Source of the DNA: Streptomyces albogriseolus
Lineage (GTDB): Bacteria; Actinomycetota; Actinomycetes; Streptomycetales; Streptomycetaceae
DNA: 64,000 bases
Assembly: GCA_014650475.1 (NCBI GenBank)
Contig: BMVA01000004.1
Coordinates: 62,001-126,000, forward strand
Direction: 5' to 3'
Shown: piece after piece, positions 1-64,000 of the stretch
Numbering within the stretch: position 1 is the stretch's first letter
Layout of the letters: each line of letters opens with the position of its first letter
Notes under the pieces: generated by a model
Told to the model about the DNA's origin: nothing
Seen by the model: only the letters and a program-made list of their open reading frames with translations
Database searches by the model: none
Position numbers and translations under genes: made by a program

Positions 1-834
1 TCCGGGGCGGCCGACGACCAGCATGTCGGGGTCGTTCCAGTGCCCCGGGCCGGACTGTGCGGCCAGCGGCGCGTTGACGTCCAGGACGTTGCCGACGCCC
101 ATCGGGTAGCTGTTGGTGTTACCGTTCTGCCAGATGTCGAGCAGGTCCTCGGTCGTCCGCCACAGGTCGGCGACCTCGCCCCAGTTGTACGTGGATCCCG
201 TGATGGCGTGGAAGCTGTTGGGGTTGATGCTGTAGACGATCGGCCGGCCGGTGGCGCGCAGAGCGTCACGCATCAGCGTGAACCGCGCGACCTGCTCGTC
301 ACGCGTACCGCTCGAGGAACACCAGTCGTACTTGAGGTAGTCGACCCCCCACGAGGCGAACGTGCGGGCGTCCTGGACCTCGTGGCCCCTGCTGCCCGTG
401 GAGCCGGGGTAAGTGCCCACCGTCTGCGCGCAGGTGCGCTCGCCCGGCACCTGGTAGATGCCGAACTTCAGGCCCTTGCCGTGGATGTAGTCCCCGAGGG
501 CCTTCATCCCGCTCGGGAACTTCGTCGGGTTGGCCCGCAGGTTGCCCTGCGCGTCGCGCTGCGGGTCGAACCAGCAGTCGTCGACCACCACGTACCGGTA
601 GCCGGCGTCCCGCATGCCCGAGGACACCATGGCGTCAGCGGCCTGGCGGACCTGGGCCTCGGTGATCCCGCACCCGAAGCTGTTCCAGCTGTTCCACCCC
701 AGCGGCGGGGTGAGCGCCGGACTGCCCGGCGCGGCCGTGGCGGTGGACTGCGCCGAGGCCGTCACGGACGCGGTCACCGTCAGCGCGGCGGCCGTGAGGA
801 GGCGGAACAGTCGTCCGCGTAATCGTCTGGGCAC
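1..834 (-). CDS. GH27 alpha-galactosidase, secreted (N-terminal 278 residues; continues past window start)
   Basis: Probably hydrolyses terminal alpha-galactosides outside the cell. The reverse strand reads without a stop from a GTG at 834 to the window edge. The GTG has a good ribosome site (GAAGGAG) 7 nt upstream. Residues 1-36 look like an Arg-rich signal peptide. The mature start PPLGWNSWNSFGCGI, the VVVDDCW block (about 82-88), the nucleophile motif YLKYDWC with Asp170, and the WRTTED acid/base segment are GH27 hallmarks. Codon 5 is TTA, the rare leucine codon read by the bldA tRNA in Streptomyces. The family assignment is from motifs. The C-terminus and any carbohydrate-binding module lie outside the window. 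It is divergent from a GH43 gene. Confidence 0.93.
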   Translation of the reverse strand, partial: MPRRLRGRLFRLLTAAALTVTASVTASAQSTATAAPGSPALTPPLGWNSWNSFGCGITEAQVRQAADAMVSSGMRDAGYRYVVVDDCWFDPQRDAQGNLRANPTKFPSGMKALGDYIHGKGLKFGIYQVPGERTCAQTVGTYPGSTGSRGHEVQDARTFASWGVDYLKYDWCSSSGTRDEQVARFTLMRDALRATGRPIVYSINPNSFHAITGSTYNWGEVADLWRTTEDLLDIWQNGNTNSYPMGVGNVLDVNAPLAAQSGPGHWNDPDMLVVGRPG

Positions 835-869
835 CGGGACTCCTTCGGCAGGGAAGGGGGAGGGAGAGG

Positions 870-902
870 TTCGAAATTTCGATCGCCGTTCGGAAACTTC
901 GG
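870..902. promoter_or_regulatory. Two operator-like boxes in the GH27 leader
   Basis: TCGAAATTTCGA at 871-882 is a perfect 12-bp palindrome. A related box, TTCGGAAACTTCGG, lies at 889-902. Both sit just downstream of the predicted GH27 start site, where a bound repressor would block elongation. CGAAA/TTTCG-type boxes are reported, as far as I recall, before Streptomyces xylan and arabinan genes. The cognate regulator is not in the window. Confidence 0.5.
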
Positions 903-913
903 ACGCCCCACGG

Positions 914-941
914 ATACTAGAGAGGCGGCCGGTCATGTCAA
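914..941 (-). promoter_or_regulatory. Predicted promoter of the GH27 gene
   Basis: On the reverse strand, TTGACA (936-941) is followed by a 16-bp spacer and TAGTAT (914-919). This is close to the vegetative consensus and predicts transcription starting near 907, giving a leader of about 70 nt before the GTG at 834. Confidence 0.6.
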
Positions 942-1013
942 CACCTCCCCGAGAAGCGTGATGTGTCGCGTGCTCGGCATGAGGACAGGGCAGCACGACT
1001 TACGGAAGAGGGG

Positions 1014-1082
1014 TTGACGGCGTACGCCACCCTCCTATCATCCAGAATGCTCGACACCTCGCACCACGTTCGATATCTCGAA
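1014..1082 (+). promoter_or_regulatory. Predicted GH43 promoter plus downstream operator-like repeat
   Basis: TTGACG (1014-1019), a 16-bp spacer and TATCAT (1036-1041) form a good promoter with a start near 1048. The inverted repeat TTCGA-N4-TCGAA at 1069-1082 lies about 20-35 nt into the transcript. It resembles the boxes in the GH27 leader, so one regulator may control both divergent genes. Confidence 0.5.
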
Positions 1083-1127
1083 TGCGACAGAGTCACTCCG
1101 ACCGACGAACTCGAGGTGAGCACCTCC

Positions 1128-2738
1128 ATGGATCTGTCATGGTCACATCAACCCCTCACTCGACGCCGCACCCTCGCGGCCGCCACCGGCCTGGCCGCCG
1201 GCGCCCTCCTCCCCCATGGGCCCGCCCTCGCGGCCGCGACCCAGTACACGAACCCGGTGATCTGGCAGGACTTCGCGGACATCGACATCATGCGCGTCGG
1301 CGACACCTACTACGCCTCGGCATCGACGATGCACTACTCGCCCGGCGCGCCCGTTCTGCGGTCGTACGACCTGGTGAACTGGGAGATCGCCGGCCATGCG
1401 GTACCCGTCCTCGACTTCGGCGCCAAGTACGACCTGAACGGCGCCCGCGGCTATGTCAGGGGAATCTGGGCATCGTCACTGGCCTACCGGCCCAGCAACA
1501 GGACCTTCTACTGGCTCGGCCAGATCGACTTCGCCCGGACGTACCTCTACACCGCCACCGCGGTGGAGGGGCCGTGGAGCAGGCTGACGACGATCAGCAC
1601 CCCCTACTACGACGCCGGCCTGCTCGTCGACACCGACGACACCCTCTACGTGGCGTACGGCAACACCACCATCAGCGTGGCCCAGCTCTCACCCGACGGC
1701 CGCAACCAGGTCCGTACGCAGGAGGTGTTCAGGACACCGTCCAGCGTCGGCACCTTGGAGGGCGCCCGCTTCTACAAGATCAACGGGCAGTACTACATCT
1801 TCCTGACCCGCCCCGCGAACGGTCAGTACATCCTCAAGTCCTCGAGCGGCCCCTTCGGCCCGTACACGATGCGGCAGGTCTTCCTCGACCTGCGCGGACC
1901 GATCCCCGGCGGCGGCGTCCCCCACCAGGGCGGGCTGGTGCGGACGCAGAGCGGCGCCTGGTACTACATGGCCTTCGTCGACGCCTACCCCGGCGGCCGC
2001 ATGCCCGCCCTGGCGCCGGTCACCTGGACCGCGGACGGCTGGCCCGTCGTACAGCTCGTCAACGGCGCGTGGGGCACCACATATCCCAGTCCGGCCGTGC
2101 CCACTCCGCCCCGCCAGGTCACCCCCATGACCGGCGTCGACACCTTCGACGGTACGAGCCTGAAACCGCGATGGGAGTGGAATCACAACCCCGACAACAC
2201 CAAATGGTCGGTCGGCAACGGCCTGACGCTGCGAACCGCGACCGTCACCCACGACCTCTACTGGGCCCGCAACACCCTCACGCACCGCATCCAGGGCCCC
2301 ACCTCCACCGCCACGGTCCAGCTCGACCACTCCGCGATGCGGGACGGCGACCGCGCCGGGCTCGCGCTGCTGCGTGACTCCTCCGCCTGGATCGGCCTCA
2401 AGCGCGACGGCGGTGCGACACGGGTGGTGATGGTCACCGGGCTGACCATGGACGGCAATTGGAACACCACCGGCACCGGCACCGAGCTCGCGAGCGCGCC
2501 CGTCTCCGGCGGCCGCATCTGGCTGCGCGCGAACGCGGACATCCGCCCCGGCGCACCGCGCCCCGGGACCTTCTCCTACAGCACCGACGGCATCACGTTC
2601 ACCCGTCTCGGACCCGCCTTCTCCATGGGCAACGACTGGCGGTTCTTCATGGGTTACCGCTTCGCCCTCTTCAACCACGCCACTCAGGCCCTCGGCGGCG
2701 CGGTCCGTGTCACCCGGTTCGAGGTGTCCACGCCCTGA
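1128..2738 (+). CDS. GH43-family secreted glycosidase (beta-xylosidase / arabinofuranosidase type)
   Basis: Probably removes xylose or arabinose units from plant polysaccharide outside the cell. The ATG at 1128 is chosen because GAGGTGA lies 9 nt upstream and it opens directly into a Tat-like signal (TRRRTLAAATG, then a hydrophobic run and ALAA). The frame stays open upstream, but that sequence holds the promoter. The five-bladed GH43 domain fills about residues 40-345. NPVIWQDFADIDIMRVGDTY carries the base Asp51, YYDAGLLVDTDD the pKa-tuning Asp, and GTLEGARFYK the acid Glu. The last 190 residues form a concanavalin-like domain typical of large GH43 beta-xylosidases. The precise substrate cannot be read from sequence. 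Confidence 0.9.
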   Translation: MDLSWSHQPLTRRRTLAAATGLAAGALLPHGPALAAATQYTNPVIWQDFADIDIMRVGDTYYASASTMHYSPGAPVLRSYDLVNWEIAGHAVPVLDFGAKYDLNGARGYVRGIWASSLAYRPSNRTFYWLGQIDFARTYLYTATAVEGPWSRLTTISTPYYDAGLLVDTDDTLYVAYGNTTISVAQLSPDGRNQVRTQEVFRTPSSVGTLEGARFYKINGQYYIFLTRPANGQYILKSSSGPFGPYTMRQVFLDLRGPIPGGGVPHQGGLVRTQSGAWYYMAFVDAYPGGRMPALAPVTWTADGWPVVQLVNGAWGTTYPSPAVPTPPRQVTPMTGVDTFDGTSLKPRWEWNHNPDNTKWSVGNGLTLRTATVTHDLYWARNTLTHRIQGPTSTATVQLDHSAMRDGDRAGLALLRDSSAWIGLKRDGGATRVVMVTGLTMDGNWNTTGTGTELASAPVSGGRIWLRANADIRPGAPRPGTFSYSTDGITFTRLGPAFSMGNDWRFFMGYRFALFNHATQALGGAVRVTRFEVSTP

Positions 2739-2896
2739 ACCGATCCATCAACCGCACCGCCCGGCCCTCGCCCCGACCAGGAGAACCGTGAGCCCCCTGA
2801 AACGGCTCGGTCCCCTGACCGGCTCCCCCGGACGCCCGGCGCCGCGTCGGAAGCGACTCGTTCGGGCCGGGGCCCGCTCCTCGGGACGGCGAGGAG

Positions 2897-3910
2897 TCAG
2901 GCGCTGGCCCGGACCGCCAGGCGGGTGGGGAGGACCAGCGGGGTGGGGTCCTGCCCGTTGACGAGCGCGACGAGCATGCGCGCCATCTCGCGTCCGAGGG
3001 CCTCCACAGGCTGATGGACGGTGGTGAGCGGCGGATCGGCGATCTGGGCGGCCATCAGGTCGTCGAAGCCGACCACGGCGACGTCGGCGGGGACCCGTCG
3101 GCCGGCCTCGCGCACGGTACGCAGCGCTCCCGCCGCCATGTTGTCGTTGGCGGCGAACACTCCGTCCACGTCGGGGTGTCCGGCCAGCAGCGCGGCCATG
3201 GCGGCGGCTCCGCTGCGCTCCGTGAAGTCCCCCTCCAGCGGCGGGTACGGATCGAGACCGGCGCCCAGCATGGCGTCCCGGTAGCCGCGGTACCGGGCGC
3301 GCCCGGCCTCGGTGTCCAGACGCCCGCAGATCACGGCCACACGCCTCCGGCCGAGTGAGATCAGATGCTCGGTCGCCTCGCGCGCTCCGCCGACGTTGTC
3401 CACGTCCACGTACCACCGGGGAGCCGAACCGACCGGGCGCCCGCCGAACACGACGGGCATCTGCGCCTCGTCGGCCATGCGGGTCAGCGGATCGTCCTCG
3501 CGCAGCGCCATCAGCATCACACCGTCAGCGCCCCTGGACCGCATGAGCTCCTCGACCCGCTTGCGGCCCCGGTCGGAAGCGGCCAGGCACAGCATCAGAT
3601 GCAGGTCGGCCTCGTCCAGGGCGGCCGACGCCCCCACGATCACCCGGGCGAAGAACGGATCGGCGAAGATCGACGGATCCTCTCCCGAGACGACCAGGGC
3701 GGCCGCTCCCGTCTGGCGGGTGGCCAGCGCGCGGGCGGTCGGATTGGGTACGTATCCGAGTTGCCGCACGGCCCGTTCGACGGCCTCGCGCTTGGCGCGG
3801 CTGACGTGCGGGGCGTTGTTGAGGGCGCGGGAGGCCACGGAGCGGGACACGCCGGCGCGTTCGGCCACCTCGTCGAGCGTCGGATGCCGACGCGGCGCTG
3901 CTTCTGCCAT
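2897..3910 (-). CDS. cebR: LacI-family transcriptional repressor, CebR-like
   Basis: DNA-binding repressor that probably senses a cello-oligosaccharide. It has an N-terminal LacI helix-turn-helix and hinge (TLDEVAERAGVSRSVASRAL, then NPTARALATR) and a periplasmic-binding-protein-like sensor domain ending in a dimerisation surface. The ATG at 3910 puts the helix-turn-helix near residue 10; a GTG at 3928 would add six residues. It is divergent from a GH6 cellulase, and the shared gap has three boxes matching the CebR operator (TGGGAGCGCTCCCA), the known repressor site of cellulose genes in Streptomyces. The CebR name rests on that operator and neighbour. Canonical cebR sits beside the cebEFG transporter, so this could be a paralogue. 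Confidence 0.8.
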   Translation of the reverse strand: MAEAAPRRHPTLDEVAERAGVSRSVASRALNNAPHVSRAKREAVERAVRQLGYVPNPTARALATRQTGAAALVVSGEDPSIFADPFFARVIVGASAALDEADLHLMLCLAASDRGRKRVEELMRSRGADGVMLMALREDDPLTRMADEAQMPVVFGGRPVGSAPRWYVDVDNVGGAREATEHLISLGRRRVAVICGRLDTEAGRARYRGYRDAMLGAGLDPYPPLEGDFTERSGAAAMAALLAGHPDVDGVFAANDNMAAGALRTVREAGRRVPADVAVVGFDDLMAAQIADPPLTTVHQPVEALGREMARMLVALVNGQDPTPLVLPTRLAVRASA

Positions 3911-3959
3911 GGCTCGTGAGTCTTTCACACGCGGGAGGGGCGCTCACGGACGCACGGGA

Positions 3960-4057
3960 TGGGACCGCTTCCAAACAAGTGCCGGCAGCGCGCCAACTAT
4001 TGACAGTTCATCAGCCCGCCCACACGATTGGGACCGCTTCCAGTGGGAGCGCTCCCA
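3960..4057. promoter_or_regulatory. Triple CebR-type operator and GH6 promoter
   Basis: TGGGAGCGCTCCCA at 4044-4057 is a perfect 14-bp palindrome and matches the published CebR box exactly. Two identical 12/14 variants, TGGGACCGCTTCCA, lie at 3960-3973 and 4029-4042. A promoter TTGACA (4000-4005), 17 bp, CACGAT (4023-4028) lies between them, so the two right-hand boxes cover the start region and the left box lies near the divergent repressor gene. Confidence 0.85.
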
Positions 4058-4087
4058 AGCACGCCTCCTCCGAATCGAGGTACTGTC

Positions 4088-5053
4088 TTGAGCCGCAGAC
4101 TCCGCACCCTGATGGCAGCGCTCTGTGCCCTGCCGCTGGCGTTCGCCGCCGCACCCTCCGCCCACGCGGCCGACCCCACCACCATGACCAGCGGGTTCTA
4201 CGTGGACCCCGACTCCAGCGCGAAGAGGTGGGTGGCCGCCAACCCCGGTGACGGCCGGGCCGCCGCGATCAACGCCTCCATCGCCAACACCCCGATGGCC
4301 CGCTGGTTCGGCTCCTGGAGCGGGACCATCGGCACCGCCACAGGCGCCTACGCCGGGGCGGCTGACCAGCGGGACAAGCTGCCGATCCTCGTCGCCTACA
4401 ACATCTACAACCGCGACTACTGCGGCGGCCACTCCGCGGGCGGAGCCGCCTCGCCGTCCGCCTACGCCAACTGGATCGCCCAGTTCGCCGGCGGGATCGC
4501 GGGCCGCCCGGCCGTCGTCATCCTCGAACCGGACTCCCTCGGGGACTACGGCTGCATGCCCCAGGCCCAGATCGACGAACGCGAGGCCATGCTCACCGGC
4601 GCCCTCGCCGAGTTCAACCGCCAGGCCCCCAACACCTGGGTCTACATGGACGCCGGGAACCCGCGCTGGGCCGACGCGGCGACCATGGCCCGGCGTCTCC
4701 ACGAAGCCGGCCTCCGACAGGCCCACGGCTTCTCGCTCAACGTCTCCAACTACATCACCACCGCCGAGAACACCGCCTACGGCAACGCCGTCAACAACGA
4801 ACTGGCCGCCCGCTACGGCTACACCAAGCCCTTCGTCGTGGACACCAGCCGCAACGGCAACGGCACCAACGGCCAGTGGTGCAACCCCTCCGGCCGCCGC
4901 ATCGGTACGCCCACCCAGAAGGGCGGAGGCGCCGAGATGCTCCTGTGGATCAAGACGCCGGGCGAGTCCGACGGCAACTGCGGTGTCGGAACCGGCTCGA
5001 CGGCCGGCCAGTTCCTCCCCGAGGTCGCCTACAAGATGATCTACGGCTACTGA
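4088..5053 (+). CDS. GH6 endoglucanase (secreted cellulase, catalytic domain only)
   Basis: Cleaves beta-1,4-glucan by the inverting GH6 mechanism, outside the cell. TTG at 4088 is the likely start: GAGGT lies 6 nt upstream, and it opens a signal peptide (SRRLRTLMAALCALPLAFAA, cleavage near SAHA-A). GH6 motifs are RDYCGGHSAGG (about 108-118), VILEPDSLGDYGC with the catalytic acid Asp148, WCNPSGRRIG, and LLWIKTPGESDG near the end. At 321 residues it is only the catalytic domain. There is no CBM2 and no Pro/Thr linker, as in short Streptomyces CelA-type enzymes. The three CebR boxes upstream predict induction by cellobiose or cellotriose. Confidence 0.93.
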   Translation: MSRRLRTLMAALCALPLAFAAAPSAHAADPTTMTSGFYVDPDSSAKRWVAANPGDGRAAAINASIANTPMARWFGSWSGTIGTATGAYAGAADQRDKLPILVAYNIYNRDYCGGHSAGGAASPSAYANWIAQFAGGIAGRPAVVILEPDSLGDYGCMPQAQIDEREAMLTGALAEFNRQAPNTWVYMDAGNPRWADAATMARRLHEAGLRQAHGFSLNVSNYITTAENTAYGNAVNNELAARYGYTKPFVVDTSRNGNGTNGQWCNPSGRRIGTPTQKGGGAEMLLWIKTPGESDGNCGVGTGSTAGQFLPEVAYKMIYGY

Positions 5054-5089
5054 TCCAGGACTCCCGCCGCCCGCACAGGCGACCGACAG

Positions 5090-5106
5090 CCCGCCGGGGC
5101 GGCGGG
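5090..5106. terminator. Hairpin between convergent genes
   Basis: CCCGCC and GGCGGG form a 6-bp stem with a 5-nt loop in the 59-bp gap between the converging GH6 and Rv2629-like genes. There is no U-tract, as is common in Streptomyces. Confidence 0.45.
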
Positions 5107-5112
5107 TACTCC

Positions 5113-6264
5113 TCAGGCCGGAGCCGTGTCGTAGGTCCAGCGCAGGAGGGCGCCCAGGCCGCCTGTCGGAATGTCCGTGGCGTCCGCACCGTCCTCGTCC
5201 GCCGGGGGGACGACCAGGACGTCGGCGGCGGTGACGGCGGCTGCGCGCAGCAGTGCGTCGTCCGCGCGCACCGGCGTAGGATCGCTCTCCCCCAGGGTCC
5301 GGGCGTCGCTCCGGCGTGCCGCTACCTGGTCGGGCCGGGCGCCCACCCAGGTCTCACGGTCCAGTTCTGGTCCGTCGGGCCGGACGAGCAGCGTGTCGAT
5401 GCGGTGTTCCCGGGCCGCTTCCACCAGCGCCGGGATGCCTTCCACCGCTTCCGTGGGCCGGTCGGCGCCCACGCGGCCGGCGCGGAAGCGGTCGAGCGCC
5501 TCCTCGACACGGTGACGCGTGTGCCGCCGCCGGGCCTGCTCTATGGCCTCCTCCAGCGCGGGGGAGGCGGACCCGGCGGCGCGACCGCCGTGTTCGGTCT
5601 CCGTCGTGACCCGGCGGACCGCTTCGGAGAGCTTCTCGTGCACGGCCGGCCGCTCGCGGGGGTCACCGACCAGGACGACCAGGTCGGCACCGGACTCCTC
5701 GTAGGCCGCGTTCAGCGCTTCGGCGATCTCACCGGCGTTGTGCTCCCAGGTGTTCTCGACCTTGAGCTGGAAGTGCCGCTCGGACCAGTCGGACGAAGCC
5801 GTGCGGTGCACGGGGTGTCGCTCCCCCTCGACCTGTCCCGCGGGCCGCGGACCGGCCGCCCCGCGCAGTTCGAGGTCGGCGCCCGTCCGGTCGATGTACG
5901 CCACGAGGCAGACGGGGTCCTGACCCGCCAGTTCCAGCAGCGGCGTCAGCCGGGGCAGCGGGGCCCAGCAGCTGATCTGCCGCCGCGGGGGGCGGGAGAG
6001 CCGGTGGCTGAGCACCACCTCGCCCCCGGCCGCGAAGACCACACGGCCCGCCGGGTCCTCCGCCGGCCCGATCCGCAGCAGAGCGTCACGCACCGCTTCC
6101 GTGGTGGCGGCGTCGGCACCCTCCTCCTCGAGCGTCCGGCACGCTTCGCGCACGGACAGCTCACGCCGCTTGGCACCCGACTCGTCGTTCTGCAGGGGGT
6201 CGAAGTACACGGTGGCCCACGGGCCCGGGCGGTCGAAGAGCGGTTGCAGGAAAGACAGCTGCAC
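5113..6264 (-). CDS. Rv2629-like protein (bacterial eRF1-like, baeRF family)
   Basis: Resembles mycobacterial Rv2629, a dormancy-regulon protein with a fold related to archaeo-eukaryotic release factor eRF1. Its biochemical role is unknown. The GTG at 6264 has an excellent ribosome site (GGAGGAAAA) and starts VQLSFLQPLFDRPGPW. A central VCLVAYIDRTGADLELRG strand pair and the C-terminal DTLLVRPDGP / DVLVVPPADEDG blocks are typical of the family. The protein has 383 residues, close to Rv2629. Divergent from it is a two-CBS protein like Hrp1, another member of the same mycobacterial regulon, so joint stress or low-oxygen induction is plausible but inferred. Confidence 0.8.
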   Translation of the reverse strand: MQLSFLQPLFDRPGPWATVYFDPLQNDESGAKRRELSVREACRTLEEEGADAATTEAVRDALLRIGPAEDPAGRVVFAAGGEVVLSHRLSRPPRRQISCWAPLPRLTPLLELAGQDPVCLVAYIDRTGADLELRGAAGPRPAGQVEGERHPVHRTASSDWSERHFQLKVENTWEHNAGEIAEALNAAYEESGADLVVLVGDPRERPAVHEKLSEAVRRVTTETEHGGRAAGSASPALEEAIEQARRRHTRHRVEEALDRFRAGRVGADRPTEAVEGIPALVEAAREHRIDTLLVRPDGPELDRETWVGARPDQVAARRSDARTLGESDPTPVRADDALLRAAAVTAADVLVVPPADEDGADATDIPTGGLGALLRWTYDTAPA

Positions 6265-6451
6265 TTTTCCTCCTTCGGTCCGTTGCCGGCCGGGTGCCCG
6301 AAGCGGCGCGGGAGACACACGGGAACCCGGTGACGAGAAGGCGGGGAGGGAGCCGTTACCAGCCGTAGCGCTTGGGAACCCACGTCGCATCCGCTCAATC
6401 GCCGCCCCCGGCCCGCGTGCGGGAGGCGGCAACACCGAAGAAGGGAAGTCC

Positions 6452-6868
6452 ATGACCAAGGCGCGAGACATCATGACCGGCGGAGCCGAATGCGTCGGCG
6501 CCGAGGAGACGGTGCTGGACGCGGCACGCAAGATGAAGGACCTCGGGGTCGGCGCCCTGCCGATCTGCGGCACCGACAACAGGCTGAAGGGTGTCCTGAC
6601 CGACCGGGACATCGTGGTGAAGGTCCTGGGTGCCGGCAAGGACCCGGCCACCTGCCCGGCCGGCGAACTGGCCCAGGGCGAGGCCGTCACCATCGGTGCC
6701 GACGACGACGTGCGGGAGATCCTGCGCACCATGTCCGCGCACAAGGTGCGCCGCCTGCCGGTGATCGACGGGCACGACCTGGTCGGCATGGTCGCTCAGG
6801 CCGATGTCGCCCGCTCCCTGCCCGACCCCCAGGTCGGTGATCTGCTGCAGGCGCTGTCCACCGGCTGA
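6452..6868 (+). CDS. Tandem CBS-domain protein, Hrp1-like
   Basis: Small soluble protein of 138 residues made almost only of two CBS domains (about 6-62 and 72-128), the modules that bind adenine nucleotides. The motifs DIMTGGAECV, LKGVLTDRDIV and VRRLPVIDG are clear. The ATG at 6452 has AAGGGAAG upstream. Length and the paired CBS layout match mycobacterial Hrp1 (Rv2626c). It is divergent from the Rv2629-like gene across 187 bp, which contains two direct GGGAACCC repeats (6321-6328 and 6374-6381) that could be half-sites of a shared regulator. No full DosR-type palindrome was found. Confidence 0.88.
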   Translation: MTKARDIMTGGAECVGAEETVLDAARKMKDLGVGALPICGTDNRLKGVLTDRDIVVKVLGAGKDPATCPAGELAQGEAVTIGADDDVREILRTMSAHKVRRLPVIDGHDLVGMVAQADVARSLPDPQVGDLLQALSTG

Positions 6869-7115
6869 CGCCGTCCCTGTCCCGGGCCCCGTCCGTCCTC
6901 GTCCCGCACGACGTGGGACTGCGGGCCGGCTCGGGGCCCACCTGCTGCCCGCCGCGGCGTGCTCGCCCAGTGCCGGGGCGGGCCGGGCGCCGGGCTGTGG
7001 GAGCTGGGGAACCGTTGAGAGGTCCGACCGGGCCGGACCACCCGCTGACTCGAGCCGCACGACCCGTGTCGCGGAGCTGACGTCAAGGCCCCGGCGCGCG
7101 TCGGCGCAGTTCGCG

Positions 7116-8540
7116 TCAGGGCAGGAGTGGTCCCGTGGTGAGGGGGAGGACGGCCCCGCCCGCGATGCCGAGGAGGAGGGAGGCGGCGCCCGCGGTGTAG
7201 GCGGTGGCCGCGGACCAGCGGCCGGAGACGGCGAAGGCCCGGGCCGACGGCTCGGCGGGGGCGAGCCGGAACAGGGGAGCGAGCCAGCGCAGGTAGTAGA
7301 AGAGGGAAGCGACGGTGTTGGCGACGGCGAGCGCGGCGAGCCAGGTGAGGCCGCCGTCGACGGCTGCGCTGAAGATCTCCAGTTTCCCCAGGAAGACGCC
7401 GGTGGGCGGGGTGCCGACCAGGCCGAGGAGACAGACGACGAGGACGGCGGCGAGACCGGGGTGGCGGCGGGCGAGGCCGCGGTAGTCGCCGAGGGTGCGG
7501 GCGTGCGGGAGTTCGGTGACGACGGCGAAGGCGGCGAGGTTGGTGGCGGCGTAGGCGGCGAGGTAGAACAGCAGGCTCTTCTGGGCGAGGTCGGTACGGG
7601 TGGCGACGGCCAGGGCCATCAGGAGGTAGCCGACCTGGCTGATGGTGGAGTACGCGAGCAGGCGTGTGACGGAGCTCTGGAAGAACGCGGCCAGATTGCC
7701 CAGTGTCATGGTGACGGCGGCGATGACGGCCAGGAGCAGGGGCCAGTTGACGTCGGTGCCGGGCAGGGCCTGGTGGAGCAGGCGGAAGCCGGCGATCAGG
7801 CCGCCGATCTTGGGCAGGGTGGTGACGTAGGCGGCGACGGGGGTGGGGGCGCCCTCGGTGACGTCGGGGACCCAGAAGTGCGCGGGTGCCGCCCCCGCCT
7901 TGAACAGGAGGCCGGCCAGGACGCCGACGAGTCCGACGGCGACCAGCCCGTAGGCGGCGGCGGGCAGCGCGCTGTTCAGTTCGCGGTAGAGGGTGGCGTG
8001 GCCGGCCGCGTACAGGAGAGCGGTGCCGGCGAGCATGGCGGTGCCGAGCAGGGCGCCCATCAGGTAGTACTTCAGGGCGGCTTCGGTGCCGCGTGCGTCC
8101 TTGGCGTAGGCGGCGAGGGCGTAGGCGGGAATGCTGGCGAGCAGGTAGGCGGCGAACAGCGTCAGCAGGTCGTTCGCGCCGATCAGGGCCAGGGTGCCGG
8201 CCCCGGTGAGCAGGAGCAGCACCCAGTATTCGGTTTCGCGCTTGTGGCCGTGGACGGTTTCCACGGACATGCCGACGATCAGGAGCAGGGCGCCGAGGAC
8301 GGTCAGGCGGCCGAAGCCGGTGGCGGTGTCGACGGCGAACACGTCGGCGAAGACGGTCTGTTCACGGTCGGTGGCCATGGTGACGCCGGTGGCGACCAGA
8401 CCGGCCGCGCAGGCGGCTGCCGCCAGGACGGCGATGATCCACTGCTGTCGGCGGGGCAGCCAGGAACCGGCGAGCAGGCCGATGACGGCGGTGCCGAGCA
8501 GGGCGAGTTCGGGGACGAGGGCGGCGAGGTTCTCGTTCAC
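7116..8540 (-). CDS. nuoN: NuoN-like proton-channel subunit
   Basis: Antiporter-type membrane subunit of a complex-I-like assembly, with about 13-14 helices in 474 residues. The GTG at 8540 overlaps the nuoM stop by 4 nt (GTGA). The family core is clear: ANDLLTLF, EAALKYYLMGALL, and FKAGAAPAHFWVPDVTEGAP with the channel lysine. The stretch that normally reads LGLELLS, holding the essential TM5 glutamate, reads AAYLLAS here, so that Glu is replaced by a hydrophobic residue. It is the last gene of the operon. Function as a working pump is uncertain for that reason. Confidence 0.9.
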   Translation of the reverse strand: MNENLAALVPELALLGTAVIGLLAGSWLPRRQQWIIAVLAAAACAAGLVATGVTMATDREQTVFADVFAVDTATGFGRLTVLGALLLIVGMSVETVHGHKRETEYWVLLLLTGAGTLALIGANDLLTLFAAYLLASIPAYALAAYAKDARGTEAALKYYLMGALLGTAMLAGTALLYAAGHATLYRELNSALPAAAYGLVAVGLVGVLAGLLFKAGAAPAHFWVPDVTEGAPTPVAAYVTTLPKIGGLIAGFRLLHQALPGTDVNWPLLLAVIAAVTMTLGNLAAFFQSSVTRLLAYSTISQVGYLLMALAVATRTDLAQKSLLFYLAAYAATNLAAFAVVTELPHARTLGDYRGLARRHPGLAAVLVVCLLGLVGTPPTGVFLGKLEIFSAAVDGGLTWLAALAVANTVASLFYYLRWLAPLFRLAPAEPSARAFAVSGRWSAATAYTAGAASLLLGIAGGAVLPLTTGPLLP

Positions 8541-10042
8541 CGGGCCACCAGTTCGATCACCGTGCGGCTGGCGGGCTCGATGACGTCCAGCAGCCAGCGC
8601 GGCATGACGCCGATCACCAGGGCCACCGCCAGCAGCGTCACCGTCGGGAGGGTCTCGGTGCGTTCGAGGTCGCTGATACCGGCGGTGGGGATGGTGCTCG
8701 GCAGTCGCGGGACGCCGAGGAACATCGCGCGCAGGGCGCGCAGGAACAGGGCGGCGGTGATCAGGATGCCGGTCAGGGCGATGGCGGTGGCGACCGTCCG
8801 GGAGGCCAGGGAGCCGGTGAAGATCTGGAACTCGGCGATGAACCCGGAGAAGCCGGGAATGCCGATACTGGCGAACGCCGCGACGGCCGTGACGCCGGCG
8901 AACCGCGGGGCGTGCGCGGCCAGACCGGAGTAGGCGTCGATCGCGTAGGTCCGCCCCCGGTCGTGGAGCACGCCGGACAGCAGGAACAGGGCGCCGGTGA
9001 TCAGGCCGTGGCTGACCATCTGGGTGACCGCCCCGGTGACCGCGAGGGAGCGGGCTTGGGCGTCGGTGCCGGCCAGCGTCCCGGCGGCGCCGACGGCGAG
9101 GACGACGTACCCCATGTGGTTGACCGAGGTGTAGGCGATCATCCGTTTGAAGTCGGTCTGTGCCAGGGCGACCAGCGCCCCGTAGACCACGGAGACGGCG
9201 CCGACGACGACGAAGACCAGGGCGTACCGGCGCCAGCTGCCCGGCAGCAGGGGCATGGCGATGCGGACGAATCCGTAGGTGCCCATCTTCAGCAGGATCC
9301 CGGCGAGGATCGCCGAGCCGGCGGCGGGGGCGTCGGTGTGGGCGGGCGGCAGCCAGGTGTGGAACGGCACGGTCGGGGTCTTGACCGCCAGCCCGACGCC
9401 GATGGCCAGCAGCACGAGACCGGCGTACGGGCCGCGGCCGGCGAGCGGGTTGGCGCGGGTGAGGTCGACGAGGTCGAAGGTGTGGGGTTCGGCGGCGAGG
9501 TACAGGCCGATGAAGCCGAGCAGCAGCGCGAGCGAGCCGATGAAGGTGTAGAGGAAGAACTTCAGCGCCGCCGCCCTGCCCCGCTCGCCGTGGCCCCATC
9601 CGGCGATCACGAAGAACATGCCGACGATGGACAGGTCGAAGAAGACGAAGAACAGGATCAGGTCCTGCGCGACGAACAGGCCCAGGCTGACGGTCTGCAG
9701 GAACAGGAACAGACACACGTAACTGCGCACCCGCTGCCGCTCCTTGAGGGAGTACACGGCGACGGCGAGGAACAGCAGGCAGGTCAGCGCGACCAGGGGC
9801 AGGGACAGGCCGTCGACACCGACGTGGTAGCCGACCCCGGCGCCGGGGATCCACGGCACCCGCTGCCGGTACTGCATCCCCTCCCCCGGGTCGAAACCGG
9901 TCCATACGGCGACGACCAGGGCGAGGTCGACGGCGGCCGTGGCGATCCACACCCGGATGTACGCCCGGTCCGAGAGCGCCCGCGGCAGGAGCAGCAGGAG
10001 CACGCAGACCAGCAGGGGCAGGAACGTGACGACACTCAGCAC
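8537..10042 (-). CDS. nuoM: NuoM-like proton-channel subunit
   Basis: Membrane antiporter-like subunit of 501 residues and about 14 helices. It contains KTPTVPFHTWLPPAHTDAP (channel Lys and broken TM7 region), DFKRMIAYTSVNHMG, and ALKFFLYTFIGS. In TM5 the usual FFELMLVPMYF reads FFDLSIVGMFF: the essential Glu is Asp, a conservative change. The start lies 4 nt from the nuoL stop, and the end overlaps nuoN. The operon position L-M-N is the normal complex I order. Confidence 0.92.
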   Translation of the reverse strand: MLSVVTFLPLLVCVLLLLLPRALSDRAYIRVWIATAAVDLALVVAVWTGFDPGEGMQYRQRVPWIPGAGVGYHVGVDGLSLPLVALTCLLFLAVAVYSLKERQRVRSYVCLFLFLQTVSLGLFVAQDLILFFVFFDLSIVGMFFVIAGWGHGERGRAAALKFFLYTFIGSLALLLGFIGLYLAAEPHTFDLVDLTRANPLAGRGPYAGLVLLAIGVGLAVKTPTVPFHTWLPPAHTDAPAAGSAILAGILLKMGTYGFVRIAMPLLPGSWRRYALVFVVVGAVSVVYGALVALAQTDFKRMIAYTSVNHMGYVVLAVGAAGTLAGTDAQARSLAVTGAVTQMVSHGLITGALFLLSGVLHDRGRTYAIDAYSGLAAHAPRFAGVTAVAAFASIGIPGFSGFIAEFQIFTGSLASRTVATAIALTGILITAALFLRALRAMFLGVPRLPSTIPTAGISDLERTETLPTVTLLAVALVIGVMPRWLLDVIEPASRTVIELVAR

Positions 10043-10046
10043 AGGG

Positions 10047-11996
10047 CTACCTCACCAACAGCACGATCAGGACGAGTACGGCGAAGCCCACGGCGGCCTG
10101 GGCGTAGTACTGGTGCAGCAGCCCGGTCTGCGGCCGGCGTGCCGCCCGGCCCAGACCGCGGGCGCCGGCGGCGACCGCGTCCACGGCGGCGTCGATGCCG
10201 CCGTCGTCCACCCGCCGGGCGAGCCGGGCGCCGGCGAGCCCGCCGCGGGCGGTGTGCCGTACCGCGGCGTCGATGCCGTCGTCGTCCACCCGGCCGGCGA
10301 TCCTGGCCGTGGCGAGCCCGCCGCGCCCGATCTGGCGCACCGCGCCGTCGACGACGCGGTCGTCGAAGACGGCCAGGGCCCGCGCCAGCCCCAGGACGGG
10401 CCGTACCACCACCGCGTGCGCGGCCCGCTCCAGGTGCAGCCATCCCCGCGCCCATCGCACCACCGGACGCGGCACGGGCGCCGGGCGGGAGGCCCACCAC
10501 CAGGCCAGGCCCGCGGCGGCGAACGCGACTCCGGCGCTCAGGCCCACCTCCCACGGCTTCGGCGAGGGCTCGTCCGGCTGCCCGACCAGCCGTTTCAGCC
10601 AGGACGCCGGTCCGGGCAGGGCCAGCACCCCCAGCACGGCGGCGGCGAAGGTGAGAGCGAGCAGCGGGGCAGGGGTGGTGCGGGCGGTACGCCGGGTGCC
10701 GTCCCGCTCGGTGTCGTAGCCGGCCTCCGGGTCGTCGGGCAGCGGCCGGGTGACGTACCACAGGGCCTTGATGCTGTACACGGCGGCGACGGCGGCCGCC
10801 GCCAGCCCCACGGCGTACAGGCCGGTGCTCTCGGCGTACGCGGAGGCGAGCACCTCGTCCTTGGCCGCCCACAGCGACAGCGGCGGCAGTCCGGCGAGTG
10901 TCAGCGCGCCGACGGCGAAGGCGGTGCCGACCAGGCGGTGGGTGCGGGCGGCGCCGCGCAGGGCCGGCAGGTGCTTGGTGCCGAGCGCGGTCAGCCAGGC
11001 GCCGGCGGCGAGGAACAGCCCCGACTTCGTGGCGGCGTGCGCGACGAGCTGGGTGGTGCCGGCGGCGATGCCGCCGCTGCCCGCGGCCAGCACCATGAAC
11101 CCGAGCTGGGAGGAGGTGGACGCCGCGAGCAGTTGCTTCAGGTCCCGTTGCGCTACGGCGACCACGCCGAGGAGGAGCGCGGTGACGGCGCCGGTCCAGG
11201 CCACCAGCGGGCCGGCCCAGCCGGTGGCGGCCAGCAGTGGATGCAGGCGCAGCAGCAGGTAGGCGCCGGCGGCGACCATGGTCGCCGAGTGCAGCAGCGC
11301 CGACACCGGACTCGGGCCCTGCATGGCCCGCGACAGCCAGAACGAGAACGGCAGTTGCGCCGACTTGCCCAGCGCGGCCACGACCACTCCTCCGGTGATC
11401 ACGTGCAGCCATGGCGAGGTCGCGTCCGGGAGGGCCCGAAGGTCCAGCGAGCCGGCACCGCCGGCGATCGCCGCGCCGGCGGCCAGGTACAGGCCGAGGT
11501 CGGCGGCACGGGTGGTCAGGAACGCGGTGTCCGCTGCCCGTACCCGCTCCGGACGGCGCCACCAGTAGCCGATCAGCGCCCAGCTGGTGGCGCCCATCAC
11601 CTCCCAGGCCATCAGCAGCAGCGGCAGCGTGGTCGCCGTGACCGTGGCCAGCATGGACCCGGAGAAGACCAGCATCAGGCCGAAGAGCCGTCCCCGGTTC
11701 TCGTCCGGTCCGAACTCGCCTGCGGCGAAGGCCAGGACGGCGGTGGTGACCGCCGCCACCGTGACCACCATGAACGCCGACAGCCCGTCCACCGCCAGAC
11801 CCGCCCGCAGCCCGGCGAACAGCGGCGCGCTCGATCGAGGCCGGGCCACCGAGACGGCGACCGCCACACCGAGCGTCGCCACGGCCACCGCCACACCGAG
11901 AGCGGGAACGTGCCGGTCGTAGCGAACTCCCGTCACGCCCAGGACCGCTCCCGCGCCGAGGGGGAGGGAGATCAGCAGCCAGATCACCGCGCTCAT
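10047..11996 (-). CDS. nuoL: NuoL-like proton-channel subunit with repeated C-terminal segment
   Basis: Largest antiporter-like subunit (649 residues). WEVMGATSWALIGYWW keeps the TM5 glutamate, and GKSAQLPFSFWLSRAMQGP keeps the TM7 lysine and canonical NuoL loop, so the charge pair is intact. The C-terminal part, which in complex I forms the lateral helix and last transmembrane helix, contains a 26-residue unit repeated about three times (DGGIDAAV / DDDGIDAAV / DGAV) and ends in a final hydrophobic helix (FAVLVLIVLLV). Its ATG overlaps the nuoK stop (ATGA), suggesting coupled translation. Confidence 0.92.
   Translation of the reverse strand: MSAVIWLLISLPLGAGAVLGVTGVRYDRHVPALGVAVAVATLGVAVAVSVARPRSSAPLFAGLRAGLAVDGLSAFMVVTVAAVTTAVLAFAAGEFGPDENRGRLFGLMLVFSGSMLATVTATTLPLLLMAWEVMGATSWALIGYWWRRPERVRAADTAFLTTRAADLGLYLAAGAAIAGGAGSLDLRALPDATSPWLHVITGGVVVAALGKSAQLPFSFWLSRAMQGPSPVSALLHSATMVAAGAYLLLRLHPLLAATGWAGPLVAWTGAVTALLLGVVAVAQRDLKQLLAASTSSQLGFMVLAAGSGGIAAGTTQLVAHAATKSGLFLAAGAWLTALGTKHLPALRGAARTHRLVGTAFAVGALTLAGLPPLSLWAAKDEVLASAYAESTGLYAVGLAAAAVAAVYSIKALWYVTRPLPDDPEAGYDTERDGTRRTARTTPAPLLALTFAAAVLGVLALPGPASWLKRLVGQPDEPSPKPWEVGLSAGVAFAAAGLAWWWASRPAPVPRPVVRWARGWLHLERAAHAVVVRPVLGLARALAVFDDRVVDGAVRQIGRGGLATARIAGRVDDDGIDAAVRHTARGGLAGARLARRVDDGGIDAAVDAVAAGARGLGRAARRPQTGLLHQYYAQAAVGFAVLVLIVLLVR
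10191..10362. repeat. 78-bp repeat inside nuoL
   Basis: The string GTCGATGCCG recurs at 10191 and 10269, and a diverged form (CCGTCGACGACG) lies near 10345-10347, a period of 78 bp (26 codons). The repeats are diverged but in frame and encode an Ala/Arg/Gly-rich amphipathic unit just before the last NuoL helix. Confidence 0.65.
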
Positions 11997-12298
11997 CCCT
12001 TCAGCTCGTCGGCCATGTCGGTCATGTCGACCTGACGGGCGCGGTAGATCGCGGTGGTCACGGCGAAGCCCATGGCCATCTCCACCGCCATCGCGACCAC
12101 GGCCGCCACGATCACCACCTGGCCGCTCGGCGCCCCCGGGGCGAGGAAGTGCCAGAAGTCGGCGGCCGCGACGATGACGCCGCCGATCATCAGCTCGATC
12201 CCCATCATGATCATGACGATGGACTGCTGGGACAGCGCACCGAAGAGGCCGGTGGAGAACAGGCCCGCGGCCAGCACCAGGATCAGTTCGAAGGTCAC
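11993..12298 (-). CDS. nuoK: NuoK-like subunit
   Basis: Small three-helix membrane subunit (101 residues, usual family length). The GTG at 12298 overlaps the nuoJ stop by 4 nt. IVMIMMGIELMIGGVIVAA holds the conserved TM2 glutamate, and QVVIVAAVVAMAVEMAMGFA holds the TM3 glutamate, so both charged channel residues of NuoK are present. The end overlaps nuoL by 4 nt. Confidence 0.93.
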   Translation of the reverse strand: MTFELILVLAAGLFSTGLFGALSQQSIVMIMMGIELMIGGVIVAAADFWHFLAPGAPSGQVVIVAAVVAMAVEMAMGFAVTTAIYRARQVDMTDMADELKG

Positions 12299-12864
12299 CG
12301 GCCCACCCCTCCGCCGACCGGGTCCTCGGCCGGCCGTTGGTCGAGGTCGTCGCCGAAGCGGTCGTAACGGCCCCGGTGCGTGGCGAGGACGGTGGCGCCG
12401 ACCATGGTGGCCAGCAGCACGAACCCCAGGATGACCATGGTCAGCATCTGTTCGGTCATCAGCGCGCTGCCGACCTGGAAGGTCGTGTCCCGGGGCCGGG
12501 ACGCGGTGCGGTCCGGCCAGGGCACGAGGAAGATCCCGGCGACCAGCGCCGCGAAGACGGCGCCGCTGACGGCGAGCGCGCCGCGCTTGTTGTGCAGCAT
12601 CGACATCGGCATCAGACCTGCCGGGTTCATCATGTAGGCGATCATGAACACGGCCATGATCACCATCTCCATGACCATCATCAGCACGATGACCACGCCC
12701 AGGTAGGGCAGGCCGAGTACGGCCGTGACGCCGCCGACGCAGACCAGGGACGCCAGCAGCGAGAAGGTGACCCGGGCCATCGAGTTCAGCGTGAACACCA
12801 GCACGCCGAAGACCGGGGCGAGCACCCCGAGAGCCACCAGCAGCACGGTGTCGGTCGTGCCCAT
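12295..12864 (-). CDS. nuoJ: NuoJ-like subunit
   Basis: Five-helix membrane subunit (189 residues). The conserved TM3 block is present as YLGVVIVLMMVMEMVIMAVF, followed by FMIAYMMNP, with acidic and Met-rich character. The ATG at 12864 follows nuoH by 21 nt, and the 3' end overlaps nuoK. The charged tail (HRGRYDRFGDDLDQR) is probably cytoplasmic. Confidence 0.88.
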   Translation of the reverse strand: MGTTDTVLLVALGVLAPVFGVLVFTLNSMARVTFSLLASLVCVGGVTAVLGLPYLGVVIVLMMVMEMVIMAVFMIAYMMNPAGLMPMSMLHNKRGALAVSGAVFAALVAGIFLVPWPDRTASRPRDTTFQVGSALMTEQMLTMVILGFVLLATMVGATVLATHRGRYDRFGDDLDQRPAEDPVGGGVGR

Positions 12865-12885
12865 GACGCGGCCCCTCCCTCTGTC

Positions 12886-13815
12886 CTATCGGTGGAGATT
12901 CACCAGAGCCGGCACCAGGGCCTGCACGATCGTCAGCGGGATGAGCACCACCCAGGCGAACTCCACGTACCGGTCCGCGCGGACCACCGGCAGCCGCCGC
13001 GCCACCCACACCAGCAGACCGAGTACCAGCAGCGTCTTGACCAGCGACCATGCCCAGGACGGCAAGCCCGGCCCGGCCCCACCTCCCAGGAACAGCGGCA
13101 CGGCCATGGCCGCGCCGGACGCCAGCCACAGCCACCGGCCGGCCTGGAGCAGCAACCGGTCCGCCCCGGACACCTCGCCCAGGACACCGCCGGCCAGGTC
13201 GCGGCCCGCCGGATAGGCGAACGGGCCCAGGAAGCTGAACGCCAGCACACCGGCCAGATAGGCGGCGAAGGCGAGCGGCATCCACACCGCGTACCACAGC
13301 CCGTCCTGCGCGGCGGCGATGTCACCCACCCGCAGCGACTCGGCACCGGTGGCCGCGGAGATCAGCGCGAACATCAGCGGCAGCTCGTAGGCCAGGCCCT
13401 GAGCGAGGAACCGGTACCCACCGATCAGGGAGAACGCGGCGTCGGGTCCCCAGCCGGCCAGCCACAGCCCGGCCCAGGTCAGCACCTCCATGGCGTTGAA
13501 CCACACGACCCCGACCGACGGGTCGGCGACCACACGGCCGCCGAAAGGGACGACCAGCGTCGACAGCACCGCCGCCACCGGCACGGTCACCACCCCCGTC
13601 CGCCACAGCAGCCGGTCCTGGGCGGGTAGCCGCCGCGGCTGCGCCACCAGCGCCCGGGGCACTCCGAGAAACGGTCGGACCGCGCCGGCGACGCCTACGA
13701 GCCGGCCCGCGTCTCTCGCGTCCAGCACCGCGTTCCCGGCCACCGCCAGCGCCGCCAGGACGACCAGCAGTCCCGGAGCGGCCAGCAGCGTCCACCACGC
13801 CCCCGCCTCAACCAC
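12886..13815 (-). CDS. nuoH: NuoH-like membrane anchor subunit, diverged
   Basis: Eight-helix subunit that in complex I and membrane hydrogenases joins the peripheral arm to the membrane arm. It keeps LAGWGPDAAFSLIGGYRFLA and QGLAYELPLMFALIS, equivalent to the canonical LAGWSSNSKYALLGALRAAA and QMISYE blocks. The usual N-terminal loop GRYGPNRVGP, part of the quinone site, is absent: that region reads VRPFLGVPRALVAQPRR. The GTG at 13815 overlaps the upstream gene by 8 nt. Loss of the loop agrees with the missing quinone-module genes. Confidence 0.82.
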   Translation of the reverse strand: MVEAGAWWTLLAAPGLLVVLAALAVAGNAVLDARDAGRLVGVAGAVRPFLGVPRALVAQPRRLPAQDRLLWRTGVVTVPVAAVLSTLVVPFGGRVVADPSVGVVWFNAMEVLTWAGLWLAGWGPDAAFSLIGGYRFLAQGLAYELPLMFALISAATGAESLRVGDIAAAQDGLWYAVWMPLAFAAYLAGVLAFSFLGPFAYPAGRDLAGGVLGEVSGADRLLLQAGRWLWLASGAAMAVPLFLGGGAGPGLPSWAWSLVKTLLVLGLLVWVARRLPVVRADRYVEFAWVVLIPLTIVQALVPALVNLHR

Positions 13816-15088
13816 GCGCCACCTCCACCACGCCGCGGGAGACCAACTCGTCCGGGTCGGGGTCGAGACTGGCCACGACGAGGCGGGCGGCAGCCAGCTC
13901 GGTCCCCTCCAGCAACCGGGGCAGCAGCGCGATCAGGGCGGCCGACGGCGGATGTTCGGCACTCCAGGGACCGCGCGGGCTGTCCTCCACCGCCACATCC
14001 AGAGGCGCGGGGTCCTCCAGCCGCGGCAGGTCGCGCCGGATGTCGGCGAGCCACTGCCGGTAGCGGGAGGTCACATCCCCGCCGGCCCGCGCCGCCGGAC
14101 CCCCCACCCCGGCCTCCCGCGCCTTCTGCGCCGTGACGACGCCGATGCCGCGGGTCAGCCACGCCAGGGTGCGGGACCTGCCGACCCTGCGGGTGAAGCG
14201 CTCCAGCCGAGGGGCGACCGCGGCACGAGGCGCGCCGGACAGCAGGTCGTCCCGCAGCCGCCACGCCCGGACCGCCTCGGCGGGCCAGCCCGCCACCGCC
14301 AACAGCCGCCCCAGGCTGTCGAGATGCGCTGCCGCGCGCCGGCGCACCGCCTCCCCCACCGGCACCGGCTCACCCGAGGCCGCCCGGAGCCAAGGCTGCA
14401 CCCAGAAGGCTTCGGCCGCCGCGTCGTCAATGGGCCTTGCCGGTTCGTCGACGTCGACCCGCTGGACCACGTCGCCCTGCAGCACCAGGCGGACCGTCAG
14501 GCCCGCGGGCCAGTCGGCCAGGAGCGGCCCCAGCGGCAGATGCAGCTGGTCCAGCGTCAGGCCGTCACGGTCCGCCCCTTGCCCGGCCATCGGCAACCCG
14601 CCCGGCATTTCCGTCTGTCCGCCGCTGTGACCGCCGTGACCGCCGTGTCCTCTGTGGTCGCCGTGACCGTCGTGGCCGGGAGTCTGGTCATCACCTTCGT
14701 GCCGCTCCCGTGCGCCGTGATCTCCCTCCCGATGTCCGCCCGCGTCGGCCGGGGGCGCGGCCGACGCGTGCCGGACGGCCGGTGGACCGAGGAGGGCACG
14801 GCCGGCGTTCAGCGCGTCCTCCACCTCGTCAGCCGTGCGGGCGTGCACCCGGGCGCGCGGTGCGGGCATGTCCCGCCACAGCCGCTCCAGTGGCGTCCGC
14901 AGCTCCGGGAGGTCGGGACCGGCCACGAGGAGGAGATCGGCCTGCGCCGGAGTGGACGCCCGCGGCCAGTCGCGCGCTCTCAGCAGTCGCTCGGCGGCCA
15001 GCCGGACCGCTGTTCCGCCCGGCACGGCCGCCAGCAGCACGTGCGGTCGCGCCGCGGCGACACGCAGGGTCAGGCCGGTCAGGTCCAT
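13808..15088 (-). CDS. Cysteine-free NuoB-like / NuoD-like fusion with His-rich linker
   Basis: 426 residues in the operon slot of nuoB-C-D. Residues about 12-100 resemble NuoB: ADLLLVAGPDLPELRTPLER then LWRDMPAPRAR matches NuoB's VAGT..KMAPALR..YDQMPEPRYV. There is no cysteine anywhere in the protein, so cluster N2 cannot be bound. Residues 119-154 contain nine histidines in a Gly/Asp/His run. The C-terminal half resembles a decayed NuoD or hydrogenase large subunit (VEDSPRGPW, then LPRLLEGTELAAARLVVASL and DPDPDE). The ATG at 15088 overlaps nuoA by 10 nt. It may be a structural plug, metal-binding or regulatory subunit. Homology is inferred from short motifs only. Confidence 0.7.
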   Translation of the reverse strand: MDLTGLTLRVAAARPHVLLAAVPGGTAVRLAAERLLRARDWPRASTPAQADLLLVAGPDLPELRTPLERLWRDMPAPRARVHARTADEVEDALNAGRALLGPPAVRHASAAPPADAGGHREGDHGARERHEGDDQTPGHDGHGDHRGHGGHGGHSGGQTEMPGGLPMAGQGADRDGLTLDQLHLPLGPLLADWPAGLTVRLVLQGDVVQRVDVDEPARPIDDAAAEAFWVQPWLRAASGEPVPVGEAVRRRAAAHLDSLGRLLAVAGWPAEAVRAWRLRDDLLSGAPRAAVAPRLERFTRRVGRSRTLAWLTRGIGVVTAQKAREAGVGGPAARAGGDVTSRYRQWLADIRRDLPRLEDPAPLDVAVEDSPRGPWSAEHPPSAALIALLPRLLEGTELAAARLVVASLDPDPDELVSRGVVEVARG

Positions 15089-15429
15089 CGCAGCGCGCCC
15101 TCCCGCCACGCGTAGACGACCCCGCTGACGAGGACGGCGAGGAAGACGAACATCTCGATCACCGCGCTCGGCCCCATGGCGGAGATCACGCGCGTCCACG
15201 GGTACATGAAGACCATCTCCATGTCGAAGGCGAGGAACAGCATCGTCACCGTGTACCAGCGCACATGAAACCGGCTCACCGCGTGTTCCGTGGGCTCCAG
15301 CCCCGACCCGAACGGCGCCGCGTCCGCCGCCCCGGAACCGATCCGCGCCGCCCACGCCGCCCCGTACACACCGACGACGGCGATCAGGGCGATGCCGAGC
15401 AGCGACAGCGCCGCTGTCGTCCCGCTCAC
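15079..15429 (-). CDS. nuoA: NuoA-like subunit
   Basis: Three-helix subunit of 116 residues. FHVRWYTVTMLFLAFDMEMV followed by FMYPW is the conserved TM2 block of NuoA, with both acidic residues. The GTG at 15429 overlaps the stop of a 34-codon upstream reading frame by 4 nt and lacks its own strong ribosome site, so translational coupling is likely. Confidence 0.9.
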   Translation of the reverse strand: MSGTTAALSLLGIALIAVVGVYGAAWAARIGSGAADAAPFGSGLEPTEHAVSRFHVRWYTVTMLFLAFDMEMVFMYPWTRVISAMGPSAVIEMFVFLAVLVSGVVYAWREGALRWT

Positions 15430-15530
15430 ACGCCCTCACCCGGCCGGGCGGCGACCGAACGGCCGGGCCGGCCCGGCAGGATCAGGTTGCCGCGCGCCGC
15501 TTCGGCTGACGTCCTCTCACTCATGGCCAT
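15426..15530 (-). CDS. Small leader protein coupled to nuoA (34 aa)
   Basis: Short reading frame starting MAMSERTSAEAARGNLILPG and ending PGEGV. It is supported by a near-perfect ribosome site (AAGGAGG, 6-7 nt before the ATG at 15530) and a GTGA overlap with nuoA, the same coupling seen between other genes of this operon. I do not recognise the product. It has no transmembrane helix. It could be a real small subunit, or mainly a translational leader that delivers ribosomes to nuoA. A second ATG two codons later (15524) is possible. Confidence 0.55.
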   Translation of the reverse strand: MAMSERTSAEAARGNLILPGRPGRSVAARPGEGV

Positions 15531-16174
15531 GCGATGCCTCCTTGTGGCATGACTGGCGCGCCGCGTACCCCTGGGGTGTGGGGTGCACCGGGCATTCCTT
15601 CCAGGGCCATCCGGCCGCTCACGAGCCGGCCCGCGTGCGGTCGGGCGGCCGCGACCGGAAGTGAGGGGGGTTTGTGTCGGTCCGGGGAACCGGTCAGGGC
15701 GTCGCACGCGTCGCCCGGATCCGCGGACGGTGGCGCACTCCTCCGCGCGGCTGCTGTCGGCGTCGTGGCCGGCGTGGGGGCACAGGACCGCGGCGATCCT
15801 GGGGACGCGCTTGGTCAGTTCACCGGCTGTTCCTGCAACAGCCCGGCATCAGCGGACGCGGTAGCCCGGTCCACCCGCCCGGATCGGCGGAACAGGTATC
15901 GAGCGTGCCTTGACAGCAGTGGTCACGACGGAAGCCTCCAGCGGTGTCCAGCGACGGCCTATGCCGTCCACGTAGGGGTAACACCGCGCAGGACGCCGCA
16001 AACCGCCGAGCGCCCCGTCGACACCGCTCGGCCTCGGCCGTCGTCGGGGGGCGGTGAACCATCGGCGGGACACGCGCAGGCGCGCCTGCGCGTGTCCCGC
16101 GCGGCACCACGGGTACCCGAGTAGCACCACATCCCAGTACCAGTGAACGCGTTCCGTTCGAAGGGATGATCCGG
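15531..16174. other. Intergenic region of about 640 bp without a recognisable gene
   Basis: Between the nuo operon and the next small gene I see no reading frame with coding character, recognisable motif or ribosome site on either strand. It should hold the nuo promoter. Notable elements are a short hairpin (GACGGC / GCCGTC around 15953-15967) and a 36-bp perfect palindrome at 16065-16100. Confidence 0.6.
16065..16100. repeat. 36-bp perfect palindrome
   Basis: Starts GCGGGACACGCGCAGG, and its right half is the exact complement. As RNA it forms a 16-bp stem with a 4-nt loop. It lies in non-coding DNA 75 bp before a small membrane-protein gene. There is no U-run, so it could be a Streptomyces-type terminator for upstream transcription or a protein-binding site. 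Confidence 0.8.
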
Positions 16175-16444
16175 ATGCTCATACTCGGACTGCTCCTCCT
16201 CGCCGCCGCAGGAGCCTTCACCGGCCTGGTGATCGCCGACAATCTCCCCGGTGGCCCCGAGTACACCGTGTCCGTACTCGGCCAGGACATCGCCACCATG
16301 AACACGCTGGCCGTCTTCTGCTCCGGCCTGGCCCTCGCGCTCATCTTCTGCGCGGGCCTGAGCGCGGTGGCGAGCACGGCCGCCCACCGCCGCCGCGAGC
16401 GCCCCCGCACGCACGCGACTCACCCCGATGGCCCCGGCCGGTGA
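16175..16444 (+). CDS. Small membrane protein with two helices
   Basis: Protein of 89 residues of unknown role. Two hydrophobic segments (MLILGLLLLAAAGAFTGLVI near the N-terminus and NTLAVFCSGLALALIFCAGL near residue 50) flank a polar loop, and a basic tail (HRRRERPR) is probably cytoplasmic. The second ATG (16175) is preferred because GAAGGG lies 9 nt upstream of it but directly abuts the first ATG (16166). The general shape recalls LapA-type small membrane proteins, but no specific motif supports that. Confidence 0.75.
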   Translation: MLILGLLLLAAAGAFTGLVIADNLPGGPEYTVSVLGQDIATMNTLAVFCSGLALALIFCAGLSAVASTAAHRRRERPRTHATHPDGPGR

Positions 16445-16499
16445 GACCGGCTCGGCCGGTCGCCGGGTCCACGCGGCCCGGCGACGGGAGCCCTTGACG

Positions 16500-16611
16500 G
16501 GGCTCGGCCGCAGTCGCGGGCTTCCGTGACGCCGTCGGTGTGGAGCAGAAGCCGCTCACCCGGCGCGAAGCTCACCTGGTGGGGTTTCGTCGTTCCGTGC
16601 CGGCCGGACAC
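16500..16611 (-). pseudogene. Relic of a SpoIIE/RsbU-type PP2C phosphatase
   Basis: The reverse strand encodes VSFAPGERLLLHTDGVTEAR, then D. This matches the near-C-terminal signature of SpoIIE-family serine phosphatases (PGDRLLLYTDGVTEARD), whose Asp binds catalytic metal. Before it the sequence does not continue as a phosphatase, and after it the frame runs into Pro/Arg-rich noise. Only about 25 residues survive. It is a decayed fragment, not a functional gene. A chance match over 20 consecutive positions is very unlikely. Confidence 0.65.
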
Positions 16612-16758
16612 AGCCCGGCCGGCTGAGGGCGTGGTCGGTCGTTGATCGGGAAATGTCGATCAGTTTCTGTCCTGGCGGGGTCAGCGGGATTCGGGGAGGT
16701 GCGGCGCGGGGAGCATGAGAGGCCGGAGTGGCGTGGGGTCGGGGTGCGGGAGGTGCCG

Positions 16759-17916
16759 ATGGGGGGCGTGCGAGGGCTGCGGCGGAGTCCGGTCGTCGGG
16801 GCCGCGTTGCTCGGTCTGGGGCATACCACGCGCTTTCTGGGGTTCGCCCTGGGGGCGGGCGCCGGTTCCGGGCTGGCGCACGCCTTCTTCGTCGATCCGG
16901 GTCCGGATGCCGAGGGCATCCACTGGTCGGTGCGCGTGCTGCTGGTCGTGGTCGTCCCGTTCATCGGGTGGCTGCTCTTCGCCGCCGGGCGCCGGCTGGT
17001 GGTGCGGGGCGCGCGGCACCGTGCCCCCGTCATCGAGTCCTTCGAACAGCTGCGAGGCCAGCGGTATCTGCTCTACCTGCGTCCCTTCGACATGGACAGG
17101 AGGATGGCCGAGCCGCCCCCGGAGGCTCCCGGCGGCGGGATGCGCTCCCCCTTCGAGATGCCCGGGCACACCACGGAGGACTTCGTCCTCGGCCAGTTCT
17201 CCGGGCTGGGGGAGGTCGTGGCGGTGGGGCGGCCCGGGGAGGAGCTGCCTCTGCTCGGTGCGCGGCGGGGCTATCTCCCGCTCGAGGACTGGAAGGCGCC
17301 GGTGAGTGCCCTGCTCCAGGGCGCGCACACCGTGCTCCTGTCCGTCGCCCCGGGGCCCGGCACCGAGTGGGAGTTCACCGAGGCGCTGCGCACGGTCGCG
17401 CCTGAGCGGCTGGTGCTCATGGTGGCCTGCGGAGCCGGGGAGTACGACACCTTCCGCAGTGGGGTGGCCGCGCTGTACGACGCCAGGAGGCGTCGGGAGG
17501 GCGGCAGGACCTGGGCGCCCCTTCCCGGTCTGCCGGACTGCCCCGCACCGCCGCCGGGCGGGAAGCGGCAGTGGGTTCTGCCGGTCAGGGCGTTCATCAC
17601 CTTCGACCGGGAGTGGCGGCCCACGGTGTTCCCGTTCGTCGTCCGTGTCCCGTGGCTGCGTCATCTCTGGACGGTCCGGCGTCTCATCCGCGGCGAGCTG
17701 CGACCACTGGTGGCGCGGATCGGTGGTCTGCCGGCACGGGGGGCGGTCGACATCATTCCGCTGCCTCGGCCCGCCGGGGCGCCCCCGGATCCGTCGCGCC
17801 CGGCCGCTCCCCCGTCGGTCCCCGTTCCGCGGCAGCCCCTCCTGGGCAGCGTCCACGTCCCTCACCAACAGCCTCCGCGCAAGCGGTGGCGGGGAGGCCG
17901 TGGGCGGCGCAGCTGA
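16759..17916 (+). CDS. Membrane-anchored protein of unknown function
   Basis: Protein of 385 residues. Two N-terminal hydrophobic segments (VVGAALLGLG to FALGAGAGSG, and VRVLLVVVVPFIGWLLFAAG) are followed by a soluble cytoplasmic domain. That domain has the pattern YLLYLRPFD ... EDFVLGQFSGLGEVVAVGRP ... LPLEDWKAPVSALLQGAHTV, which is found in uncharacterised bacterial membrane proteins and loosely recalls TIR-like folds. The tail is Pro/Arg-rich. The ATG at 16759 is chosen because GGGAGG lies 7 nt upstream; upstream in-frame starts lack this. It converges on the MerR gene with a 12-bp gap. Confidence 0.7.
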   Translation: MGGVRGLRRSPVVGAALLGLGHTTRFLGFALGAGAGSGLAHAFFVDPGPDAEGIHWSVRVLLVVVVPFIGWLLFAAGRRLVVRGARHRAPVIESFEQLRGQRYLLYLRPFDMDRRMAEPPPEAPGGGMRSPFEMPGHTTEDFVLGQFSGLGEVVAVGRPGEELPLLGARRGYLPLEDWKAPVSALLQGAHTVLLSVAPGPGTEWEFTEALRTVAPERLVLMVACGAGEYDTFRSGVAALYDARRRREGGRTWAPLPGLPDCPAPPPGGKRQWVLPVRAFITFDREWRPTVFPFVVRVPWLRHLWTVRRLIRGELRPLVARIGGLPARGAVDIIPLPRPAGAPPDPSRPAAPPSVPVPRQPLLGSVHVPHQQPPRKRWRGGRGRRS

Positions 17917-17928
17917 CCCGCGCGGTTC

Positions 17929-18900
17929 TCAGCGGGTCGCCAGGCCCTCCAACGCGTGCACCGTGTCGGCCAGGCCGTGGGGGCGTGCCGTGCCGGGGAC
18001 GGGGCGGCCCGACCAGCCGGGGCCGAGGGTGAGGACCAGGGGGCTGCGGCGGGCGCCTCGTACGCCCCATTCCATGGAGGCCACGTGCTGGGCCAGGGGG
18101 CGGCTCGCCGTCGTGCGGGACTGGGCCCACAGGGCCACCGCCGCCGGGCCGGTCCTGCGGACCGCCGCGAGCAGTGACTCCACCGGGAGCGCGCCGCCGA
18201 ACATCCTGACCGGAATCCCTCGTTCGGTCAGTGCGGCGGACAGCACCTCCAGGGCGAGCGTGTGGTGGTCCCCCGGTACGCACGCCAGCACCACGGTCGC
18301 GCCGGGGCGGTCGGGGACCGTGTCCGGTGCGGCGCGGCGGAGGGCGCCGGAGACATGCCAGGAGAGGAAGTGCTCCACCTCGACGTACCGCTCCCCCGAC
18401 GACTCCCACTTGCGTCCCACGGCCTGCAGCGTCGGCACGATCACCTCCGTCCAGGCGGCGACCAGGCCGTGTTCCCGGATCGCGTCGATCAGCAGCCGGT
18501 CGAGTGCGGCCGCGTCGAGGCGGAGGGCGGCGCGGGCGATGCCCTTGCACTCCTGGCGTGCGTCGCCCAGGCGTAGGCCGCTTCCGGCGCGGGAGGGACG
18601 GGCGGGGGCGTCCGGCGTCGCCGGGCCGGCCGGGGGCTCGGCGGCCCGCGTCTCGTCGCGGGCCAGGCGTGCCGCCTCCGCAGGGGGGATCCCGGTCGCC
18701 GTCAGCGCGCACATCCGCTCCAGGCGCGCCACGTCCGCCGGGGTCCAGCGCCGGTGCCGGCCGCCGGTGTGCCGGTCGGGGCCGAGGCCGTAGCGGTGGT
18801 CCCATGTGCGGACCGTGGTCGGGGCGACGCCCAGGCGGCGCGCCACCTCGCCGGTGGTCAGCCCGCCGCCGGGTCCGGCCGGTTCCGTGCTCTCGCTCAT
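17929..18900 (-). CDS. MerR-family regulator with cobalamin-binding domain (LitR/CarH-like)
   Basis: DNA-binding regulator of 323 residues. A MerR helix-turn-helix fills about residues 14-80 (TTGEVARRLGVAPTTVRTWD, GGRHRRWTPADVARLERM). It is followed by a helical B12-binding cap (about 125-205) and a Rossmann-like B12 domain (VVLACVPGDHHTLALEVLS). In CarH-type photoreceptors the cap motif W-x9-EH holds adenosylcobalamin. Here KWESSGERYVEVEH gives W, Glu and His with one extra residue between. The Asp/His of GDHH could supply the lower ligand. The order is that of LitR/CarH light sensors, but cofactor binding is inferred. It is divergent from a DUF4397/sortase pair. Confidence 0.85.
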   Translation of the reverse strand: MSESTEPAGPGGGLTTGEVARRLGVAPTTVRTWDHRYGLGPDRHTGGRHRRWTPADVARLERMCALTATGIPPAEAARLARDETRAAEPPAGPATPDAPARPSRAGSGLRLGDARQECKGIARAALRLDAAALDRLLIDAIREHGLVAAWTEVIVPTLQAVGRKWESSGERYVEVEHFLSWHVSGALRRAAPDTVPDRPGATVVLACVPGDHHTLALEVLSAALTERGIPVRMFGGALPVESLLAAVRRTGPAAVALWAQSRTTASRPLAQHVASMEWGVRGARRSPLVLTLGPGWSGRPVPGTARPHGLADTVHALEGLATR

Positions 18901-19017
18901 GCCTCCACCGTACGCCTTACGACGCACAAACGACGCATGTTGTCTGCGTCGATTTGCCGCATCAACACTGGGGCCAGTTCCGCAGTGAGCGGTACTCCTT
19001 CGAAAGGGATGGTCCCC

Positions 19018-19854
19018 ATGCGCACCCGTTTCCCCGTCGCCGTCGTCGCCTCCACCGGCGCCTGCGCGCTCGCGCTCGGCGTCGCCGCACCCGCCGTGGC
19101 GGCCCCCGCCGCCGATCAGGACATGGCGACGGTCTCCGTCGTCCACGGCATCCCCGACATGACGGTCGACGTGTACGCCAACGGCGACGAACTGCTCTCC
19201 GACTTCGAGCCCGGCACCGTGACCGACCCGCAGTCCCTCAAGGCCGGCACCTACGACATCCAGATCTTCGAGGCGGGCCAGGGTCCCGACGGCACCCCGG
19301 CCCTGGAGAAGAAGGTCGAGGTCGGCGAGGGCGACACCGCCACGGTCGCCGCCCATCTCAGCGCCGACGGCAAGCCCCAGCTGACCGCGTTCGCCGACGA
19401 CGTCTCCAAGGTCGACGCGGGCAAGGGCCGGCTGACCGTCCGCCACATCGCGGCCGCGCCGGCCGTGGACGTACGGGCCGGCGGTGAGCCCGTCTTCACC
19501 GGTCTGACGAACCCGAACGAGGACAGCGCCGTGGTCGACGCGGGCACCGTCGAAGCCGACGTGGTCCTCGCCGGCACCGACACCGTGGCCCTCGGCCCGG
19601 CCGAGCTGAACGTGGCGGAGGGCGCCAGCACCGTCGTCTACGCCTGGGGCAGCGCCGAGGACGACAACCTCGCCCTGGCCACGCAGAAGTTCAGCGGCAT
19701 GGACTCCATGCCGAAGGCCGTGCACGCGGGCGGCGACGGCACCGCCGTCTCTGCCAACTCCACCGAGTGGGGCGCGGGTTGGATCGCCCTCGGCGGTGCG
19801 GCCGCCGTGGCCGGTGTGCTGGCCGCCCGCCGCTTCGCGGGCAGGCGTGGCTGA
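19018..19854 (+). CDS. Secreted, membrane-anchored DUF4397 protein
   Basis: Cell-surface protein of 278 residues. A signal peptide (RTRFPVAVVASTGACALALG, cleavage near VAAPA) leads to two DUF4397-type beta domains: TVSVVHGIPDMTVDVYANGD, then RLTVRHIAAAPAVDVRAGG. A single C-terminal helix with a basic tail (WIALGGAAAVAGVLAARRFA) anchors it. No LPXTG motif is visible. The ATG at 19018 has GAAAGGG 9 nt upstream. The stop overlaps the sortase start by 8 nt, so the two are one operon. DUF4397 has no proven enzymatic role. Confidence 0.85.
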   Translation: MRTRFPVAVVASTGACALALGVAAPAVAAPAADQDMATVSVVHGIPDMTVDVYANGDELLSDFEPGTVTDPQSLKAGTYDIQIFEAGQGPDGTPALEKKVEVGEGDTATVAAHLSADGKPQLTAFADDVSKVDAGKGRLTVRHIAAAPAVDVRAGGEPVFTGLTNPNEDSAVVDAGTVEADVVLAGTDTVALGPAELNVAEGASTVVYAWGSAEDDNLALATQKFSGMDSMPKAVHAGGDGTAVSANSTEWGAGWIALGGAAAVAGVLAARRFAGRRG

Positions 19855-20521
19855 CATCTCGCGGCGGCGCGGGGGACGGGCCGTGGCGGTCGCCGTTCTT
19901 GCGGCCGTCACGGCGGTCGTCCTCGGTGTGCTGTGGCTGGCGCAGGGGCGGCAACAGGCCGCCCCGACCGCCGACTTCGGCGCCGTGCCCTCGACGGCCG
20001 CCGGCGCTGCCGGCGGGCCCTCCGGCACCGCGCCGCCGCTCCCTGCGACCGAGCAGGCGGCCAGGACGGACGCCGCGCCCGAGCGCGTCGTCGTGCCCGG
20101 TGTCGGGCTCGACGCCCGGGTCGAGGGCGTGGGCGTGACCGAGCGCGGGGACATGACCGTGCCGGACGACCCGGCGGTGGCCGGCTGGTACCGGTACGGT
20201 CCCGCTCCCGGCGGCGCCGAGGGGTCGGCCGTGCTGGTGGGGCACCTCGACAGCGAGACGGGTGACCTGGGCGAGTTCGCCGCGCTCAGGGACGTACGGG
20301 CCGGGGACACCGTGGAGGTGCGGCGAGCGGGGGCCGAGCCCGTCGCCTACCGGGTCACCGCACGCGCCACCGTCCCGAAGGACGAGCTGCCGCCGTCCGC
20401 CTTCCGCCGCACCGGGCCCCCGGTGCTCACCCTGATCACCTGCGCGCCGCCGTTCGAGCCGGAGCGCGGCGGCTACACCGCCAACCTCGTCGTGACGGCC
20501 GAGCCGATGGACACCCGCTGA
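19847..20521 (+). CDS. Class F sortase
   Basis: Membrane-anchored transpeptidase of 224 residues. The N-terminal helix (about 11-32) is followed by a Pro/Ala-rich linker and the sortase beta-barrel. Catalytic residues are visible: His133 in VLVGHLDS, Cys199 in TLITCAPPFE, Arg207 in ERGGY. Class F is the common actinobacterial group. The GTG at 19847 overlaps the DUF4397 stop (GTGGCTGA). The neighbour's lack of a clear sorting motif makes its substrate unknown. Confidence 0.9.
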   Translation: MADISRRRGGRAVAVAVLAAVTAVVLGVLWLAQGRQQAAPTADFGAVPSTAAGAAGGPSGTAPPLPATEQAARTDAAPERVVVPGVGLDARVEGVGVTERGDMTVPDDPAVAGWYRYGPAPGGAEGSAVLVGHLDSETGDLGEFAALRDVRAGDTVEVRRAGAEPVAYRVTARATVPKDELPPSAFRRTGPPVLTLITCAPPFEPERGGYTANLVVTAEPMDTR

Positions 20522-20762
20522 GGTCCGCGACGGGCGAGTCACCTGATCGTGTCTGTCGCTGTCCGTTCGTTCGGCACTTTTTCGAACTGGCCGCGACCAA
20601 ACGGTCGTTCCCTCACGTAAGCATTCGATCATCACAGGTCATCCATGAAAACCCCCGCACTCCGACACGTTCCGTCCGCCTACCGTTCGAGCGCGGCCAG
20701 GGATGGAAGGGCTGCCCCTTGAGGCCGCCGCGACCACGTAACGACTGGAGAGGGAGACGCCC

Positions 20763-21137
20763 GTGGCAACTGTGGAAGTGTCGATGAAGGACATGATGAC
20801 CAGCGTCGAGGGGGCCCTGGGTGCGGCCGTCGTCGACTACTCGAGCGGCATGGCGCTGGGGACGCTGGGAGGGGGGAAGGACCTGGACCTGACCGTCGCG
20901 GCGGCCGGCAACACCGACGTGATCCGCGCCAAGGTGCGCACGATGGAACTGCTGGGCCTCACCGGGCAGATCGAGGACATCCTCATCACCCTGGAGTCCC
21001 AGTACCACTTGATCCGGCTGGTCACCGGACGCAGCGGCAACGGCCTGTTCCTGTACCTCGTGCTGGACAAGTCCCGTTCCAACCTGGCGATGGCCCGTCA
21101 CCAGCTCAAGCGGGTCGAGGAACAGCTGGAAGTGTGA
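20763..21137 (+). CDS. Roadblock/LC7-like small protein
   Basis: Protein of 124 residues with an alpha/beta roadblock fold pattern: GALGAAVVDYSSGMALGTLG (strand-turn-strand), a helix, then HLIRLVTGRSGNGLFLYLVL. In Streptomyces such proteins act as partners of small GTPases in conservons, but here none of the other conservon genes (sensor, GTPase) is present, so it stands alone. The GTG at 20763 has GGAGAGGGAG upstream. The 240 bp before it contain CGACC-AAAC-GGTCG (20594-20607) but no gene. Confidence 0.8.
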   Translation: MATVEVSMKDMMTSVEGALGAAVVDYSSGMALGTLGGGKDLDLTVAAAGNTDVIRAKVRTMELLGLTGQIEDILITLESQYHLIRLVTGRSGNGLFLYLVLDKSRSNLAMARHQLKRVEEQLEV

Positions 21138-21173
21138 ACCGCCCCGGACCCCCGCCGACGCGCGCCCATGATG

Positions 21174-21187
21174 TGAAGACTTCTTCA
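21174..21187. promoter_or_regulatory. ArsR-type operator candidate
   Basis: TGAAGA-CT-TCTTCA is a perfect 6-2-6 palindrome, the geometry typical of ArsR/SmtB operators. It lies about 155 bp upstream of the ArsR-type gene and may mark autoregulation. Confidence 0.5.
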
Positions 21188-21340
21188 AGTCGCGACATGA
21201 ACATGGTCCCAAGCCGTGGGCGCGCGTCACGCCGGGCCACAAGGATCGGCGGCGAAGGACGGCACATCGTGCGGCGGCGCCCGCCCAGGGCGCCGCCGCA
21301 TTCCGGAGAACATCCCCGACGCGGCAGGGAGCGCGCACCC

Positions 21341-21706
21341 ATGCAAGTCCCCCTCTACCAGGCCAAGGCAGAGTTCTTCCGGATGCTGGGGCACCCGGTG
21401 CGCATCCGGGTGCTGGAGCTGTTGCAGCACGGGCCGGTGCCGGTGCGGGACCTGCTCGCCGACATCGACATCGAACCGTCCAGCCTCTCCCAGCAGTTGG
21501 CGGTACTGCGCCGGTCCGGCATCGTCGTCTCCATACGGGAGGGATCCACCGTGACGTACGCCCTCGCCGGCGGCGACGTCGCCGAGCTGCTCCGCGCGGC
21601 CCGGCGGATCCTCACGGAGCTGCTGGCCGGGCAGAGCGAACTCCTCGCGGAGCTGCGGCAGGTGGACGTGCCGGTGCCGTCGGCGCCCGGGGGCGGGCAG
21701 GAGTAG
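21341..21706 (+). CDS. ArsR-family winged-helix regulator
   Basis: Regulator of 121 residues. The winged helix (about 10-90) includes FFRMLGHPVRIRVLELLQHG, SSLSQQLAVLRRSGIVVSIR and an EGSTVTYAL wing. I see no Cys-rich metal site (ELCVCDL-type), so it may sense something other than arsenic or zinc. The C-terminal coil (ELLAGQSELLAELRQ) could aid dimerisation. The ATG at 21341 has a GGGAG site. No obvious target gene lies next to it in the same direction. Confidence 0.85.
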   Translation: MQVPLYQAKAEFFRMLGHPVRIRVLELLQHGPVPVRDLLADIDIEPSSLSQQLAVLRRSGIVVSIREGSTVTYALAGGDVAELLRAARRILTELLAGQSELLAELRQVDVPVPSAPGGGQE

Positions 21707-21732
21707 AGCGGGCGCCTCCCGGGCGGACCGCG

Positions 21733-22134
21733 TCAGTCGTGCGCCGTGGGGTCGAACCCCTCCGGCGCCCGGTCGAGGAAGGCGGAGACCGCGCGGATCC
21801 GGCCGCCCTCGTCGAACTCGATCACATCGGTGCCGGTGGCGAAGGACATGCCGGCTCCGGTGAGGATCTCCCACCGGAGCCGGGCCCGCCCGTGGTGCAC
21901 CTCGGGCTCCTCCCGGCGGCGGACCCTCGCGGGGCCCACGTGGGACACGAACTGGTCCCGGAAGTCCGCGAGGGCCGCCGCGCCGCGGAGGAACCCGACG
22001 AGGGCGCGGTACTCGACCTCGCCGGTGAAGACCACCGAGGCCAGGCGGTCCCGCTCTTCCCCGGGGCCGGTGTTCCAGAAGCGCGTGTAGCGCTCCAGCT
22101 GGGCGAACTCGTCCGCGGTCATGGCGTCGGTCAT
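21733..22134 (-). CDS. SnoaL/NTF2-like protein
   Basis: Protein of 133 residues with the NTF2-like cone fold pattern: FAQLERYTRFWNTG, a strand-rich middle, and ATGTDVIEFDEGGRIRAVSA followed by FLD, which is the conserved end of SnoaL-like proteins (FDxxGRI motif). The family includes polyketide cyclases, isomerases and non-catalytic binders, and the substrate is unknown. The ATG at 22134 has GAAGGGAA upstream. It is divergent from an XRE regulator that probably controls it. Confidence 0.82.
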   Translation of the reverse strand: MTDAMTADEFAQLERYTRFWNTGPGEERDRLASVVFTGEVEYRALVGFLRGAAALADFRDQFVSHVGPARVRRREEPEVHHGRARLRWEILTGAGMSFATGTDVIEFDEGGRIRAVSAFLDRAPEGFDPTAHD

Positions 22135-22219
22135 GACAGTTCCCTTCGTCCGGCGCGGCGCCGTGCGGCGGACCGCGCTCCTGTCTTCCGACTGTGCGGG
22201 GGCGAGGGGCGCGGAGTCG

Positions 22220-22236
22220 ATGACCTGCGAGGTCAT
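22220..22236. promoter_or_regulatory. Inverted repeat in the SnoaL/XRE divergent promoter
   Basis: ATGACCT-GCG-AGGTCAT is a perfect 7-3-7 palindrome in the 137-bp gap between the divergent genes, 36 bp before the XRE start. It is a good candidate site for that regulator. Confidence 0.55.
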
Positions 22237-22271
22237 TGCCGTCGTGCGCCCGGCCCGGCAGCCTGGGCCTC

Positions 22272-23060
22272 ATGACGACGACCACCGCACCGGTCGGGGC
22301 GCTGCTACGGCGCTGGCGTGAGCGCCGCCGCCGCTCCCAGCTCGACGTGGCGCTCGCGGCCGAACTGTCCACCCGCCATCTGAGCTGCGTCGAGACCGGA
22401 CGCGCGCATCCGAGCCGGGACATGATCCGGCGGCTGTGCGACGAGCTGGACGTGCCGCTGCGGGAGCGCAACCCGATCTATCTGGCCGCGGGCTTCGCGC
22501 CCGTGCACCGGGAGCGCCCCTTCGACGACCTGGGGGCGGCGCGGGCGGCTGTGGAGGCGGTGCTGACCGGGCACGAGCCGAACCCGGCCCTCGCGGTGAA
22601 TGTGCGCTGGGAGCTGCTGGCCGCGAACCGTGCCATGGGCCTGTTCCTCGGGGACGTGCGGCGGGGGCCGTCGGACCCGCCGTTCAACGTGCTGAAGGCG
22701 ACCCTGGGCCCCGACGGCATGGCGGGCCGCGTCCTCAATCCGGCGCAGTGGCGCGGGCACGTCCTGCGCCGGGTCCGGCGTCAGCTGGAGCGGACGGCCG
22801 ACGCCGGTCTCGCGGAGCTGCTCGCCGAGCTGGAGAGCTACCCGGCACCGGACGGGGCGGACGCGCCCGGCCCGTCCGGGGAGGCGCAGGACCTGGTGGT
22901 TCCGCTGCACCTGGCGTCTGAGTACGGGGACCTGGCGCTGCTGTACACGACGACCGTGTTCGGTTCGCCGCGGGACGTGACGCTCGACGAGATCGCCATC
23001 GAGACCTTCTTCCCTGCGGACCGGCGCACGGCCGAGCTGATGCGGGGCCTGGCCGGCTGA
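22272..23060 (+). CDS. XRE-family regulator with MmyB-like ligand domain
   Basis: Transcription factor of 262 residues. The N-terminal HTH_XRE (LLRRWRERRRRSQLDVALAA, STRHLSCVETGRAHPSRDMI) is followed by an MmyB-like PAS-type domain (ALAVNVRWELLAANRAMGLF). This layout is typical of actinobacterial regulators that control one divergent gene, here the SnoaL-like gene. The ATG at 22272 is the family start. The natural ligand is unknown. Confidence 0.88.
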   Translation: MTTTTAPVGALLRRWRERRRRSQLDVALAAELSTRHLSCVETGRAHPSRDMIRRLCDELDVPLRERNPIYLAAGFAPVHRERPFDDLGAARAAVEAVLTGHEPNPALAVNVRWELLAANRAMGLFLGDVRRGPSDPPFNVLKATLGPDGMAGRVLNPAQWRGHVLRRVRRQLERTADAGLAELLAELESYPAPDGADAPGPSGEAQDLVVPLHLASEYGDLALLYTTTVFGSPRDVTLDEIAIETFFPADRRTAELMRGLAG

Positions 23061-23086
23061 GGCCGGGGCGCGCGGGGTGCGTACCG

Positions 23087-25459
23087 TCAGGCGTCGCCGA
23101 GGGTGTCCAGGCCGGTGAGCGCGCCGACCGGATCGGGGTCGGGGGTGCCGCGCGGCCACCAGTCGTCCTGGCCGGGCTCCGACTCGTACGCGTACCAGAG
23201 GTGGTCGCGGCCGAGACGGAGCTGGACATGGCCGCGGGGGTGGGTGAGGCGGTTGCGCCACGGCCGGAAGGCGGGGAGGTCCGCCGCGAGCAGCAGCGGG
23301 CGGGCGCGGTCGAAGCGGCCGGCCGGCGGGTCCCACGGCTCCTCCAGTACGGCCAGTCCGCCCGGGCCGCCCTGCCGCCACGCGGCGACCGCGCGCGCCA
23401 GGTCGCCGGGCGTACGGCCGGCCGCCCGGGCGAGGGACGCGTACAGCGCGCGGCTGCCGGCGGTCAGCCCCGAGCCGGGGCGGGCGGCGGCCAGACGCAC
23501 CGCGTCGTGCCACAGGGAGAGCGGGCCGACCGGGTCTCGGCCCGTGGTGAGCAGGGCGTGCGCGCGGGCCGCCGCGTCGGTGGCGAGCTGGTCCAGCGCG
23601 AACGGGTCTGGGCCGCCCGGGGACGCCGGATGGACGGGCGGCTGCTCCGGGTGGGAGGGGGGCGGCAACGGCGTGGGCAGCGGCGGGAGGCCTGGACCGC
23701 GGCGGGACACGGCGTCGGTGGCGCGTATGCCGGGCAGCGGCTCCGGTTCCCGTCCCTGGGCGGCCCGTGCGGCGCGGGCCGCGCTGAGGCGGGACAGCGC
23801 GTCGATCACCTCGCGCTCGCCGCGACCGCGCAGCAGGAGCAGCACGAACGGGTCGGCGTCCAGCAGCCGGGCCGTCTGGTAGCAGAGGGCGGCCGCGTGC
23901 TTGCACGGGTGACCCGAGTCGGGGCAGCTGCAGCGGGGGGCGAGGTCGCCCGGGCCGGGCAGCAGGGGGACGCCGCAGTCGGCGAGGGACTGCGGCATCT
24001 CCTTGTCCAGCAGGGCCGCGATGTGACCTGGGCGGTCGGCGGCGGCGTCCAGGAACCGGTCCCAGTCCTCGTCGTCGAACGTCCGCAGGCGCACCTGTAC
24101 GCGGTAGGGCCGGGGGCGGCTGCCCTGCACGTACGCCAGGACCAGGCCCGGCGTGACGGTGATGGCGTCCACATGCCCCTGCTCGGCGTAGCCGCGTCCG
24201 CGGGCGAGGCGGGCGGGGTCCAGCGCGCCGTCCTCCAGCGCGGTGACCCACGCCCTCCCCCACCAGGTCTCGGCGAAGGGCTCCCCGTCACCGGAGGGGC
24301 GAGGCGGGAACTGCGGGAAGGTACGGCGATGGTCGCCGTCGCGCGCGGGGGCGCCCATCGACGACGGCGCGACCGCCACCTGCTTTGCGGCGGCGTGCGC
24401 GCGTCGGGGGTGTCGCGGGGCGGAGGGGGAGGGAGAGGGAGACGTGGGCGCCGGTTCCTGGCCGGCGGCCGGAGTCGGTTCGGGCGACGTGGGGGTGTCA
24501 GGGTGCTCGGTGGCGGGGGCGTGGCTCGGGGTGCCTGCGGGCAGGGCGGCGTCCGCGTCGGCGGAGGCAGGGGGCGTCGTGTCGGGCATGCGGAAGGCGT
24601 CGGCGAGGGCCTCCCGGATCTCGCGGGCACGGCGGTCGGCGGCGCGGTCGCCTCGGGTGGTGCGCGGCACGCGGGGCGCCGGGTCGCGACGGGGTCGCTT
24701 CGCCGCTTCCACCTGGTCGCGGGCGCGGGCCCGTGCGCGTTCCTCGCGGGCGGCGCGCAACGCCTCGCGTGCGAGGTCTCCGGGGCGGGAGGACGCGCGG
24801 GGCTCCTCGTGGCCGTCCGGGGCGGGGGGCGACGTCCGGTCTGCGGCTCCCGTGGCGGCAACCGACGCGTCGCCACCGCAGGTGGTTCCCTCGGGGCGCG
24901 GCGCGCCGGTCGGGGCCTTGTTCGACGCCGACGCGGCTACGTCCGCCGCGTCGGGCGCTTCTCCCCCGGCGGGCACGACCTCGCTCACCGAGGACGGTGA
25001 CGCCTCACCCACCGCCTCTCCGGAGGAGGGGATGGGCGCGGAGCGTGCCTGCTCAGCGTCCCGCGGCCAGTCGCCCGCCTCTCCCCCGGCGGCCGTGTCC
25101 GAGGTCGCCGGGAGACGACCGGCGTCCGCACCGGACGAGTCCGCCGCAACCCCGCGCCGCTCCCGCAGCGCGCGGTGCAGTGCCTCCCGCGCCGCGTCGG
25201 ACGGGCGGGGCCCCCGGTCGGCCGGGGACGCCGCACCCGTCGGCTCCTCCGCGGACCCCCCGTCCCGGGACGGGGACACCTCTCCTCCCGGCACCCGCTC
25301 CCGCGCCGCGCGCAGCGCCTCCCGCACGTCGGCCGCCGACCCCGTCGGCTCCCCCGGAGCCCCCGCCTCCCCGGCGGGAGACACCGCGCCCCGGGACGGG
25401 GACCCCTCCCGCGCCGCCCGCAGCGCCTCGCGCGCCTCCTCCGACGGACGGGGCGTCAT
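23087..25459 (-). CDS. SWIM zinc-finger protein paired with SNF2 helicase
   Basis: Protein of 790 residues. The C-terminal half has a SWIM zinc finger, RCSCPDSGHPCKHAAALCY (CxC...CxH), likely to bind DNA or partner protein, preceded by the conserved TWWGRAWVTALEDGALD. The N-terminal 370 residues are low-complexity, rich in Ala/Pro/Glu/Arg, with a helical motif REALRAARE recurring four times, plus related copies. This is much longer than SWIM proteins of this type seem to need. The start overlaps the helicase stop by 4 nt (ATGA), so the two are made together and probably interact. Confidence 0.85.
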   Translation of the reverse strand: MTPRPSEEAREALRAAREGSPSRGAVSPAGEAGAPGEPTGSAADVREALRAARERVPGGEVSPSRDGGSAEEPTGAASPADRGPRPSDAAREALHRALRERRGVAADSSGADAGRLPATSDTAAGGEAGDWPRDAEQARSAPIPSSGEAVGEASPSSVSEVVPAGGEAPDAADVAASASNKAPTGAPRPEGTTCGGDASVAATGAADRTSPPAPDGHEEPRASSRPGDLAREALRAAREERARARARDQVEAAKRPRRDPAPRVPRTTRGDRAADRRAREIREALADAFRMPDTTPPASADADAALPAGTPSHAPATEHPDTPTSPEPTPAAGQEPAPTSPSPSPSAPRHPRRAHAAAKQVAVAPSSMGAPARDGDHRRTFPQFPPRPSGDGEPFAETWWGRAWVTALEDGALDPARLARGRGYAEQGHVDAITVTPGLVLAYVQGSRPRPYRVQVRLRTFDDEDWDRFLDAAADRPGHIAALLDKEMPQSLADCGVPLLPGPGDLAPRCSCPDSGHPCKHAAALCYQTARLLDADPFVLLLLRGRGEREVIDALSRLSAARAARAAQGREPEPLPGIRATDAVSRRGPGLPPLPTPLPPPSHPEQPPVHPASPGGPDPFALDQLATDAAARAHALLTTGRDPVGPLSLWHDAVRLAAARPGSGLTAGSRALYASLARAAGRTPGDLARAVAAWRQGGPGGLAVLEEPWDPPAGRFDRARPLLLAADLPAFRPWRNRLTHPRGHVQLRLGRDHLWYAYESEPGQDDWWPRGTPDPDPVGALTGLDTLGDA

Positions 25460-28320
25460 GTCGTCCTCCTGAGGGACACCAGGTCGGACAGCTCGCGGTC
25501 GGTGAGTTCCGTGAGGGCGGACTCGCCCGAGCCGAGGATCGCGTCGGCGAGGGCCCGCTTGGACTGGAGCATCTCGGCGATGCGGTCCTCCACCGTTCCC
25601 TCGGTGACCAGCCGGTGGACCTGGACGGGCTGGGTCTGGCCGATGCGGTACGCGCGGTCGGTGGCCTGTTCCTCCACCGCCGGGTTCCACCAGCGGTCGA
25701 AGTGGACGACGTGCCCCGCGCGGGTGAGGTTGAGGCCGGTGCCGGCCGCCTTGAGGGACAGCACGAGCACCGGGACCGCGCCGCTCTGGAAGCGGTCCAC
25801 CATCCGCTCCCGCTCGGGCACCGGCGTCCCGCCGTGCAGCAGGTCGACCGGGACGGCGTGCTCGGCGAGGTGGCGGGTGATCAGGCGGGCCATGCCCACG
25901 TACTGGGTGAAGACGAGGGCCGAGTTGTCCTCGGCGAGCACCGTGTCCAGCAGCTCGTCGAGCAGGGCGAGTTTGCCGGAGCGGGCGGCGAGGCGGTCGC
26001 CGGCCGGGGCGTGCTCCTCCTTGAGGTACAGCGCGGGGTGGTCGCAGATCTGCTTCAGCGAGGTCAGCAGCTTCAGCACCAGACCGCGGCGCCCCATCCC
26101 CTGCGCGGTCTCGATGGCGGTCATCGACTCGCGCACCACCGCCTCGTACAGCGCGGCCTGTTCGCGGGTGAGCGGCACCGGGTGGTCCGTCTCCGTCTTG
26201 GGCGGCAGCTCGGGGACGATTCCCGGGTCGGACTTCTTGCGGCGGAGCAGGAACGGGCGGACCAGGCGGGCCAGCCGCTCGACCGCCTGCTCGTCCTCGC
26301 CGGTCTCCACCGCACGCGCATGGCGGGCGCGGAAGGACTTGAGGGGGCCGAGGAGGCCGGGGGTGGTCCAGTCGAGGAGGGCCCACAGCTCGGAGAGGTT
26401 GTTCTCCACGGGCGTGCCGGTGAGGGCCACCCGGGCCGGCGCGGGGATGGTGCGCAGGGCCTTGGCGGTCGCCGAGTGCGGGTTCTTCACGTGCTGCGCC
26501 TCGTCTGCGACGACCATGCCCCACCGCTGCTCCGCCAGGGTGGGCGCGGCGGAGCGCATGGTGCCGTAGGTGGTGAGGACGAAGCCGCCGTCCAGCCCGT
26601 CGAGGGTGCGGTCGGGGCCGTGGAAGCGGCGTACGGGCACGCCGGGGGCGAACCGGGTGATCTCCCGCTGCCAGTTGCCGAGCAGGGAGGCGGGGCAGAC
26701 CACCAGGGTGGGTTCGCGGCGGGCACGCTCGAGGTGCAGGGCGATGAGGGTGACGGTCTTGCCGAGGCCCATGTCGTCGGCGAGGCAGCCGCCCAGGCCG
26801 AGGGAGGTCATGAGGTCCAGCCAGGCCAGACCGCGGAGCTGGTAGTCGCGCAGGGTGGCGTCGAGGCCGGGCGGGGGCGCGGCGGGCCGCACGCCGGCGG
26901 TCAGGCGGTCGCGAAGGACGGCCAGCGCCCCGGCGGGCACCGCCTCCACCGTCTCGCCGTCGACCTCCGCCTCCCCGGTGAGGGCGACGGACAGCGCGTC
27001 GACGGGGTCGAGCAGCCCCAGGTCGCGTTTGCGGGCCTTGCGGACGAGGGCGGGGTCGACCAGCACCCACTGGTCGCGCAGCCGGACAACCGGGCGGTGC
27101 GCCTCGGCCAGGGCGTCCATCTCGGCCTCGGTCAGCGGGTCGCCGCCCAGGGCGATCTGCCAGCCGAACCGCAGCAGGTCCTCGCTCTCGAAGAAGCCGG
27201 TGCCGTCGGTCGCCGAGCCGGGGGCGGGCCGGACGACGGCCGTGGCGGTGAGGTCCTGGGCGAGGTCGCGCGGCCAGTGCACGGCGACCCCGGCCGCCGC
27301 GAGCCGGGTGGCCGCCACGCCGAGCAGGTCGCTCAACTCGTCCTCGGACAGCGCCAGTACGTCCGGCACGTCCTGGTCGGCGAGCCGGTCGAGCGGGGGC
27401 CAGACGCGGGCGGCGCGGCGCACGGCCAGGGCGGCGTCCACGCGCGCGCGGGGCCCGAAGCCGTGGTCCGCCTCGCCCGACCACAGGGCCGCCGCGTCGG
27501 CCACGAGCGTCGGGTCGGACAGGCTGTGCACCTGCACGATCGCGGCGCCCGCGCCGCGCGCGCCGCCGTCTTCGCCGCCCGCGGTCCCCCCGGCGTCGAA
27601 GAGGTCGTGCGCGGACAGGTCCAGGCGGAGCGAGATCCGTACGCCGGCGTCCATGCCGGCGGCGACCTCGGCGGCCCAGTCCCGGGCGTCCGGAAGCCGT
27701 TGGGGCCGCCGCGCGGCGAACGCCGGCCCGGAGGCGTAGGGCGCGGCGGGCGTGCGGGGCAGGGTGTCGGCGACCGCGTCCAGGAAGGCGCGGACCAGCG
27801 CCTCCGGCTGGGGCAGGCGCAGGGGGCCCGGGCCGGGCAGCGGCACCGCGTGTCCCTCGTACGGGAGGGCGGCGGCCACCGCGCGCAGGTGTCCCACGTC
27901 GTCCGGTTCGAGCGGGCCGGCGCGCCAGGCGTCGTAGCCCTCGGCGGTGAGGCCGGGCAGCAGGCGGCCCCGGGCGGTGAGCCGCAGGGCGTGCAGGGCG
28001 GCGGCGCCCCAGCAGGCGGTGGCCGGGTGGGCCGCCGGATCGTGCCGGGCGCGGACCAGCAGGGGCAGGGCCTCGTCCACGGGCAGGGCCAGCGCGGGGA
28101 CGGTACGGCGGCGCACGCCCGCGCCGTGGGGGCGTACGACGGTGAGGTCCGTGCGCCGGGCGCCCGCGGCCTCCGGGGGGATGTCCGCGCCCTCGGGGTC
28201 GTAGAAGGCGATCCTCCCGTCGCGTGGGAGGGGTGCGGGAAGGAACACGGCCGGCAGCGACGACGCGACGAGCCCGTCGGCCGTCACGGCGCCCTCGGCC
28301 GTCACCGTCGCCTCGCCCAT
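25456..28320 (-). CDS. SNF2-family DEAD-like helicase
   Basis: Swi2/Snf2-type dsDNA translocase of 954 residues. The ATPase core fills the C-terminal half: motif I LADDMGLGKTVTLIALHLER, motif II VADEAQHVKNP, motif III ALTGTPVENN, and the helicase C block HGGTPVPERERMVDRFQ with AGTGLNLTRAG and DRAYRIGQTQPVQVHRL. The N-terminal 440 residues are the SNF2_N-associated region common in bacterial homologues. The ATG at 28320 is preferred: GGAGGT lies 10 nt upstream, and the earlier GTG (28332) lies inside that site. It forms a two-gene operon with the SWIM protein. A role in genome maintenance is inferred. Confidence 0.93.
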   Translation of the reverse strand: MGEATVTAEGAVTADGLVASSLPAVFLPAPLPRDGRIAFYDPEGADIPPEAAGARRTDLTVVRPHGAGVRRRTVPALALPVDEALPLLVRARHDPAAHPATACWGAAALHALRLTARGRLLPGLTAEGYDAWRAGPLEPDDVGHLRAVAAALPYEGHAVPLPGPGPLRLPQPEALVRAFLDAVADTLPRTPAAPYASGPAFAARRPQRLPDARDWAAEVAAGMDAGVRISLRLDLSAHDLFDAGGTAGGEDGGARGAGAAIVQVHSLSDPTLVADAAALWSGEADHGFGPRARVDAALAVRRAARVWPPLDRLADQDVPDVLALSEDELSDLLGVAATRLAAAGVAVHWPRDLAQDLTATAVVRPAPGSATDGTGFFESEDLLRFGWQIALGGDPLTEAEMDALAEAHRPVVRLRDQWVLVDPALVRKARKRDLGLLDPVDALSVALTGEAEVDGETVEAVPAGALAVLRDRLTAGVRPAAPPPGLDATLRDYQLRGLAWLDLMTSLGLGGCLADDMGLGKTVTLIALHLERARREPTLVVCPASLLGNWQREITRFAPGVPVRRFHGPDRTLDGLDGGFVLTTYGTMRSAAPTLAEQRWGMVVADEAQHVKNPHSATAKALRTIPAPARVALTGTPVENNLSELWALLDWTTPGLLGPLKSFRARHARAVETGEDEQAVERLARLVRPFLLRRKKSDPGIVPELPPKTETDHPVPLTREQAALYEAVVRESMTAIETAQGMGRRGLVLKLLTSLKQICDHPALYLKEEHAPAGDRLAARSGKLALLDELLDTVLAEDNSALVFTQYVGMARLITRHLAEHAVPVDLLHGGTPVPERERMVDRFQSGAVPVLVLSLKAAGTGLNLTRAGHVVHFDRWWNPAVEEQATDRAYRIGQTQPVQVHRLVTEGTVEDRIAEMLQSKRALADAILGSGESALTELTDRELSDLVSLRRTT

Positions 28321-28406
28321 ACGCCTTGTCACCTCCCCGCCCGTCCGTCGGGCCAGTCGTCTTCGACTCTACGGGCGGGGTCCGACAATCGGCTCCGGCG
28401 GCCGGG

Positions 28407-29003
28407 TCAGGGCACGGTGCGGGCCACGACGTACACGCGCGGGTAGCCGGGTTTGTCGTGGTTGACGACGACGTCGTGCGTGGGCGCGGGGTTCTTCTGC
28501 TCGTGCACCAGACCGGACCAGGTGCCGGGGCCGTCGAAGGTCCAGCCGGTGACGTCGCGGTCGCGCTCGCCGATGGGGAGGCGGTCCTTCTTCAGGTCCT
28601 TCTCCGACATGCCCATGCTGGTGAGGAAGGCGGTCAGGCCCGCGTCGCTGGTCTCGAACTCGACGTAGAGGCGGCTGGTCTTCCAGTTGTTCGTCTCGTA
28701 CGAGGCGACCCACCAGGCCGGGTGGGGCACCGGCACCTGGTAGATGCGGCGCTGGAGCTTGGACGGCCAGCCCTCGGTGAGGCCGGTCGCCGAGTACTTC
28801 GCCTCCTTGTCCTTGCCGCTGGCCCGGCTCTGGTTGGCGGAGATCACCAGGTAGCCGGCCGGGACGCCGATGAGCAGGACGATGATCAGCAGGGTGAGGG
28901 CGCGGCGGCGGATCATGTGCCGCCGGTCCTCACCGGGGTGCGCCCCGCCCTGCCCGTCGGGGCGGCCGGGGTCGGTCGTCAGCGGAGGAAGCTCGTCCGT
29001 CAC
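28407..29003 (-). CDS. Membrane-anchored protein of unknown function
   Basis: Protein of 198 residues. A short acidic cytoplasmic N-terminus and RRRALTLLIIVLLIGVPAGY, one transmembrane helix at about 30-52, lead to an extracytoplasmic domain. That domain contains RRIYQVPVPHPAWWVASYE, WTFDGPGTWSGLVHEQKNP and YPRVYVVAR. I do not recognise a family. The GTG at 29003 overlaps the stop of the ROK kinase gene by 4 nt, so it belongs to the kinase operon and may be co-regulated by the GntR protein. Confidence 0.75.
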   Translation of the reverse strand: MTDELPPLTTDPGRPDGQGGAHPGEDRRHMIRRRALTLLIIVLLIGVPAGYLVISANQSRASGKDKEAKYSATGLTEGWPSKLQRRIYQVPVPHPAWWVASYETNNWKTSRLYVEFETSDAGLTAFLTSMGMSEKDLKKDRLPIGERDRDVTGWTFDGPGTWSGLVHEQKNPAPTHDVVVNHDKPGYPRVYVVARTVP

Positions 29004-30148
29004 AGCGACTCCGAGGTGGAACGGCGGGCCCCCGCGAACCGCTCGTAGCGTTCGTACCGCTCGACCCGGCGGCGCTTGGCGCGGCGGAAGCGGCGGGCGA
29101 CCAGCCGGGCCAGGTCGGCGGCGCCGACCATGCCGGCCTCGGGGCCGAGCTGGGCGCGCACGACGCGGGCCTCCGGGCGGTAGCCGCGCCCGGTGAGGTG
29201 CCGCTTGAAGGCGTCCCGGGCGGGGCCGATGAGCAGGTCGTCGGCCGCGGAGACGCCGCCGCCGATGACGAAGCAGGAGGGGTCGAGGGCGGCGGCCAGG
29301 TTGGCGATGCCGACGCCGAGCCACTGGCCGATGTCCTGGAGCAGCTCGATGCACATGGCGTCGCCCTCGCGGGCCAGCTCGGTGATCATCGGGCCGCTGA
29401 TGTCGCCGATGTTGCCCTTGACGTGCTCGATGATCCCGTAGGCGACCGGGGAGTCGGCGGCGGCCAGTTCGCGCGCCTCGCGCACCAGCGCGTTGCCGGA
29501 GCTGTACTGCTCCCAGCAGCCGCGGTTGCCGCAGGGGCAGCGGTGTCCGCCGGGGACGACCTGCATGTGGCCGAACTCGCCGGCGACGCCGTACTTGCCG
29601 CGCTTGACCTGGCCGTCCTCGAGGATGGCGCCGCCGATGCCGGTGCCGAGGGTGATCATGACGAGGTTGTCCTCGCCGCGTCCGGCGCCGAAGCGCCATT
29701 CGGCCCAGGCGGCGGAGTTCGCGTCGTTGTCGACGAGGACCGGGACGGCGAGGCGGCCGGCGAGACGGTCGCGCAGGGGTTCGTTGCGCCAGGACAGGTG
29801 GGGGGCGAAGAGCACCCGGTTGCGGTCGGCGTCGACCCAGCCGGCCGCGCCGATGCCGACGGCGTGGACGTCGTGCCGGTCGGACAGGTCCAGCACGAGC
29901 TCCACGATGGTGTCCTCGACGACCTTCGGGCTCTTGGACTTGTCGGGGGTCTCCGTGCGGAGCTTCTCCAGGATGTTGCCGTCGGCGTCCACGACGCCCG
30001 CCATCACTTTGGTGCCGCCGATGTCGATGCCCACGGTCGGCACCCGGGGCGCCGACAGGTGGGAGCGGCGCTCCCGCGTGCCGACCGTTCTCAGGACGGT
30101 CGCGCGCCGGGAGCCGATGGGGGCGGTGAAGTCGCGGTAGGTGCTCAT
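29000..30148 (-). CDS. ROK-family sugar kinase
   Basis: Cytoplasmic kinase of 382 residues, probably ATP-dependent glucokinase-type. It has the phosphate motif VGIDIGGTKVMAGVV, the catalytic Asp in VLVDNDANSAAWAE, ITLGTGIGGAI, and the ROK zinc motif GHRCPCGNRGCWEQ. It carries an N-terminal extension of about 35 residues and a basic C-terminal tail (RRRVERYERYERF) absent from GlkA-type enzymes. A palindrome matching that upstream of the GntR neighbour lies over its promoter. The sugar is unknown; the neighbouring inositol-dehydrogenase-like gene hints at polyol or sugar catabolism. Confidence 0.88.
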   Translation of the reverse strand: MSTYRDFTAPIGSRRATVLRTVGTRERRSHLSAPRVPTVGIDIGGTKVMAGVVDADGNILEKLRTETPDKSKSPKVVEDTIVELVLDLSDRHDVHAVGIGAAGWVDADRNRVLFAPHLSWRNEPLRDRLAGRLAVPVLVDNDANSAAWAEWRFGAGRGEDNLVMITLGTGIGGAILEDGQVKRGKYGVAGEFGHMQVVPGGHRCPCGNRGCWEQYSSGNALVREARELAAADSPVAYGIIEHVKGNIGDISGPMITELAREGDAMCIELLQDIGQWLGVGIANLAAALDPSCFVIGGGVSAADDLLIGPARDAFKRHLTGRGYRPEARVVRAQLGPEAGMVGAADLARLVARRFRRAKRRRVERYERYERFAGARRSTSESL

Positions 30149-30280
30149 CGGGTGCGATTGTGCCGCACGGGTGCCCCGATCGCGGTACCGGGCAGGTGAC
30201 GGCGTTCGTCGGATCCGGCGCCGGACGCGGGTGGAGGCGGGCCCTCCGCCGTTCGCGTCCGCACCGGTCGCCGTGCTCCC

Positions 30281-30320
30281 ACCGTACGCCCGCGGACCGC
30301 GTCACATTGTCCGGACAATG
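30281..30320 (-). promoter_or_regulatory. ROK operon promoter with GntR operator
   Basis: CATTGTCCGGACAATG at 30305-30320 is a perfect 16-bp palindrome. A -10-like TACGGT is read on the reverse strand at 30281-30286, which places the palindrome over the -35 region. Its core TGTCCGGACA is repeated exactly at 31209-31218 beside the GntR gene. Confidence 0.7.
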
Positions 30321-30393
30321 CGACGACCGGGCGTCGGCGGCACGGCGGACCGGGCGTGCGAGGCGCGGCTCGGTCGGGCATCCGGGGCGCGGC

Positions 30394-31158
30394 TCAGTTC
30401 CGTACGAGCAACTGGAACTCGAAGGAGTACCGCGAGGGCCGGTAGGTGTGCGTGCCGTACTCCACCGCGCGGCCGGTGTCGTCGAAGGTGACCCGCTGCA
30501 TGGTGAGCAGCGGGGCGCCGGGCTGTTCGCGCAGCCGCTCGGCCTCGACGGCGGTGGCGGCCCGCGCGCCGATGGTCTGGCGGGCGCTGTGCAGGGTGAT
30601 CCCGGCGGCCCGCATCAGCCGGTACAGGCCGGTGGCCTCGAGCTGGCCGGTGTCCAGGTCGAGCAGGCCGGACGGGAGGTAGTTGCACAGGTACGCGATG
30701 GGCTCGCCGTGCGCGGAGCGCAGCCGCTCGATGCGGTGCACCTCGCCGCCCTCGGTCACCCCGAGCGCGGCGGCGACCTCGGCGGACGCGGCGACCACGG
30801 TGTTGACCAGCACGGTCGTGGTGGGGCGCTGGCCGGCGGACTCCAGGTCGTCGTAGAGGCTGCTCAGCTCCAGCGGGCGTCTGACCTTGCTGTGCACGAC
30901 CTGGGTGCCGACGCCCCGGCGGCGCACCAGCAGGCCCTTGTCGACGAGCGACTGGATGGCCTGGCGGACGGTCGGCCGGGACAGGCCGAGGCGCGCGGCC
31001 AGCTCGATCTCGTTGCCCAGCAGGGTGCCGGGGGTGAGGGTGCCGTGCTCGATGGCGGACTCCAGCTGCTGGGCCAGCTGGAAGTACAACGGCACGGGGG
31101 AGCCGCGGTCCACGCTCAGGTCCAGCCGCACGGTCGGGTCCACTTCTGGTTTCGGCAC
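30394..31158 (-). CDS. GntR/HutC-family repressor with UTRA domain
   Basis: Regulator of 254 residues: GntR winged helix (LYFQLAQQLESAIEHGTL, LSRPTVRQAIQSLVDKGLLV) and a UTRA sensor domain (about 95-245), in which small effectors such as sugar phosphates bind. The GTG at 31158 has no clear ribosome site, but a TACGCT -10-like hexamer lies 6 nt before it, so the mRNA may be leaderless. Likely targets are the divergent dehydrogenase and the downstream ROK operon, because both carry TGTCCGGACA palindromes. Confidence 0.88.
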   Translation of the reverse strand: MPKPEVDPTVRLDLSVDRGSPVPLYFQLAQQLESAIEHGTLTPGTLLGNEIELAARLGLSRPTVRQAIQSLVDKGLLVRRRGVGTQVVHSKVRRPLELSSLYDDLESAGQRPTTTVLVNTVVAASAEVAAALGVTEGGEVHRIERLRSAHGEPIAYLCNYLPSGLLDLDTGQLEATGLYRLMRAAGITLHSARQTIGARAATAVEAERLREQPGAPLLTMQRVTFDDTGRAVEYGTHTYRPSRYSFEFQLLVRN

Positions 31159-31208
31159 GGTGCGAGCGTATCCGCGTGGGCTGTTGACGGGAAGTCGTGT
31201 AGTTCGGT

Positions 31209-31253
31209 TGTCCGGACATACGCATTGACAGGGAGCGGCGCGAGCCCCACTTT
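31209..31253 (+). promoter_or_regulatory. GntR operator and leaderless promoter of the dehydrogenase gene
   Basis: The palindrome TGTCCGGACA (31209-31218) is followed by TTGACA (31225-31230), 17 bp, CACTTT (31248-31253). The ATG begins at 31260, 6 nt after the -10, and no ribosome site is present, so translation probably starts at or next to the 5' end of the mRNA. Confidence 0.65.
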
Positions 31254-31259
31254 GTTTCC

Positions 31260-32282
31260 ATGCGCATCGGGGTCATCGGTACGGGCCGTATCGGCACCAT
31301 TCACGCCCACACACTCAGCAGGCACCACGAGGTCGGATCCCTGATTCTCACGGACGTCGATCCGGCGCGGGCCCAGGCCCTCGCCCACCGGCTCGGCGAG
31401 ACGGCGGCCCCGGGGGTGGACGAGATCTACACCTGGGGCGTCGACGCCGTGGTGATCACCACGGCCACCTCCGCCCACGCGGACCTGATCGCGCGGGCGG
31501 CGCGCGCGGGTCTGCCGGTCTTCTGCGAGAAGCCCATCGCCCTGGACGTGGCGGGCACGTTACAGGCGATCACGGAGGTGGAGACCGCCGGGACGGTGCT
31601 GCAGATGGGCTTCCAGCGGCGGTTCGACCGGGGCTACACGGGCGCCCGTGAGGCGGTACGGGCGGGCAGGCTGGGGCGGCTGCACACGGTGCGGGCGACG
31701 ACCAGCGAGGCGGAGCCGCCGGACCCCGCTCACCTGGCGCAGTCGGGCGGGCTGTACCGGGACACGCTCATCCACGACTTCGACATCCTGCGCTGGGTGA
31801 CCGGCCGGGAGGTCGTCGACGTGTACGCCACCGGGTCGGACGCGGGGCCCCAGATGTTCCGCGAGGCGGGCGACGTCGACACCGGCGCGGTGCTGCTCAC
31901 CCTCGACGACGGCACCCTCGCCACCGTCACCGGGACCCGGATGAACGGCGCCGGCTACGACGTGCGCATGGAACTCGCCGGGGAGCGCGACCAGATCGTG
32001 GTCGGCCTCGACGACCGTACGCCCATCGCGTCCACCGAGCCGACGGGGCCGCCCGCCGCGGACAAGCCGTGGACCGGCTTCCTGGAACGGTTCGGACCCG
32101 CCTACGAGGCCGAACTGATCGCGTTCGTCGAGGTGGTGCGGGGCGAGCGGCCCAACCCCTGCGACGGCCGTGAGGCCCTGCGGGCGCTGGTGATCGCGGA
32201 GGCGTGCGAGAGGTCGCGGCGCGAACGCAGACCCGTCCGGCCTGCGGAACTTCTGGGCGGCGCCCAGGAGGCGCTGACGTGA
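31260..32282 (+). CDS. Gfo/Idh/MocA-family oxidoreductase, inositol 2-dehydrogenase-like
   Basis: NAD(P)-dependent dehydrogenase of 340 residues. It has an N-terminal Rossmann motif (IGVIGTGRIGTIHAHTL), the EKP signature (VFCEKPIALDV) with the catalytic-region Lys, MGFQRRFDRGY, and the C-terminal GGLYRDTLIHDFDILRW block typical of myo-inositol dehydrogenases. The exact substrate could be another polyol or sugar. Transcription appears leaderless. It is controlled by the divergent GntR protein through the palindrome just upstream of its -35. Confidence 0.9.
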   Translation: MRIGVIGTGRIGTIHAHTLSRHHEVGSLILTDVDPARAQALAHRLGETAAPGVDEIYTWGVDAVVITTATSAHADLIARAARAGLPVFCEKPIALDVAGTLQAITEVETAGTVLQMGFQRRFDRGYTGAREAVRAGRLGRLHTVRATTSEAEPPDPAHLAQSGGLYRDTLIHDFDILRWVTGREVVDVYATGSDAGPQMFREAGDVDTGAVLLTLDDGTLATVTGTRMNGAGYDVRMELAGERDQIVVGLDDRTPIASTEPTGPPAADKPWTGFLERFGPAYEAELIAFVEVVRGERPNPCDGREALRALVIAEACERSRRERRPVRPAELLGGAQEALT

Positions 32283-32287
32283 GACTC

Positions 32288-32311
32288 GGGGGGTGTCGGG
32301 TGACACCCCCC
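32288..32311. terminator. Strong hairpin terminator
   Basis: GGGGGGTGTC-GGGT-GACACCCCCC is a perfect 10-bp stem with a 4-nt loop between the converging dehydrogenase and thioesterase genes. It can act in both directions. Confidence 0.8.
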
Positions 32312-32340
32312 TGATGACGTGATGCCTATCTATGGCGTCC

Positions 32341-32775
32341 TTATGGCGTCCGGGCCGTCACCGGAAGGACGGTTCCCTGCGCGACCGCGCACAGCGTCTC
32401 CTCGTCGTCCTCCGTCACCGTGAGGAGGTCGCAGCGGGTGACGGCCTGGCGTCTGCCCGCGTGGACGACGGTCGCACGGGCGCGGAGGGTGCGGCCGGTG
32501 GCCGGACGCAGGTACTGGACGGAGAAGCCGCCGGTCAGCACCGACGGGCCGAGGACCGCACCGGCGGCGAAGGTGAGCGCGTTGTCGGCGGCGTAGGCGA
32601 GGACGCCGCCGTGCAGGAAGCCGTTCTGCTGGTGCAGTTCCTCCCGGATGTCGATCTCCAGGGTCGCCCCGCCGTCACCGAACGCGGTGAGCCGGGCGCC
32701 GAGGAGCCTGCTGAAGGGCTGGGCGTCGAGCAGCTTCCGGGCGGCGGCGAGGTCGAGCACGGGCGGCGGGGTCAT
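32341..32775 (-). CDS. PaaI-type hotdog thioesterase
   Basis: Protein of 144 residues with a single hotdog domain. The motif HQQNGFLHGGVLAYAADNAL (Asn/Gly/His-Gly-Gly plus the acidic residue on the central helix) is that of PaaI/YdiI-type acyl-CoA thioesterases. The family cleaves aryl- or acyl-CoA thioesters. The ATG at 32775 is followed by TPPPVLDLAAARKLL. It ends beside the terminator at 32288-32311 and lies 32 nt downstream of the response regulator gene. Confidence 0.87.
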   Translation of the reverse strand: MTPPPVLDLAAARKLLDAQPFSRLLGARLTAFGDGGATLEIDIREELHQQNGFLHGGVLAYAADNALTFAAGAVLGPSVLTGGFSVQYLRPATGRTLRARATVVHAGRRQAVTRCDLLTVTEDDEETLCAVAQGTVLPVTARTP

Positions 32776-32807
32776 ACGGCGGGCCTCCTCGAAGTGACCG
32801 GCGGACG

Positions 32808-33482
32808 TCAGAGGGTGTCAGTGCCCTCCAGCAACCCCGCGTCATGGGCGAGCAGCGCGATCTGGACGCGGTTGTTGAGGCCGAGCTTGGCAAGGATGCG
32901 CGAGACGTGCGTCTTCACGGTGGCCACGCTCATGTACAGCTCGGCGGCGATCTCCGCGTTGGCGAGACCCCGGCCGACGGCCACGGCGACCTCGCGTTCG
33001 CGGTCGTTGAGGGCGGCGACGCGGTCGCGGGCGCGGGCCCGCCGGGTGTCTCCCGGGCCGCCGGCCGCGTGCGCCATCAGCTGCCGGGTGACCGCGGGCG
33101 ACAGCACCGGGTCGCCGGCCGCGACGCGGCGCACCGCGGCGACGATCTCGGCGGGCGGGGTGTCCTTCAGCACGAACCCGGCCGCGCCCGCGCGGAGCGC
33201 GCGCAGCACCTGGTCGTCGGCGTGGAAGGTGGTGAGCACGACGACCTGCGGGGCGTCCTCGCGGCGGCGCAGCGCCTCGGTGGCGGTGAGGCCGTCGACG
33301 GAGGGCATGCGGATGTCCATGAGGACGACGTCCGGGCGGGTGCGGTCGACGAGCGCGTCGACCTCGGCGCCGTCGGCGGCCTCTCCGACGATCTCGATGT
33401 CCTCGGCGCCGCCGAGCATGAAGGAGAGGCCGGCGCGGACGAGGGGGTCGTCGTCGACGAGGAGCACTTTGATGGCGGTCAT
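32808..33482 (-). CDS. NarL/LuxR-type response regulator
   Basis: Two-component output protein of 224 residues. The receiver domain begins IKVLLVDDDPLVRAGLSFML, with the phosphorylated Asp in VVLMDIRMPS, and the C-terminal LuxR helix-turn-helix reads LNDREREVAVAVGRGLANAE then KTHVSRILAKLGL. The ATG at 33482 is the usual family start; an earlier ATG at 33503 would add seven residues. It follows its histidine kinase by about 80 nt. Targets are not evident from sequence. Confidence 0.92.
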   Translation of the reverse strand: MTAIKVLLVDDDPLVRAGLSFMLGGAEDIEIVGEAADGAEVDALVDRTRPDVVLMDIRMPSVDGLTATEALRRREDAPQVVVLTTFHADDQVLRALRAGAAGFVLKDTPPAEIVAAVRRVAAGDPVLSPAVTRQLMAHAAGGPGDTRRARARDRVAALNDREREVAVAVGRGLANAEIAAELYMSVATVKTHVSRILAKLGLNNRVQIALLAHDAGLLEGTDTL

Positions 33483-33560
33483 GGGGGGTACGTAATCATG
33501 CACCGGGGTCGGTGCGGGGCGGGGGTGTCTGCGCTACTCGGCGCTTGCGAGGTGCCGCCT

Positions 33561-34808
33561 TCACTGCCATGGCAAGCGCGCCCTCACCTCGAAGCCGCCC
33601 TCCGGGGTCCGGCCGTGTTCCAGGGAACCCCCAGCCAGCGTGGCTCGCTCCGTGAGGCCGATCAGGCCCTGGCCCGCGCCGGGAACCGGGGGGACGTCCC
33701 CCTCCGGGGGCGGGTTGTGGACCCGCACGGTGAGGTCCTCCCCCGGGCCGCCGGCGACGGAGACGGTGACCTCCGTGCCGGGGGCGTGCTTGCGGGCGTT
33801 GGTCAGGCCCTCCTGGGCGATCCGGTAGGCGGTGCGGCCGACGGAGGCGGGGACGGAGCCGGCGTCGGTGACCCGCTGCTCCAGGGTCACCTTCATGCCC
33901 GCCTGGAGGGACTCGGCGACGAGGGCGTCGAGCGCCGCAAGGGTCGGCTGCGGGCGGCCGGCGTCCTCGCTGTCGCCGGCCCGCAGCACCCCGATGATCT
34001 CCCGCAGGTCCTGGAGCGCCTCGTGGGCGCTCTCCCGGATCACGCCGGCCGCCCGCGCGATCTCGTCGCGCGGGGCGTCGGGCCGGAACTCCAGCGCGCC
34101 CGCGTGCACGCTGAGCAGCGTCAGCCGGTGCGCGAGCACGTCGTGCATCTCCCGCGCGATGGCCTCGCGGGCGAGCCGCTGCGCCTGCTCGGCCCGCAGC
34201 CGCGCCTCCGTCTCGGCGCGCCGGGCCCGGTCCCGCAGGCTGAGCATGAGCTGCCGCTTGGACCGCACGAACATGCCCCAGCCGACCGTGGCGCCCGTCA
34301 GCACGAGAATGAGGACGACGGCGGCGGCGTACGGCAGGTCGGGATCGGGGCGCCACCAGAAGTACAGCGGCGCGAGCACCAGCTGCGCGCCGGCCACCCA
34401 GGCCACGTACCGGAACGGCCGGTGCACGGCGAGCGTGAACAGGGCGATGACCGCGACCCCGCCGGAGGTCTCGGAGAGGAAGCTGACCGGCAGCATGGCG
34501 ACGGCCAGGCCGAACGGCCACCGGCGGCGCAGCCAGACCGCGGCGCAGGACAGCGCGCCGAGCATCTGGTCGGCGGCGCTCAGCGCCCTCGGGAGGTCGG
34601 AGTTCTGCAGCGTGTCGGCGCCGAGCAGTCCGATCAGCACGGCGAGCAGGAAGCAGGAGAAGTCGACGACCCAGTCGCGGGCGGTGCGCCGGGGGCGGCG
34701 GCCGGAGCGGCCGGCGTCGGGGTCGAGCTCGTGGATGAGGGCGGACGGGAAGAACCACCTGGGCCCCGTGTACACGGGGGCGGTCCTCGCCGCCTTGTCA
34801 TCAGTCAC
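33561..34808 (-). CDS. Two-component sensor histidine kinase (HisKA_3 type)
   Basis: Membrane kinase of 415 residues. Four or five transmembrane helices (about 45-175) are followed by a coiled coil, the phosphoacceptor helix REMHDVLAHRLTLLSVHAGA (His in MHDVLAH), and an HATPase domain (YRIAQEGLTNARKHAPG, GQGLIGLTERA). There is no large extracellular sensor, so it probably senses within the membrane. It starts with GTG at 34808. It phosphorylates the downstream NarL-type regulator. Confidence 0.92.
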   Translation of the reverse strand: MTDDKAARTAPVYTGPRWFFPSALIHELDPDAGRSGRRPRRTARDWVVDFSCFLLAVLIGLLGADTLQNSDLPRALSAADQMLGALSCAAVWLRRRWPFGLAVAMLPVSFLSETSGGVAVIALFTLAVHRPFRYVAWVAGAQLVLAPLYFWWRPDPDLPYAAAVVLILVLTGATVGWGMFVRSKRQLMLSLRDRARRAETEARLRAEQAQRLAREAIAREMHDVLAHRLTLLSVHAGALEFRPDAPRDEIARAAGVIRESAHEALQDLREIIGVLRAGDSEDAGRPQPTLAALDALVAESLQAGMKVTLEQRVTDAGSVPASVGRTAYRIAQEGLTNARKHAPGTEVTVSVAGGPGEDLTVRVHNPPPEGDVPPVPGAGQGLIGLTERATLAGGSLEHGRTPEGGFEVRARLPWQ

Positions 34809-34987
34809 AGCCGACGAATCTACGCAGGGGACGCCCGGTGCGGTCCCTCGCGGGCGGAATCGTCGACCGAAGTCGTGCGGCCTCAGACTTTCGGCGACCC
34901 GGTGGAGGAGGGCCGCCCCCTTCGGTCGGAAAGGCCTCGCCCCGCGGCCGATGTGGGTGGGGGGTCCGCGGGGCGAGAGTCGGGGGC

Positions 34988-35191
34988 ATGAAGAAGCTGC
35001 TGGAGATCGTGGGGTTCGTGGCCGTGCTGCAGGGCGTGGCCGGTCTGGTGACGGAGTTCACCGACTGGCACTGGGGCCTGGTGCGGCGGGCCGGGTTCCT
35101 CGACGGCTACGAGATCTACGCGAGCGTCGCCCTGCTGGTGCTGGGCATCGCCCTGTTCGCCCTCGCGGAGACCCGGAAGCCGGGCGACTGA
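34988..35191 (+). CDS. Small membrane protein (67 aa)
   Basis: Two hydrophobic helices (EIVGFVAVLQGVAGLV and YASVALLVLGIALFALA) separated by a loop rich in aromatic residues (TDWHWGLVRRAGFLDGYE). I recall similar short proteins scattered in Streptomyces genomes but no function. The ATG at 34988 has only a weak GGGGG site. It lies divergent from the histidine kinase and converges on the RNase gene. Confidence 0.7.
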   Translation: MKKLLEIVGFVAVLQGVAGLVTEFTDWHWGLVRRAGFLDGYEIYASVALLVLGIALFALAETRKPGD

Positions 35192-35221
35192 GCCGCCGGC
35201 CGGCCAGGAGCCGCCGACCGG

Positions 35222-35659
35222 TCAGCAGGAGTGGTCGACCAGGTCGAACGAGGCGTAGTGGTCGGCGGTGTAGTAGTCCTCCTGGTACTCCTCACCGGTG
35301 ACGATCCGGCGGGCGCCACGGGTGGGGGAACCGGGCGTGATCACCGTGTACTCGTGGTAGTAGCCGGTCTCCTGGCCGGGGAGGATGCCCTCCCGGTTCT
35401 GGAAGACCGTGCCGTCCTGCTCGAACGGGAAGGGGCCGCCCTGTTCGATCAGGTCGAGGGTGTCGTGCGCCTCGGACGGCAGGTCGCTGAAGCAGATGTC
35501 GCCGACCGCCAGGACGGACGGCGCGGCGGACGCGGTGACGGGGAGGGCGGGGGCGGCCTGCGCCGCCGGGGCGGAGAGCGCTCCGCCGCCGCCCAGCAGA
35601 AGGACGGACAGAAGGGCTGCTGCGGCTCCGGACCGGGCCGCGCGTGGGGGGAATCGCAT
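35222..35659 (-). CDS. Secreted guanyl-specific ribonuclease (RNase Sa family)
   Basis: Extracellular RNase of the N1/T1/Sa family cutting after guanosine. The signal peptide covers about residues 1-40 of 145. The mature part is very close to Streptomyces RNase Sa: GGPFPFEQDGTVFQNREG, the catalytic Glu in YYHEYTVITPG, Arg in RGARRIVTGE, and His in TADHYASFDLVDHSC. The two Cys (ICFSDL and the final DHSC) should form the single disulfide. The start at 35659 is the best signal-peptide start. A barstar-type protein, the inhibitor class for such enzymes, is encoded 23 kb away at 58657. Confidence 0.95.
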   Translation of the reverse strand: MRFPPRAARSGAAAALLSVLLLGGGGALSAPAAQAAPALPVTASAAPSVLAVGDICFSDLPSEAHDTLDLIEQGGPFPFEQDGTVFQNREGILPGQETGYYHEYTVITPGSPTRGARRIVTGEEYQEDYYTADHYASFDLVDHSC

Positions 35660-35836
35660 GCCCCATGATGACGCGCGTAGACGCTGGCATGTCAATGTCA
35701 AGTACATGGATTTTTCGGTGTGGTCCGATGAGTTTCCCGTGACGTGACACGGGGGCGCGGCGGCCGGCTGACGGTACGGCAGGTCGACGTCCGATCGCCG
35801 CCAGCACCGTGCGGTCCCGGCCGCTGGGATGGACGC

Positions 35837-36589
35837 ATGACCACACAGATGACGGAGAAGACCCTGCTCGGCCGGACGGCACTGGTGACCGGCGGCAGCC
35901 GTGGCATCGGCGCCGCGACGGCGCTACGGCTCGCCCAGGAGGGCGCGGACGTCGCGGTGACGTATGTGAACGGAAAGGAGGCGGCGGAGGACGTCGTACG
36001 GGCCGTCGAGGCGCTGGGGCGCCGCGCGGTGGCCTTGCGCGCGGACGCCGGCGATCCGGAGGAGGCCGCCTCGGCGGTGACCGCGGCCGTCCGGCACCTG
36101 GGCCGGCTGGACGTGCTGGTGAACAACGCGGGCGTGGGCGTGATGGGCCCGCTGGAGTCCCTCTCCCCCGCCGACGTCGACCGGGTGCTCGCGGTGAACG
36201 TGCGCGGTGTCTTCCTCACGTCGCGTGCGGCGGCCGCGGTGATGCCGCGCGGGGGCCGGATCATCACCGTGGGCTCGTGCCTGACGCAGCGGGCGCCGGG
36301 TACCGGCGGGACCCTCTACGCGATGAGCAAGGCGGCGCTGGTGGGGCTGACCAAGGCGCTGGCGCGGGAGCTGGGCGAGCGCGGGATCACCGCGAACATC
36401 GTCCACCCGGGGCCGACCGACACGGACATGAACCCGGCGCACGGCCCCTACGCGGCCGGCCAGGCGGCGGTCACCGCGCTGGGCCGGTTCGGCACGGCGC
36501 GGGAGGTGGCGGAGACGATCGTCCACCTCGCGGGCGCGGCGTACATGACCGGGGCGGAGGTGGCGGTGGACGGCGGTCACGCGGCCTGA
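35837..36589 (+). CDS. Short-chain dehydrogenase/reductase
   Basis: NAD(P)-dependent oxidoreductase of 250 residues. Classical SDR motifs are ALVTGGSRGIGAATAL (cofactor), LVNNAGVGVMG, the Ser of ITVGSC, YAMSKAALVG (Tyr-x3-Lys) and a GPTDTDMNP loop. The resemblance is to FabG-like reductases with unknown substrate. The ATG at 35837 gives a short N-terminal tail; one four codons later is possible. It is a single gene followed by a strong hairpin. Confidence 0.9.
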   Translation: MTTQMTEKTLLGRTALVTGGSRGIGAATALRLAQEGADVAVTYVNGKEAAEDVVRAVEALGRRAVALRADAGDPEEAASAVTAAVRHLGRLDVLVNNAGVGVMGPLESLSPADVDRVLAVNVRGVFLTSRAAAAVMPRGGRIITVGSCLTQRAPGTGGTLYAMSKAALVGLTKALARELGERGITANIVHPGPTDTDMNPAHGPYAAGQAAVTALGRFGTAREVAETIVHLAGAAYMTGAEVAVDGGHAA

Positions 36590-36596
36590 AGCCGGT

Positions 36597-36643
36597 CGCC
36601 GAGGGCGCTCGACGGTCCCTTCCGGGGTCGGGCGCCCTCGGCG
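36597..36643. terminator. Hairpin between SDR and allantoicase genes
   Basis: CGCCGAGGGCGC and its exact complement form a 12-bp stem around a 23-nt loop, placed between two converging stops (36589 and 36646). Probable bidirectional terminator. Confidence 0.75.
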
Positions 36644-36645
36644 CG

Positions 36646-37761
36646 TCAGCCCGCGAGTTCCTGCCTCCGTGCCTCCAGCGCGGACGTCCCCTGGTCCGTC
36701 AGGGAGCCGAAGAGGCGCAGGCGGGAGATGCCGCCGTCGGGGTGGATGTCCACGCGCGCGTGGGTGCCCACCGCCGGGTCCGGGAGGACGAACCGGTGGT
36801 TGGTGTCGGGCTGGAGGCGGGTGCGGGGCAGGACCTCCCGCCAGTCGCCGTCCTCGCCGTCGCGCACCGACACCGACGCCCACCCGGCCGCGTTGCCCTT
36901 CAGGTAGGCGGTGTCGATCTCCAGGGCGCGGATCCGGGCCTGGGCGACCAGGCGGTACGTGATCCAGTCGTGGCCGTGGTCGCGGCGGCGCCGGGTCTCC
37001 CAGCCGTCGTCCATCTTCTGGGAGCGGCCGGGCCGGATGGTGTTGGCGGCGGGCGAGTAGAAGCGGTCGGAGGCGTCCTCGACCCGGCCGCCGTTCTCCA
37101 GGGCGACGACGTCGAAGGTGCCGAGCGCGGTGAGCCACGCCAGGTCCGGGACGACTTCGCCGTGGACCCGCAGGCGGGCGATGCCGCCGTCGGGGTGCTG
37201 GTTGAGGCGCAGGTGGGTGAAGCGCTGTTCGGCGGTGACGGCGAAGCCGTTGGCCGCGTGGCCGCCGATCCGGGTGCGCGGGACCAGCGTCGTCCACTTC
37301 ACGTCGCCGGAGAGCAGTTCCGCGGGCGACGGGGAGCCGTCGACGGCGGTGCCCTCGACGGAGACCGCCTGCGGGTAGTTGCCCCGGAAGTGGGCGGTGT
37401 CGACGACGACGCCGCGGACGACGCCGGGCGTGCCGAGGCGGATCAGCGCCCAGTCGTGGTCGTCGTCGGCCGGCCAGGGGTGGTCGGCCGAGGCGCCGCG
37501 CCGCCGGCGGGTCTCCCAGCCGTCCATGATCTTGCCCTTGTGGCCGAAGCGTTCCGGGTCGAAGACGGCGCGGCCGGGCAGCAGGAGGTTCTCGCGCTGG
37601 GCGAAGAACTCGTCGTTGGCGGCGATGACTCCGGCGCCGAGCCGGCGGTCGGCGAGGTCGGCGAGGTGGGTGAAGGGGAAGTCGGCGGTGCGGTAGTCCG
37701 CGTACGGGTCGCCGCCGCCGTAGGGGCTCGCGTCGCCGGTGAAGGTCTCGATCGCCGTCAC
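36646..37761 (-). CDS. alc: Allantoicase
   Basis: Hydrolyses allantoate to ureidoglycolate and urea in purine catabolism. The 371-residue protein has the two internally repeated jelly-roll domains of the family. The repeat marks are visible: KGKIMDGWETRRRR near 76 and SQKMDDGWETRRRR near 247, then HDWALIRLG / HDWITYRLV, and VDTAHFRGNYP / IDTAYLKGNAA. The GTG at 37761 lies 30 nt after allB, so the two are one operon with allB first. Repression by AllR is expected. Confidence 0.95.
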   Translation of the reverse strand: MTAIETFTGDASPYGGGDPYADYRTADFPFTHLADLADRRLGAGVIAANDEFFAQRENLLLPGRAVFDPERFGHKGKIMDGWETRRRRGASADHPWPADDDHDWALIRLGTPGVVRGVVVDTAHFRGNYPQAVSVEGTAVDGSPSPAELLSGDVKWTTLVPRTRIGGHAANGFAVTAEQRFTHLRLNQHPDGGIARLRVHGEVVPDLAWLTALGTFDVVALENGGRVEDASDRFYSPAANTIRPGRSQKMDDGWETRRRRDHGHDWITYRLVAQARIRALEIDTAYLKGNAAGWASVSVRDGEDGDWREVLPRTRLQPDTNHRFVLPDPAVGTHARVDIHPDGGISRLRLFGSLTDQGTSALEARRQELAG

Positions 37762-37791
37762 GGTGATGTGGTCCTGCCTTTCGGGTGTGGA

Positions 37792-39129
37792 TCAGGGTCG
37801 GGTGAGCAGGCGGCCCTTCGGCGCGGTGAACTCCCCGTCGGCCATGACGCGTTCGCCGCGCAGCCAGGTGGACCTCACGACGCCGCGCAGGGTGCGTCCG
37901 GCGTAGGCGGTCACGCGGTTGCGGTGCTGGAGCGCGGCCGGGTCGACGGTGAAGGTCTCGTCGGGGGCCAGCACGGCGAAGTCGGCGTCGTGGCCGGGCG
38001 CGATGGCGCCCTTGCGCGCTTCGAGGCCGGCCAGCCGGGCCGTGCGCGTCGCCGTCCAGCGGACCACGTCCTCCAGGGTGTGCCCGCGTCTGCGGGCCTC
38101 GGTCCAGACGGCCGGGAGGCTGAGCTGGAGGCCGGAGATGCCGCCCCAGGCGGTGGCGAAGTCGTCCGTCTTGAGGTCGGCGGTGGACGGGGAGTGGTCG
38201 GTGACGACGCAGTCGATCGTGCCGTCCGCCAGGGCCTGCCACAGCTGGTCCTGGTTGGCGGCCTCGCGGATGGGCGGGCAGCACTTGAACGCGCTGGCGC
38301 CGTCCGGGACTTCCTCCGCGGTGAGGGTGAGGTAGTGGGGGCAGGTCTCGACGGTGACGCGGACGCCGTCCGCCTTGGCCTCGGCGAGCAGGGGCAGCGC
38401 GTCGGCGGAGGAGAGGTGGAGGACGTGCACGCGGGCGTCGAACCGCCGGGCCTGCTCCAGGAGTCGCGCGATGGCGGTGTCCTCGGCGCGGCGGGGCCGG
38501 GAGGCGAGGAAGTCGGCGTAGCGGGGGCCGCCGCGCTGCGGGGCGCCGGCGAGCTGTCCCGGGTCCTCGGCGTGCACGATCAGCAGGCCGTCGAAGGACG
38601 CGATCTCGCGCAGCGCGCGGGCGAGTCGCCGCTCGTCGAGGTGGGGGAACTCGTCGACGCCGGACGGCGACAGGAACGCCTTGAAGCCGAAGACCCCCGC
38701 CTCGTGCAGCGGGCGCAGGTCGGCCACGTTGCCGGGCAGGGCGCCGCCCCAGAAGCCGACGTCGATGTGGGCCTTGTCGGCGGCGGTCTTCCGCTTGACG
38801 CGCAGGTGGTCGACCGTCGTGGTCGGCGGCAGGGAGTTGAGCGGCATGTCGATCAGCGTGGTGATGCCGCCGGCGGCGGCCGCGCGGGTGGCGGTCCAGA
38901 AGCCTTCCCACTCGGTGCGGCCGGGGTCGTTAACGTGCACGTGGGTGTCGACCAGGCCGGGCAGCAGGACGTCGTCGCCGAGGTCTTCCAGGCGGGCGCC
39001 GCCGGGGACGGGCGCGTCGTGCGGCAGGACGGCCGTGACGGTGCCGCCGGCCACGGCGACGGACGCGGCGCGCGTCCCCTCGGGGGTGATGACGCGGGTC
39101 GAGCGCAGCACCAGTTCGACGTCGGGCAC
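37792..39129 (-). CDS. allB: Allantoinase
   Basis: Zinc amidohydrolase of 445 residues opening the allantoin ring to allantoate. Metal ligands are seen in [20 protein letters not shown] (HxH), [13 protein letters not shown] (the Lys usually carbamylated), [23 protein letters not shown] and VVTDHSPST. The GTG at 39129 has GCAGGAGG upstream. It is first gene of the allB-alc operon, divergent from allR across 238 bp containing the regulatory sites. Confidence 0.96.
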
Positions 39130-39158
39130 CCGGAGCCTCCTGCAGGTCCGCCGGAAAT

Positions 39159-39175
39159 TTCAACGTTCTGTTGAA
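39159..39175. promoter_or_regulatory. Inverted repeat in the allB leader
   Basis: TTCAA-N7-TTGAA lies 30 bp before the allB start and just downstream of a possible allB promoter (reverse-strand TTGACG around 39200). Candidate AllR site or mRNA element. Confidence 0.4.
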
Positions 39176-39245
39176 GGAGTGTTGCCCTCGGGGCTCCACC
39201 GCGTCAAGGGTGCTCCTGGCGCCGCGGCGGCGCGATCGCCACCTC

Positions 39246-39278
39246 TGGACGTTTCCACACAGCGGAACTAGAATTCCG
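39246..39278 (+). promoter_or_regulatory. allR promoter overlapped by IclR-type operator
   Basis: TGGACG (39246-39251), 17 bp, TAGAAT (39269-39274). The -10 lies inside CGGAACTAGAATTCCG (39263-39278), a CGGAA-N6-TTCCG inverted repeat of the GGAA...TTCC type bound by IclR-family proteins. A near copy overlaps the aceB promoter. Confidence 0.6.
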
Positions 39279-39367
39279 GCACACAGAACGTAGCTCCGTA
39301 CAAGCGGGCCGCCGGCCGGCCGCCGGGTAGGCTTCTGACCTCCTGACAGCCCCGAAAGGAACGCGCC

Positions 39368-40171
39368 GTGCCGACGTCCAGCGCCAGCACCACCGACTCC
39401 GCCCGGCCCGCCGCCAGTGGCGGCGTGCAGTCCCTCGAGCGCGCCTTCGACCTGCTGGAGCGGATGGCGGACGCGGGCGGCGAGGTCGGTCTGAGCGAGC
39501 TGTCGGCCGGCAGCGGCCTGCCGCTGCCGACGATCCACCGTCTGATGCGCACGCTCGTCGCCTGCGGCTACGTACGCCAGCAGCCCAACCGGCGGTACGC
39601 GCTCGGCCCGCGCCTGATCCGCCTCGGCGAGTCGGCGTCCCGGCTGCTGGGCACCTGGGCGCGGCCGCACCTGGCGCGACTGGTGGAGGAGACCGGCGAG
39701 ACGGCGAACATGGCCCTGCTGGACGGGGACGAGATCGTGTACGTGGCGCAGGTGCCGTCCAAGCACTCGATGCGGATGTTCACCGAGGTGGGGCGGCGGG
39801 TGCTGCCGCACTCCACCGGGGTGGGCAAGGCGCTGCTGGCCGGGTTCCCGCCGGAGGAGGTGCGGGCGCTGCTGGGCCGCACCGGCATGCCGGCGGCCAC
39901 GGAGAAGACCATCACCACCCCCGAGGGCTTCCTCGCCGCGCTGGAGGAGGTGCGCCGGCAGGGGTACGCCATCGACGACAACGAGCAGGAGATCGGCGTG
40001 CGCTGCCTGGCGGTTCCGGTGCCGGACGCGCCCACGGCGGCGGCCATCTCCATCTCGGGCCCGGCGGGCCGCGTCACGGAGGCGGCGACGGAGAGGATCG
40101 TCCCGGTGCTGCAGGAGATCGCGCGCGAGCTGTCCGACGCGCTGGCGAACCCGGGCGGCCCGGGGGCCTGA
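39368..40171 (+). CDS. allR: IclR-family repressor AllR
   Basis: Regulator of 267 residues. An IclR winged helix (VQSLERAFDLLERMADAGGE, LPLPTIHRLMRTLVACGYV) is followed by the effector-binding GAF-like domain (LLDGDEIVYVAQVPSKHSMR, STGVGKALLAGFPPEEVRAL, GVRCLAVPVPD). In Streptomyces coelicolor the homologous AllR represses allantoin genes and the aceB malate synthase and is released by allantoin-related molecules. The neighbours here are the same. The start at 39368 (GTG) has GAAAGGAA upstream. Confidence 0.93.
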   Translation: MPTSSASTTDSARPAASGGVQSLERAFDLLERMADAGGEVGLSELSAGSGLPLPTIHRLMRTLVACGYVRQQPNRRYALGPRLIRLGESASRLLGTWARPHLARLVEETGETANMALLDGDEIVYVAQVPSKHSMRMFTEVGRRVLPHSTGVGKALLAGFPPEEVRALLGRTGMPAATEKTITTPEGFLAALEEVRRQGYAIDDNEQEIGVRCLAVPVPDAPTAAAISISGPAGRVTEAATERIVPVLQEIARELSDALANPGGPGA

Positions 40172-40193
40172 GGACGCGTCGCGGTGGTGCCGG

Positions 40194-40238
40194 GTGCGGG
40201 GCGCGCCGCGGTCACTCCGGGTCAGAGGCGCGCCGCAC
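40194..40238. terminator. Hairpin after allR
   Basis: GTGCGGGGCGCGCC pairs with GGCGCGCCGCAC (two-base bulge) around a 19-nt loop, between the converging allR and DUF5955 genes. Confidence 0.5.
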
Positions 40239-40276
40239 AGACCACCCGCGAGGACGACACCCCGAACGCCCTTACG

Positions 40277-40588
40277 TCACGCCCGCGGTGACACCCCGAA
40301 AAGGTCGACCGCCTCCCGGAGTTGACGCAGGCCGTCCCCCAGCGCGCTCACCGAGCCGATGGCTCCGGCGACGAGCAGCAGGGAGCGGCGCAGCATCGGG
40401 ATGTCGGGGCGGTCGGCGGCGGCCAGTCCGGCCAGCGTGGCGAGCGCCTCCTCCGCGATGCCCCGGTCCCGGAAATCAGCACGGTGTGCGGCCAGTTGGC
40501 GGCGTAACCGGGACACGGCGGAGCGCAGCTCCGTCACCCGCGGATCCACCTGGCTGCCGGGCACACACCTCTGGTCCACGCCTCGCAC
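40277..40588 (-). CDS. DUF5955-like small protein
   Basis: Protein of 103 residues, all helical: VTELRSAVSRLRRQLAAHRA, EEALATLAGLAAADRPDIPM, LRRSLLLVAGAIGSVSALGD, LRQLREAVDLFGV. It matches the DUF5955 type found only in actinomycetes; function unknown. A GTG at 40588 (or 40591) is chosen because GGGGGAGGA lies just upstream; the frame is open further up but Arg-rich and promoter-like. Its place between allR and aceB suggests, without proof, a link to the allantoin locus. Confidence 0.7.
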   Translation of the reverse strand: MRGVDQRCVPGSQVDPRVTELRSAVSRLRRQLAAHRADFRDRGIAEEALATLAGLAAADRPDIPMLRRSLLLVAGAIGSVSALGDGLRQLREAVDLFGVSPRA

Positions 40589-40797
40589 CACAGTCCTCCC
40601 CCTGGCGGGTCGTCGTGCGCCTCCCCTGACCGGTCCCACGCGCCCCCGCGGACCGGTGCGCGCCAGTAAACGCCACCACGGGGCCTTTGCGCCAGTCCGC
40701 TGCGTCATCGACTTGTTCCACAGCGTGACACCGTGGCCCGAGGCACCGTTCCGCCGGGCGCCCGGACGGGCGGTCGCGGGTGGGGTATGCAGGACGC

Positions 40798-41397
40798 ATG
40801 ACGGACGACGAGAACGGGGTGGCCGGCCTGTTGCTGGCGGCGGGCGGCGGACGCCGGCTCGGCGGGCGGCCCAAGGCCCTGCTGGCGCACCGGGGACGGC
40901 TCCTCGTGGAGTACGCGGCGGAGGTGCTGCGCGTGGGGGGCTGCGCGCGCGTGCACGTGGTGCTGGGAGCGCGCGCCGAGGAGGTGCGCGCCCGCGCCGC
41001 GCTGCCGGACTGCGTGCTCGTGGACAACCCGGAGTGGGAGCAGGGCATGGGCACGTCCCTGCGGACCGGACTGGACTCGCTGGCCGGCACGGGTGCGCGG
41101 GCCGCGCTGGTGCTGCTGGTGGACCAGCCGGGGATCGGCCCGGAGGCGGTCGCCCGGGTGCGGCGCGCGTACCGGTCGCCGCGCTCGCTGGTCTCGGCGG
41201 CGTACGACGGCGTACGCGGCCATCCGGTGCTGTTCGGCGCCGCGCACTGGGCCGGCATCGCCGCGACCGCCACCGGCGACCGGGGAGCCCGCGCCTACCT
41301 CAAGGACCATGCGGACGCCGTGGAACTGGTCGAGTGCGGCGACGTCGCGGAGGCGTACGACATCGACACGGAGGCCGATCTGGCGCACCTCGAGTGA
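40798..41397 (+). CDS. MocA/MobA-like nucleotidyltransferase
   Basis: Protein of 199 residues with the GT-A fold of molybdopterin cytidylyl/guanylyl transferases. The nucleotide-binding start GLLLAAGGGRRLGGRPKALL, then GMGTSLRTGLDSL, and the metal-binding LLVDQPGI (variant of LxxDxP) and GHPVLFG are diagnostic. MocA-type enzymes load CMP onto molybdopterin for xanthine dehydrogenase-class enzymes, which fits purine breakdown upstream of allantoin. No xanthine dehydrogenase gene is in the window. It lies 153 bp before aceB. Confidence 0.85.
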   Translation: MTDDENGVAGLLLAAGGGRRLGGRPKALLAHRGRLLVEYAAEVLRVGGCARVHVVLGARAEEVRARAALPDCVLVDNPEWEQGMGTSLRTGLDSLAGTGARAALVLLVDQPGIGPEAVARVRRAYRSPRSLVSAAYDGVRGHPVLFGAAHWAGIAATATGDRGARAYLKDHADAVELVECGDVAEAYDIDTEADLAHLE

Positions 41398-41477
41398 GCC
41401 GGGGCGCCCCCGGCGCGCGGGTCGGGCACCGCGCGCCGGGCTCCCTCGACCCGGAGATTCTCGACATCAACAAAACA

Positions 41478-41508
41478 TTGAACTTCCACCATGAGGAAAC
41501 TAGTATCC
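41478..41508 (+). promoter_or_regulatory. aceB promoter overlapped by AllR-like operator
   Basis: TTGAAC (41478-41483), 17 bp, TAGTAT (41501-41506) is a strong promoter. GGAAACTAGTATCC (41495-41508) overlaps the -10 and is nearly the same as the allR box GGAACTAGAATTCC: GGAA-N6-TCC with a CTAG core. Shared AllR control is the simplest reading. Confidence 0.6.
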
Positions 41509-41550
41509 ACTGATCAGAAGCCCTCTGCCCGCCGAAGGAAGTGACAGCTG

Positions 41551-43176
41551 ATGTCCGCACCAGCGCCGTCCCCGCTGGCCATCGTCGACGCCGAGCCCCT
41601 GCCGCGGCAGGAGGAGGTCCTCTCCGAGACGGCACTCGCCTTCGTGGCCGCACTGCACCGGCGGTTCACGCCCCGGCGTGACGAACTGCTCGCCCGGCGC
41701 GCGGAGCGCCGGGCCGAGATCGCCCGCACCTCCACCCTCGACTTCCTCCCGGAGACGGCCGCGATCCGCGCCGACGACTCCTGGCAGGTGGCCCCGGCCC
41801 CGCCGGCCCTGGAGGACCGCCGCGTCGAGATCACCGGCCCGACCGACCGCAAGATGACCATCAACGCGCTCAACTCCGGCGCGAAGGTGTGGCTGGCGGA
41901 CTTCGAGGACGCGTCCGCGCCCACCTGGGAGAACGTGGTCACCGGCCAGCTCAGCCTGATCGACGCGTACACCCGGAGCATCGACTTCACCGACGAACGC
42001 ACCGGCAAGACGTACGCGCTGCGGCCGGACGAGGAGCTGGCGACGGTCGTGATGCGCCCGCGCGGCTGGCACCTGGACGAGCGCCACCTCACCGACGCCG
42101 ACGGCACCCCGGTGCCCGGCGCGCTCGTCGACTTCGGCCTGTACTTCTTCCACAACGCCAAGCGGCTGCTCGAGCTCGGCAAGGGCCCGTACTTCTACCT
42201 GCCGAAGACGGAGTCGCACCTCGAGGCGCGGCTGTGGAACGACGTCTTCGTGTTCGCACAGGATTACCTGGGCATCCCGCAGGGCACCGTCCGCGCCACG
42301 GTCCTCATCGAGACGATCACGGCCGCGTACGAGATGGAGGAGATCCTCTACGAGCTGCGCGACCACGCCTCCGGGCTGAACGCGGGCCGCTGGGACTACC
42401 TGTTCTCCATCGTCAAGAACTTCCGCGACGGCGGGCCGAGGTTCGTGCTGCCGGACCGCAACGCGGTGACGATGACCGCCCCGTTCATGCGCGCCTACAC
42501 CGAACTCCTCGTCCGCACCTGCCACAAGCGCGGCGCGCACGCCATCGGCGGCATGGCGGCGTTCATCCCGTCCCGGCGGGACCAGGAGGTCAACAAGGTC
42601 GCCTTCGAGAAGGTGAAGGCGGACAAGGACCGCGAGGCGAACGACGGCTTCGACGGCTCGTGGGTCGCCCACCCTGACCTGGTGCCGATCGCCATGGAGT
42701 CCTTCGACAGGGTGCTCGGCGACAGGCCGAACCAGAAGGACCGGCTGCGCGAGGACGTCGACGTCAAGGCCGAGGACCTGATCGCGATCGACTCGCTCGA
42801 CGCCAGGCCGACGTACGCGGGTCTGGTCAACGCCGTGCAGGTCGGCATCCGTTACATCGAGGCGTGGCTGCGCGGCCTGGGCGCGGTCGCCATCTTCAAC
42901 CTGATGGAGGACGCGGCCACCGCGGAGATCTCACGCTCGCAGATCTGGCAGTGGATCAACGCGGGTGTGGTGCTGGACAACGGCGAGCGGGTCACCGCCG
43001 AGCTGGCCCGCAAGGTCGCCGCCGGGGAGCTGGCGGACATCCGCGCGGAGGTCGGCGAGGAGGCGTTCGCGGCGGGCAACTGGCAGCAGGCGCACGACCT
43101 GCTGCTGAAGGTCGCCCTCGACGAGGACTACGCGGAGTTCCTGACGCTGCCGGCGTACGAGCAGCTCAAGGGCTGA
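41551..43176 (+). CDS. aceB: Malate synthase A
   Basis: Condenses glyoxylate with acetyl-CoA to malate. The 541-residue protein is the isoform A length. Signature blocks are [20 protein letters not shown] (active-site region), [34 protein letters not shown] and HSIG-type [13 protein letters not shown]. The ATG at 41551 has GAAGGAAG upstream. Its place next to allR ties it to allantoin degradation, whose product ureidoglycolate yields glyoxylate, rather than to an acetate shunt: no isocitrate lyase is nearby. Confidence 0.96.
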
Positions 43177-43186
43177 CGCGGCCGTT

Positions 43187-43214
43187 CGGGCGGTTCGCTT
43201 CCCCGGGCCGCCCG
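43187..43214. terminator. Hairpin after aceB
   Basis: CGGGCGG and CCGCCCG form a 7-bp stem with a 14-nt loop ending one base before the convergent HipA-like stop. Confidence 0.45.
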
Positions 43215-44141
43215 TCAGCGCAGGTGCACCGTCCCGTCCTGTTCCACCGCCGGCCGGCCGTGCAGGTCGGGCACCTGCTTGAGCCAGTCCGGGCGGCCCT
43301 GCTGCGTCCGTGCCGCACGGACGGCGTTCTCCGCGGCGATCTCCTCGGCCGTGGGGAAGTCGAGGGGCAGCCACGCAGCGGACGCCCGCGCCCGCGCGAG
43401 CAGATGGCTCACGTAGGCCGCGCGGACCGCCTCCGGTGAGCCGAACCCCGGCTCGCCCGCCAGCCAGGCGTCGGGCACCTGCGCCACGACGGACCGCAGC
43501 AGGTCCTCGGTCACCCGGGGCGCGAGCTCCGCGTCGGCGGCGCCCACGTCGGGCCCGTACCGGCCGAGGGCGTGGTGCCGGACGTCGTACGCCCTCGTCG
43601 GGTCGCCGGCGTCCCAGCGGTGGTGGAAGACGAGCGCGGCGCCGTGGTCGATCAGCCACAGCCGGGGCGGTGCGACGCCGAGGGTCGGCCACAGGAGCAG
43701 GTTGGAGCTGTGCACGGTGCGGTCGACGTTCGCGGTTAGCGCGTCGAGCCACACGATCCGCCCGGCCTCCAGCGGATCGACGGCGAACCCCTCGGCCGCC
43801 TCGGGGGTGAAGTCCCGCGCCCCCGGAAGGTAATCCATGCCGAGATTGACCCCGGCGCTGGAGGCGTGCAGTTCGCGGACCTCCTGGTGGGGCTCGGCGT
43901 CGGCGATCGCCGGGTCGAAGTGCACCAGCACCAGTTCCGGGAAGCGCAGTCCGAGCGCCCGCGCCAGTTCGCCGACGATCACCTCGGCGACCAGCGCCTT
44001 GCGGCCCTGCGCGGAGCCGGTGAACTTCACGACGTAGAGGCCCAGGTCGTCCGCCTCGACGACGCCCGGCACGGAGCCCCCGGAGTGCAGGGGCTCGACG
44101 TAGCGGGTGGCGGTGACCTGCTTCAGCATGCTCCGGGCCAC
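43215..44141 (-). CDS. HipA-like kinase-fold protein
   Basis: Protein of 308 residues related to HipA/phosphatidylinositol-kinase folds. LYVVKFTGSAQGRKALVAEV holds the ATP-lysine region, ELARALGLRFPELVLV the following helix, and IVWLDALTANVDRTVHSSNL with RLWLIDHGAALVFHH the catalytic (DxxxxNxDR) and metal (xDHG) loops. Single-gene actinobacterial HipA-like proteins have no proven toxin role. No HipB-type DNA-binding partner is adjacent. The GTG at 44141 is used; the ATG at 44129 is an alternative. Confidence 0.8.
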   Translation of the reverse strand: MARSMLKQVTATRYVEPLHSGGSVPGVVEADDLGLYVVKFTGSAQGRKALVAEVIVGELARALGLRFPELVLVHFDPAIADAEPHQEVRELHASSAGVNLGMDYLPGARDFTPEAAEGFAVDPLEAGRIVWLDALTANVDRTVHSSNLLLWPTLGVAPPRLWLIDHGAALVFHHRWDAGDPTRAYDVRHHALGRYGPDVGAADAELAPRVTEDLLRSVVAQVPDAWLAGEPGFGSPEAVRAAYVSHLLARARASAAWLPLDFPTAEEIAAENAVRAARTQQGRPDWLKQVPDLHGRPAVEQDGTVHLR

Positions 44142-44205
44142 CCCATCCTCGTACGACGTCGGACAGGCATCCTAACCGCGCGCGGACGGGCGACGGCGGG
44201 GCCGG

Positions 44206-44466
44206 TCAGGCGGACGGGCCGGCCTCCTTCTCGCGTTCCTCCGTCCGCCGCTCACGGTCCTCCGCCCGCGGGCGGAGGGTGTCCGCCGGGACCATCTCGG
44301 GGACGTAGTCCACGCAGTCCGGGTTGTGGCACGGGCCCGCCCGCCAGTGGGGGACGTTGATGCCCATGGTCTTGTGCCGGGTGACGACGGTCTCCACCGG
44401 CCGGCCGCACGAGCCGCACAGCAATTCGGTGGTCCGGGTCCTGTCGCGCTTGCGGTCGCTGCTCAT
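44206..44466 (-). CDS. Small zinc-ribbon-like protein
   Basis: Protein of 86 residues with four cysteines in two pairs, CGSCGRPVETV and GPCHNPDCVDY, spaced as a zinc ribbon. A basic N-terminus (SSDRKRDRTRT) and a highly charged C-terminal tail (RAEDRERRTEEREKEA) suggest nucleic-acid or protein binding. Role unknown. It lies 20 nt downstream of terC in the same direction, so co-transcription is likely. Confidence 0.75.
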   Translation of the reverse strand: MSSDRKRDRTRTTELLCGSCGRPVETVVTRHKTMGINVPHWRAGPCHNPDCVDYVPEMVPADTLRPRAEDRERRTEEREKEAGPSA

Positions 44467-44486
44467 GCTTCCACTTTACGCCCACT

Positions 44487-45440
44487 TTACACAGGTTTGT
44501 CCTCCTCTGCCGGTGGTCGCAGCACGCTCACCGTGATCGACACGGCCAGGACGACGACGATGACGGCCAGGCTGACCAGGGACGGGATCTCGGGGATGGC
44601 GGTGCTGACCGTCTTGTGGGCCGCCTGGAGGACGAGCTTGACGCCGATGAAGCCGAGGATCAGCGCCAGTCCGACGCTGAGGTAGTGGAAGCGGTCGAGC
44701 AGGCCGGCCAGCATGAAGTACAGGGCGCGCAGGCCGAGGATGGCGAAGGCGTTGCTGGTGTAGACGATGAACACGTCGCTGCTGACGGCGAGGACCGCGG
44801 GCACGCTGTCGACGGCGAAGACGAGGTCGGCGGCCTCGATGGCGGCGACGACCGCGAGCAGCGGGGTCGCCACCCGCTTGCCCGCCTCCTTGACGAAGAA
44901 GTGCGGGCCCGCGTACTCGTCCCTGACCGGGATGACCTTGCGCAGCAGCCGGACCGCGACGCTCTTCCCCGGGTCGAAGCTTTCGTCCTCCCCCTTGAGG
45001 ATCTTGTAGGAGCTCCAGAAGAGGATCGCCGCGAAGACGAACAGCACGGCCGTGAAGCGGCTGACCACGGCCACGCCGGCCGCCAGGAACAGACCGCGGA
45101 AGACCAGGGCGCCCAGGACGCCCAGGAACAGCACGTGGTGCTGGTAGGCGCGCGGCACCTGGAAATAGCTGAAGATCAGGGCGAAGACGAAGAGGTTGTC
45201 GACGGACAGGCTCTTCTCCAGCAGCCACGCCGTGGTGTACTCCACGCCCGCGTCGGTGCCGACGACGAAGAAGACGACGACGCCGAACAGCACGGCCAGG
45301 GAGATCCACGCGGCGCTCCAGAGGGTCGCCTCGCGGAAGCCGATGACGTGGGCCGTGCGATGCGCGAACAGGTCGACCGCGAGGGACGCCACGACGACGA
45401 CAACGAACACGATCCACAGCCAGAATGGCACGTCATGCAC
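44487..45440 (-). CDS. TerC/Alx-family membrane protein
   Basis: Integral membrane protein of 317 residues and about 8-9 helices. TerC family marks are SLSVDNLFVFALIFSYFQVP and AAIEAADLVFAVDSVPAVLA, two inverted-repeat halves each with a conserved Asp in a helix, as in Alx/MeeY manganese exporters. The role is probably metal (Mn) efflux or metalation of secreted proteins; tellurite resistance in the strict sense is unlikely without other ter genes. The GTG at 45440 has GGAGG 7 nt upstream. I looked for a yybP-ykoY manganese riboswitch in the leader and did not recognise one. Confidence 0.9.
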   Translation of the reverse strand: MHDVPFWLWIVFVVVVVASLAVDLFAHRTAHVIGFREATLWSAAWISLAVLFGVVVFFVVGTDAGVEYTTAWLLEKSLSVDNLFVFALIFSYFQVPRAYQHHVLFLGVLGALVFRGLFLAAGVAVVSRFTAVLFVFAAILFWSSYKILKGEDESFDPGKSVAVRLLRKVIPVRDEYAGPHFFVKEAGKRVATPLLAVVAAIEAADLVFAVDSVPAVLAVSSDVFIVYTSNAFAILGLRALYFMLAGLLDRFHYLSVGLALILGFIGVKLVLQAAHKTVSTAIPEIPSLVSLAVIVVVLAVSITVSVLRPPAEEDKPV

Positions 45441-45558
45441 GATCCCGCCTCCTCTGGGCGCGGTCGGACGGCGGTCCCCCGGGGGGCTTTGGCCCTCGTC
45501 CCGAGTCTGGGGCATCCGGTCGGCCGTCGCCTCTCGTCGGGGCCCGCCCGGGATGCGG

Positions 45559-47127
45559 TCACCGGTCGGGCGGCCCGGCGGCCAGCGGGTTGGGCAGCGG
45601 CCGGTAACGGGCGTCGGCGCCGTCGGCGGCGGTCCAGCGCAGGAGGAGGTTGGTCTTGGCGGGCAAGGTCGGCGCGGTCAGCAGGGCGGGGATCTCGGGG
45701 AGGGCGTGACGGGCCAGTTCGCGGCGGACCGCGGGCCAGGGGTCGAGGCCGGGGTGGTGGTCGGCGAGGGCGGCGGCGATCTCCATAAGGTGGTTGACGA
45801 CCAGGCAGTACACCAGCCGCTCCCACCCGGCCTCCCGCGTCACCGTCGGCGGGCCGTCCGCGCGGTGCGGGGACGCGAGCAGCTTCACGCCCTCCGCGTC
45901 GCGGTAGAGCGCCTGCACCGGCATGCCCGCGCCGTCGACGGCGATCAGCGTGTTCTGCAGATGCGCCTCCAGGACGACGCCGTGCCGCTGGAAGGCGGTG
46001 AGCGCCGGGGGCACCACCCGGGCCAGGTACGCCTCCCACCAGGCGGCGGGCCGGCCGGTGGCGGTGAGCGGGTCGCCGTCGAAGCCCTCGACCAGGGCGG
46101 CGGCCAGGCAGGGGGTGGCGCCCGGGACCAGACGGCCGCGGAACCCGTCGCGGACCACCACGGCCAGCTGCTCGACGGCGAAGTCCGCGGTGCGGTGCCC
46201 CCGGTCGCTCAGCCAGGCCCCGCCCGCCGGGCCGCCTGCGGCGAAGGCGTCCCGCACGGCCGTGTCGGTGGCGCGCAGGCGCGACAGGTCGTGCCGCCAC
46301 AGCCGCCGGACGTCGTTGGTGATGCGCACGTCGAGGCTGAACTTCAGGAAGAGGTCCTCGCCGGGCGCGTACACGGTGCGGACGGCCGCGGTGGGCCACA
46401 CCGGCCAGGGCGTCTCGCCGAGCCGGACCAGACGGCCGTCGGCGAACGCGGGGGCGAGATCGTCGGCGGCGAGGTCGAGCTGCCAGGGGTGGGCGGGCAG
46501 CAGGCGGTAGCCGGGCGGGGCGGTGCCGAGGCGGTCCAGGGCGGCGGTGTCGCCCTCGTCCACCAGGGTGTCCTCGCGCACGCCCAGCAGGGTCAGCGGG
46601 AAGCGGGCGTACGCCTCGGGCGCGTACGGCAGCCAGGCCGCCGCGGGGCCGCCGCCGCGGGCCTTGGGGGCGGGGTGGTGGGTGTGTCCGGTGAGCAGGG
46701 ACTGCTCGGAGCGCAGATAGAGGTCGTCGGGCGGGTCGGCGCGGTCGCGGGCGGCGAGCAGGGCGGCGACGGCGTCGCGGCTGTCGAGCATCTCGGCGGG
46801 CAGTTCGTGGTTGGAGCGGCCGGTGTGCCGGCGGAGCTCCTCGGCGACGAGTTTGACCAGTTCGGTGTGGGTGAGGCGGCGCCAGGACCCGGCGGTGTGC
46901 ACCTCGGGCGCGGTGGGGCGGCGGGCGCCGCGCACGCGCAGCAGCCGCCGGCTGTGGGGCAGTCGGTAGATCCGCGGGCCGTCCGGGCGGGCGGGCGCGG
47001 GCAGGGGTTCGGCCACTTCGCGCAGCAGGCAGTTCAGCAGCGGCACGGCCGCGTGGGTGTCGGCGCGCCCGGCCAGGCCGGCGGGGCTCGCCGCGTCGTC
47101 GTCTGCGGGCGGGGGCATGAGGTCCAC
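45559..47127 (-). CDS. IucA/IucC-family siderophore synthetase (copy 1)
   Basis: NRPS-independent siderophore (NIS) synthetase of about 522 residues. It uses ATP to couple a carboxylate such as citrate to an amine or alcohol. Motifs are SNHELPAEML, LLTGHTHHPAPKARGG (the ATP-loop signature HPxxK), LPAHPWQ, RTVYAPGEDLFLKFSLDVRI (KLxxxxxITNxxR variant) and HGVVLEAHLQNTLIAV. The GTG at 47127 or the ATG at 47118 is possible. It is divergent from a second synthetase. Confidence 0.9.
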   Translation of the reverse strand: MDLMPPPADDDAASPAGLAGRADTHAAVPLLNCLLREVAEPLPAPARPDGPRIYRLPHSRRLLRVRGARRPTAPEVHTAGSWRRLTHTELVKLVAEELRRHTGRSNHELPAEMLDSRDAVAALLAARDRADPPDDLYLRSEQSLLTGHTHHPAPKARGGGPAAAWLPYAPEAYARFPLTLLGVREDTLVDEGDTAALDRLGTAPPGYRLLPAHPWQLDLAADDLAPAFADGRLVRLGETPWPVWPTAAVRTVYAPGEDLFLKFSLDVRITNDVRRLWRHDLSRLRATDTAVRDAFAAGGPAGGAWLSDRGHRTADFAVEQLAVVVRDGFRGRLVPGATPCLAAALVEGFDGDPLTATGRPAAWWEAYLARVVPPALTAFQRHGVVLEAHLQNTLIAVDGAGMPVQALYRDAEGVKLLASPHRADGPPTVTREAGWERLVYCLVVNHLMEIAAALADHHPGLDPWPAVRRELARHALPEIPALLTAPTLPAKTNLLLRWTAADGADARYRPLPNPLAAGPPDR

Positions 47128-47227
47128 GCGTTCTGGTTCCCTACGGTCTGTCCGGCGGAGACGATCAGTATGTCTGGCATCGTCCCCCCGTACGTCCCAC
47201 CTTTCCGCCGATCCGAGGAGTGTGCCC

Positions 47228-48733
47228 GTGCCGCGTCCCCCCACCGCCGAGGCCGGGATCGCCGAGGAGTTGGCCGTCGTACGGCCCGCTCTGCTGCCGG
47301 CGTACACGGGGGCGCTGCCCGGCGCGCGGGCGGCGGTGCTGGCCCGGCTGTGGCGGGGGCTGACGCACGACCCGCTGCCGTGGATCACCGGGCGGGAGGA
47401 CACCCGGTCGGGGGCGGTGCTGCGGCTGGCGGACGGGCGGCGGCTGGAGGGCCCGCCCGCGGACCCCTACGCGACGGACGCCCGCGTGACCGCCGTACGG
47501 CTGGACGGGACGGAGTACGACGATCCGGCGCGGCTGATGACGGACCTGGCGGTGCCGCACTCGGCCGCGTTCGCCGCCGAACTGGGGCACTCCACGGCGT
47601 CGCTGGCGCTGTCGCGGGCGGGGCAGCGGGGCGTCGGGGACGCGGCGCCGGTGCGGGACTGGGAGTGGGAGCAGCGGGTGGTCGACGGGCACCCCTTCCA
47701 TCCGAACTGCCGTTCCCGTCCCGGCTTCTCGGCGGCCGAGCAGCTCGCGTACGGCCCCGAGCACCGGCCGGTGGTGGAGCTGGTGCTGCTTCCGGTGCCG
47801 GCCGGGGAGTGCCTGGTGTCGGGCGTGTGGCCGGAGTGGCTGCGGGACGGGGACCGGGTGCTGGTGCCGGTGCATCCCTGGCAGGCGGCGCATGTGCTGA
47901 AGCGGCTGGGCGAGGGGGCGCTCGCGGCGCATCCGCTGATGGCGCTGCGTACCCTCGCACTGCCGGACGGGCCGCACGTCAAGACGGCGCTGAGCGCCCG
48001 GCTGACGTCCTCGGTGCGGGACATCTCGCTGGGGTCCGTCGCCGCGTCGGCGGTCCTGTCGGACTTCGGGCAGGCGGTGGCGGAGCGCACGGACGGGCTG
48101 CTGCGCATCACCCGCACGCTGGGCGCGGTGGCGGCCGGTTCGCCCGATCTGGCGGCGCTGCTGCGCGAGTCGCCCGAGGAGTACGCGGGCCCCGGGGAGC
48201 GGGTGGTGCCGGTGGCGGCGCTGGCCGGCACGGACCTGCCCCGCTCCCCCGCGCGGCTGGCCCGGCTCGCCCGGCTGGCGCTCACCGCCGGGCTGCGGCT
48301 GCTGGACATGGGGGTGTCCCTGGAGGCGCACGGGCAGAACCTGCTCGTGGTGATGTCCCCGGAGGGGGAGCCGGCACGGCTGGTCTACCGGGACCTGGCC
48401 GATCTGCGGGTCTCACCGGCCCGTCTCGCCCGGCACGGCATCCCGGTGCCGGACGTGCCGGACCGCATGGTCACGGACGACGCCCTGGCGCTGCGCCGCA
48501 AGCTGTTCGGCTCGCTGGTGGCGGGCGCGCTGGCCGGGACGGCCGGGTCCGGCGCGGCGCTGCGGGCGGCCCTGGAGGACGCCGTCCGGGATCTGCCGCG
48601 CACCCCGGACCTGGCGGCGCTGCTCGGCGGACCGCTGCCGGCGAAGGCATTGACGCTGATGCGGCTGTCACCGGGCGCGGCAGGCGATCAGTGGGCAGAC
48701 CTGCCCAATCCCCTGCGGTCCGGGTCCGGGTGA
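47228..48733 (+). CDS. IucA/IucC-family siderophore synthetase (copy 2)
   Basis: Second NIS synthetase, 501 residues. Family motifs are GHPFHPNCRSRPGFS (ATP loop HPxxKxR, here with Cys-Arg in place of Lys), LVPVHPWQAAHV, HVKTALSARLTSSVRDI and LEAHGQNLLVV. The GTG at 47228 has GAGGAG 7 nt upstream. The two copies are only about 30% alike by eye and probably act in sequence on one siderophore. No amine-forming decarboxylase, hydroxylase, transporter or iron box was found in the window, so the product cannot be named. Confidence 0.9.
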   Translation: MPRPPTAEAGIAEELAVVRPALLPAYTGALPGARAAVLARLWRGLTHDPLPWITGREDTRSGAVLRLADGRRLEGPPADPYATDARVTAVRLDGTEYDDPARLMTDLAVPHSAAFAAELGHSTASLALSRAGQRGVGDAAPVRDWEWEQRVVDGHPFHPNCRSRPGFSAAEQLAYGPEHRPVVELVLLPVPAGECLVSGVWPEWLRDGDRVLVPVHPWQAAHVLKRLGEGALAAHPLMALRTLALPDGPHVKTALSARLTSSVRDISLGSVAASAVLSDFGQAVAERTDGLLRITRTLGAVAAGSPDLAALLRESPEEYAGPGERVVPVAALAGTDLPRSPARLARLARLALTAGLRLLDMGVSLEAHGQNLLVVMSPEGEPARLVYRDLADLRVSPARLARHGIPVPDVPDRMVTDDALALRRKLFGSLVAGALAGTAGSGAALRAALEDAVRDLPRTPDLAALLGGPLPAKALTLMRLSPGAAGDQWADLPNPLRSGSG

Positions 48734-48778
48734 CGGACCGTTTTGGAGTGGGGTGCCTCTGATCAATAGGATCCGCCG

Positions 48779-50053
48779 ATGATCAGAAGAACACGGCCGG
48801 TGGCAGGCGCCCTAGCCCTGCTCGCCGCCCTGACGGCCGGGATCGCCTTCCCGGCCGGGGCGGCCGCCGGTGAACCCACGGGCCAGGACGCGCCCAAGGT
48901 CGATCTCGTCCTCGACGTGAGCGGCTCGATGCGCGCCAGGGACATCGACGGCCAGTCCCGGATGGCGGCGGCGAAGCAGGCGTTCAACGAGGTGCTGGAC
49001 GCGACGCCGGAGGAGGTGCAGCTCGGCATCCGCACCCTCGGCGCGGACTACGCCGGCGACGACCGCAAGGAGGGCTGCAAGGACACCGCGCAGCTCTACC
49101 CGGTCGGCCCGCTGGACCGCACCGAGGCGAAGACGGCGGTGGCGACCCTCGCCCCGACCGGCTGGACCCCCATCGGACCGGCGCTGCTCCAGGCGGCCGA
49201 CGACCTCGACGGCGGCGACGGCTCCAAGCGGATCGTGCTGATCAGCGACGGCGAGGACACCTGCGCCCCGCTCGACCCGTGCGAGGTGGCCCGCGAGATC
49301 GCGGCCAAGGGCATCGGCCTGACCATCGACACACTGGGCCTGGTGCCGAACGCCAAGCTGAGCCGGCAGCTCAGCTGTATCGCCGAGGCGACCGGCGGCA
49401 CGTACACCTCCATCGAGCACCAGGACGAACTCACCGACCGGGTCAACGAGTTGGTCGACCGTGCCGCCGAGCCGGTGGTGACTCCGGTGGCCACCGAGGG
49501 CGCCGGCTCGTGCGACAAGGCGCCCGTGCTGCGGTCCGGTCTCTACACCGACCGCGAGGAGTTCGGCCAGCAGCGCTGGTACCGCGTGGAGCTGCTCGCC
49601 GGGCAGGAGCTGCGCGCCTCGGTGAGCGTCGCCGCGGACCGCGCCGTGCGCCCCGACCACGGCGTGCTGATGCGCGCGGTCACCGTGCACGGCCGGGAGA
49701 TCGTGCGCGGCGAGGCCACGGGCAGCGGCCGTACGGACGTGGCGTCCACGGGCCTGCGCTACCCGAAGCCGGAGATCGACGACGACGACAGCGGCAAGCC
49801 CGCGGCGGAGACGGTGTGCCTCGGGGTGACCACCTCCTTCTCGGCGGACGCCGGCGTGAAGACCACGCCCGGACTCCCGCTGGAACTGACGGTCGACGTC
49901 GTGGACGGCCCCGACGACGCGGCCGACGTCGCCTCCTTCGGCCTCGGCCGGGGCTGGTGGCTGCTCGGCGCCCTGATCGTGACCGGCTTCCTCGCCGGTC
50001 TCGTCTGGGGCTGGCTGTCCCGCTGGCGGGTCGCTGTCTGGAGGACCAACTGA
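48779..50053 (+). CDS. Secreted VWA-domain protein with C-terminal membrane anchor
   Basis: Protein of 424 residues. A signal peptide (about 1-31) leads to a von Willebrand A domain (about 40-230) with an intact MIDAS site: DLVLDVSGSM (DxSxS variant), the Thr of TGWTPIG, and LISDGEDTC. A beta-rich extracellular region with paired cysteines and one C-terminal helix (GWWLLGALIVTGFLAGLVWG) follow. It probably binds a metal-dependent ligand at the cell surface. Its stop overlaps the next gene's ATG (TGATG), so the two products likely form a pair. Confidence 0.88.
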   Translation: MIRRTRPVAGALALLAALTAGIAFPAGAAAGEPTGQDAPKVDLVLDVSGSMRARDIDGQSRMAAAKQAFNEVLDATPEEVQLGIRTLGADYAGDDRKEGCKDTAQLYPVGPLDRTEAKTAVATLAPTGWTPIGPALLQAADDLDGGDGSKRIVLISDGEDTCAPLDPCEVAREIAAKGIGLTIDTLGLVPNAKLSRQLSCIAEATGGTYTSIEHQDELTDRVNELVDRAAEPVVTPVATEGAGSCDKAPVLRSGLYTDREEFGQQRWYRVELLAGQELRASVSVAADRAVRPDHGVLMRAVTVHGREIVRGEATGSGRTDVASTGLRYPKPEIDDDDSGKPAAETVCLGVTTSFSADAGVKTTPGLPLELTVDVVDGPDDAADVASFGLGRGWWLLGALIVTGFLAGLVWGWLSRWRVAVWRTN

Positions 50054-50853
50054 TGCGCGCCGTACGAGTACTCAGTGCCGCCCTGCTGACGCTGGGCCTG
50101 GCCGCCGTGCCCGCCGCGGCGGACTCGTCACCGTCCCCGGAGGCTTCGGGCGACAGCGGCGGGCCCACCCGCGCGGGGACGTCGTTCCGCACCGCGACGG
50201 AGGTCGAGCAGGGGCAGACCGCCACGGCACGGGCCTCCACGGGTGACTACCTCTACTGGTCGTTCCCCGCGGACGCCGGGCAGCGGCCCACCGTCCGCGC
50301 GACGGTGAAGCTGCCGGAGAGCCACGCCGCCGAGACATGGCAGGTCGACGTGTACGACGGGCTGCGCCGCCGCCAGGCCTGCCAGTACGGCGCGCAGACC
50401 CGCACCGCCGGGCCGGGCACGACGAGCGTGGAACTGGCGTGCGTGCTGCGCACGGTCCGCGCCTGGTCGGAGCCGTGGGCCAACGACCCGCTGCCCGGCA
50501 CGTACTACGTGCGCCTGACGGCGCTGAAGCTGTCGGCCGACGACCTGGGCCAGCCGGTCGACGCCGAACTGCGCGTCGAGTCGAAGGACATGGGCGGCGC
50601 GGCGGCGGTCGACGGCTCGCTGTCGGAGCCGTTGGTACCGGGCATCGCGTCCCGTCCGGAGGACGAGTCGGACGACTCCTCCTCCGCCGTCCTGGCGGGC
50701 CTCGAGCCAGAGGACGGCTGGACGTCGGGCTGGTGGTCGGACCGCTGGGTGTGGACGGCGATCGGCGGAGCGCTGGCCGCCCTGGCCGGCGTCTTCGGCT
50801 ACCGCCTGACGCGGGGGCCGGGCCGTCCGCGGCATGTCCCGCCGGGGGCGTGA
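50053..50853 (+). CDS. Secreted, membrane-anchored partner of the VWA protein
   Basis: Protein of 266 residues. A signal peptide (MRAVRVLSAALLTLGLAAVP, cleavage near AAA-D), one extracellular beta-rich domain (TEVEQGQTATARASTGDYLY, WSFPADAGQRP, DPLPGTYYVRLTALKL), an acidic stalk (EDESDDSSS), and a C-terminal helix (WVWTAIGGALAALAGVFGYR). The domain resembles the beta region found after the VWA domain of its neighbour, suggesting duplication. Function unknown. Followed by a strong terminator. Confidence 0.8.
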   Translation: MRAVRVLSAALLTLGLAAVPAAADSSPSPEASGDSGGPTRAGTSFRTATEVEQGQTATARASTGDYLYWSFPADAGQRPTVRATVKLPESHAAETWQVDVYDGLRRRQACQYGAQTRTAGPGTTSVELACVLRTVRAWSEPWANDPLPGTYYVRLTALKLSADDLGQPVDAELRVESKDMGGAAAVDGSLSEPLVPGIASRPEDESDDSSSAVLAGLEPEDGWTSGWWSDRWVWTAIGGALAALAGVFGYRLTRGPGRPRHVPPGA

Positions 50854-50874
50854 GCCTCGTCTCGCGTTTCGGTT

Positions 50875-50903
50875 CGGAAGGCCCGCCGTGTGCGGGCCTT
50901 CCG
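50875..50903. terminator. Strong bidirectional terminator
   Basis: CGGAAGGCCCGC-CGTGT-GCGGGCCTTCCG is a perfect 12-bp stem with a 5-nt loop between converging genes. Confidence 0.85.
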
Positions 50904-50917
50904 GCTGTCCGGGGCCC

Positions 50918-51442
50918 TCAGCTGCGGGTCGGGACGCCCTCCGGAGTGAACGGCTGAGGGAAGGTGAAGCGCTGGGGTGCGGGGCCATGGCGGTGGAGGC
51001 GCTCCAGCTTGTCGACGCCCTCCCGCCAGGTGGGGGTCGCGTCCTCGGGGACCCACCAGAGCACGTGCGTCGGGTGCGGCGACCTCTCGAACCAGTCGTG
51101 GCGCCTGGTCAGCGCCTCGCGGTGGAGACCGGTGTGGACGGCGTCGCGGGCGGAGCGCAGGTCGGTCCAGAGGGAGAGGGTCGCGGCCAGGGCGGTAGTG
51201 TCGGGGGTACGGCCCTTGGCGTACCACGCCGGTACGGCGAACTCGCCCCACGCACCCCAGTCCGCCCCGAAGAGCACGCCGTGCTCACCGCCAGCCGGCT
51301 CGGCCCGGGCAAGGTAGCCGGGGTGCGCGCTGATCCTCCGGTAGACGACCTCACCGATGTCGTAGAACTCGCGGGTGGTGGGACCGGGGTCGGAGAGGGG
51401 GGACTTGAGGACGCCGAAGGTGTAGAGCGCGAGGCGGGGCAT
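50918..51442 (-). CDS. DUF3291 protein
   Basis: Protein of 174 residues. RLALYTFGVLKSPLSDP, an aromatic-rich middle (VPAWYAKGRTPDTTALAATL, SLWTDLRSARDAVHTGLHRE), and THVLWWVPEDATPTWREGVD followed by KLERLHRHG match the DUF3291 family, a ferredoxin-like fold related to antibiotic-monooxygenase domains. No catalytic residues are established. The ATG at 51442 has AGGGAG 4-5 nt upstream. Confidence 0.82.
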   Translation of the reverse strand: MPRLALYTFGVLKSPLSDPGPTTREFYDIGEVVYRRISAHPGYLARAEPAGGEHGVLFGADWGAWGEFAVPAWYAKGRTPDTTALAATLSLWTDLRSARDAVHTGLHREALTRRHDWFERSPHPTHVLWWVPEDATPTWREGVDKLERLHRHGPAPQRFTFPQPFTPEGVPTRS

Positions 51443-51617
51443 GCGTCTCCCTGGTCGGGGCGGCGGAAGAAGGCTCCGGAGCGCGAACTCGCTCGGAAAG
51501 AGCAGAAGTTAGCCGCCTCGCCGGGGTCTGTCGAAGTTGCGTTCCGGTGCTTTGCGTGGCCGTCCCGTGCGCGCGCCCGGAGGGAGCCCGGGGCGTGGTC
51601 CGCCGAGGCGTGAGACC

Positions 51618-52244
51618 TCACGCCTCCCTGAGCTGCTTGGCGAGCGGGCTGTCGCCGGTGACCTCGACGTGGCCGTTTCGGACCGCCTCCGGGAGGGACA
51701 GGTCGCCTCGGCTGAGGGCGATGCACGTGGGGGTGTCGAGGGTGAGGACCGCGTCGGGGTCGGCGGGGGCCGGACCGTCGCCGTGGACGGGGCCTTCGGT
51801 CGCGCCGGCGTGGACGTGGAAGCAGCCTTCGTCGAGGCGTACTTCGACGAGGCCGTCCCCCTCCAGCGCCCGCAGCAGCGGCAGGGCGAACCAGTGGGCG
51901 CGTACCGCGTCGGTCGGGCGGCGCTCGCCCAGCTCCGCCTGGCCCCAGGTGCCGAGCGCCTGGAGGACGGGCAACAACTCACGTCCCCGAGCAGTGAGTT
52001 CGTAGACGTAGGCCGCGCCGGGCGGGGGGAGGCGGCGGCGGGTGGTGAGGCCGTCGCGTTCCATGTCCTTCAGCCGTGAGGCCAGTACGTCCGTGCTGAC
52101 GCCCGGCAGGTCCGCGTGCAGGTCGGTGTAGCGGCGCGGCCCGGCCAGCAGCTCCCGGACGATCAGCAGGGTCCAGCGGTCGCCGACGACGTCGAGCGCG
52201 CGGGCGGCGGAGCAGTACTGGTCGTAGCTTCGGCGAGGTGGCAT
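51618..52244 (-). CDS. HxlR-family regulator with SCP2-like C-terminal domain
   Basis: Regulator of 208 residues. The HxlR winged helix comes first (YDQYCSAARALDVVGDRWTL, LIVRELLAGPRRYTDLHADL, LASRLKDMERDGLTTRR). A C-terminal sterol-carrier-like pocket follows (VRLDEGCFHVHAG, TLDTPTCIALSRGDLSLPEA), which may bind a hydrophobic ligand. A promoter (TTGGAA-N16-TAGACT on the reverse strand) ends 7 nt before the ATG and no ribosome site is visible, so the mRNA is probably leaderless. It is divergent from an aminotransferase gene across a palindrome. Confidence 0.87.
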   Translation of the reverse strand: MPPRRSYDQYCSAARALDVVGDRWTLLIVRELLAGPRRYTDLHADLPGVSTDVLASRLKDMERDGLTTRRRLPPPGAAYVYELTARGRELLPVLQALGTWGQAELGERRPTDAVRAHWFALPLLRALEGDGLVEVRLDEGCFHVHAGATEGPVHGDGPAPADPDAVLTLDTPTCIALSRGDLSLPEAVRNGHVEVTGDSPLAKQLREA

Positions 52245-52251
52245 GCCCCGC

Positions 52252-52279
52252 AGTCTAGACATGTCGTTGGACTTTCCAA
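52252..52279 (-). promoter_or_regulatory. Leaderless promoter of the hxlR-type gene
   Basis: Reverse strand TTGGAA (52274-52279), 16 bp, TAGACT (52252-52257); the ATG starts at 52244. Confidence 0.55.
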
Positions 52280-52285
52280 GCAGCC

Positions 52286-52302
52286 ACTTGGTAAAACCAA
52301 GT
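52286..52302. promoter_or_regulatory. HxlR operator candidate
   Basis: ACTTGGT-AAA-ACCAAGT is a perfect 7-3-7 palindrome in the divergent hxlR/aminotransferase promoter. A related CCAAG-N6-CTTGG repeat overlaps it on the left (52276-52291). Confidence 0.7.
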
Positions 52303-52325
52303 AACACCAGAAACCGGAGGGGCGC

Positions 52326-53534
52326 ATGGAGTTCCGGCAGTCGAGCAAGCTCAGCGAGGTCTGTTACGAGATCCGTGGTCCGGTGATCGAGCACGCCAAC
52401 GCGCTGGAGGAGGCGGGGCACAGCGTGCTGCGCCTGAACACCGGCAACCCGGCCCTGTTCGGTTTCGAGGCGCCGGAGGAGATCCTCCAGGACATGATCC
52501 GGATGCTCCCCCAGGCACACGGCTACACGGACTCACGCGGCATCCTCTCCGCCCGCCGCGCGGTGGCCCAGCGCTACCAGACGCTCGGCCTGGAGGTGGA
52601 CGTCGACGACGTCTTCCTGGGCAACGGCGTCTCCGAGCTGGTGTCCATGGCGGTGCAGGCCCTGCTGGAGGACGGCGACGAAATCCTCATCCCGGCCCCG
52701 GACTTCCCGCTGTGGACGGCGGTGACCACCCTGTCCGGCGGCAAGGCGGTGCACTACCTGTGCGACGAGCAGGCCGACTGGTACCCGGACCTCGACGACA
52801 TGGCCGCGAAGATCACCGACCGCACCAAGGCCGTCGTCCTCATCAACCCGAACAACCCGACGGGCGCGGTGTATCCGAAGGAGGTCGTCGAGGGCATCCT
52901 CGACCTGGCCCGCCGCCACGGCCTGATGGTTTTCGCCGACGAGATCTACGACCAGATCCTGTACGACGACGCCGTGCACCACTCGGCCGCCGCGCTCGCC
53001 CCCGACCTGGTCGTGCTGACCTTCTGCGGCCTGTCCAAGACGTACCGCGTGGCGGGTTTCCGCTCCGGCTGGCTGGTGGTCACCGGTCCGAAGCAGCACG
53101 CGAAGGACTACCTCGAGGGTCTGACCATGCTGGCGTCGATGCGGCTGTGCGCCAACGCGCCCGCGCAGTACGCCATCCAGGCCGCGCTGGGCGGCCGGCA
53201 GTCCATCCGCGACCTCACCGCCCCGGGCGGCAGGCTGCGCGAACAGCGGGACGTGGCCTGGGAGAAGCTGAACGAGATCCCTGGCGTGAGCTGTGTGAAG
53301 CCGAAGGGCGCGCTGTACGCGTTCCCGCGTCTCGACCCGAAGGTGCACAGGATCCACGACGACGAGAGGTTCGTCCTGGACCTGCTGCTCCGGGAGAAGA
53401 TCCAGGTGGTCCAGGGCACCGGCTTCAACTGGCCCTCCCCCGACCACTTCCGCATCCTCACCCTGCCCCACGCGGAGGACCTGGAGGCGGCGATCGGCCG
53501 CATCGGCCGCTTCCTCGGCGGCTACCGGCAGTAG
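52326..53534 (+). CDS. PLP-dependent aminotransferase, AlaA-like
   Basis: Fold-type I aminotransferase of 402 residues, probably alanine/glutamate-pyruvate type. The substrate loop and cofactor sites are clear: LNTGNPALFGF, YTDSRGILSARRAVAQRYQ, INPNNPTGAVYP, VFADEIYDQILYD and the PLP lysine in LSKTYRVAGFRSGWL. KGALYAFPRLD is AlaA-like. GGAGGGG lies before the ATG. Control by the divergent HxlR-type regulator is likely from the palindrome at 52286-52302. Confidence 0.92.
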   Translation: MEFRQSSKLSEVCYEIRGPVIEHANALEEAGHSVLRLNTGNPALFGFEAPEEILQDMIRMLPQAHGYTDSRGILSARRAVAQRYQTLGLEVDVDDVFLGNGVSELVSMAVQALLEDGDEILIPAPDFPLWTAVTTLSGGKAVHYLCDEQADWYPDLDDMAAKITDRTKAVVLINPNNPTGAVYPKEVVEGILDLARRHGLMVFADEIYDQILYDDAVHHSAAALAPDLVVLTFCGLSKTYRVAGFRSGWLVVTGPKQHAKDYLEGLTMLASMRLCANAPAQYAIQAALGGRQSIRDLTAPGGRLREQRDVAWEKLNEIPGVSCVKPKGALYAFPRLDPKVHRIHDDERFVLDLLLREKIQVVQGTGFNWPSPDHFRILTLPHAEDLEAAIGRIGRFLGGYRQ

Positions 53535-53577
53535 GCGACGGCACACGGCCCGGCCTCCCCGGCCCCGGGGGACGCTG

Positions 53578-54351
53578 CTAGCTCGACATGCTCACGGCAT
53601 GGCGTGCGGCGAGCACCGGAAGGACGTTCGCGCAGGTGCCGCCCAGCTCCTCCAGCTCGGCGTGCGACCTGATGAACGCGATGCGATCCAGCTCCGGAGT
53701 ACGGCCCCGAGCCACCTCGTCGGCGACAAGCCGCGCGTACTGCTCGGTGAGCGCGTCGGCCGGGCGGGCTGGAGCGCGGAAGTGCACCCCCACACTGCCG
53801 TTGTGTCCGCGGGTCACCGTCCAGAGCTCCAGGTCCTCGGGGGCGACGACGTGCCCGACCTCCTCCGCGAGCTCACGTGCGGCGTGTCGAAGCAGGCACG
53901 CCGTGTCCAGGGCAACGCCTGTCCCGGCCGGCTCCATGGTTCCGCCAGGCAGCTGCCACGCTCCGGGATGCGAGGTGGACGACGCACCGCGCCCCACCAG
54001 CAGCCGCCCGTCGTCCGTGGGCTGTGCGACGGACACGAACAACGAGGGGACAGGCAACCCGTGCTCCGGGTCCTGCCGCAGGAGGAACAAGCGGTAGGTC
54101 GCGCGGTACCAGGTCAGAAGAAGAGTCTCCGGGTCTTTCCAGCTCACGCCGGCGCACACCACGGTAGGACCGTCGAAGAGTGCCGGATTGGCTTCGACGG
54201 CCTCTGCCCATCTCCGGTTCATCGCCGCGGTCTGCGCCTCGCGCAGTGGAGGCGGATCCACCTCGGTCAGGAGCAGGTTACGGACGCCCGGCAGTTCCCT
54301 CGCAGGGGTTTGCGGTGAGGTGGGCAACTCGACCTCCAGATCTGGTTGCAT
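53578..54351 (-). CDS. Nudix hydrolase
   Basis: Protein of 257 residues. The Nudix box is recognisable: GGTMEPAGTGVALDTACLLR followed by HAARELAEEVGHVV (RExxxExG helix), with a longer insert than usual between its two halves. An N-terminal region of about 100 residues (EANPALFDGPTVVCAGVSWK) resembles that of Nudix proteins acting on nucleoside-diphosphate derivatives. Substrate unknown. The ATG at 54351 overlaps the upstream GNAT stop by one base (TGATG). Confidence 0.85.
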   Translation of the reverse strand: MQPDLEVELPTSPQTPARELPGVRNLLLTEVDPPPLREAQTAAMNRRWAEAVEANPALFDGPTVVCAGVSWKDPETLLLTWYRATYRLFLLRQDPEHGLPVPSLFVSVAQPTDDGRLLVGRGASSTSHPGAWQLPGGTMEPAGTGVALDTACLLRHAARELAEEVGHVVAPEDLELWTVTRGHNGSVGVHFRAPARPADALTEQYARLVADEVARGRTPELDRIAFIRSHAELEELGGTCANVLPVLAARHAVSMSS

Positions 54352-55151
54352 CAGGCCATCAGGCCGTAGAACCGCATCGGGGAATTGGGCCGGAAGCCGA
54401 TACGGGGGTAGACGGGCGCTCCGGCGGCGGTCGCGTGCAGGGTGGCGCGGGTCGCTCCCGTGGCGCGGGCGCCCTCGTACAGGGCCTTGCGCGTCACCGC
54501 CTCGCCGTAACCCCGGCGCTGCCACTCCGGGTCGGTCGCGACGAGCAGGACGAAGAGGCGGCCACGCGCCTCCACCGTGGCGGCGCAGGCCACGGGGGCG
54601 CCGTCGCGTAGCCCCAGGTAGGCGTGCACCCCGTCCTTCCACAGCGTGGAGCGGGCGAGGCCGTCACGGCCGTCCTCGAGCGGGAAGCCGTAGGCGCGTG
54701 AGTTGAGGTCCGCGTAGGCCCGCAGGTGCTCCTCGGAGGTCACCCGCTCGAACGTCAGGTCGGGGTGGTGCGGTTCGGGGAGGGGCGGCAGGTCGACCGC
54801 CATGCCGGTACCGGGGAAGGCGTACGCGAGGCCGGCCTGCTCGGCGGCCGCGTCCAGCGCGGCGCGCGCCCCGTCGTCGAGGAGGCTCTCGAAGACCCAC
54901 AGGAAACCGGGCCGGCTCTTCGCCCGCATGATCTCCGCCGCGTTCCTCAGGCGACGCTCCAGGAGACCGGCGCCCGTGCCGACGTCGGTCAGGGTGACGC
55001 AGTTCCAGAAGGCGAACCGGCAGTCGGCCCACCGGACGGCGATGCCCGGCAGGTCCCGGACGTCCGCGTCCGGATCGCGGTCGAGCACCACGGTCCGCCA
55101 GACGGCGGCAAGCTGTTCCATCGACTCGACCGAGTCCGCGAGATCGTGCAC
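54351..55151 (-). CDS. GNAT-family acetyltransferase
   Basis: Protein of 266 residues. The C-terminal GNAT domain has acetyl-CoA motif A: FVLLVATDPEWQRRGYGEAV (Q/RxxGxG/A), followed by ATLHATAAGAPVYPRIGF. The N-terminal 130 residues form a second, degenerate GNAT-like half. The GTG at 55151 has GGAGGGG 9 nt upstream. Coupled to the Nudix gene. Confidence 0.87.
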   Translation of the reverse strand: MHDLADSVESMEQLAAVWRTVVLDRDPDADVRDLPGIAVRWADCRFAFWNCVTLTDVGTGAGLLERRLRNAAEIMRAKSRPGFLWVFESLLDDGARAALDAAAEQAGLAYAFPGTGMAVDLPPLPEPHHPDLTFERVTSEEHLRAYADLNSRAYGFPLEDGRDGLARSTLWKDGVHAYLGLRDGAPVACAATVEARGRLFVLLVATDPEWQRRGYGEAVTRKALYEGARATGATRATLHATAAGAPVYPRIGFRPNSPMRFYGLMA

Positions 55152-55267
55152 AGGTGTTCCCCTCCGGTCGCTAGGTGTACGGGCCCTCCGGGCGGTACGA
55201 GTTGTACACGCCCGCCGCCGCGCGGGGGGCCCGCCGGCCCGGCTCCGGCGCGCCGTGTCGCCCCGCG

Positions 55268-56806
55268 TCACCCGGTCGTCGGGGAGCCCTGCCGCATGCC
55301 GGGCCGGCACAGACGGTCCAGTACCGCCCGCATCGCACGGCGCACCGCGTCGCGGGACTCGTCGGTGCGGTCCACGGTCTCGAAGGCATGCCGGCCGTGC
55401 GGCACGTCGACCACCTCCACGTCCGCCCCGCACTCCCCGGCCGCCGCGAGGAACTCCTCGACGGTGGCGGCGATCGCGGGCGTCTCCCGTCCGACGCGGG
55501 TGAGGACGACCGGCAGGGCGCCGGCGTTCGCCACGGCGCGCGCCGGGTTGAAGCGACTGTCGGTCAGTCCCCAGCCGGGCAGCGGCCCGAGGACCGGGTA
55601 GGTGGCTGCCAGGCAGCGCAGCCAGGGCGGGGGCGCTTCCAGCCATCGGGCCGCGATCGGGCCGCCGCCGGAGAAGAACCACAGCGCGGTCCGGTCCGCG
55701 TCCACGCGTGGATCGGCCCGCACGTGGTCCAGGGCGGCGGCGACGTCGGCGGCCGCGCGCTCGTAGTCGTCCAGGCCGTGCAGACGGTGGTCGACGACGG
55801 CGGCCACCGCGCCACCCGCCGCAGCGCAGTGTGCGTACCCCCTCAGGGTCGGCCAGTCCCTCGGTGTGGGGCGGGCGTCGGCGGGGACCGGGCCACCGTG
55901 CACGAACAGCACAGCGGGGCGCGGCTCTTCGGCGTCGGGCAGGTACAGGTCGACGTTTCCGTGCCGCTCCCGCGTGGCTTCCGGGACGTCCAGCAGGAAG
56001 GGACGCAGGTGTGCGGGCGGCTCCGACGCGTCGACGGGCACCAGACGTTGACCTTCACCGGACGCGGCCCGCAGCAGTACGTCCGTGAGTTCGGCGGGCC
56101 GGGACAGCATCGGCCAGTGGCCGGTGCGCAGTTCGAAGAAGGTGGCCGGGGAACCGGCCAGTGCCCGCAGCGCCGGGTCGCCCCGGTCCGCCATCATCTG
56201 GACCATCTCGATGTTCGCCCCGTTGCCGGTGCACAGCACGCCGGTGACGGGCACCGAGTCCACCGCGCCGGTCAGCCGGAGCGGCTGGAGCAGGGTCCCC
56301 ACGGGCTGCGGCGCGGCCAGGGCCGTGAGCCGGTCCAGCGCCGGTCCTGGCACGCCCTCGGTACTGCCCCACCGGCGCCAATCCTCGGGTGTGGCCGGAG
56401 GCGGGAGCGCGTCGCCGTCCGTCGCGGCCGTCCGGTCGCGCAGCGACCGGTCGGGCACCGCGGCCACGGCGGGAACGCCGTTCCTCGGCATGCCCGCATC
56501 CAGGGACACGATCCGGTCGACGCGTCCGGCCCTGCGGTCGGCCGCGCCCATCGCCGGATGGATGCCGTAGTCGTGGCCGACCAGCACGAGCTTCCTGTCG
56601 GTCCCGCCGACGGAGTCGATCACCGCGACCACGTCCGCGATGTGGGCCTCCAGATCGACGCCTCCGCGCGCCGGGCCGGGCGAAGCGTCGATCCCGCTCA
56701 GGCGGACCGCGTGCGCCTCGGCACCCGCCGCGGTCAGGCGGTCGGCTGTCTCCCGCCAGACATGCGCGCCGGTGAACATGCCCGGCACCAACACGAATAC
56801 GGTCAT
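55268..56806 (-). CDS. Fusion of two alpha/beta-hydrolase domains
   Basis: Protein of 512 residues. Domain 1 (1-250) is EstC-like: FVLVPGMFTGAHVWRETADR (oxyanion loop), the nucleophile elbow LVGHDYG with Asp79 where esterases have Ser, and the His230 motif RTGHWPMLSRPAEL. Domain 2 (285-512) is dienelactone-hydrolase/acetyl-esterase-like: PAVLFVHGGPV, elbow LWFFSGGGP with Ser379 (first Gly replaced by Phe), and HGRHAF with His473. Domain 1 may therefore use Asp, as epoxide hydrolases and dehalogenases do, or be inactive. The ATG at 56806 has GAAGGGAAGG upstream. Expression is probably driven by the divergent MerR regulator. Confidence 0.85.
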   Translation of the reverse strand: MTVFVLVPGMFTGAHVWRETADRLTAAGAEAHAVRLSGIDASPGPARGGVDLEAHIADVVAVIDSVGGTDRKLVLVGHDYGIHPAMGAADRRAGRVDRIVSLDAGMPRNGVPAVAAVPDRSLRDRTAATDGDALPPPATPEDWRRWGSTEGVPGPALDRLTALAAPQPVGTLLQPLRLTGAVDSVPVTGVLCTGNGANIEMVQMMADRGDPALRALAGSPATFFELRTGHWPMLSRPAELTDVLLRAASGEGQRLVPVDASEPPAHLRPFLLDVPEATRERHGNVDLYLPDAEEPRPAVLFVHGGPVPADARPTPRDWPTLRGYAHCAAAGGAVAAVVDHRLHGLDDYERAAADVAAALDHVRADPRVDADRTALWFFSGGGPIAARWLEAPPPWLRCLAATYPVLGPLPGWGLTDSRFNPARAVANAGALPVVLTRVGRETPAIAATVEEFLAAAGECGADVEVVDVPHGRHAFETVDRTDESRDAVRRAMRAVLDRLCRPGMRQGSPTTG

Positions 56807-56865
56807 GGACCCTTCCCTTCGAGCCTCGACGGTCCGGCCCCGATCACCGGCCCTCGGTCGCCGGT

Positions 56866-56896
56866 ACCGTAGGAACTCCCCCTGAGGGAGGTTCAA
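56866..56896 (-). promoter_or_regulatory. MerR-type promoter with 19-bp spacer
   Basis: On the reverse strand TTGAAC (56891-56896), 19 bp, TACGGT (56866-56871). The long spacer contains a dyad (AACCTCCC TCAG GGGGAGTT), the arrangement MerR-family activators need to untwist. It drives the tandem hydrolase gene. The same bases include the ribosome site of the divergent merR-type gene. Confidence 0.8.
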
Positions 56897-56898
56897 GC

Positions 56899-57864
56899 GT
56901 GCGTGCGGGGTACGACGATCTGTGGGGCATCGGGGAGCTGGCCGCGCGGGCGGGCGTCACCGTGAAGACCGTGCGCTTCTACTCCGACCGCGGTCTGCTG
57001 CCCGAGACCTCCCGCAGCGCCGGCGGGCACCGGCGCTACGGCTCCGGCGCACTCGGCAGGCTCCGCCTGATCCGCTCCCTGCGCGCGCTCGGCCTCTCGG
57101 TCGCCGAAGTGCGGCGCGTCCTCGACGACGAGGAGGCGTCCGGCGGCGTGGGAGAGGCACTGGAAGGCGCGGTCGCGGAACGACTGCGTGAACTCGGCGA
57201 CGAGATGCGGACGTTGCGCTGGAGGGAGGCGGCGCTCCGGCTGGTCCAGGAGTCCACGCCTGAGGACAGAGCCGACCGGCTTCACCTGATCGGGGAGCTG
57301 TCCGTCCCGCCCGGCACGGCCCCGCTGGTCCGGTTCTGGCGCGGCTGGCTTCCACCGCGGATGCCCCGCCGGTCGGTCGACGCGTTTCTCGACATCGCGG
57401 TGCCGCAGCCACCGGAGGACCCCGCTCCGGAGCAGGTCCTGGCCTTCGCCCGCCTCACCGCCCTCACCCTCGCCCCGTGTCCGGGCACCGCACAGCCCCA
57501 GCCCGAAGCGCACCGGGCCGTCGGCGCCCGGGGGGCCGCCGTGCTGTACGCGGGGCTGGCGGAGGCGTACGAGCTGGCGGGTGTCCAGTTGCGGCGGGGC
57601 CGGGGTCCCTGGCCCGGCGAGGCGCTGGACTGCTTCGTCGACGCGTACACCAGCGCCTACGGCGCCCTGGACAGCCTGCGGTTCCGTCGCGGACTGGCCC
57701 GGCAGCTCGCGGTCGATCCGCGGATCGACCGGTACTGGGAGCTGGTGGCCGAGGTCGTCACCGAGCCGGGCCGGCGTGCGGAACCGACACCCGGCACCGC
57801 CCATGACTGGCTGCTCTCCGCCCTGGCCGTACAGACGGGGACGCCGCCGCCGACGGGCGTGTGA
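56899..57864 (+). CDS. MerR-family regulator
   Basis: Regulator of 321 residues. The MerR helix-turn-helix (WGIGELAARAGVTVKTVRFY, GGHRRYGSGALGRLRLIRSL) and dimerisation coil are followed by a 200-residue all-helical C-terminal domain of unknown ligand. There is no metal-binding Cys cluster and no B12 motif. The GTG at 56899 has GGGAGG 7 nt upstream. It is divergent from the tandem hydrolase, whose promoter has the 19-bp MerR spacer. Its stop overlaps the next gene by 4 nt. Confidence 0.9.
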   Translation: MRAGYDDLWGIGELAARAGVTVKTVRFYSDRGLLPETSRSAGGHRRYGSGALGRLRLIRSLRALGLSVAEVRRVLDDEEASGGVGEALEGAVAERLRELGDEMRTLRWREAALRLVQESTPEDRADRLHLIGELSVPPGTAPLVRFWRGWLPPRMPRRSVDAFLDIAVPQPPEDPAPEQVLAFARLTALTLAPCPGTAQPQPEAHRAVGARGAAVLYAGLAEAYELAGVQLRRGRGPWPGEALDCFVDAYTSAYGALDSLRFRRGLARQLAVDPRIDRYWELVAEVVTEPGRRAEPTPGTAHDWLLSALAVQTGTPPPTGV

Positions 57865-58265
57865 CCGTGCGTGAGTTGGTCGTCCGCGTGACCGAGACGT
57901 GGGTGATCGATGACAGCAGCCTTGTGCCTGTGTCGTCCGCGACCGTGGTGCGGGGACTGCGGTCGAGGATCAACTGCGGGCATCTCGAGACGTGGATGAC
58001 CAGCTCGTTCGGACGATCGCTGGCCTTCGTGACGAACAACGACCGGGCCATGGTGATGCTGTTCGAAGAAGAGGGCGGTCCGGGCGAGCATGCCGTGGAC
58101 CCAGGGGCCGAGGGATCGAGTGACGGATACGTCCTCTCCAACGGGCAGCGCGACGCGTACCTGGACGCGGACACCGTCCCCGTGCACGAGGCGTTCAGGC
58201 TCGTGCAGCGGATCGTAAGGACGGGGTCCTGGCCGGAGGAGACACGCCGGGTTGTCGATCGCTGA
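57861..58265 (+). CDS. Imm1-like immunity protein
   Basis: Protein of 134 residues resembling the Imm1 family of polymorphic-toxin immunity proteins: SFGRSLAFVTNNDRAMVMLF, YVLSNGQRDAYLDADTVPVH, and the end EAFRLVQRIVRTGSWPEETR. Imm1 proteins protect against deaminase or nuclease toxins. The GTG at 57861 overlaps the merR stop by 4 nt (GTGA). No cognate full-length toxin is adjacent, but an RNase toxin tail and a barstar gene follow, so this looks like a leftover immunity gene of a toxin locus. Confidence 0.7.
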   Translation: MTVRELVVRVTETWVIDDSSLVPVSSATVVRGLRSRINCGHLETWMTSSFGRSLAFVTNNDRAMVMLFEEEGGPGEHAVDPGAEGSSDGYVLSNGQRDAYLDADTVPVHEAFRLVQRIVRTGSWPEETRRVVDR

Positions 58266-58533
58266 GAAGCTGTTGCCGTCCCCATTCAAGAGGTGTGCAT
58301 CGAGCGGACGTCCTGGCCTTGGGCACTACTCCGGCGGCCGGGCCCTGTTGCACGGTCTCGACGCAGAGGGCCCCCTTGTCGACAACTGCCCTACTGTCCA
58401 GTAACGTACGCGTGCACATTTTTCATCAAACGGCGTCTCCGGCCTGCCTCCCACTCCCTGACCAGGAGTGACCTCCTACGGGGGTGCGAGCGCAGTCGTG
58501 ATGACGCGGGGGAACAATTGAGACAGAACAACC

Positions 58534-58641
58534 ATGAAGCGCTCCAAGCAGCCGGGCACGCGGCTGCTCTACTCCGACGACGGCCTGCTGTACGTGACCA
58601 CCGACCACTACAAGACCGTCGATTATGTCGGCACCTACTGA
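58534..58641 (+). pseudogene. C-terminal remnant of a barnase/N1-type RNase toxin
   Basis: A 35-codon frame contains TRLLYSDDGLLYVTTDHYKT. It lines up with the end of barnase (ILYSSDWLIYKTTDHYQT), keeping the catalytic His of TDHY and the Arg before LLYS, but not the general-base Glu or the rest of the fold. There is no ribosome site, and the frame is closed by TGA 15 nt upstream of the ATG. This fits a toxin-tip cassette that lost its body, or a displaced polymorphic-toxin C-terminus. It is followed 15 nt later by barstar. The 270 bp before it (58266-58533) show no gene. Confidence 0.7.
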
Positions 58642-58656
58642 AAGATCCTGGCCGTA

Positions 58657-58989
58657 ATGACGGACGAGACAAACGGAACAAGCGAAGCGGAACCCACGGT
58701 CCCCGACTCACTGGTCATCGACCTGACCGAGGTGCGGGACGCCGAGGGCCTCCAACGGCTCCTCCAGCGGGAGCTGCAGTTCCCCGACTTCTACGGCCGG
58801 AACTGGAACGCTTTCTGGGACGCGGTCACCGGCCTCGTGGACCTCCCGTACGAGCTGACCTTCACCGGGTGGGACGCCTTCTCGGCGTCGCTCCCGGCAG
58901 AGGCCGGAACACTGCGTGAACTCCTCGACGATTACCTGAGCGAATACGGCCAGTACCTCGCTGTCCCCCGCCGCATCCGCTACCAGTAG
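58657..58989 (+). CDS. Barstar-family RNase inhibitor
   Basis: Cytoplasmic inhibitor of 110 residues that would block a barnase/RNase Sa-type enzyme. The barstar core is obvious: LQRELQFPDFYGRNWNAFWD followed by AVTGLVDLP, matching FYGENLDALWDCLTG of barstar. The Asp equivalent to barstar Asp39 is kept and Asp35 is Asn. It sits directly after the RNase toxin tail, as immunity genes do, and ends 15 bp before a strong terminator. Confidence 0.9.
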   Translation: MTDETNGTSEAEPTVPDSLVIDLTEVRDAEGLQRLLQRELQFPDFYGRNWNAFWDAVTGLVDLPYELTFTGWDAFSASLPAEAGTLRELLDDYLSEYGQYLAVPRRIRYQ

Positions 58990-59004
58990 TGCCGACTCAT
59001 CGCT

Positions 59005-59044
59005 CCGCGGTGGGTGCCGGGCCTCAGGCCCGCACCCACCGCGG
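59005..59044. terminator. Very strong bidirectional terminator
   Basis: CCGCGGTGGGTG-c-CGGGCCT pairs with AGGCCCG-CACCCACCGCGG (one bulged C, short loop), a stem of about 19 bp between the convergent barstar and acetyltransferase genes. Confidence 0.85.
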
Positions 59045-59104
59045 GGCTCATCCGGCCGGGTCCAGGGCCCGGACGGGTTGGCGCGGTACGTCCACGCGAC
59101 GGCG

Positions 59105-60013
59105 TCAGAGTTCGGGGGTGGTCGCCGTCGCCGGGTGGAAGTTGACCCGTTCCCTGACGACCGGGAAGCCCGCCTTGGCGAAGCACGCGGCCATCGGGAC
59201 GTTGCCGCGGTCCGTTGCCGCGCTGACGTACTCCGCGCCCTGCTCGACCAGGTGACGCGTGCATTCCACGAGCAGGTCGTAGGCGTAGCCGTGGCCGCGG
59301 TGTTCCGGGACCACTCCGATGAAGCCGATGGTGGGGCCGGAGGGGTTGTGGGCGGGGATGTGGATGCCGGCCAGGTCGCCGTCCGGGGTGTGCGCGGTCC
59401 GCCACCACTCGCGCGGGGACGGGCACCAGTGGAAGAAGTCGAGTTCCTCCTGCGCGGCCTGGTCGAGGCCGCCCTGCTGGACGGCCTTGAGCGCGTGGGC
59501 GTCCAGGGTCACGGAGTGGATGCGGCGCAGCGCGTCGAAGAAGACGGTGTCGTCGCCTTCGGCGCGGAAGCTCAGGCGTCCTGGGCGCTCGGGCAGGCCG
59601 CTCTCCGGGGTCCAGCGGTACAGGAAGCGTTCCACCAGGAGTTCGTAGCCGGCGGCGCGTGCGGCGGTGAAGCGCGCCTCGGCGGCCGCGCGCAGGACGG
59701 GGTCGTCCCGCCAGCCGCCGGGCAGGTTGATCTCGAGTTCGACCTGCCGGGGCGTGGAGCGCAGCAGCTCGGCTCCCGCCTCCTCCTCGCCCTCCGCCAC
59801 GTCGAACCAGTTGATGTTGACGGGCTCCGGGTCGTCGGGCCCGCCCCACCACGCCCCGCGCGCCACGACCTCGCCGTCGCGCAGGGCGACGCGCTTCCAG
59901 TCGGGGCGGAACCGGGTGCGCCGGTGGGCCTCACGGGCGCCCAGCGGGTCGGGGAGCGCGTCGAAAAGATGGGCGTCGCTCGCGGAGAGCGTGCGGATGA
60001 CCAGACCGGTCAT
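59105..60013 (-). CDS. GNAT-family acetyltransferase (two-domain)
   Basis: Protein of 302 residues. The C-terminal domain has GNAT motif A (IGFIGVVPEHRGHGYAYDLL) and motif B (MAACFAKAGFPVVRERVNFH). The N-terminal half is a diverged GNAT-like domain, as in MshD-type tandem acetyltransferases. The substrate is unknown; DGDLAGIHIPAHNPSGPT before motif A is typical of enzymes acting on small molecules. The ATG at 60013 is used. Confidence 0.87.
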   Translation of the reverse strand: MTGLVIRTLSASDAHLFDALPDPLGAREAHRRTRFRPDWKRVALRDGEVVARGAWWGGPDDPEPVNINWFDVAEGEEEAGAELLRSTPRQVELEINLPGGWRDDPVLRAAAEARFTAARAAGYELLVERFLYRWTPESGLPERPGRLSFRAEGDDTVFFDALRRIHSVTLDAHALKAVQQGGLDQAAQEELDFFHWCPSPREWWRTAHTPDGDLAGIHIPAHNPSGPTIGFIGVVPEHRGHGYAYDLLVECTRHLVEQGAEYVSAATDRGNVPMAACFAKAGFPVVRERVNFHPATATTPEL

Positions 60014-60157
60014 GGGATCCTCCAGGATGCGTGCAGCAGGCTCGCTTGCTGCTGCTCGGAGCGCTCCCGGTCAGAACTCGTCGCGCACGCCGGGACGGTG
60101 GAAAAGGGAGCGCTGGAAAGGTGTGCACGGCACGGCACTCGCCTCCTTCCGTCCGAG

Positions 60158-61045
60158 TCAGGGCGTGGGAGCACACGCTACGGGGACGTCCACGGTTCGT
60201 CCACGGGTTTTGAGGGCTTCCAGGGCCGCCGTCGAGGGCGAGCCCGGTTCCGCCGTGAAGGTGACCAGGGACTGGTGCGGCTCCTTCGGGACGTCGAACG
60301 TCTGCTGGGTGACGGTCAGTTCGCCGACGGCCGGGTGGGCGAGGGTGTGCACGTCGCGGCCACAGGGGGCGACGGTGTGGGCGTCCCACATGCTCCTGAA
60401 CTCCGCACTCCGCGCCGCCAGTTCGGCGATCAGCGCGGCGAGGTGGGTGTCGCCCGGGTTGCGGGCGGTCAGGATACGGAGGTTGCCGACCACCGCACGC
60501 GCCTTCGCCGGCCAGTCGCGGTGGAGGGCGCGGGTGGGGGCGTCCAGGAAGACCATGCGGGACAGGTTGGGGCGGCCGCCGGGATCGTCGGGCGCGGCGA
60601 AGTCGAGGTGGGGGGCGAGGAGGGCGTGGCCGGTGCGGTTCCAGGCCAGTACGTCGTTACGGCGGCCGACGACCAGGGCGGGCACGTGGGCGGCCATCGT
60701 GGTCAGCAACGTGCGCAGGTCGGCGGACACCCTCTCGTCATCACCGGATACCGCCGGGCGGTGACCGGTCGTCGAGGACAGGTCGTACAGGTGGTCCCGC
60801 TCGGCCGGGGACAGGTGCAACGCCCGTGCCAGCGCGTCGAGGACCTCCGGTGAGGCGTTGGCCTGCCTGCCCTGTTCGAGCCGCGTGTAGTACCCGGCGC
60901 TGACGCCCGCGAGCAGCGCGACCTCCTCCCGGCGCAACCCGGGGACGCGCCGCCGGTCCCCGTACCGGGGCAGGCCGACGTCGTCGGGGCTCAGCCGCGC
61001 CCGCCGCGCCTTCAGGAACGCTCCGAGCGGTGATGTGCGGTCCAT
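60158..61045 (-). CDS. XRE-family regulator with MmyB-like domain
   Basis: Regulator of 295 residues. The helix-turn-helix (GLRREEVALLAGVSAGYYTR, LEQGRQANASPEVLDALARA) is preceded by RRARLSPDDVGLPRYGDRRR and followed by an MmyB-like ligand domain (LVVGRRNDVLAWNRTGHALL, RDWPAKARAVVGNLRILTAR). The ATG at 61045 is the family start. It is divergent from an MBL-fold hydrolase gene, which is its probable target. Confidence 0.9.
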   Translation of the reverse strand: MDRTSPLGAFLKARRARLSPDDVGLPRYGDRRRVPGLRREEVALLAGVSAGYYTRLEQGRQANASPEVLDALARALHLSPAERDHLYDLSSTTGHRPAVSGDDERVSADLRTLLTTMAAHVPALVVGRRNDVLAWNRTGHALLAPHLDFAAPDDPGGRPNLSRMVFLDAPTRALHRDWPAKARAVVGNLRILTARNPGDTHLAALIAELAARSAEFRSMWDAHTVAPCGRDVHTLAHPAVGELTVTQQTFDVPKEPHQSLVTFTAEPGSPSTAALEALKTRGRTVDVPVACAPTP

Positions 61046-61212
61046 GCGCCCAGTATGCGCGGGGGTGGTGTCCCGCAGCCTGCACCTGTCAGGGGTAGGC
61101 AGGGGCGGGGCTGGTCCCGCGAGGCGGAGGGCCGCAGAGTCGGTCGTACGGCCGCCCCGCCCTCCGCGGAAGCGGTCCGCCATCCTGCCCCTGCCCCGTA
61201 CGAGGGAGACCC

Positions 61213-62145
61213 ATGCCCACCGCCCGCACAGCGTCACCCCAGGTCACCACGCTCCGTCTCGGAGACGTCGAGATCACCCGGGTGATCGAGTTCTCCGACA
61301 TCTCCCCGATGACGACCGACGTCTTCTTCCCCGGCAGCACGCCGGAGGAGTGGCGGCGGCACGCCGCGCTGCTGGACCCGGACCACTGGGACGCCCGTAC
61401 CGATCTCACCCGGGTCGCCACCCAGTCGTGGGTGCTGCGCAGCGAGGGCCGGGTCGTCGTGATCGACACGGGGGCGGGGAACGGCAAGTACCGTCCCCTG
61501 CAACCGATCTGGTCGTACCTGGACACCGGCTACCTGGCCAGCCTCGCCGCCGCCGGCGTCCGCCGGGAGGACGTCGACCTCGTCGTCAACACCCATCTGC
61601 ACGACGACCACGTCGGCTGGAACACGTACCTCGACGGCCGCGACTGGGTGCCCACCTTCCCCAACGCCACGTATCTGATGCCGGCGATCGACGTGACGTA
61701 CTGGCATCCCGACAACCTGCACCGCACGCAGTTCGGGCGGGGCAACCAGAACGTGTACGAGGACAGCGTCCAGCCCGTGATCGACGCGGGGCTCGTCACG
61801 ACGTGGGAGGACTCCTTCGTCATCGACGGCAACCTCCGGCTCGAGCCCGCCCCCGGCCACACCCCGGGTTCGGCGGTCGTCCACCTGGAGTCCGGGGGCG
61901 AGCGTGCGGTGTTCGCCGGGGACCTGCTGCACGGCGCGATCCAGATCCACGAGCCGCATCTGAACAGCTGCTTCGAGGAGGACGAGGAGGGCGCCCGCGC
62001 CAGCCGCGCACGGATGTTCGCGTACGCGGCCGACCACCGCGCCCTGGTGTTCCCCGCCCATCTGCCGGGGCAGGGCGCCTTCGAGATCCGGCGGGAGGGC
62101 AGCGGTTTCGGCCTCGCCCGGTGGGCGCCGTTCTCCCGCACCTGA
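61213..62145 (+). CDS. MBL-fold metallo-hydrolase
   Basis: Metallo-beta-lactamase-fold hydrolase of 310 residues. The zinc motif is VNTHLHDDHVGWNTY (HxHxDH), with a second His in LEPAPGHTPGS, Asp in FAGDLLHG, and a late His in VFPAHLPGQG: all ligands for two metals are present. It resembles AttM/AhlD-type lactonases and related esterases, but substrate cannot be read. The ATG at 61213 has GAGGGAGA upstream. Confidence 0.9.
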   Translation: MPTARTASPQVTTLRLGDVEITRVIEFSDISPMTTDVFFPGSTPEEWRRHAALLDPDHWDARTDLTRVATQSWVLRSEGRVVVIDTGAGNGKYRPLQPIWSYLDTGYLASLAAAGVRREDVDLVVNTHLHDDHVGWNTYLDGRDWVPTFPNATYLMPAIDVTYWHPDNLHRTQFGRGNQNVYEDSVQPVIDAGLVTTWEDSFVIDGNLRLEPAPGHTPGSAVVHLESGGERAVFAGDLLHGAIQIHEPHLNSCFEEDEEGARASRARMFAYAADHRALVFPAHLPGQGAFEIRREGSGFGLARWAPFSRT

Positions 62146-62177
62146 CCGCCGGTCAGTGGCCGCGTCGCAGCGGCTCA

Positions 62178-62388
62178 CTGCACGCTGGTGCGGGCCACGG
62201 TCACCAGTTGGCCGGGGTTCACCGGTTGATTGAGGTAGACATCGCGACCCGGCAATCGGTCGAGCACGCCGTGTTGTCCAGCTCCCGGACGTCCGCGCCG
62301 GCCGCGACGGCGACCCGGGCGAGGGCGAGCGATGTGGACCCGACGCGGGGCCGTCGCGCAGCGCCACGTTGACGGCGACCAGCATGGC
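62178..62388 (-). pseudogene. Possible decayed gene fragment in a 340-bp gap
   Basis: The gap 62146-62486 has no intact gene. On the reverse strand, protein-like stretches appear in different frames: MLVAVNVALRDGP, then LALARVAVAAGADVRELDNT, then VYLNQPVNPGQLVTVARTSV ending at a TGA at 62178. At least two frame breaks separate them. I cannot assign a family. It may be a relic or chance. Confidence 0.3.
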
Positions 62389-62486
62389 TGGGGCACGACG
62401 AGGGCGGCGCGGGCGAGCCGGGTGATGGCCGCAGGGGCGAGGCTGACCCGGCGCAGGGCCTTGAAGGTGACCTTCAGCCCGCGCCG

Positions 62487-62981
62487 TCAGCTCGCCTCAC
62501 CGAGATCGCCGCCGAGTGGCGCGAGACTCTCCGCGCCCGCCGGCCGGTTCTTGGTGAGCTGGGCCAGGTGCGCTTCGAGGACGGCGAGCTGCTCGGCTCC
62601 GATCTGCGCCGCCCAGCGGTCACGCACCTCGGTGAAGAGCGTCGCGCCGAGAGTCATCATGTCGTGGCCGCGGGCCGTGACGCGAAGTCGCTTGACCCGT
62701 GCGTCGCTCGGGTCGGTCTCCCGCTCGACGTATCCGAGTCGCTCGAGGGCGGCGATCGTCTTGGCGGCGGCCTGCTTGGACACCGACAACCGGCGGCCGA
62801 GTTCCGCGGCCGTGTCCGCTCCCTCCTCGATGGCGCGCAGGGCGAACTCGTGGGACGCACGCACGCCTTCATGTCCGCGGCTCGCCAGTTCGCCGACCAC
62901 GTCGTCCACCATCGACTGGAAGCCGCCGAGCAGCAGCAGCGCAAGCTCAGCGCCTGGTGACCGTGTCATAAGGCGCATCAT
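62487..62981 (-). CDS. MarR-family regulator
   Basis: Regulator of 164 residues. The winged helix has TAAELGRRLSVSKQAAAKTI, AALERLGYVERETDPSDARV and KRLRVTARG, standard MarR. Long terminal helices give the dimer. The ATG at 62981 has GAAGGG 8 nt upstream. It is divergent from an epoxide-hydrolase-like gene, with two identical-core palindromes (GACAACC-N-GGTTGTC) between them, so it probably represses both. Confidence 0.92.
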   Translation of the reverse strand: MMRLMTRSPGAELALLLLGGFQSMVDDVVGELASRGHEGVRASHEFALRAIEEGADTAAELGRRLSVSKQAAAKTIAALERLGYVERETDPSDARVKRLRVTARGHDMMTLGATLFTEVRDRWAAQIGAEQLAVLEAHLAQLTKNRPAGAESLAPLGGDLGEAS

Positions 62982-63002
62982 ACGAGAATCCCTTCAGGGT
63001 AG

Positions 63003-63044
63003 ACAACCCGGTTGTCGACCTATAAGCTGACAACCAGGTTGTCG
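63003..63044. promoter_or_regulatory. Twin MarR operators flanking a -10 element
   Basis: GACAACCCGGTTGTC (63003-63017) and GACAACCAGGTTGTC (63030-63044) are perfect 7-1-7 palindromes, centres 27 bp apart. TATAAG (63022-63027) between them is a good -10 for the rightward hydrolase gene. The first site covers the -35 region. Confidence 0.88.
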
Positions 63045-63062
63045 ATCACATGGAGGAAACCA

Positions 63063-63947
63063 ATGGCCCCCACGACCCCCGGCGCCACCCTTCCCGCCCT
63101 CGAACACCACCGCGTCAGCCTCAACGGCACAGAGCTTCACTACGTCTCGGCGGGAACCACCGGATCCCCCGTCATGCTGGTCCACGGCTTCCCGGAGACC
63201 TGGTGGGTCTTCCACAAGCTGATCCCCCTGCTCAGCGCGCACCACCGCGTGTTCGCTCCCGACCTGCGCGGTTTCGGCGACTCCGCCACCGCCACCGGAG
63301 AGCACGACAGCGCCACCGCAGCCCGAGACCTGAGCGAGCTGATCACCCTGCTCGACGTCGGCCCCGTTCACCTGACGGGCCAGGACATCAGCGGTCCCAC
63401 CACCTTCCGTGTCGCGGCCACACACCCCGACCTGGTGCGCAGCTATACGGGGATCGAGACCGGCCTGCCCGGGTTCGGCCTGGAAATGCTCGCGGACGTC
63501 ACCCGCGGCGGTGCCTGGCACATCGGCGTCCTCGCCGCCCCCGGCGTTCCGGAGATGCTGCTCGCCGGACGAGAGCGCGCATTCCTCTCCGAATACGCCC
63601 TGCCCACCCTCAGCGCCACCCCTGACGCGTTCACCGACCAGGACATCGACGAGCTCGCCCGCTCCTACACGCGACCCGACGCGTTCAAGGGCGCGGCCGG
63701 GCTCTACCGGTCCATGCTCCGCGAAGGCGAGGAGATCCGAGAACTGGCCGCCGGGCAGCTCGCCATGCCCGTACTCGCCATCGGCGGCGGGTCGGGAGAC
63801 TTCACGCCGGCGACGCTGCGCCAAGTCGCCAAGGACGTGAGTTCCGCATCGCTCGACGGCATCGGCCACTACGCGGCGATGGAAGCACCCGAACGGCTCG
63901 CGAACGCCCTCCTCGCTTTCTACCGGAAGATCGACAGCCCGGAGTAG
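63063..63947 (+). CDS. Alpha/beta hydrolase, epoxide-hydrolase-like
   Basis: Protein of 294 residues. It has the oxyanion motif VMLVHGFPETWWVFHKLIP (HGxP), the nucleophile elbow LTGQDISGPTT with Asp108, as in epoxide hydrolases and haloalkane dehalogenases, and the catalytic His in GIGHYAAMEAPERLA. The elbow reads GQD where GHD is usual. The ATG at 63063 has GGAGGAAA upstream. Its expression should be induced when the divergent MarR protein binds its ligand. No gene is seen in the remaining 53 bp. Confidence 0.9.
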   Translation: MAPTTPGATLPALEHHRVSLNGTELHYVSAGTTGSPVMLVHGFPETWWVFHKLIPLLSAHHRVFAPDLRGFGDSATATGEHDSATAARDLSELITLLDVGPVHLTGQDISGPTTFRVAATHPDLVRSYTGIETGLPGFGLEMLADVTRGGAWHIGVLAAPGVPEMLLAGRERAFLSEYALPTLSATPDAFTDQDIDELARSYTRPDAFKGAAGLYRSMLREGEEIRELAAGQLAMPVLAIGGGSGDFTPATLRQVAKDVSSASLDGIGHYAAMEAPERLANALLAFYRKIDSPE

Positions 63948-64000
63948 ACCCCGGGCCCAGCCCTCCCTTGAGCACGGAACAGCGCGCCTACAGAGGCGGA

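What the first reader, a model, noticed from the sequence alone, without database searches (positions are those of the whole stretch)
7116..15530. Complex-I-like membrane arm operon with no electron-input module
Eight overlapping genes give NuoA, a B/D-like fusion, H, J, K, L, M and N, but no NuoE, F, G or I, and no intact B, C or D. NuoH lacks the GPNRVGP loop of the quinone site. Without iron-sulfur subunits the complex cannot move electrons in the known way. It may be an ion transporter, couple to an unknown soluble partner, or use pre-existing subunits from the main complex I. This is the best candidate for an undescribed system in the window.
Basis: partly seen in the sequence, partly recalled or inferred. 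Interest (0 to 1): 0.82.

Follow-up and report, generated by a model that had tools for sequence, protein, structure and literature searches.

The report
Copper-linked, redox-dead complex I relative
A soil bacterium carries a cut-down relative of the respiratory enzyme complex I that has lost its electron-carrying parts and gained likely copper-binding residues, and its relatives often sit among copper-resistance genes, which suggests that evolution turned a respiratory proton pump into a copper-handling machine.

Summary
In detail: an intact eight-gene operon nuoA-BD-H-J-K-L-M-N on the minus strand (7116-15429), with no B, C, D, E, F, G or I. The same order was found in 44 of 48 Streptomyces rows (three rows are duplicates) and on plasmids of other Actinomycetota and of Alpha- and Gammaproteobacteria. 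It is in print as a "partial nuo operon" credited with marine or osmotic adaptation, its second gene left hypothetical. That protein is a NuoB-like plus NuoD-like fusion (no Cys in the window copy) with a His-rich linker; in Rubrobacter the linker holds a Pfam heavy-metal-binding domain. NuoA, J and K carry invariant methionines beside conserved acids. In relatives the operon lies among copper genes (18 of 38 Streptomyces loci, 2 of 40 random regions; 17 of 21 plasmid loci viewed, two weakly), and CsoR-type operators precede nuoA in 13 of 47 rows against 1 of 376 controls. The window's own locus has no copper neighbour and a weak operator. Best reading: a copper-handling, redox-dead complex I relative, most likely a proton-coupled Cu(I) transporter. 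The copper link is well supported; transport is inferred. Ten library searches listed no paper making this link.

The parts
15079..15429 (-). nuoA-like gene (116 aa). Asp69/Glu71 kept; Met70, Met72 and Met75 around them; His49 and His55
   Evidence: PF00507 E 3e-27. In 55 sequences: M72, M75, H49, H55 55/55, M70 48/55, D69 52/55
13808..15088 (-). BD gene (426 aa): NuoB-like domain, His-rich linker, NuoD-like domain; no cysteine
   Evidence: 0 Cys in the window copy; NuoB match over 43 columns, E 5e-6; the 50 Foldseek hits listed (of 476) are all complex I, NDH-1 or formate-hydrogenlyase entries, best E 2e-3
14789..15088 (-). NuoB-like domain, residues 1-100, without cysteines
14600..14779 (-). 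His-rich linker, residues 104-163; the site of the heavy-metal-binding domain in Rubrobacter relatives
   Evidence: Sequence; pLDDT under 50; PF19335 in relatives
13811..14599 (-). NuoD-like domain, residues 164-426, eroded
   Evidence: Sub-threshold PF00346 in the window; over cut-off in some relatives
12886..13815 (-). nuoH-like gene (309 aa), quinone-site motifs lost
   Evidence: PF00146 E 4e-41; motif counts
12295..12864 (-). nuoJ-like gene (189 aa)
   Evidence: PF00499 E 3e-14
12592..12681 (-). Met-rich third helix and following loop of NuoJ (residues 62-91): M62, M63, M67, M70, M74, M78, M79, M87, M89, H91
   Evidence: Each invariant in 56 of 56 sequences; core motif in 63 of 64 and in 0 of 27 canonical NuoJ
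11993..12298 (-). nuoK-like gene (101 aa). Glu35 and Glu73 kept; M29, M31, M70, M74 gained
   Evidence: PF00420 E 4e-11; E35 56/56, E73 55/56
10047..11996 (-). nuoL-like antiporter subunit (649 aa), main proton-path residues kept
   Evidence: PF00361 E 6e-52; E132, K211, H320, K324, K379 55/55
8537..10042 (-). nuoM-like antiporter subunit (501 aa), TM5 Glu replaced by Asp136
   Evidence: TIGR01972 479.7 bits, over cut-off; Asp in 55/55
7116..8540 (-). nuoN-like antiporter subunit (474 aa), TM5 Glu replaced by Leu133
   Evidence: PF00361 E 1e-54; Leu in 54/55
15566..15580 (-). CsoR-operator-like sequence 151 bases before nuoA; 12 of 15 positions match, weak on its own

Best explanation
The operon encodes a copper-handling relative of complex I that no longer does redox chemistry. 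SHOWN by sequence: BD stands in the place of NuoB and NuoD, and the window copy has no cysteine to hold Fe-S clusters; NuoH has lost its quinone-site motifs; L and M keep their main proton-path residues, with one Glu to Asp change in M; A, J and K have gained invariant methionines around the conserved acids; BD or the NuoJ tail carries a His/Met-rich segment or, in some relatives, a heavy-metal-binding domain; relatives often sit in copper gene clusters and some have CsoR-type operators. INFERRED: cytosolic Cu(I), brought perhaps by a CopZ-like chaperone, is bound by the BD linker on the cytoplasmic face, enters the former quinone cavity, and passes along the Met-lined A/J/K region; proton flow through the L, M and N antiporter-like modules drives it out of the cell. 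Probability that it acts in copper handling is about 0.85; that it is a proton-coupled Cu(I) transporter, about 0.5. The confidence given is for the full statement.
For: (1) Met content is raised only in A (5.8 against 2.8%), J (9.7 against 2.0%) and K (9.2 against 4.4%), and is lower than canonical in H, L, M and N (only 3 canonical sequences each for A, L, M, N). Met columns are invariant in 56 rows from two phyla (46 Streptomyces rows with three duplicates, and 10 of the 15 plasmid loci then viewed), and the motifs hold in 8 Rubrobacter-family loci. (2) PF19335 heavy-metal-binding domain over cut-off in four of four Rubrobacter-family BD proteins scanned; in three of them PF00346 is over cut-off in the same protein, in the fourth just under. 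The HMBD motif is in 11 of 13 such loci. (3) HMA domain within 15 kb of BD in 10 of 38 Streptomyces genomes (0.56 expected), DUF305 in 14 of 38, one of them under cut-off (0.42 expected); around the ordinary nuo loci of 12 of these genomes I saw none within 30 kb (searches compared by eye). (4) Copper-type genes in 18 of 38 Streptomyces loci against 2 of 40 random regions of the same genus sample (16 against 2 for HMA, CsoR, multicopper oxidase or DUF305 alone), and in 8 of 8 Rubrobacter-family loci. (5) On plasmids, copper or heavy-metal genes beside the operon in 17 of 21 loci viewed, 15 of them clearly, with CsoR, CueR, CopB, CopD, copper-type ATPases and multicopper oxidases. In R. tropicus a heavy-metal ATPase, a metal-sensitive (CsoR-type) regulator and a copper-ion-binding protein precede nuoA on the same strand with a 73-base gap. 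(6) CsoR-type operator, at least 12 of 15 positions, before nuoA in 13 of 47 Streptomyces rows (11 of 44 without duplicates) against 1 of 376 controls. (7) NuoM of this type forms one clade, 99/97 support.
Against: The window's own locus has no copper-type match in the first 22 kb of the window, about 7 kb on either side, and no HMA or DUF305 match within 30 kb. Its operator has 2 mismatches to TACCCCNNNGGGGTA, a level hardly above control in this genome (175 against 139). 20 of 38 Streptomyces loci and 4 of 21 plasmid loci show no copper gene in the stretch examined, and only 2 of 9 plasmid loci tested have an operator of 12 or more. NuoN has lost its TM5 Glu, so one proton path may be dead. 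The Met residues lie on one face of NuoJ helix 3 only at P 0.03 with one residue left out, and P 0.15 with all seven. Some of the 18 counted loci rest on matches that may not be copper-specific: an ATPase with TPC instead of CPC (L050) and a 27% oxidase match (L073). Nothing shows transport, direction or substrate. Genomes and plasmids are related, so the P values are too small.
Confidence: 0.5

Rival explanations
1. Copper-gated proton or cation channel, or pH/ion-balance valve: copper binding to BD, J and K opens or closes the proton paths of L, M and N to protect the cell during copper stress, without moving copper itself.
For: Metal-binding residues sit beside, not instead of, the conserved acids of A and K. 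The machine keeps full-length antiporter modules L and M, more than a metal channel should need. Copper context as above.
Against: A valve would not obviously need a tail with most of 35 His residues, or two metal domains in one protein. The methionines reach along a whole helix and its loop.
Confidence: 0.2
2. Sodium/proton or osmo-adaptation pump, as published: the membrane arm alone exchanges Na+ or H+ and helps life in seawater.
For: Stated for Salinispora, Kocuria and Streptomyces (passages read). Many plasmid hosts seen here come from marine samples. L, M and N are antiporter homologues.
Against: In the passages read, the published case rests on strain origin, phylogeny, annotation and faster growth on seawater media of whole strains. 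It does not explain the invariant Met, the heavy-metal-binding domain, the copper neighbours or the CsoR-type operators. Some carriers come from soil or sputum. One paper itself notes a carrier from copper-rich mine fluid.
Confidence: 0.1
3. Copper-redox proton pump: Cu(I) or Cu(II) bound to BD replaces the Fe-S clusters, and oxidation of Cu(I), perhaps handed to a multicopper oxidase, drives proton pumping.
For: Multicopper oxidases are recurrent neighbours, once directly upstream of nuoA. BD sits where the electron-input subunits sat.
Against: No conserved electron acceptor or quinone site is apparent. The linker is low-confidence in the model (pLDDT under 50), varies in length, and the His-rich part can sit on the NuoJ tail instead.
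Confidence: 0.07
4. A decaying duplicate of complex I carried along in copper islands without a function of its own.
For: Broken copies exist: L083 has only A and BD fragments, with a stop inside the BD match; in the Pseudarthrobacter plasmid an IS3 element lies within the BD region; the Ornithinimicrobium annotation lists only part of the operon.
Against: 44 of 48 rows complete, three more cut by contig ends; dN/dS 0 to 0.44; invariant columns across phyla.
Confidence: 0.03

Closest known systems
Partial NDH-1 operon 2 of Salinispora / partial nuo operon of Kocuria flava and Streptomyces SM17, SM18
   Same: Same gene order: nuoA, hypothetical protein, nuoH, J, K, L, M, N (order stated in the passages). 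Very probably the same system; I could not compare Salinispora sequences.
   Different: Read there as a marine or osmo-adaptation proton or sodium pump. In the passages read the hypothetical protein is not identified and no copper role is given to this operon, though the Kocuria paper lists extra copD genes in a separate cluster.
Respiratory complex I (Nuo, NDH-1)
   Same: Homologous A, H, J, K, L, M, N and B/D-like domains
   Different: No B, C, D, E, F, G or I as such, no cysteine in the window BD, quinone-site motifs lost, Met/His residues gained
Energy-converting hydrogenase-related (Ehr) complexes (recalled)
   Same: Complex-I relatives whose catalytic large subunit has lost its metal ligands
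   Different: Ehr is thought to keep other electron-transfer subunits; here none is encoded in the operon
Mrp antiporters and DabA/DabB (recalled)
   Same: NuoL/M/N-type modules used without redox chemistry
   Different: Neither has NuoA, H, J or a B/D-like fusion
CopA P1B-ATPase and CusA-type exporters (function recalled)
   Same: Copper export, the role proposed here; CopA-type ATPases are recurrent neighbours
   Different: Unrelated folds; ATP-driven or RND-type

Membership tests
Respiratory complex I | NuoB with cysteine ligands for cluster N2 | tested here: not met
   Window BD has 0 Cys; no NuoB match in the window at E 1e-4
Respiratory complex I | NuoC/D/E/F/G/I electron-input and connecting subunits | tested here: not met
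   No E. coli CD, E, F, G or I match in the 64-kb window at E 1e-4; the genome's first nuo locus has them, its second has CD and I but not E, F, G
Respiratory complex I | Quinone-site motifs of NuoH | tested here: not met
   0 of 56 sequences have a GPNRVG-like loop or ETNRAPFDLPE-like motif; their link to the quinone site is recalled
Complex I superfamily, membrane arm | NuoA, H, J, K, L, M, N homologues in one operon | tested here: met
   All over Pfam cut-off; in NCBIfam only NuoM is over a cut-off among the rows shown
Complex I superfamily, membrane arm | Proton-path acids and lysines | tested here: inconclusive
   Kept in A, K and mostly L; Asp for Glu in M; TM5 Glu lost in N; several NuoH acids lost. 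The functional labels of these residues are recalled
Published partial nuo operon (marine adaptation) | Order nuoA, hypothetical, nuoHJKLMN | tested here: met
   against the order stated in PMC6676996
Published partial nuo operon (marine adaptation) | Sequence relationship to the Salinispora genes | not tested
   No Salinispora sequence was fetched
Copper-resistance gene cluster | Known copper genes beside the operon | tested here: not met
   Not met in the window or within 30 kb for HMA and DUF305; met in many relatives
Copper-resistance gene cluster | Control by a copper sensor | tested here: inconclusive
   Operator-like sites enriched in relatives, weak in the window; binding not tested
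Heavy-metal-binding domain protein (PF19335) | HMBD over Pfam cut-off in BD | tested here: inconclusive
   Met in four of four Rubrobacter-family proteins; no match in the four other BD proteins or in the window
Metal transporter | Demonstrated metal transport | not testable with these tools
   Needs an experiment

The most novel reading that the evidence does not exclude
A complex I whose electron-driven half was lost and replaced by metal-binding parts, so that the membrane arm became a proton-coupled Cu(I) transporter spread by plasmids across Actinomycetota and Pseudomonadota: the first copper-handling branch of the complex I superfamily that I know of.
Probability: 0.5. Interest if true: 0.93.

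Novelty: new variant of a known kind. Interest (0 to 1): 0.82.

Why it matters
How redox energy reaches the distant proton channels of complex I is a long-standing question. A natural version in which the redox part has been replaced by metal-binding parts, while the channels are largely kept, would let the coupling between the A/J/K/H region and the L/M/N modules be studied without electrons or quinone. It would also add a new kind of copper defence that travels on plasmids, including plasmids of Mycobacterium, and would correct the annotation of genes now named NADH-quinone oxidoreductase subunits, as well as the published marine-adaptation reading.

Tried and rejected
Recalled idea that S. 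coelicolor SCO6954-SCO6961 is this operon: dropped. Four papers hold one of the tags searched, all for SCO6960 or SCO6961; by title three are on polyamines and one on FluG (not opened). Borrowed subunits from the main complex I: judged unlikely because BD fills the place of B and D. Decayed duplicate: rejected, though broken copies exist. Comparison of BD with E. coli NuoCD was not significant (E 0.075); the NuoD label rests on Pfam hits in relatives and on weak fold hits. The Foldseek result is weak (model pLDDT 56, no hit under E 0.001). The helix-face test for NuoJ gave P 0.03 or 0.15 depending on one residue. The window's own operator is not remarkable genome-wide. In one search, 51 of 296 genomes matched at E 1e-3; I count 40 (E 1e-20 or better), the other 11 being weak. 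I left G092 (broken copy) and G281 (contig end) out of the 38 genomes. In one search matches to CueR, BlaI and F510 queries were not counted as copper genes; the CueR query hit 3 of 40 random regions and none of the 38 loci. L083 and L084 were left out. The column counts used 10 of the 15 plasmid loci then viewed; one of the ten (Pseudarthrobacter) has an IS3 element in its BD region. The neighbour clustering used a crude gene filter and served only as a lead. In one search the dN/dS script stopped with an error at the third relative, so only two are reported. Ten paper searches listed no paper that by title or start of abstract links this operon to copper; most listed papers were not opened, and the library lacks most subscription journals. 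Passages were read in six papers.
Full report
WHAT IS THERE. The window's minus strand carries eight intact, mostly overlapping genes, nuoA-BD-H-J-K-L-M-N, at 7116-15429. Seven products pass Pfam cut-offs for complex I membrane subunits; the second, BD, has only a weak Complex1_49kDa match. tblastn of the E. coli subunits against the whole window finds no B, CD, E, F, G or I at E 1e-4. The genome has three NuoH genes. One lies in a complete nuo locus, and one in a second locus in which E, F and G were not found, so ordinary complex I is present elsewhere.

CONSERVATION. A scan of genome contigs gave seven Streptomyces loci, each with matches to all eight genes in the same order, some matches partial. 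In 296 Streptomyces genomes, BD is found in 40 at E 1e-20 or better (51 at E 1e-3, of which 11 are weak and uncounted). In an earlier set it was found in 5 of 37 genus members, the window's genome included, and in none of 24 others but for one weak hit near the threshold. Of 48 rows (the window and 47 fetched loci), 44 have all eight genes in order, three are cut by contig ends (L073, L079, L084) and one, L083, is broken. Three pairs of rows are the same locus fetched from two collections (L005 and L085, L007 and L055, L008 and L050; contig lengths agree). dN/dS against two close relatives is 0 to 0.44 over 16 gene comparisons.

THE SECOND GENE. Window BD has no cysteine; among 46 Streptomyces BD rows longer than 300 aa, 4 have none and the others 1 to 7. 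Its N-terminal part aligns with E. coli NuoB over 43 columns (28% identity, E 5e-6). Comparison with E. coli NuoCD is not significant, but PF00346 is over cut-off in the Halomonas protein and in three of four Rubrobacter-family proteins. A profile of 13 BD proteins also gave many hits at E 1e-7 to 1e-9 confined to about positions 32-120, mostly 41-85, the NuoB-like stretch; I take these for ordinary NuoB but did not open them. The AlphaFold model is confident only in parts (mean pLDDT 56; blocks above 70 in both domains; linker under 50). The 50 Foldseek hits listed, of 476, are all entries of complex I, NDH-1 or formate hydrogenlyase, the best at E 2e-3. Between the two domains lies a His- and often Met-rich linker of variable length. 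In the Rubrobacter family the linker holds a heavy-metal-binding domain: motif in 11 of 13 loci, PF19335 over cut-off in four of four proteins scanned. In three proteobacterial plasmid loci (of three) the stretch between the domains is not His-rich, and NuoJ carries a His-rich tail instead, with 9, 19 and 35 His in the protein.

THE MEMBRANE ARM. I compared 55 or 56 sequences of this type (three duplicates included; 10 of them from plasmids) with canonical ones: 26 or 27 for J and K, 8 or 9 mostly partial for H, and only 2 or 3 for A, L, M and N. Met content is raised in A, J and K and lowered in H, L, M and N. In NuoJ, eleven Met columns and one His column are invariant in 56 of 56, and the position of E. 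coli Tyr59 is Met in all 56. A core Met motif is in 63 of 64 NuoJ sequences, Rubrobacter family included, and in 0 of 27 canonical ones; the exception, L073, differs in the last position of the motif. The NuoK motif MxMMGxE is in 64 of 64 against 0 of 27, and the NuoA motif in 64 of 65, the exception being cut by a contig end. The Met residues flank acids that are kept: Asp69/Glu71 in A, Glu35/Glu73 in K. Of the NuoL residues checked, nine are kept in 52 or more of 55 and one His is Gln in 48 of 55; one further position was not conserved in canonical NuoL either. NuoM has Asp for its TM5 Glu in 55 of 55, and Lys161 in 48 of 55; NuoN has Leu for its TM5 Glu in 54 of 55. In NuoH one Glu is kept in 53 of 56, while other acids are lost or reversed in charge. 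NuoH has lost the GPNRVG-like loop and the ETNRAPFDLPE-like motif in 56 of 56. The functional meaning of the E. coli residues is recalled.

COPPER CONTEXT. In 38 Streptomyces genomes, an HMA domain lies within 15 kb of BD in 10 (0.56 expected) and DUF305 in 14, one of them under cut-off (0.42 expected). Either is found in 18 of 38; the window's genome is not among them. Genomes are related, so these chances are only a guide; that DUF305 goes with copper genes is recalled. Around the ordinary nuo loci of 12 of these genomes I saw no such match within 30 kb (by eye). A tblastn with copper proteins taken from the plasmid loci finds at least one of nine kinds in 18 of 38 Streptomyces regions (16 if only HMA, CsoR, multicopper oxidase and DUF305 count), 8 of 8 Rubrobacter-family regions, 5 of 7 contig-scan regions (three of the seven duplicate regions among the 38), 2 of 40 random regions of genomes in the same sample, and 0 in the first 22 kb of the window. 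In five Streptomyces loci the neighbouring P-type ATPase has the CPC motif; in three other rows, two of them one locus, it has SPC or TPC. In seven of eight Rubrobacter-family regions a CsoR-like gene and an HMA gene lie upstream of nuoA on the same strand; the eighth has the CsoR-like gene only (with a length filter, counts HMA in six).

PLASMIDS AND SPREAD. NuoJ finds 18 plasmid records: Mycobacterium, Pseudonocardia, Arthrobacter, Pseudarthrobacter, Curtobacterium, Rhodococcus, Gordonia, Ornithinimicrobium, Halomonas, Acuticoccus and Roseivivax. I viewed 15 of the 18, with 14 to 16 kb of flank where the record allowed. Copper or heavy-metal genes are annotated there in 12; of these, Ornithinimicrobium has only DUF305 and a heavy-metal regulator. 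Rhodococcus, Gordonia and Pseudarthrobacter have none by annotation, and the Pseudarthrobacter BD region holds an IS3 element. Several records are close relatives of each other. A Rubrobacter BD finds 162 plasmid records, most of them probably through the metal domain alone. I viewed 6 of the 12 listed; all 6 have the full operon, and 5 have copper or heavy-metal genes in 9 to 11 kb of flank, Paracoccus only a heavy-metal ATPase; Thioclava has none. The unnamed family f27 is Rubrobacteraceae, since two of its contigs have the exact lengths of named Rubrobacter plasmids. In 396 Actinomycetota genomes, 111 matched the BD profile at E 1e-6; by my reading 17 are of the full BD type, 18 of the Rubrobacter type, and the other 76 are short hits. 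A NuoM tree puts 25 sequences of this type in one clade with 99/97 support, apart from the three ordinary NuoM included; the ordinary ones are long branches, of which the tool warns.

REGULATION. The S. lividans CsoR operator consensus is published (PMC3902906, passages). The best 15-base match in 300 bases before nuoA reaches 12 or more in 13 of 47 Streptomyces rows (11 of 44 without duplicates) against 1 of 376 control upstream regions; in the window's clade it is 9 of 17 rows (7 of 14 without duplicates), and on plasmids 2 of 9. The window's site scores 12 of 15. In this genome, exact sites stand beside three HMA places, which supports the pattern, but sites with up to two mismatches are hardly above control (175 against 139), so the window's own site is only suggestive. 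The genome has seven CsoR-family matches, one with a stop inside.

HOW IT LIKELY WORKS. The parts that moved electrons are gone; the parts that move protons are largely kept; what was gained is soft-metal ligands where the redox part used to meet the membrane arm. The simplest account is a proton-coupled Cu(I) transporter, most likely an exporter given its company. The copper role is supported by four lines (residues, domain, neighbours, operators); transport, coupling and direction are inference. A copper-gated proton valve is the main rival.

WHAT IS KNOWN. Penn and Jensen 2012 (PMC3314556, passages), a 2018 Kocuria study (PMC6002675, passages) and a 2019 Streptomyces study (PMC6676996, passages) describe a partial nuo operon for marine or osmotic adaptation. 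The last gives the same order with a hypothetical second gene and notes a carrier from copper-rich mine fluid. None of the passages read identifies the second gene or gives the operon a copper role. I file it as a new variant of the complex I superfamily, not as complex I, since defining features of complex I were tested and not met.

Noticed in passing
Conservation not checked.
   Followed up: no
L126, L127 (NuoJ C-terminus): NuoJ of two alphaproteobacterial plasmid loci has His-rich C-terminal tails (19 and 35 His in the protein), as if the metal-binding segment could sit on either subunit.
   Followed up: partly
L051 and L085: One Streptomyces genome (G179) carries two copies of the operon on different contigs, their proteins 59-97% identical to the window's depending on gene and copy.
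   Followed up: no
L083: A broken copy: only nuoA and BD fragments remain, with a stop codon inside the BD match.
   Followed up: no
L125: On a Pseudarthrobacter plasmid an IS3 element lies within the BD region while the other seven genes are annotated as complete.
   Followed up: no
L116, L130: On Mycobacterium avium and M. intracellulare plasmids the operon lies near a heavy-metal ATPase, an HMA protein and a nocobactin-type synthesis gene (nbtC).
   Followed up: no
L017 (own genome contig C7): The genome's second nuo locus has A, B, CD-like, H, I, J, K, L, M, N but no E, F or G match: another complex I form without the NADH module.
   Followed up: partly
own genome contig C13: Contig C13 holds seven of the eleven HMA matches, four of the seven CsoR-family matches, three of the eight DUF305 matches and five of the eleven exact CsoR-type sites: a large copper region on another contig than the window.
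   Followed up: no
window 6101-6868 (+): A CBS-domain protein gene converges on nuoN; a GH6-like cellulase lies at 4028-5053 (both named by eye).
   Followed up: no
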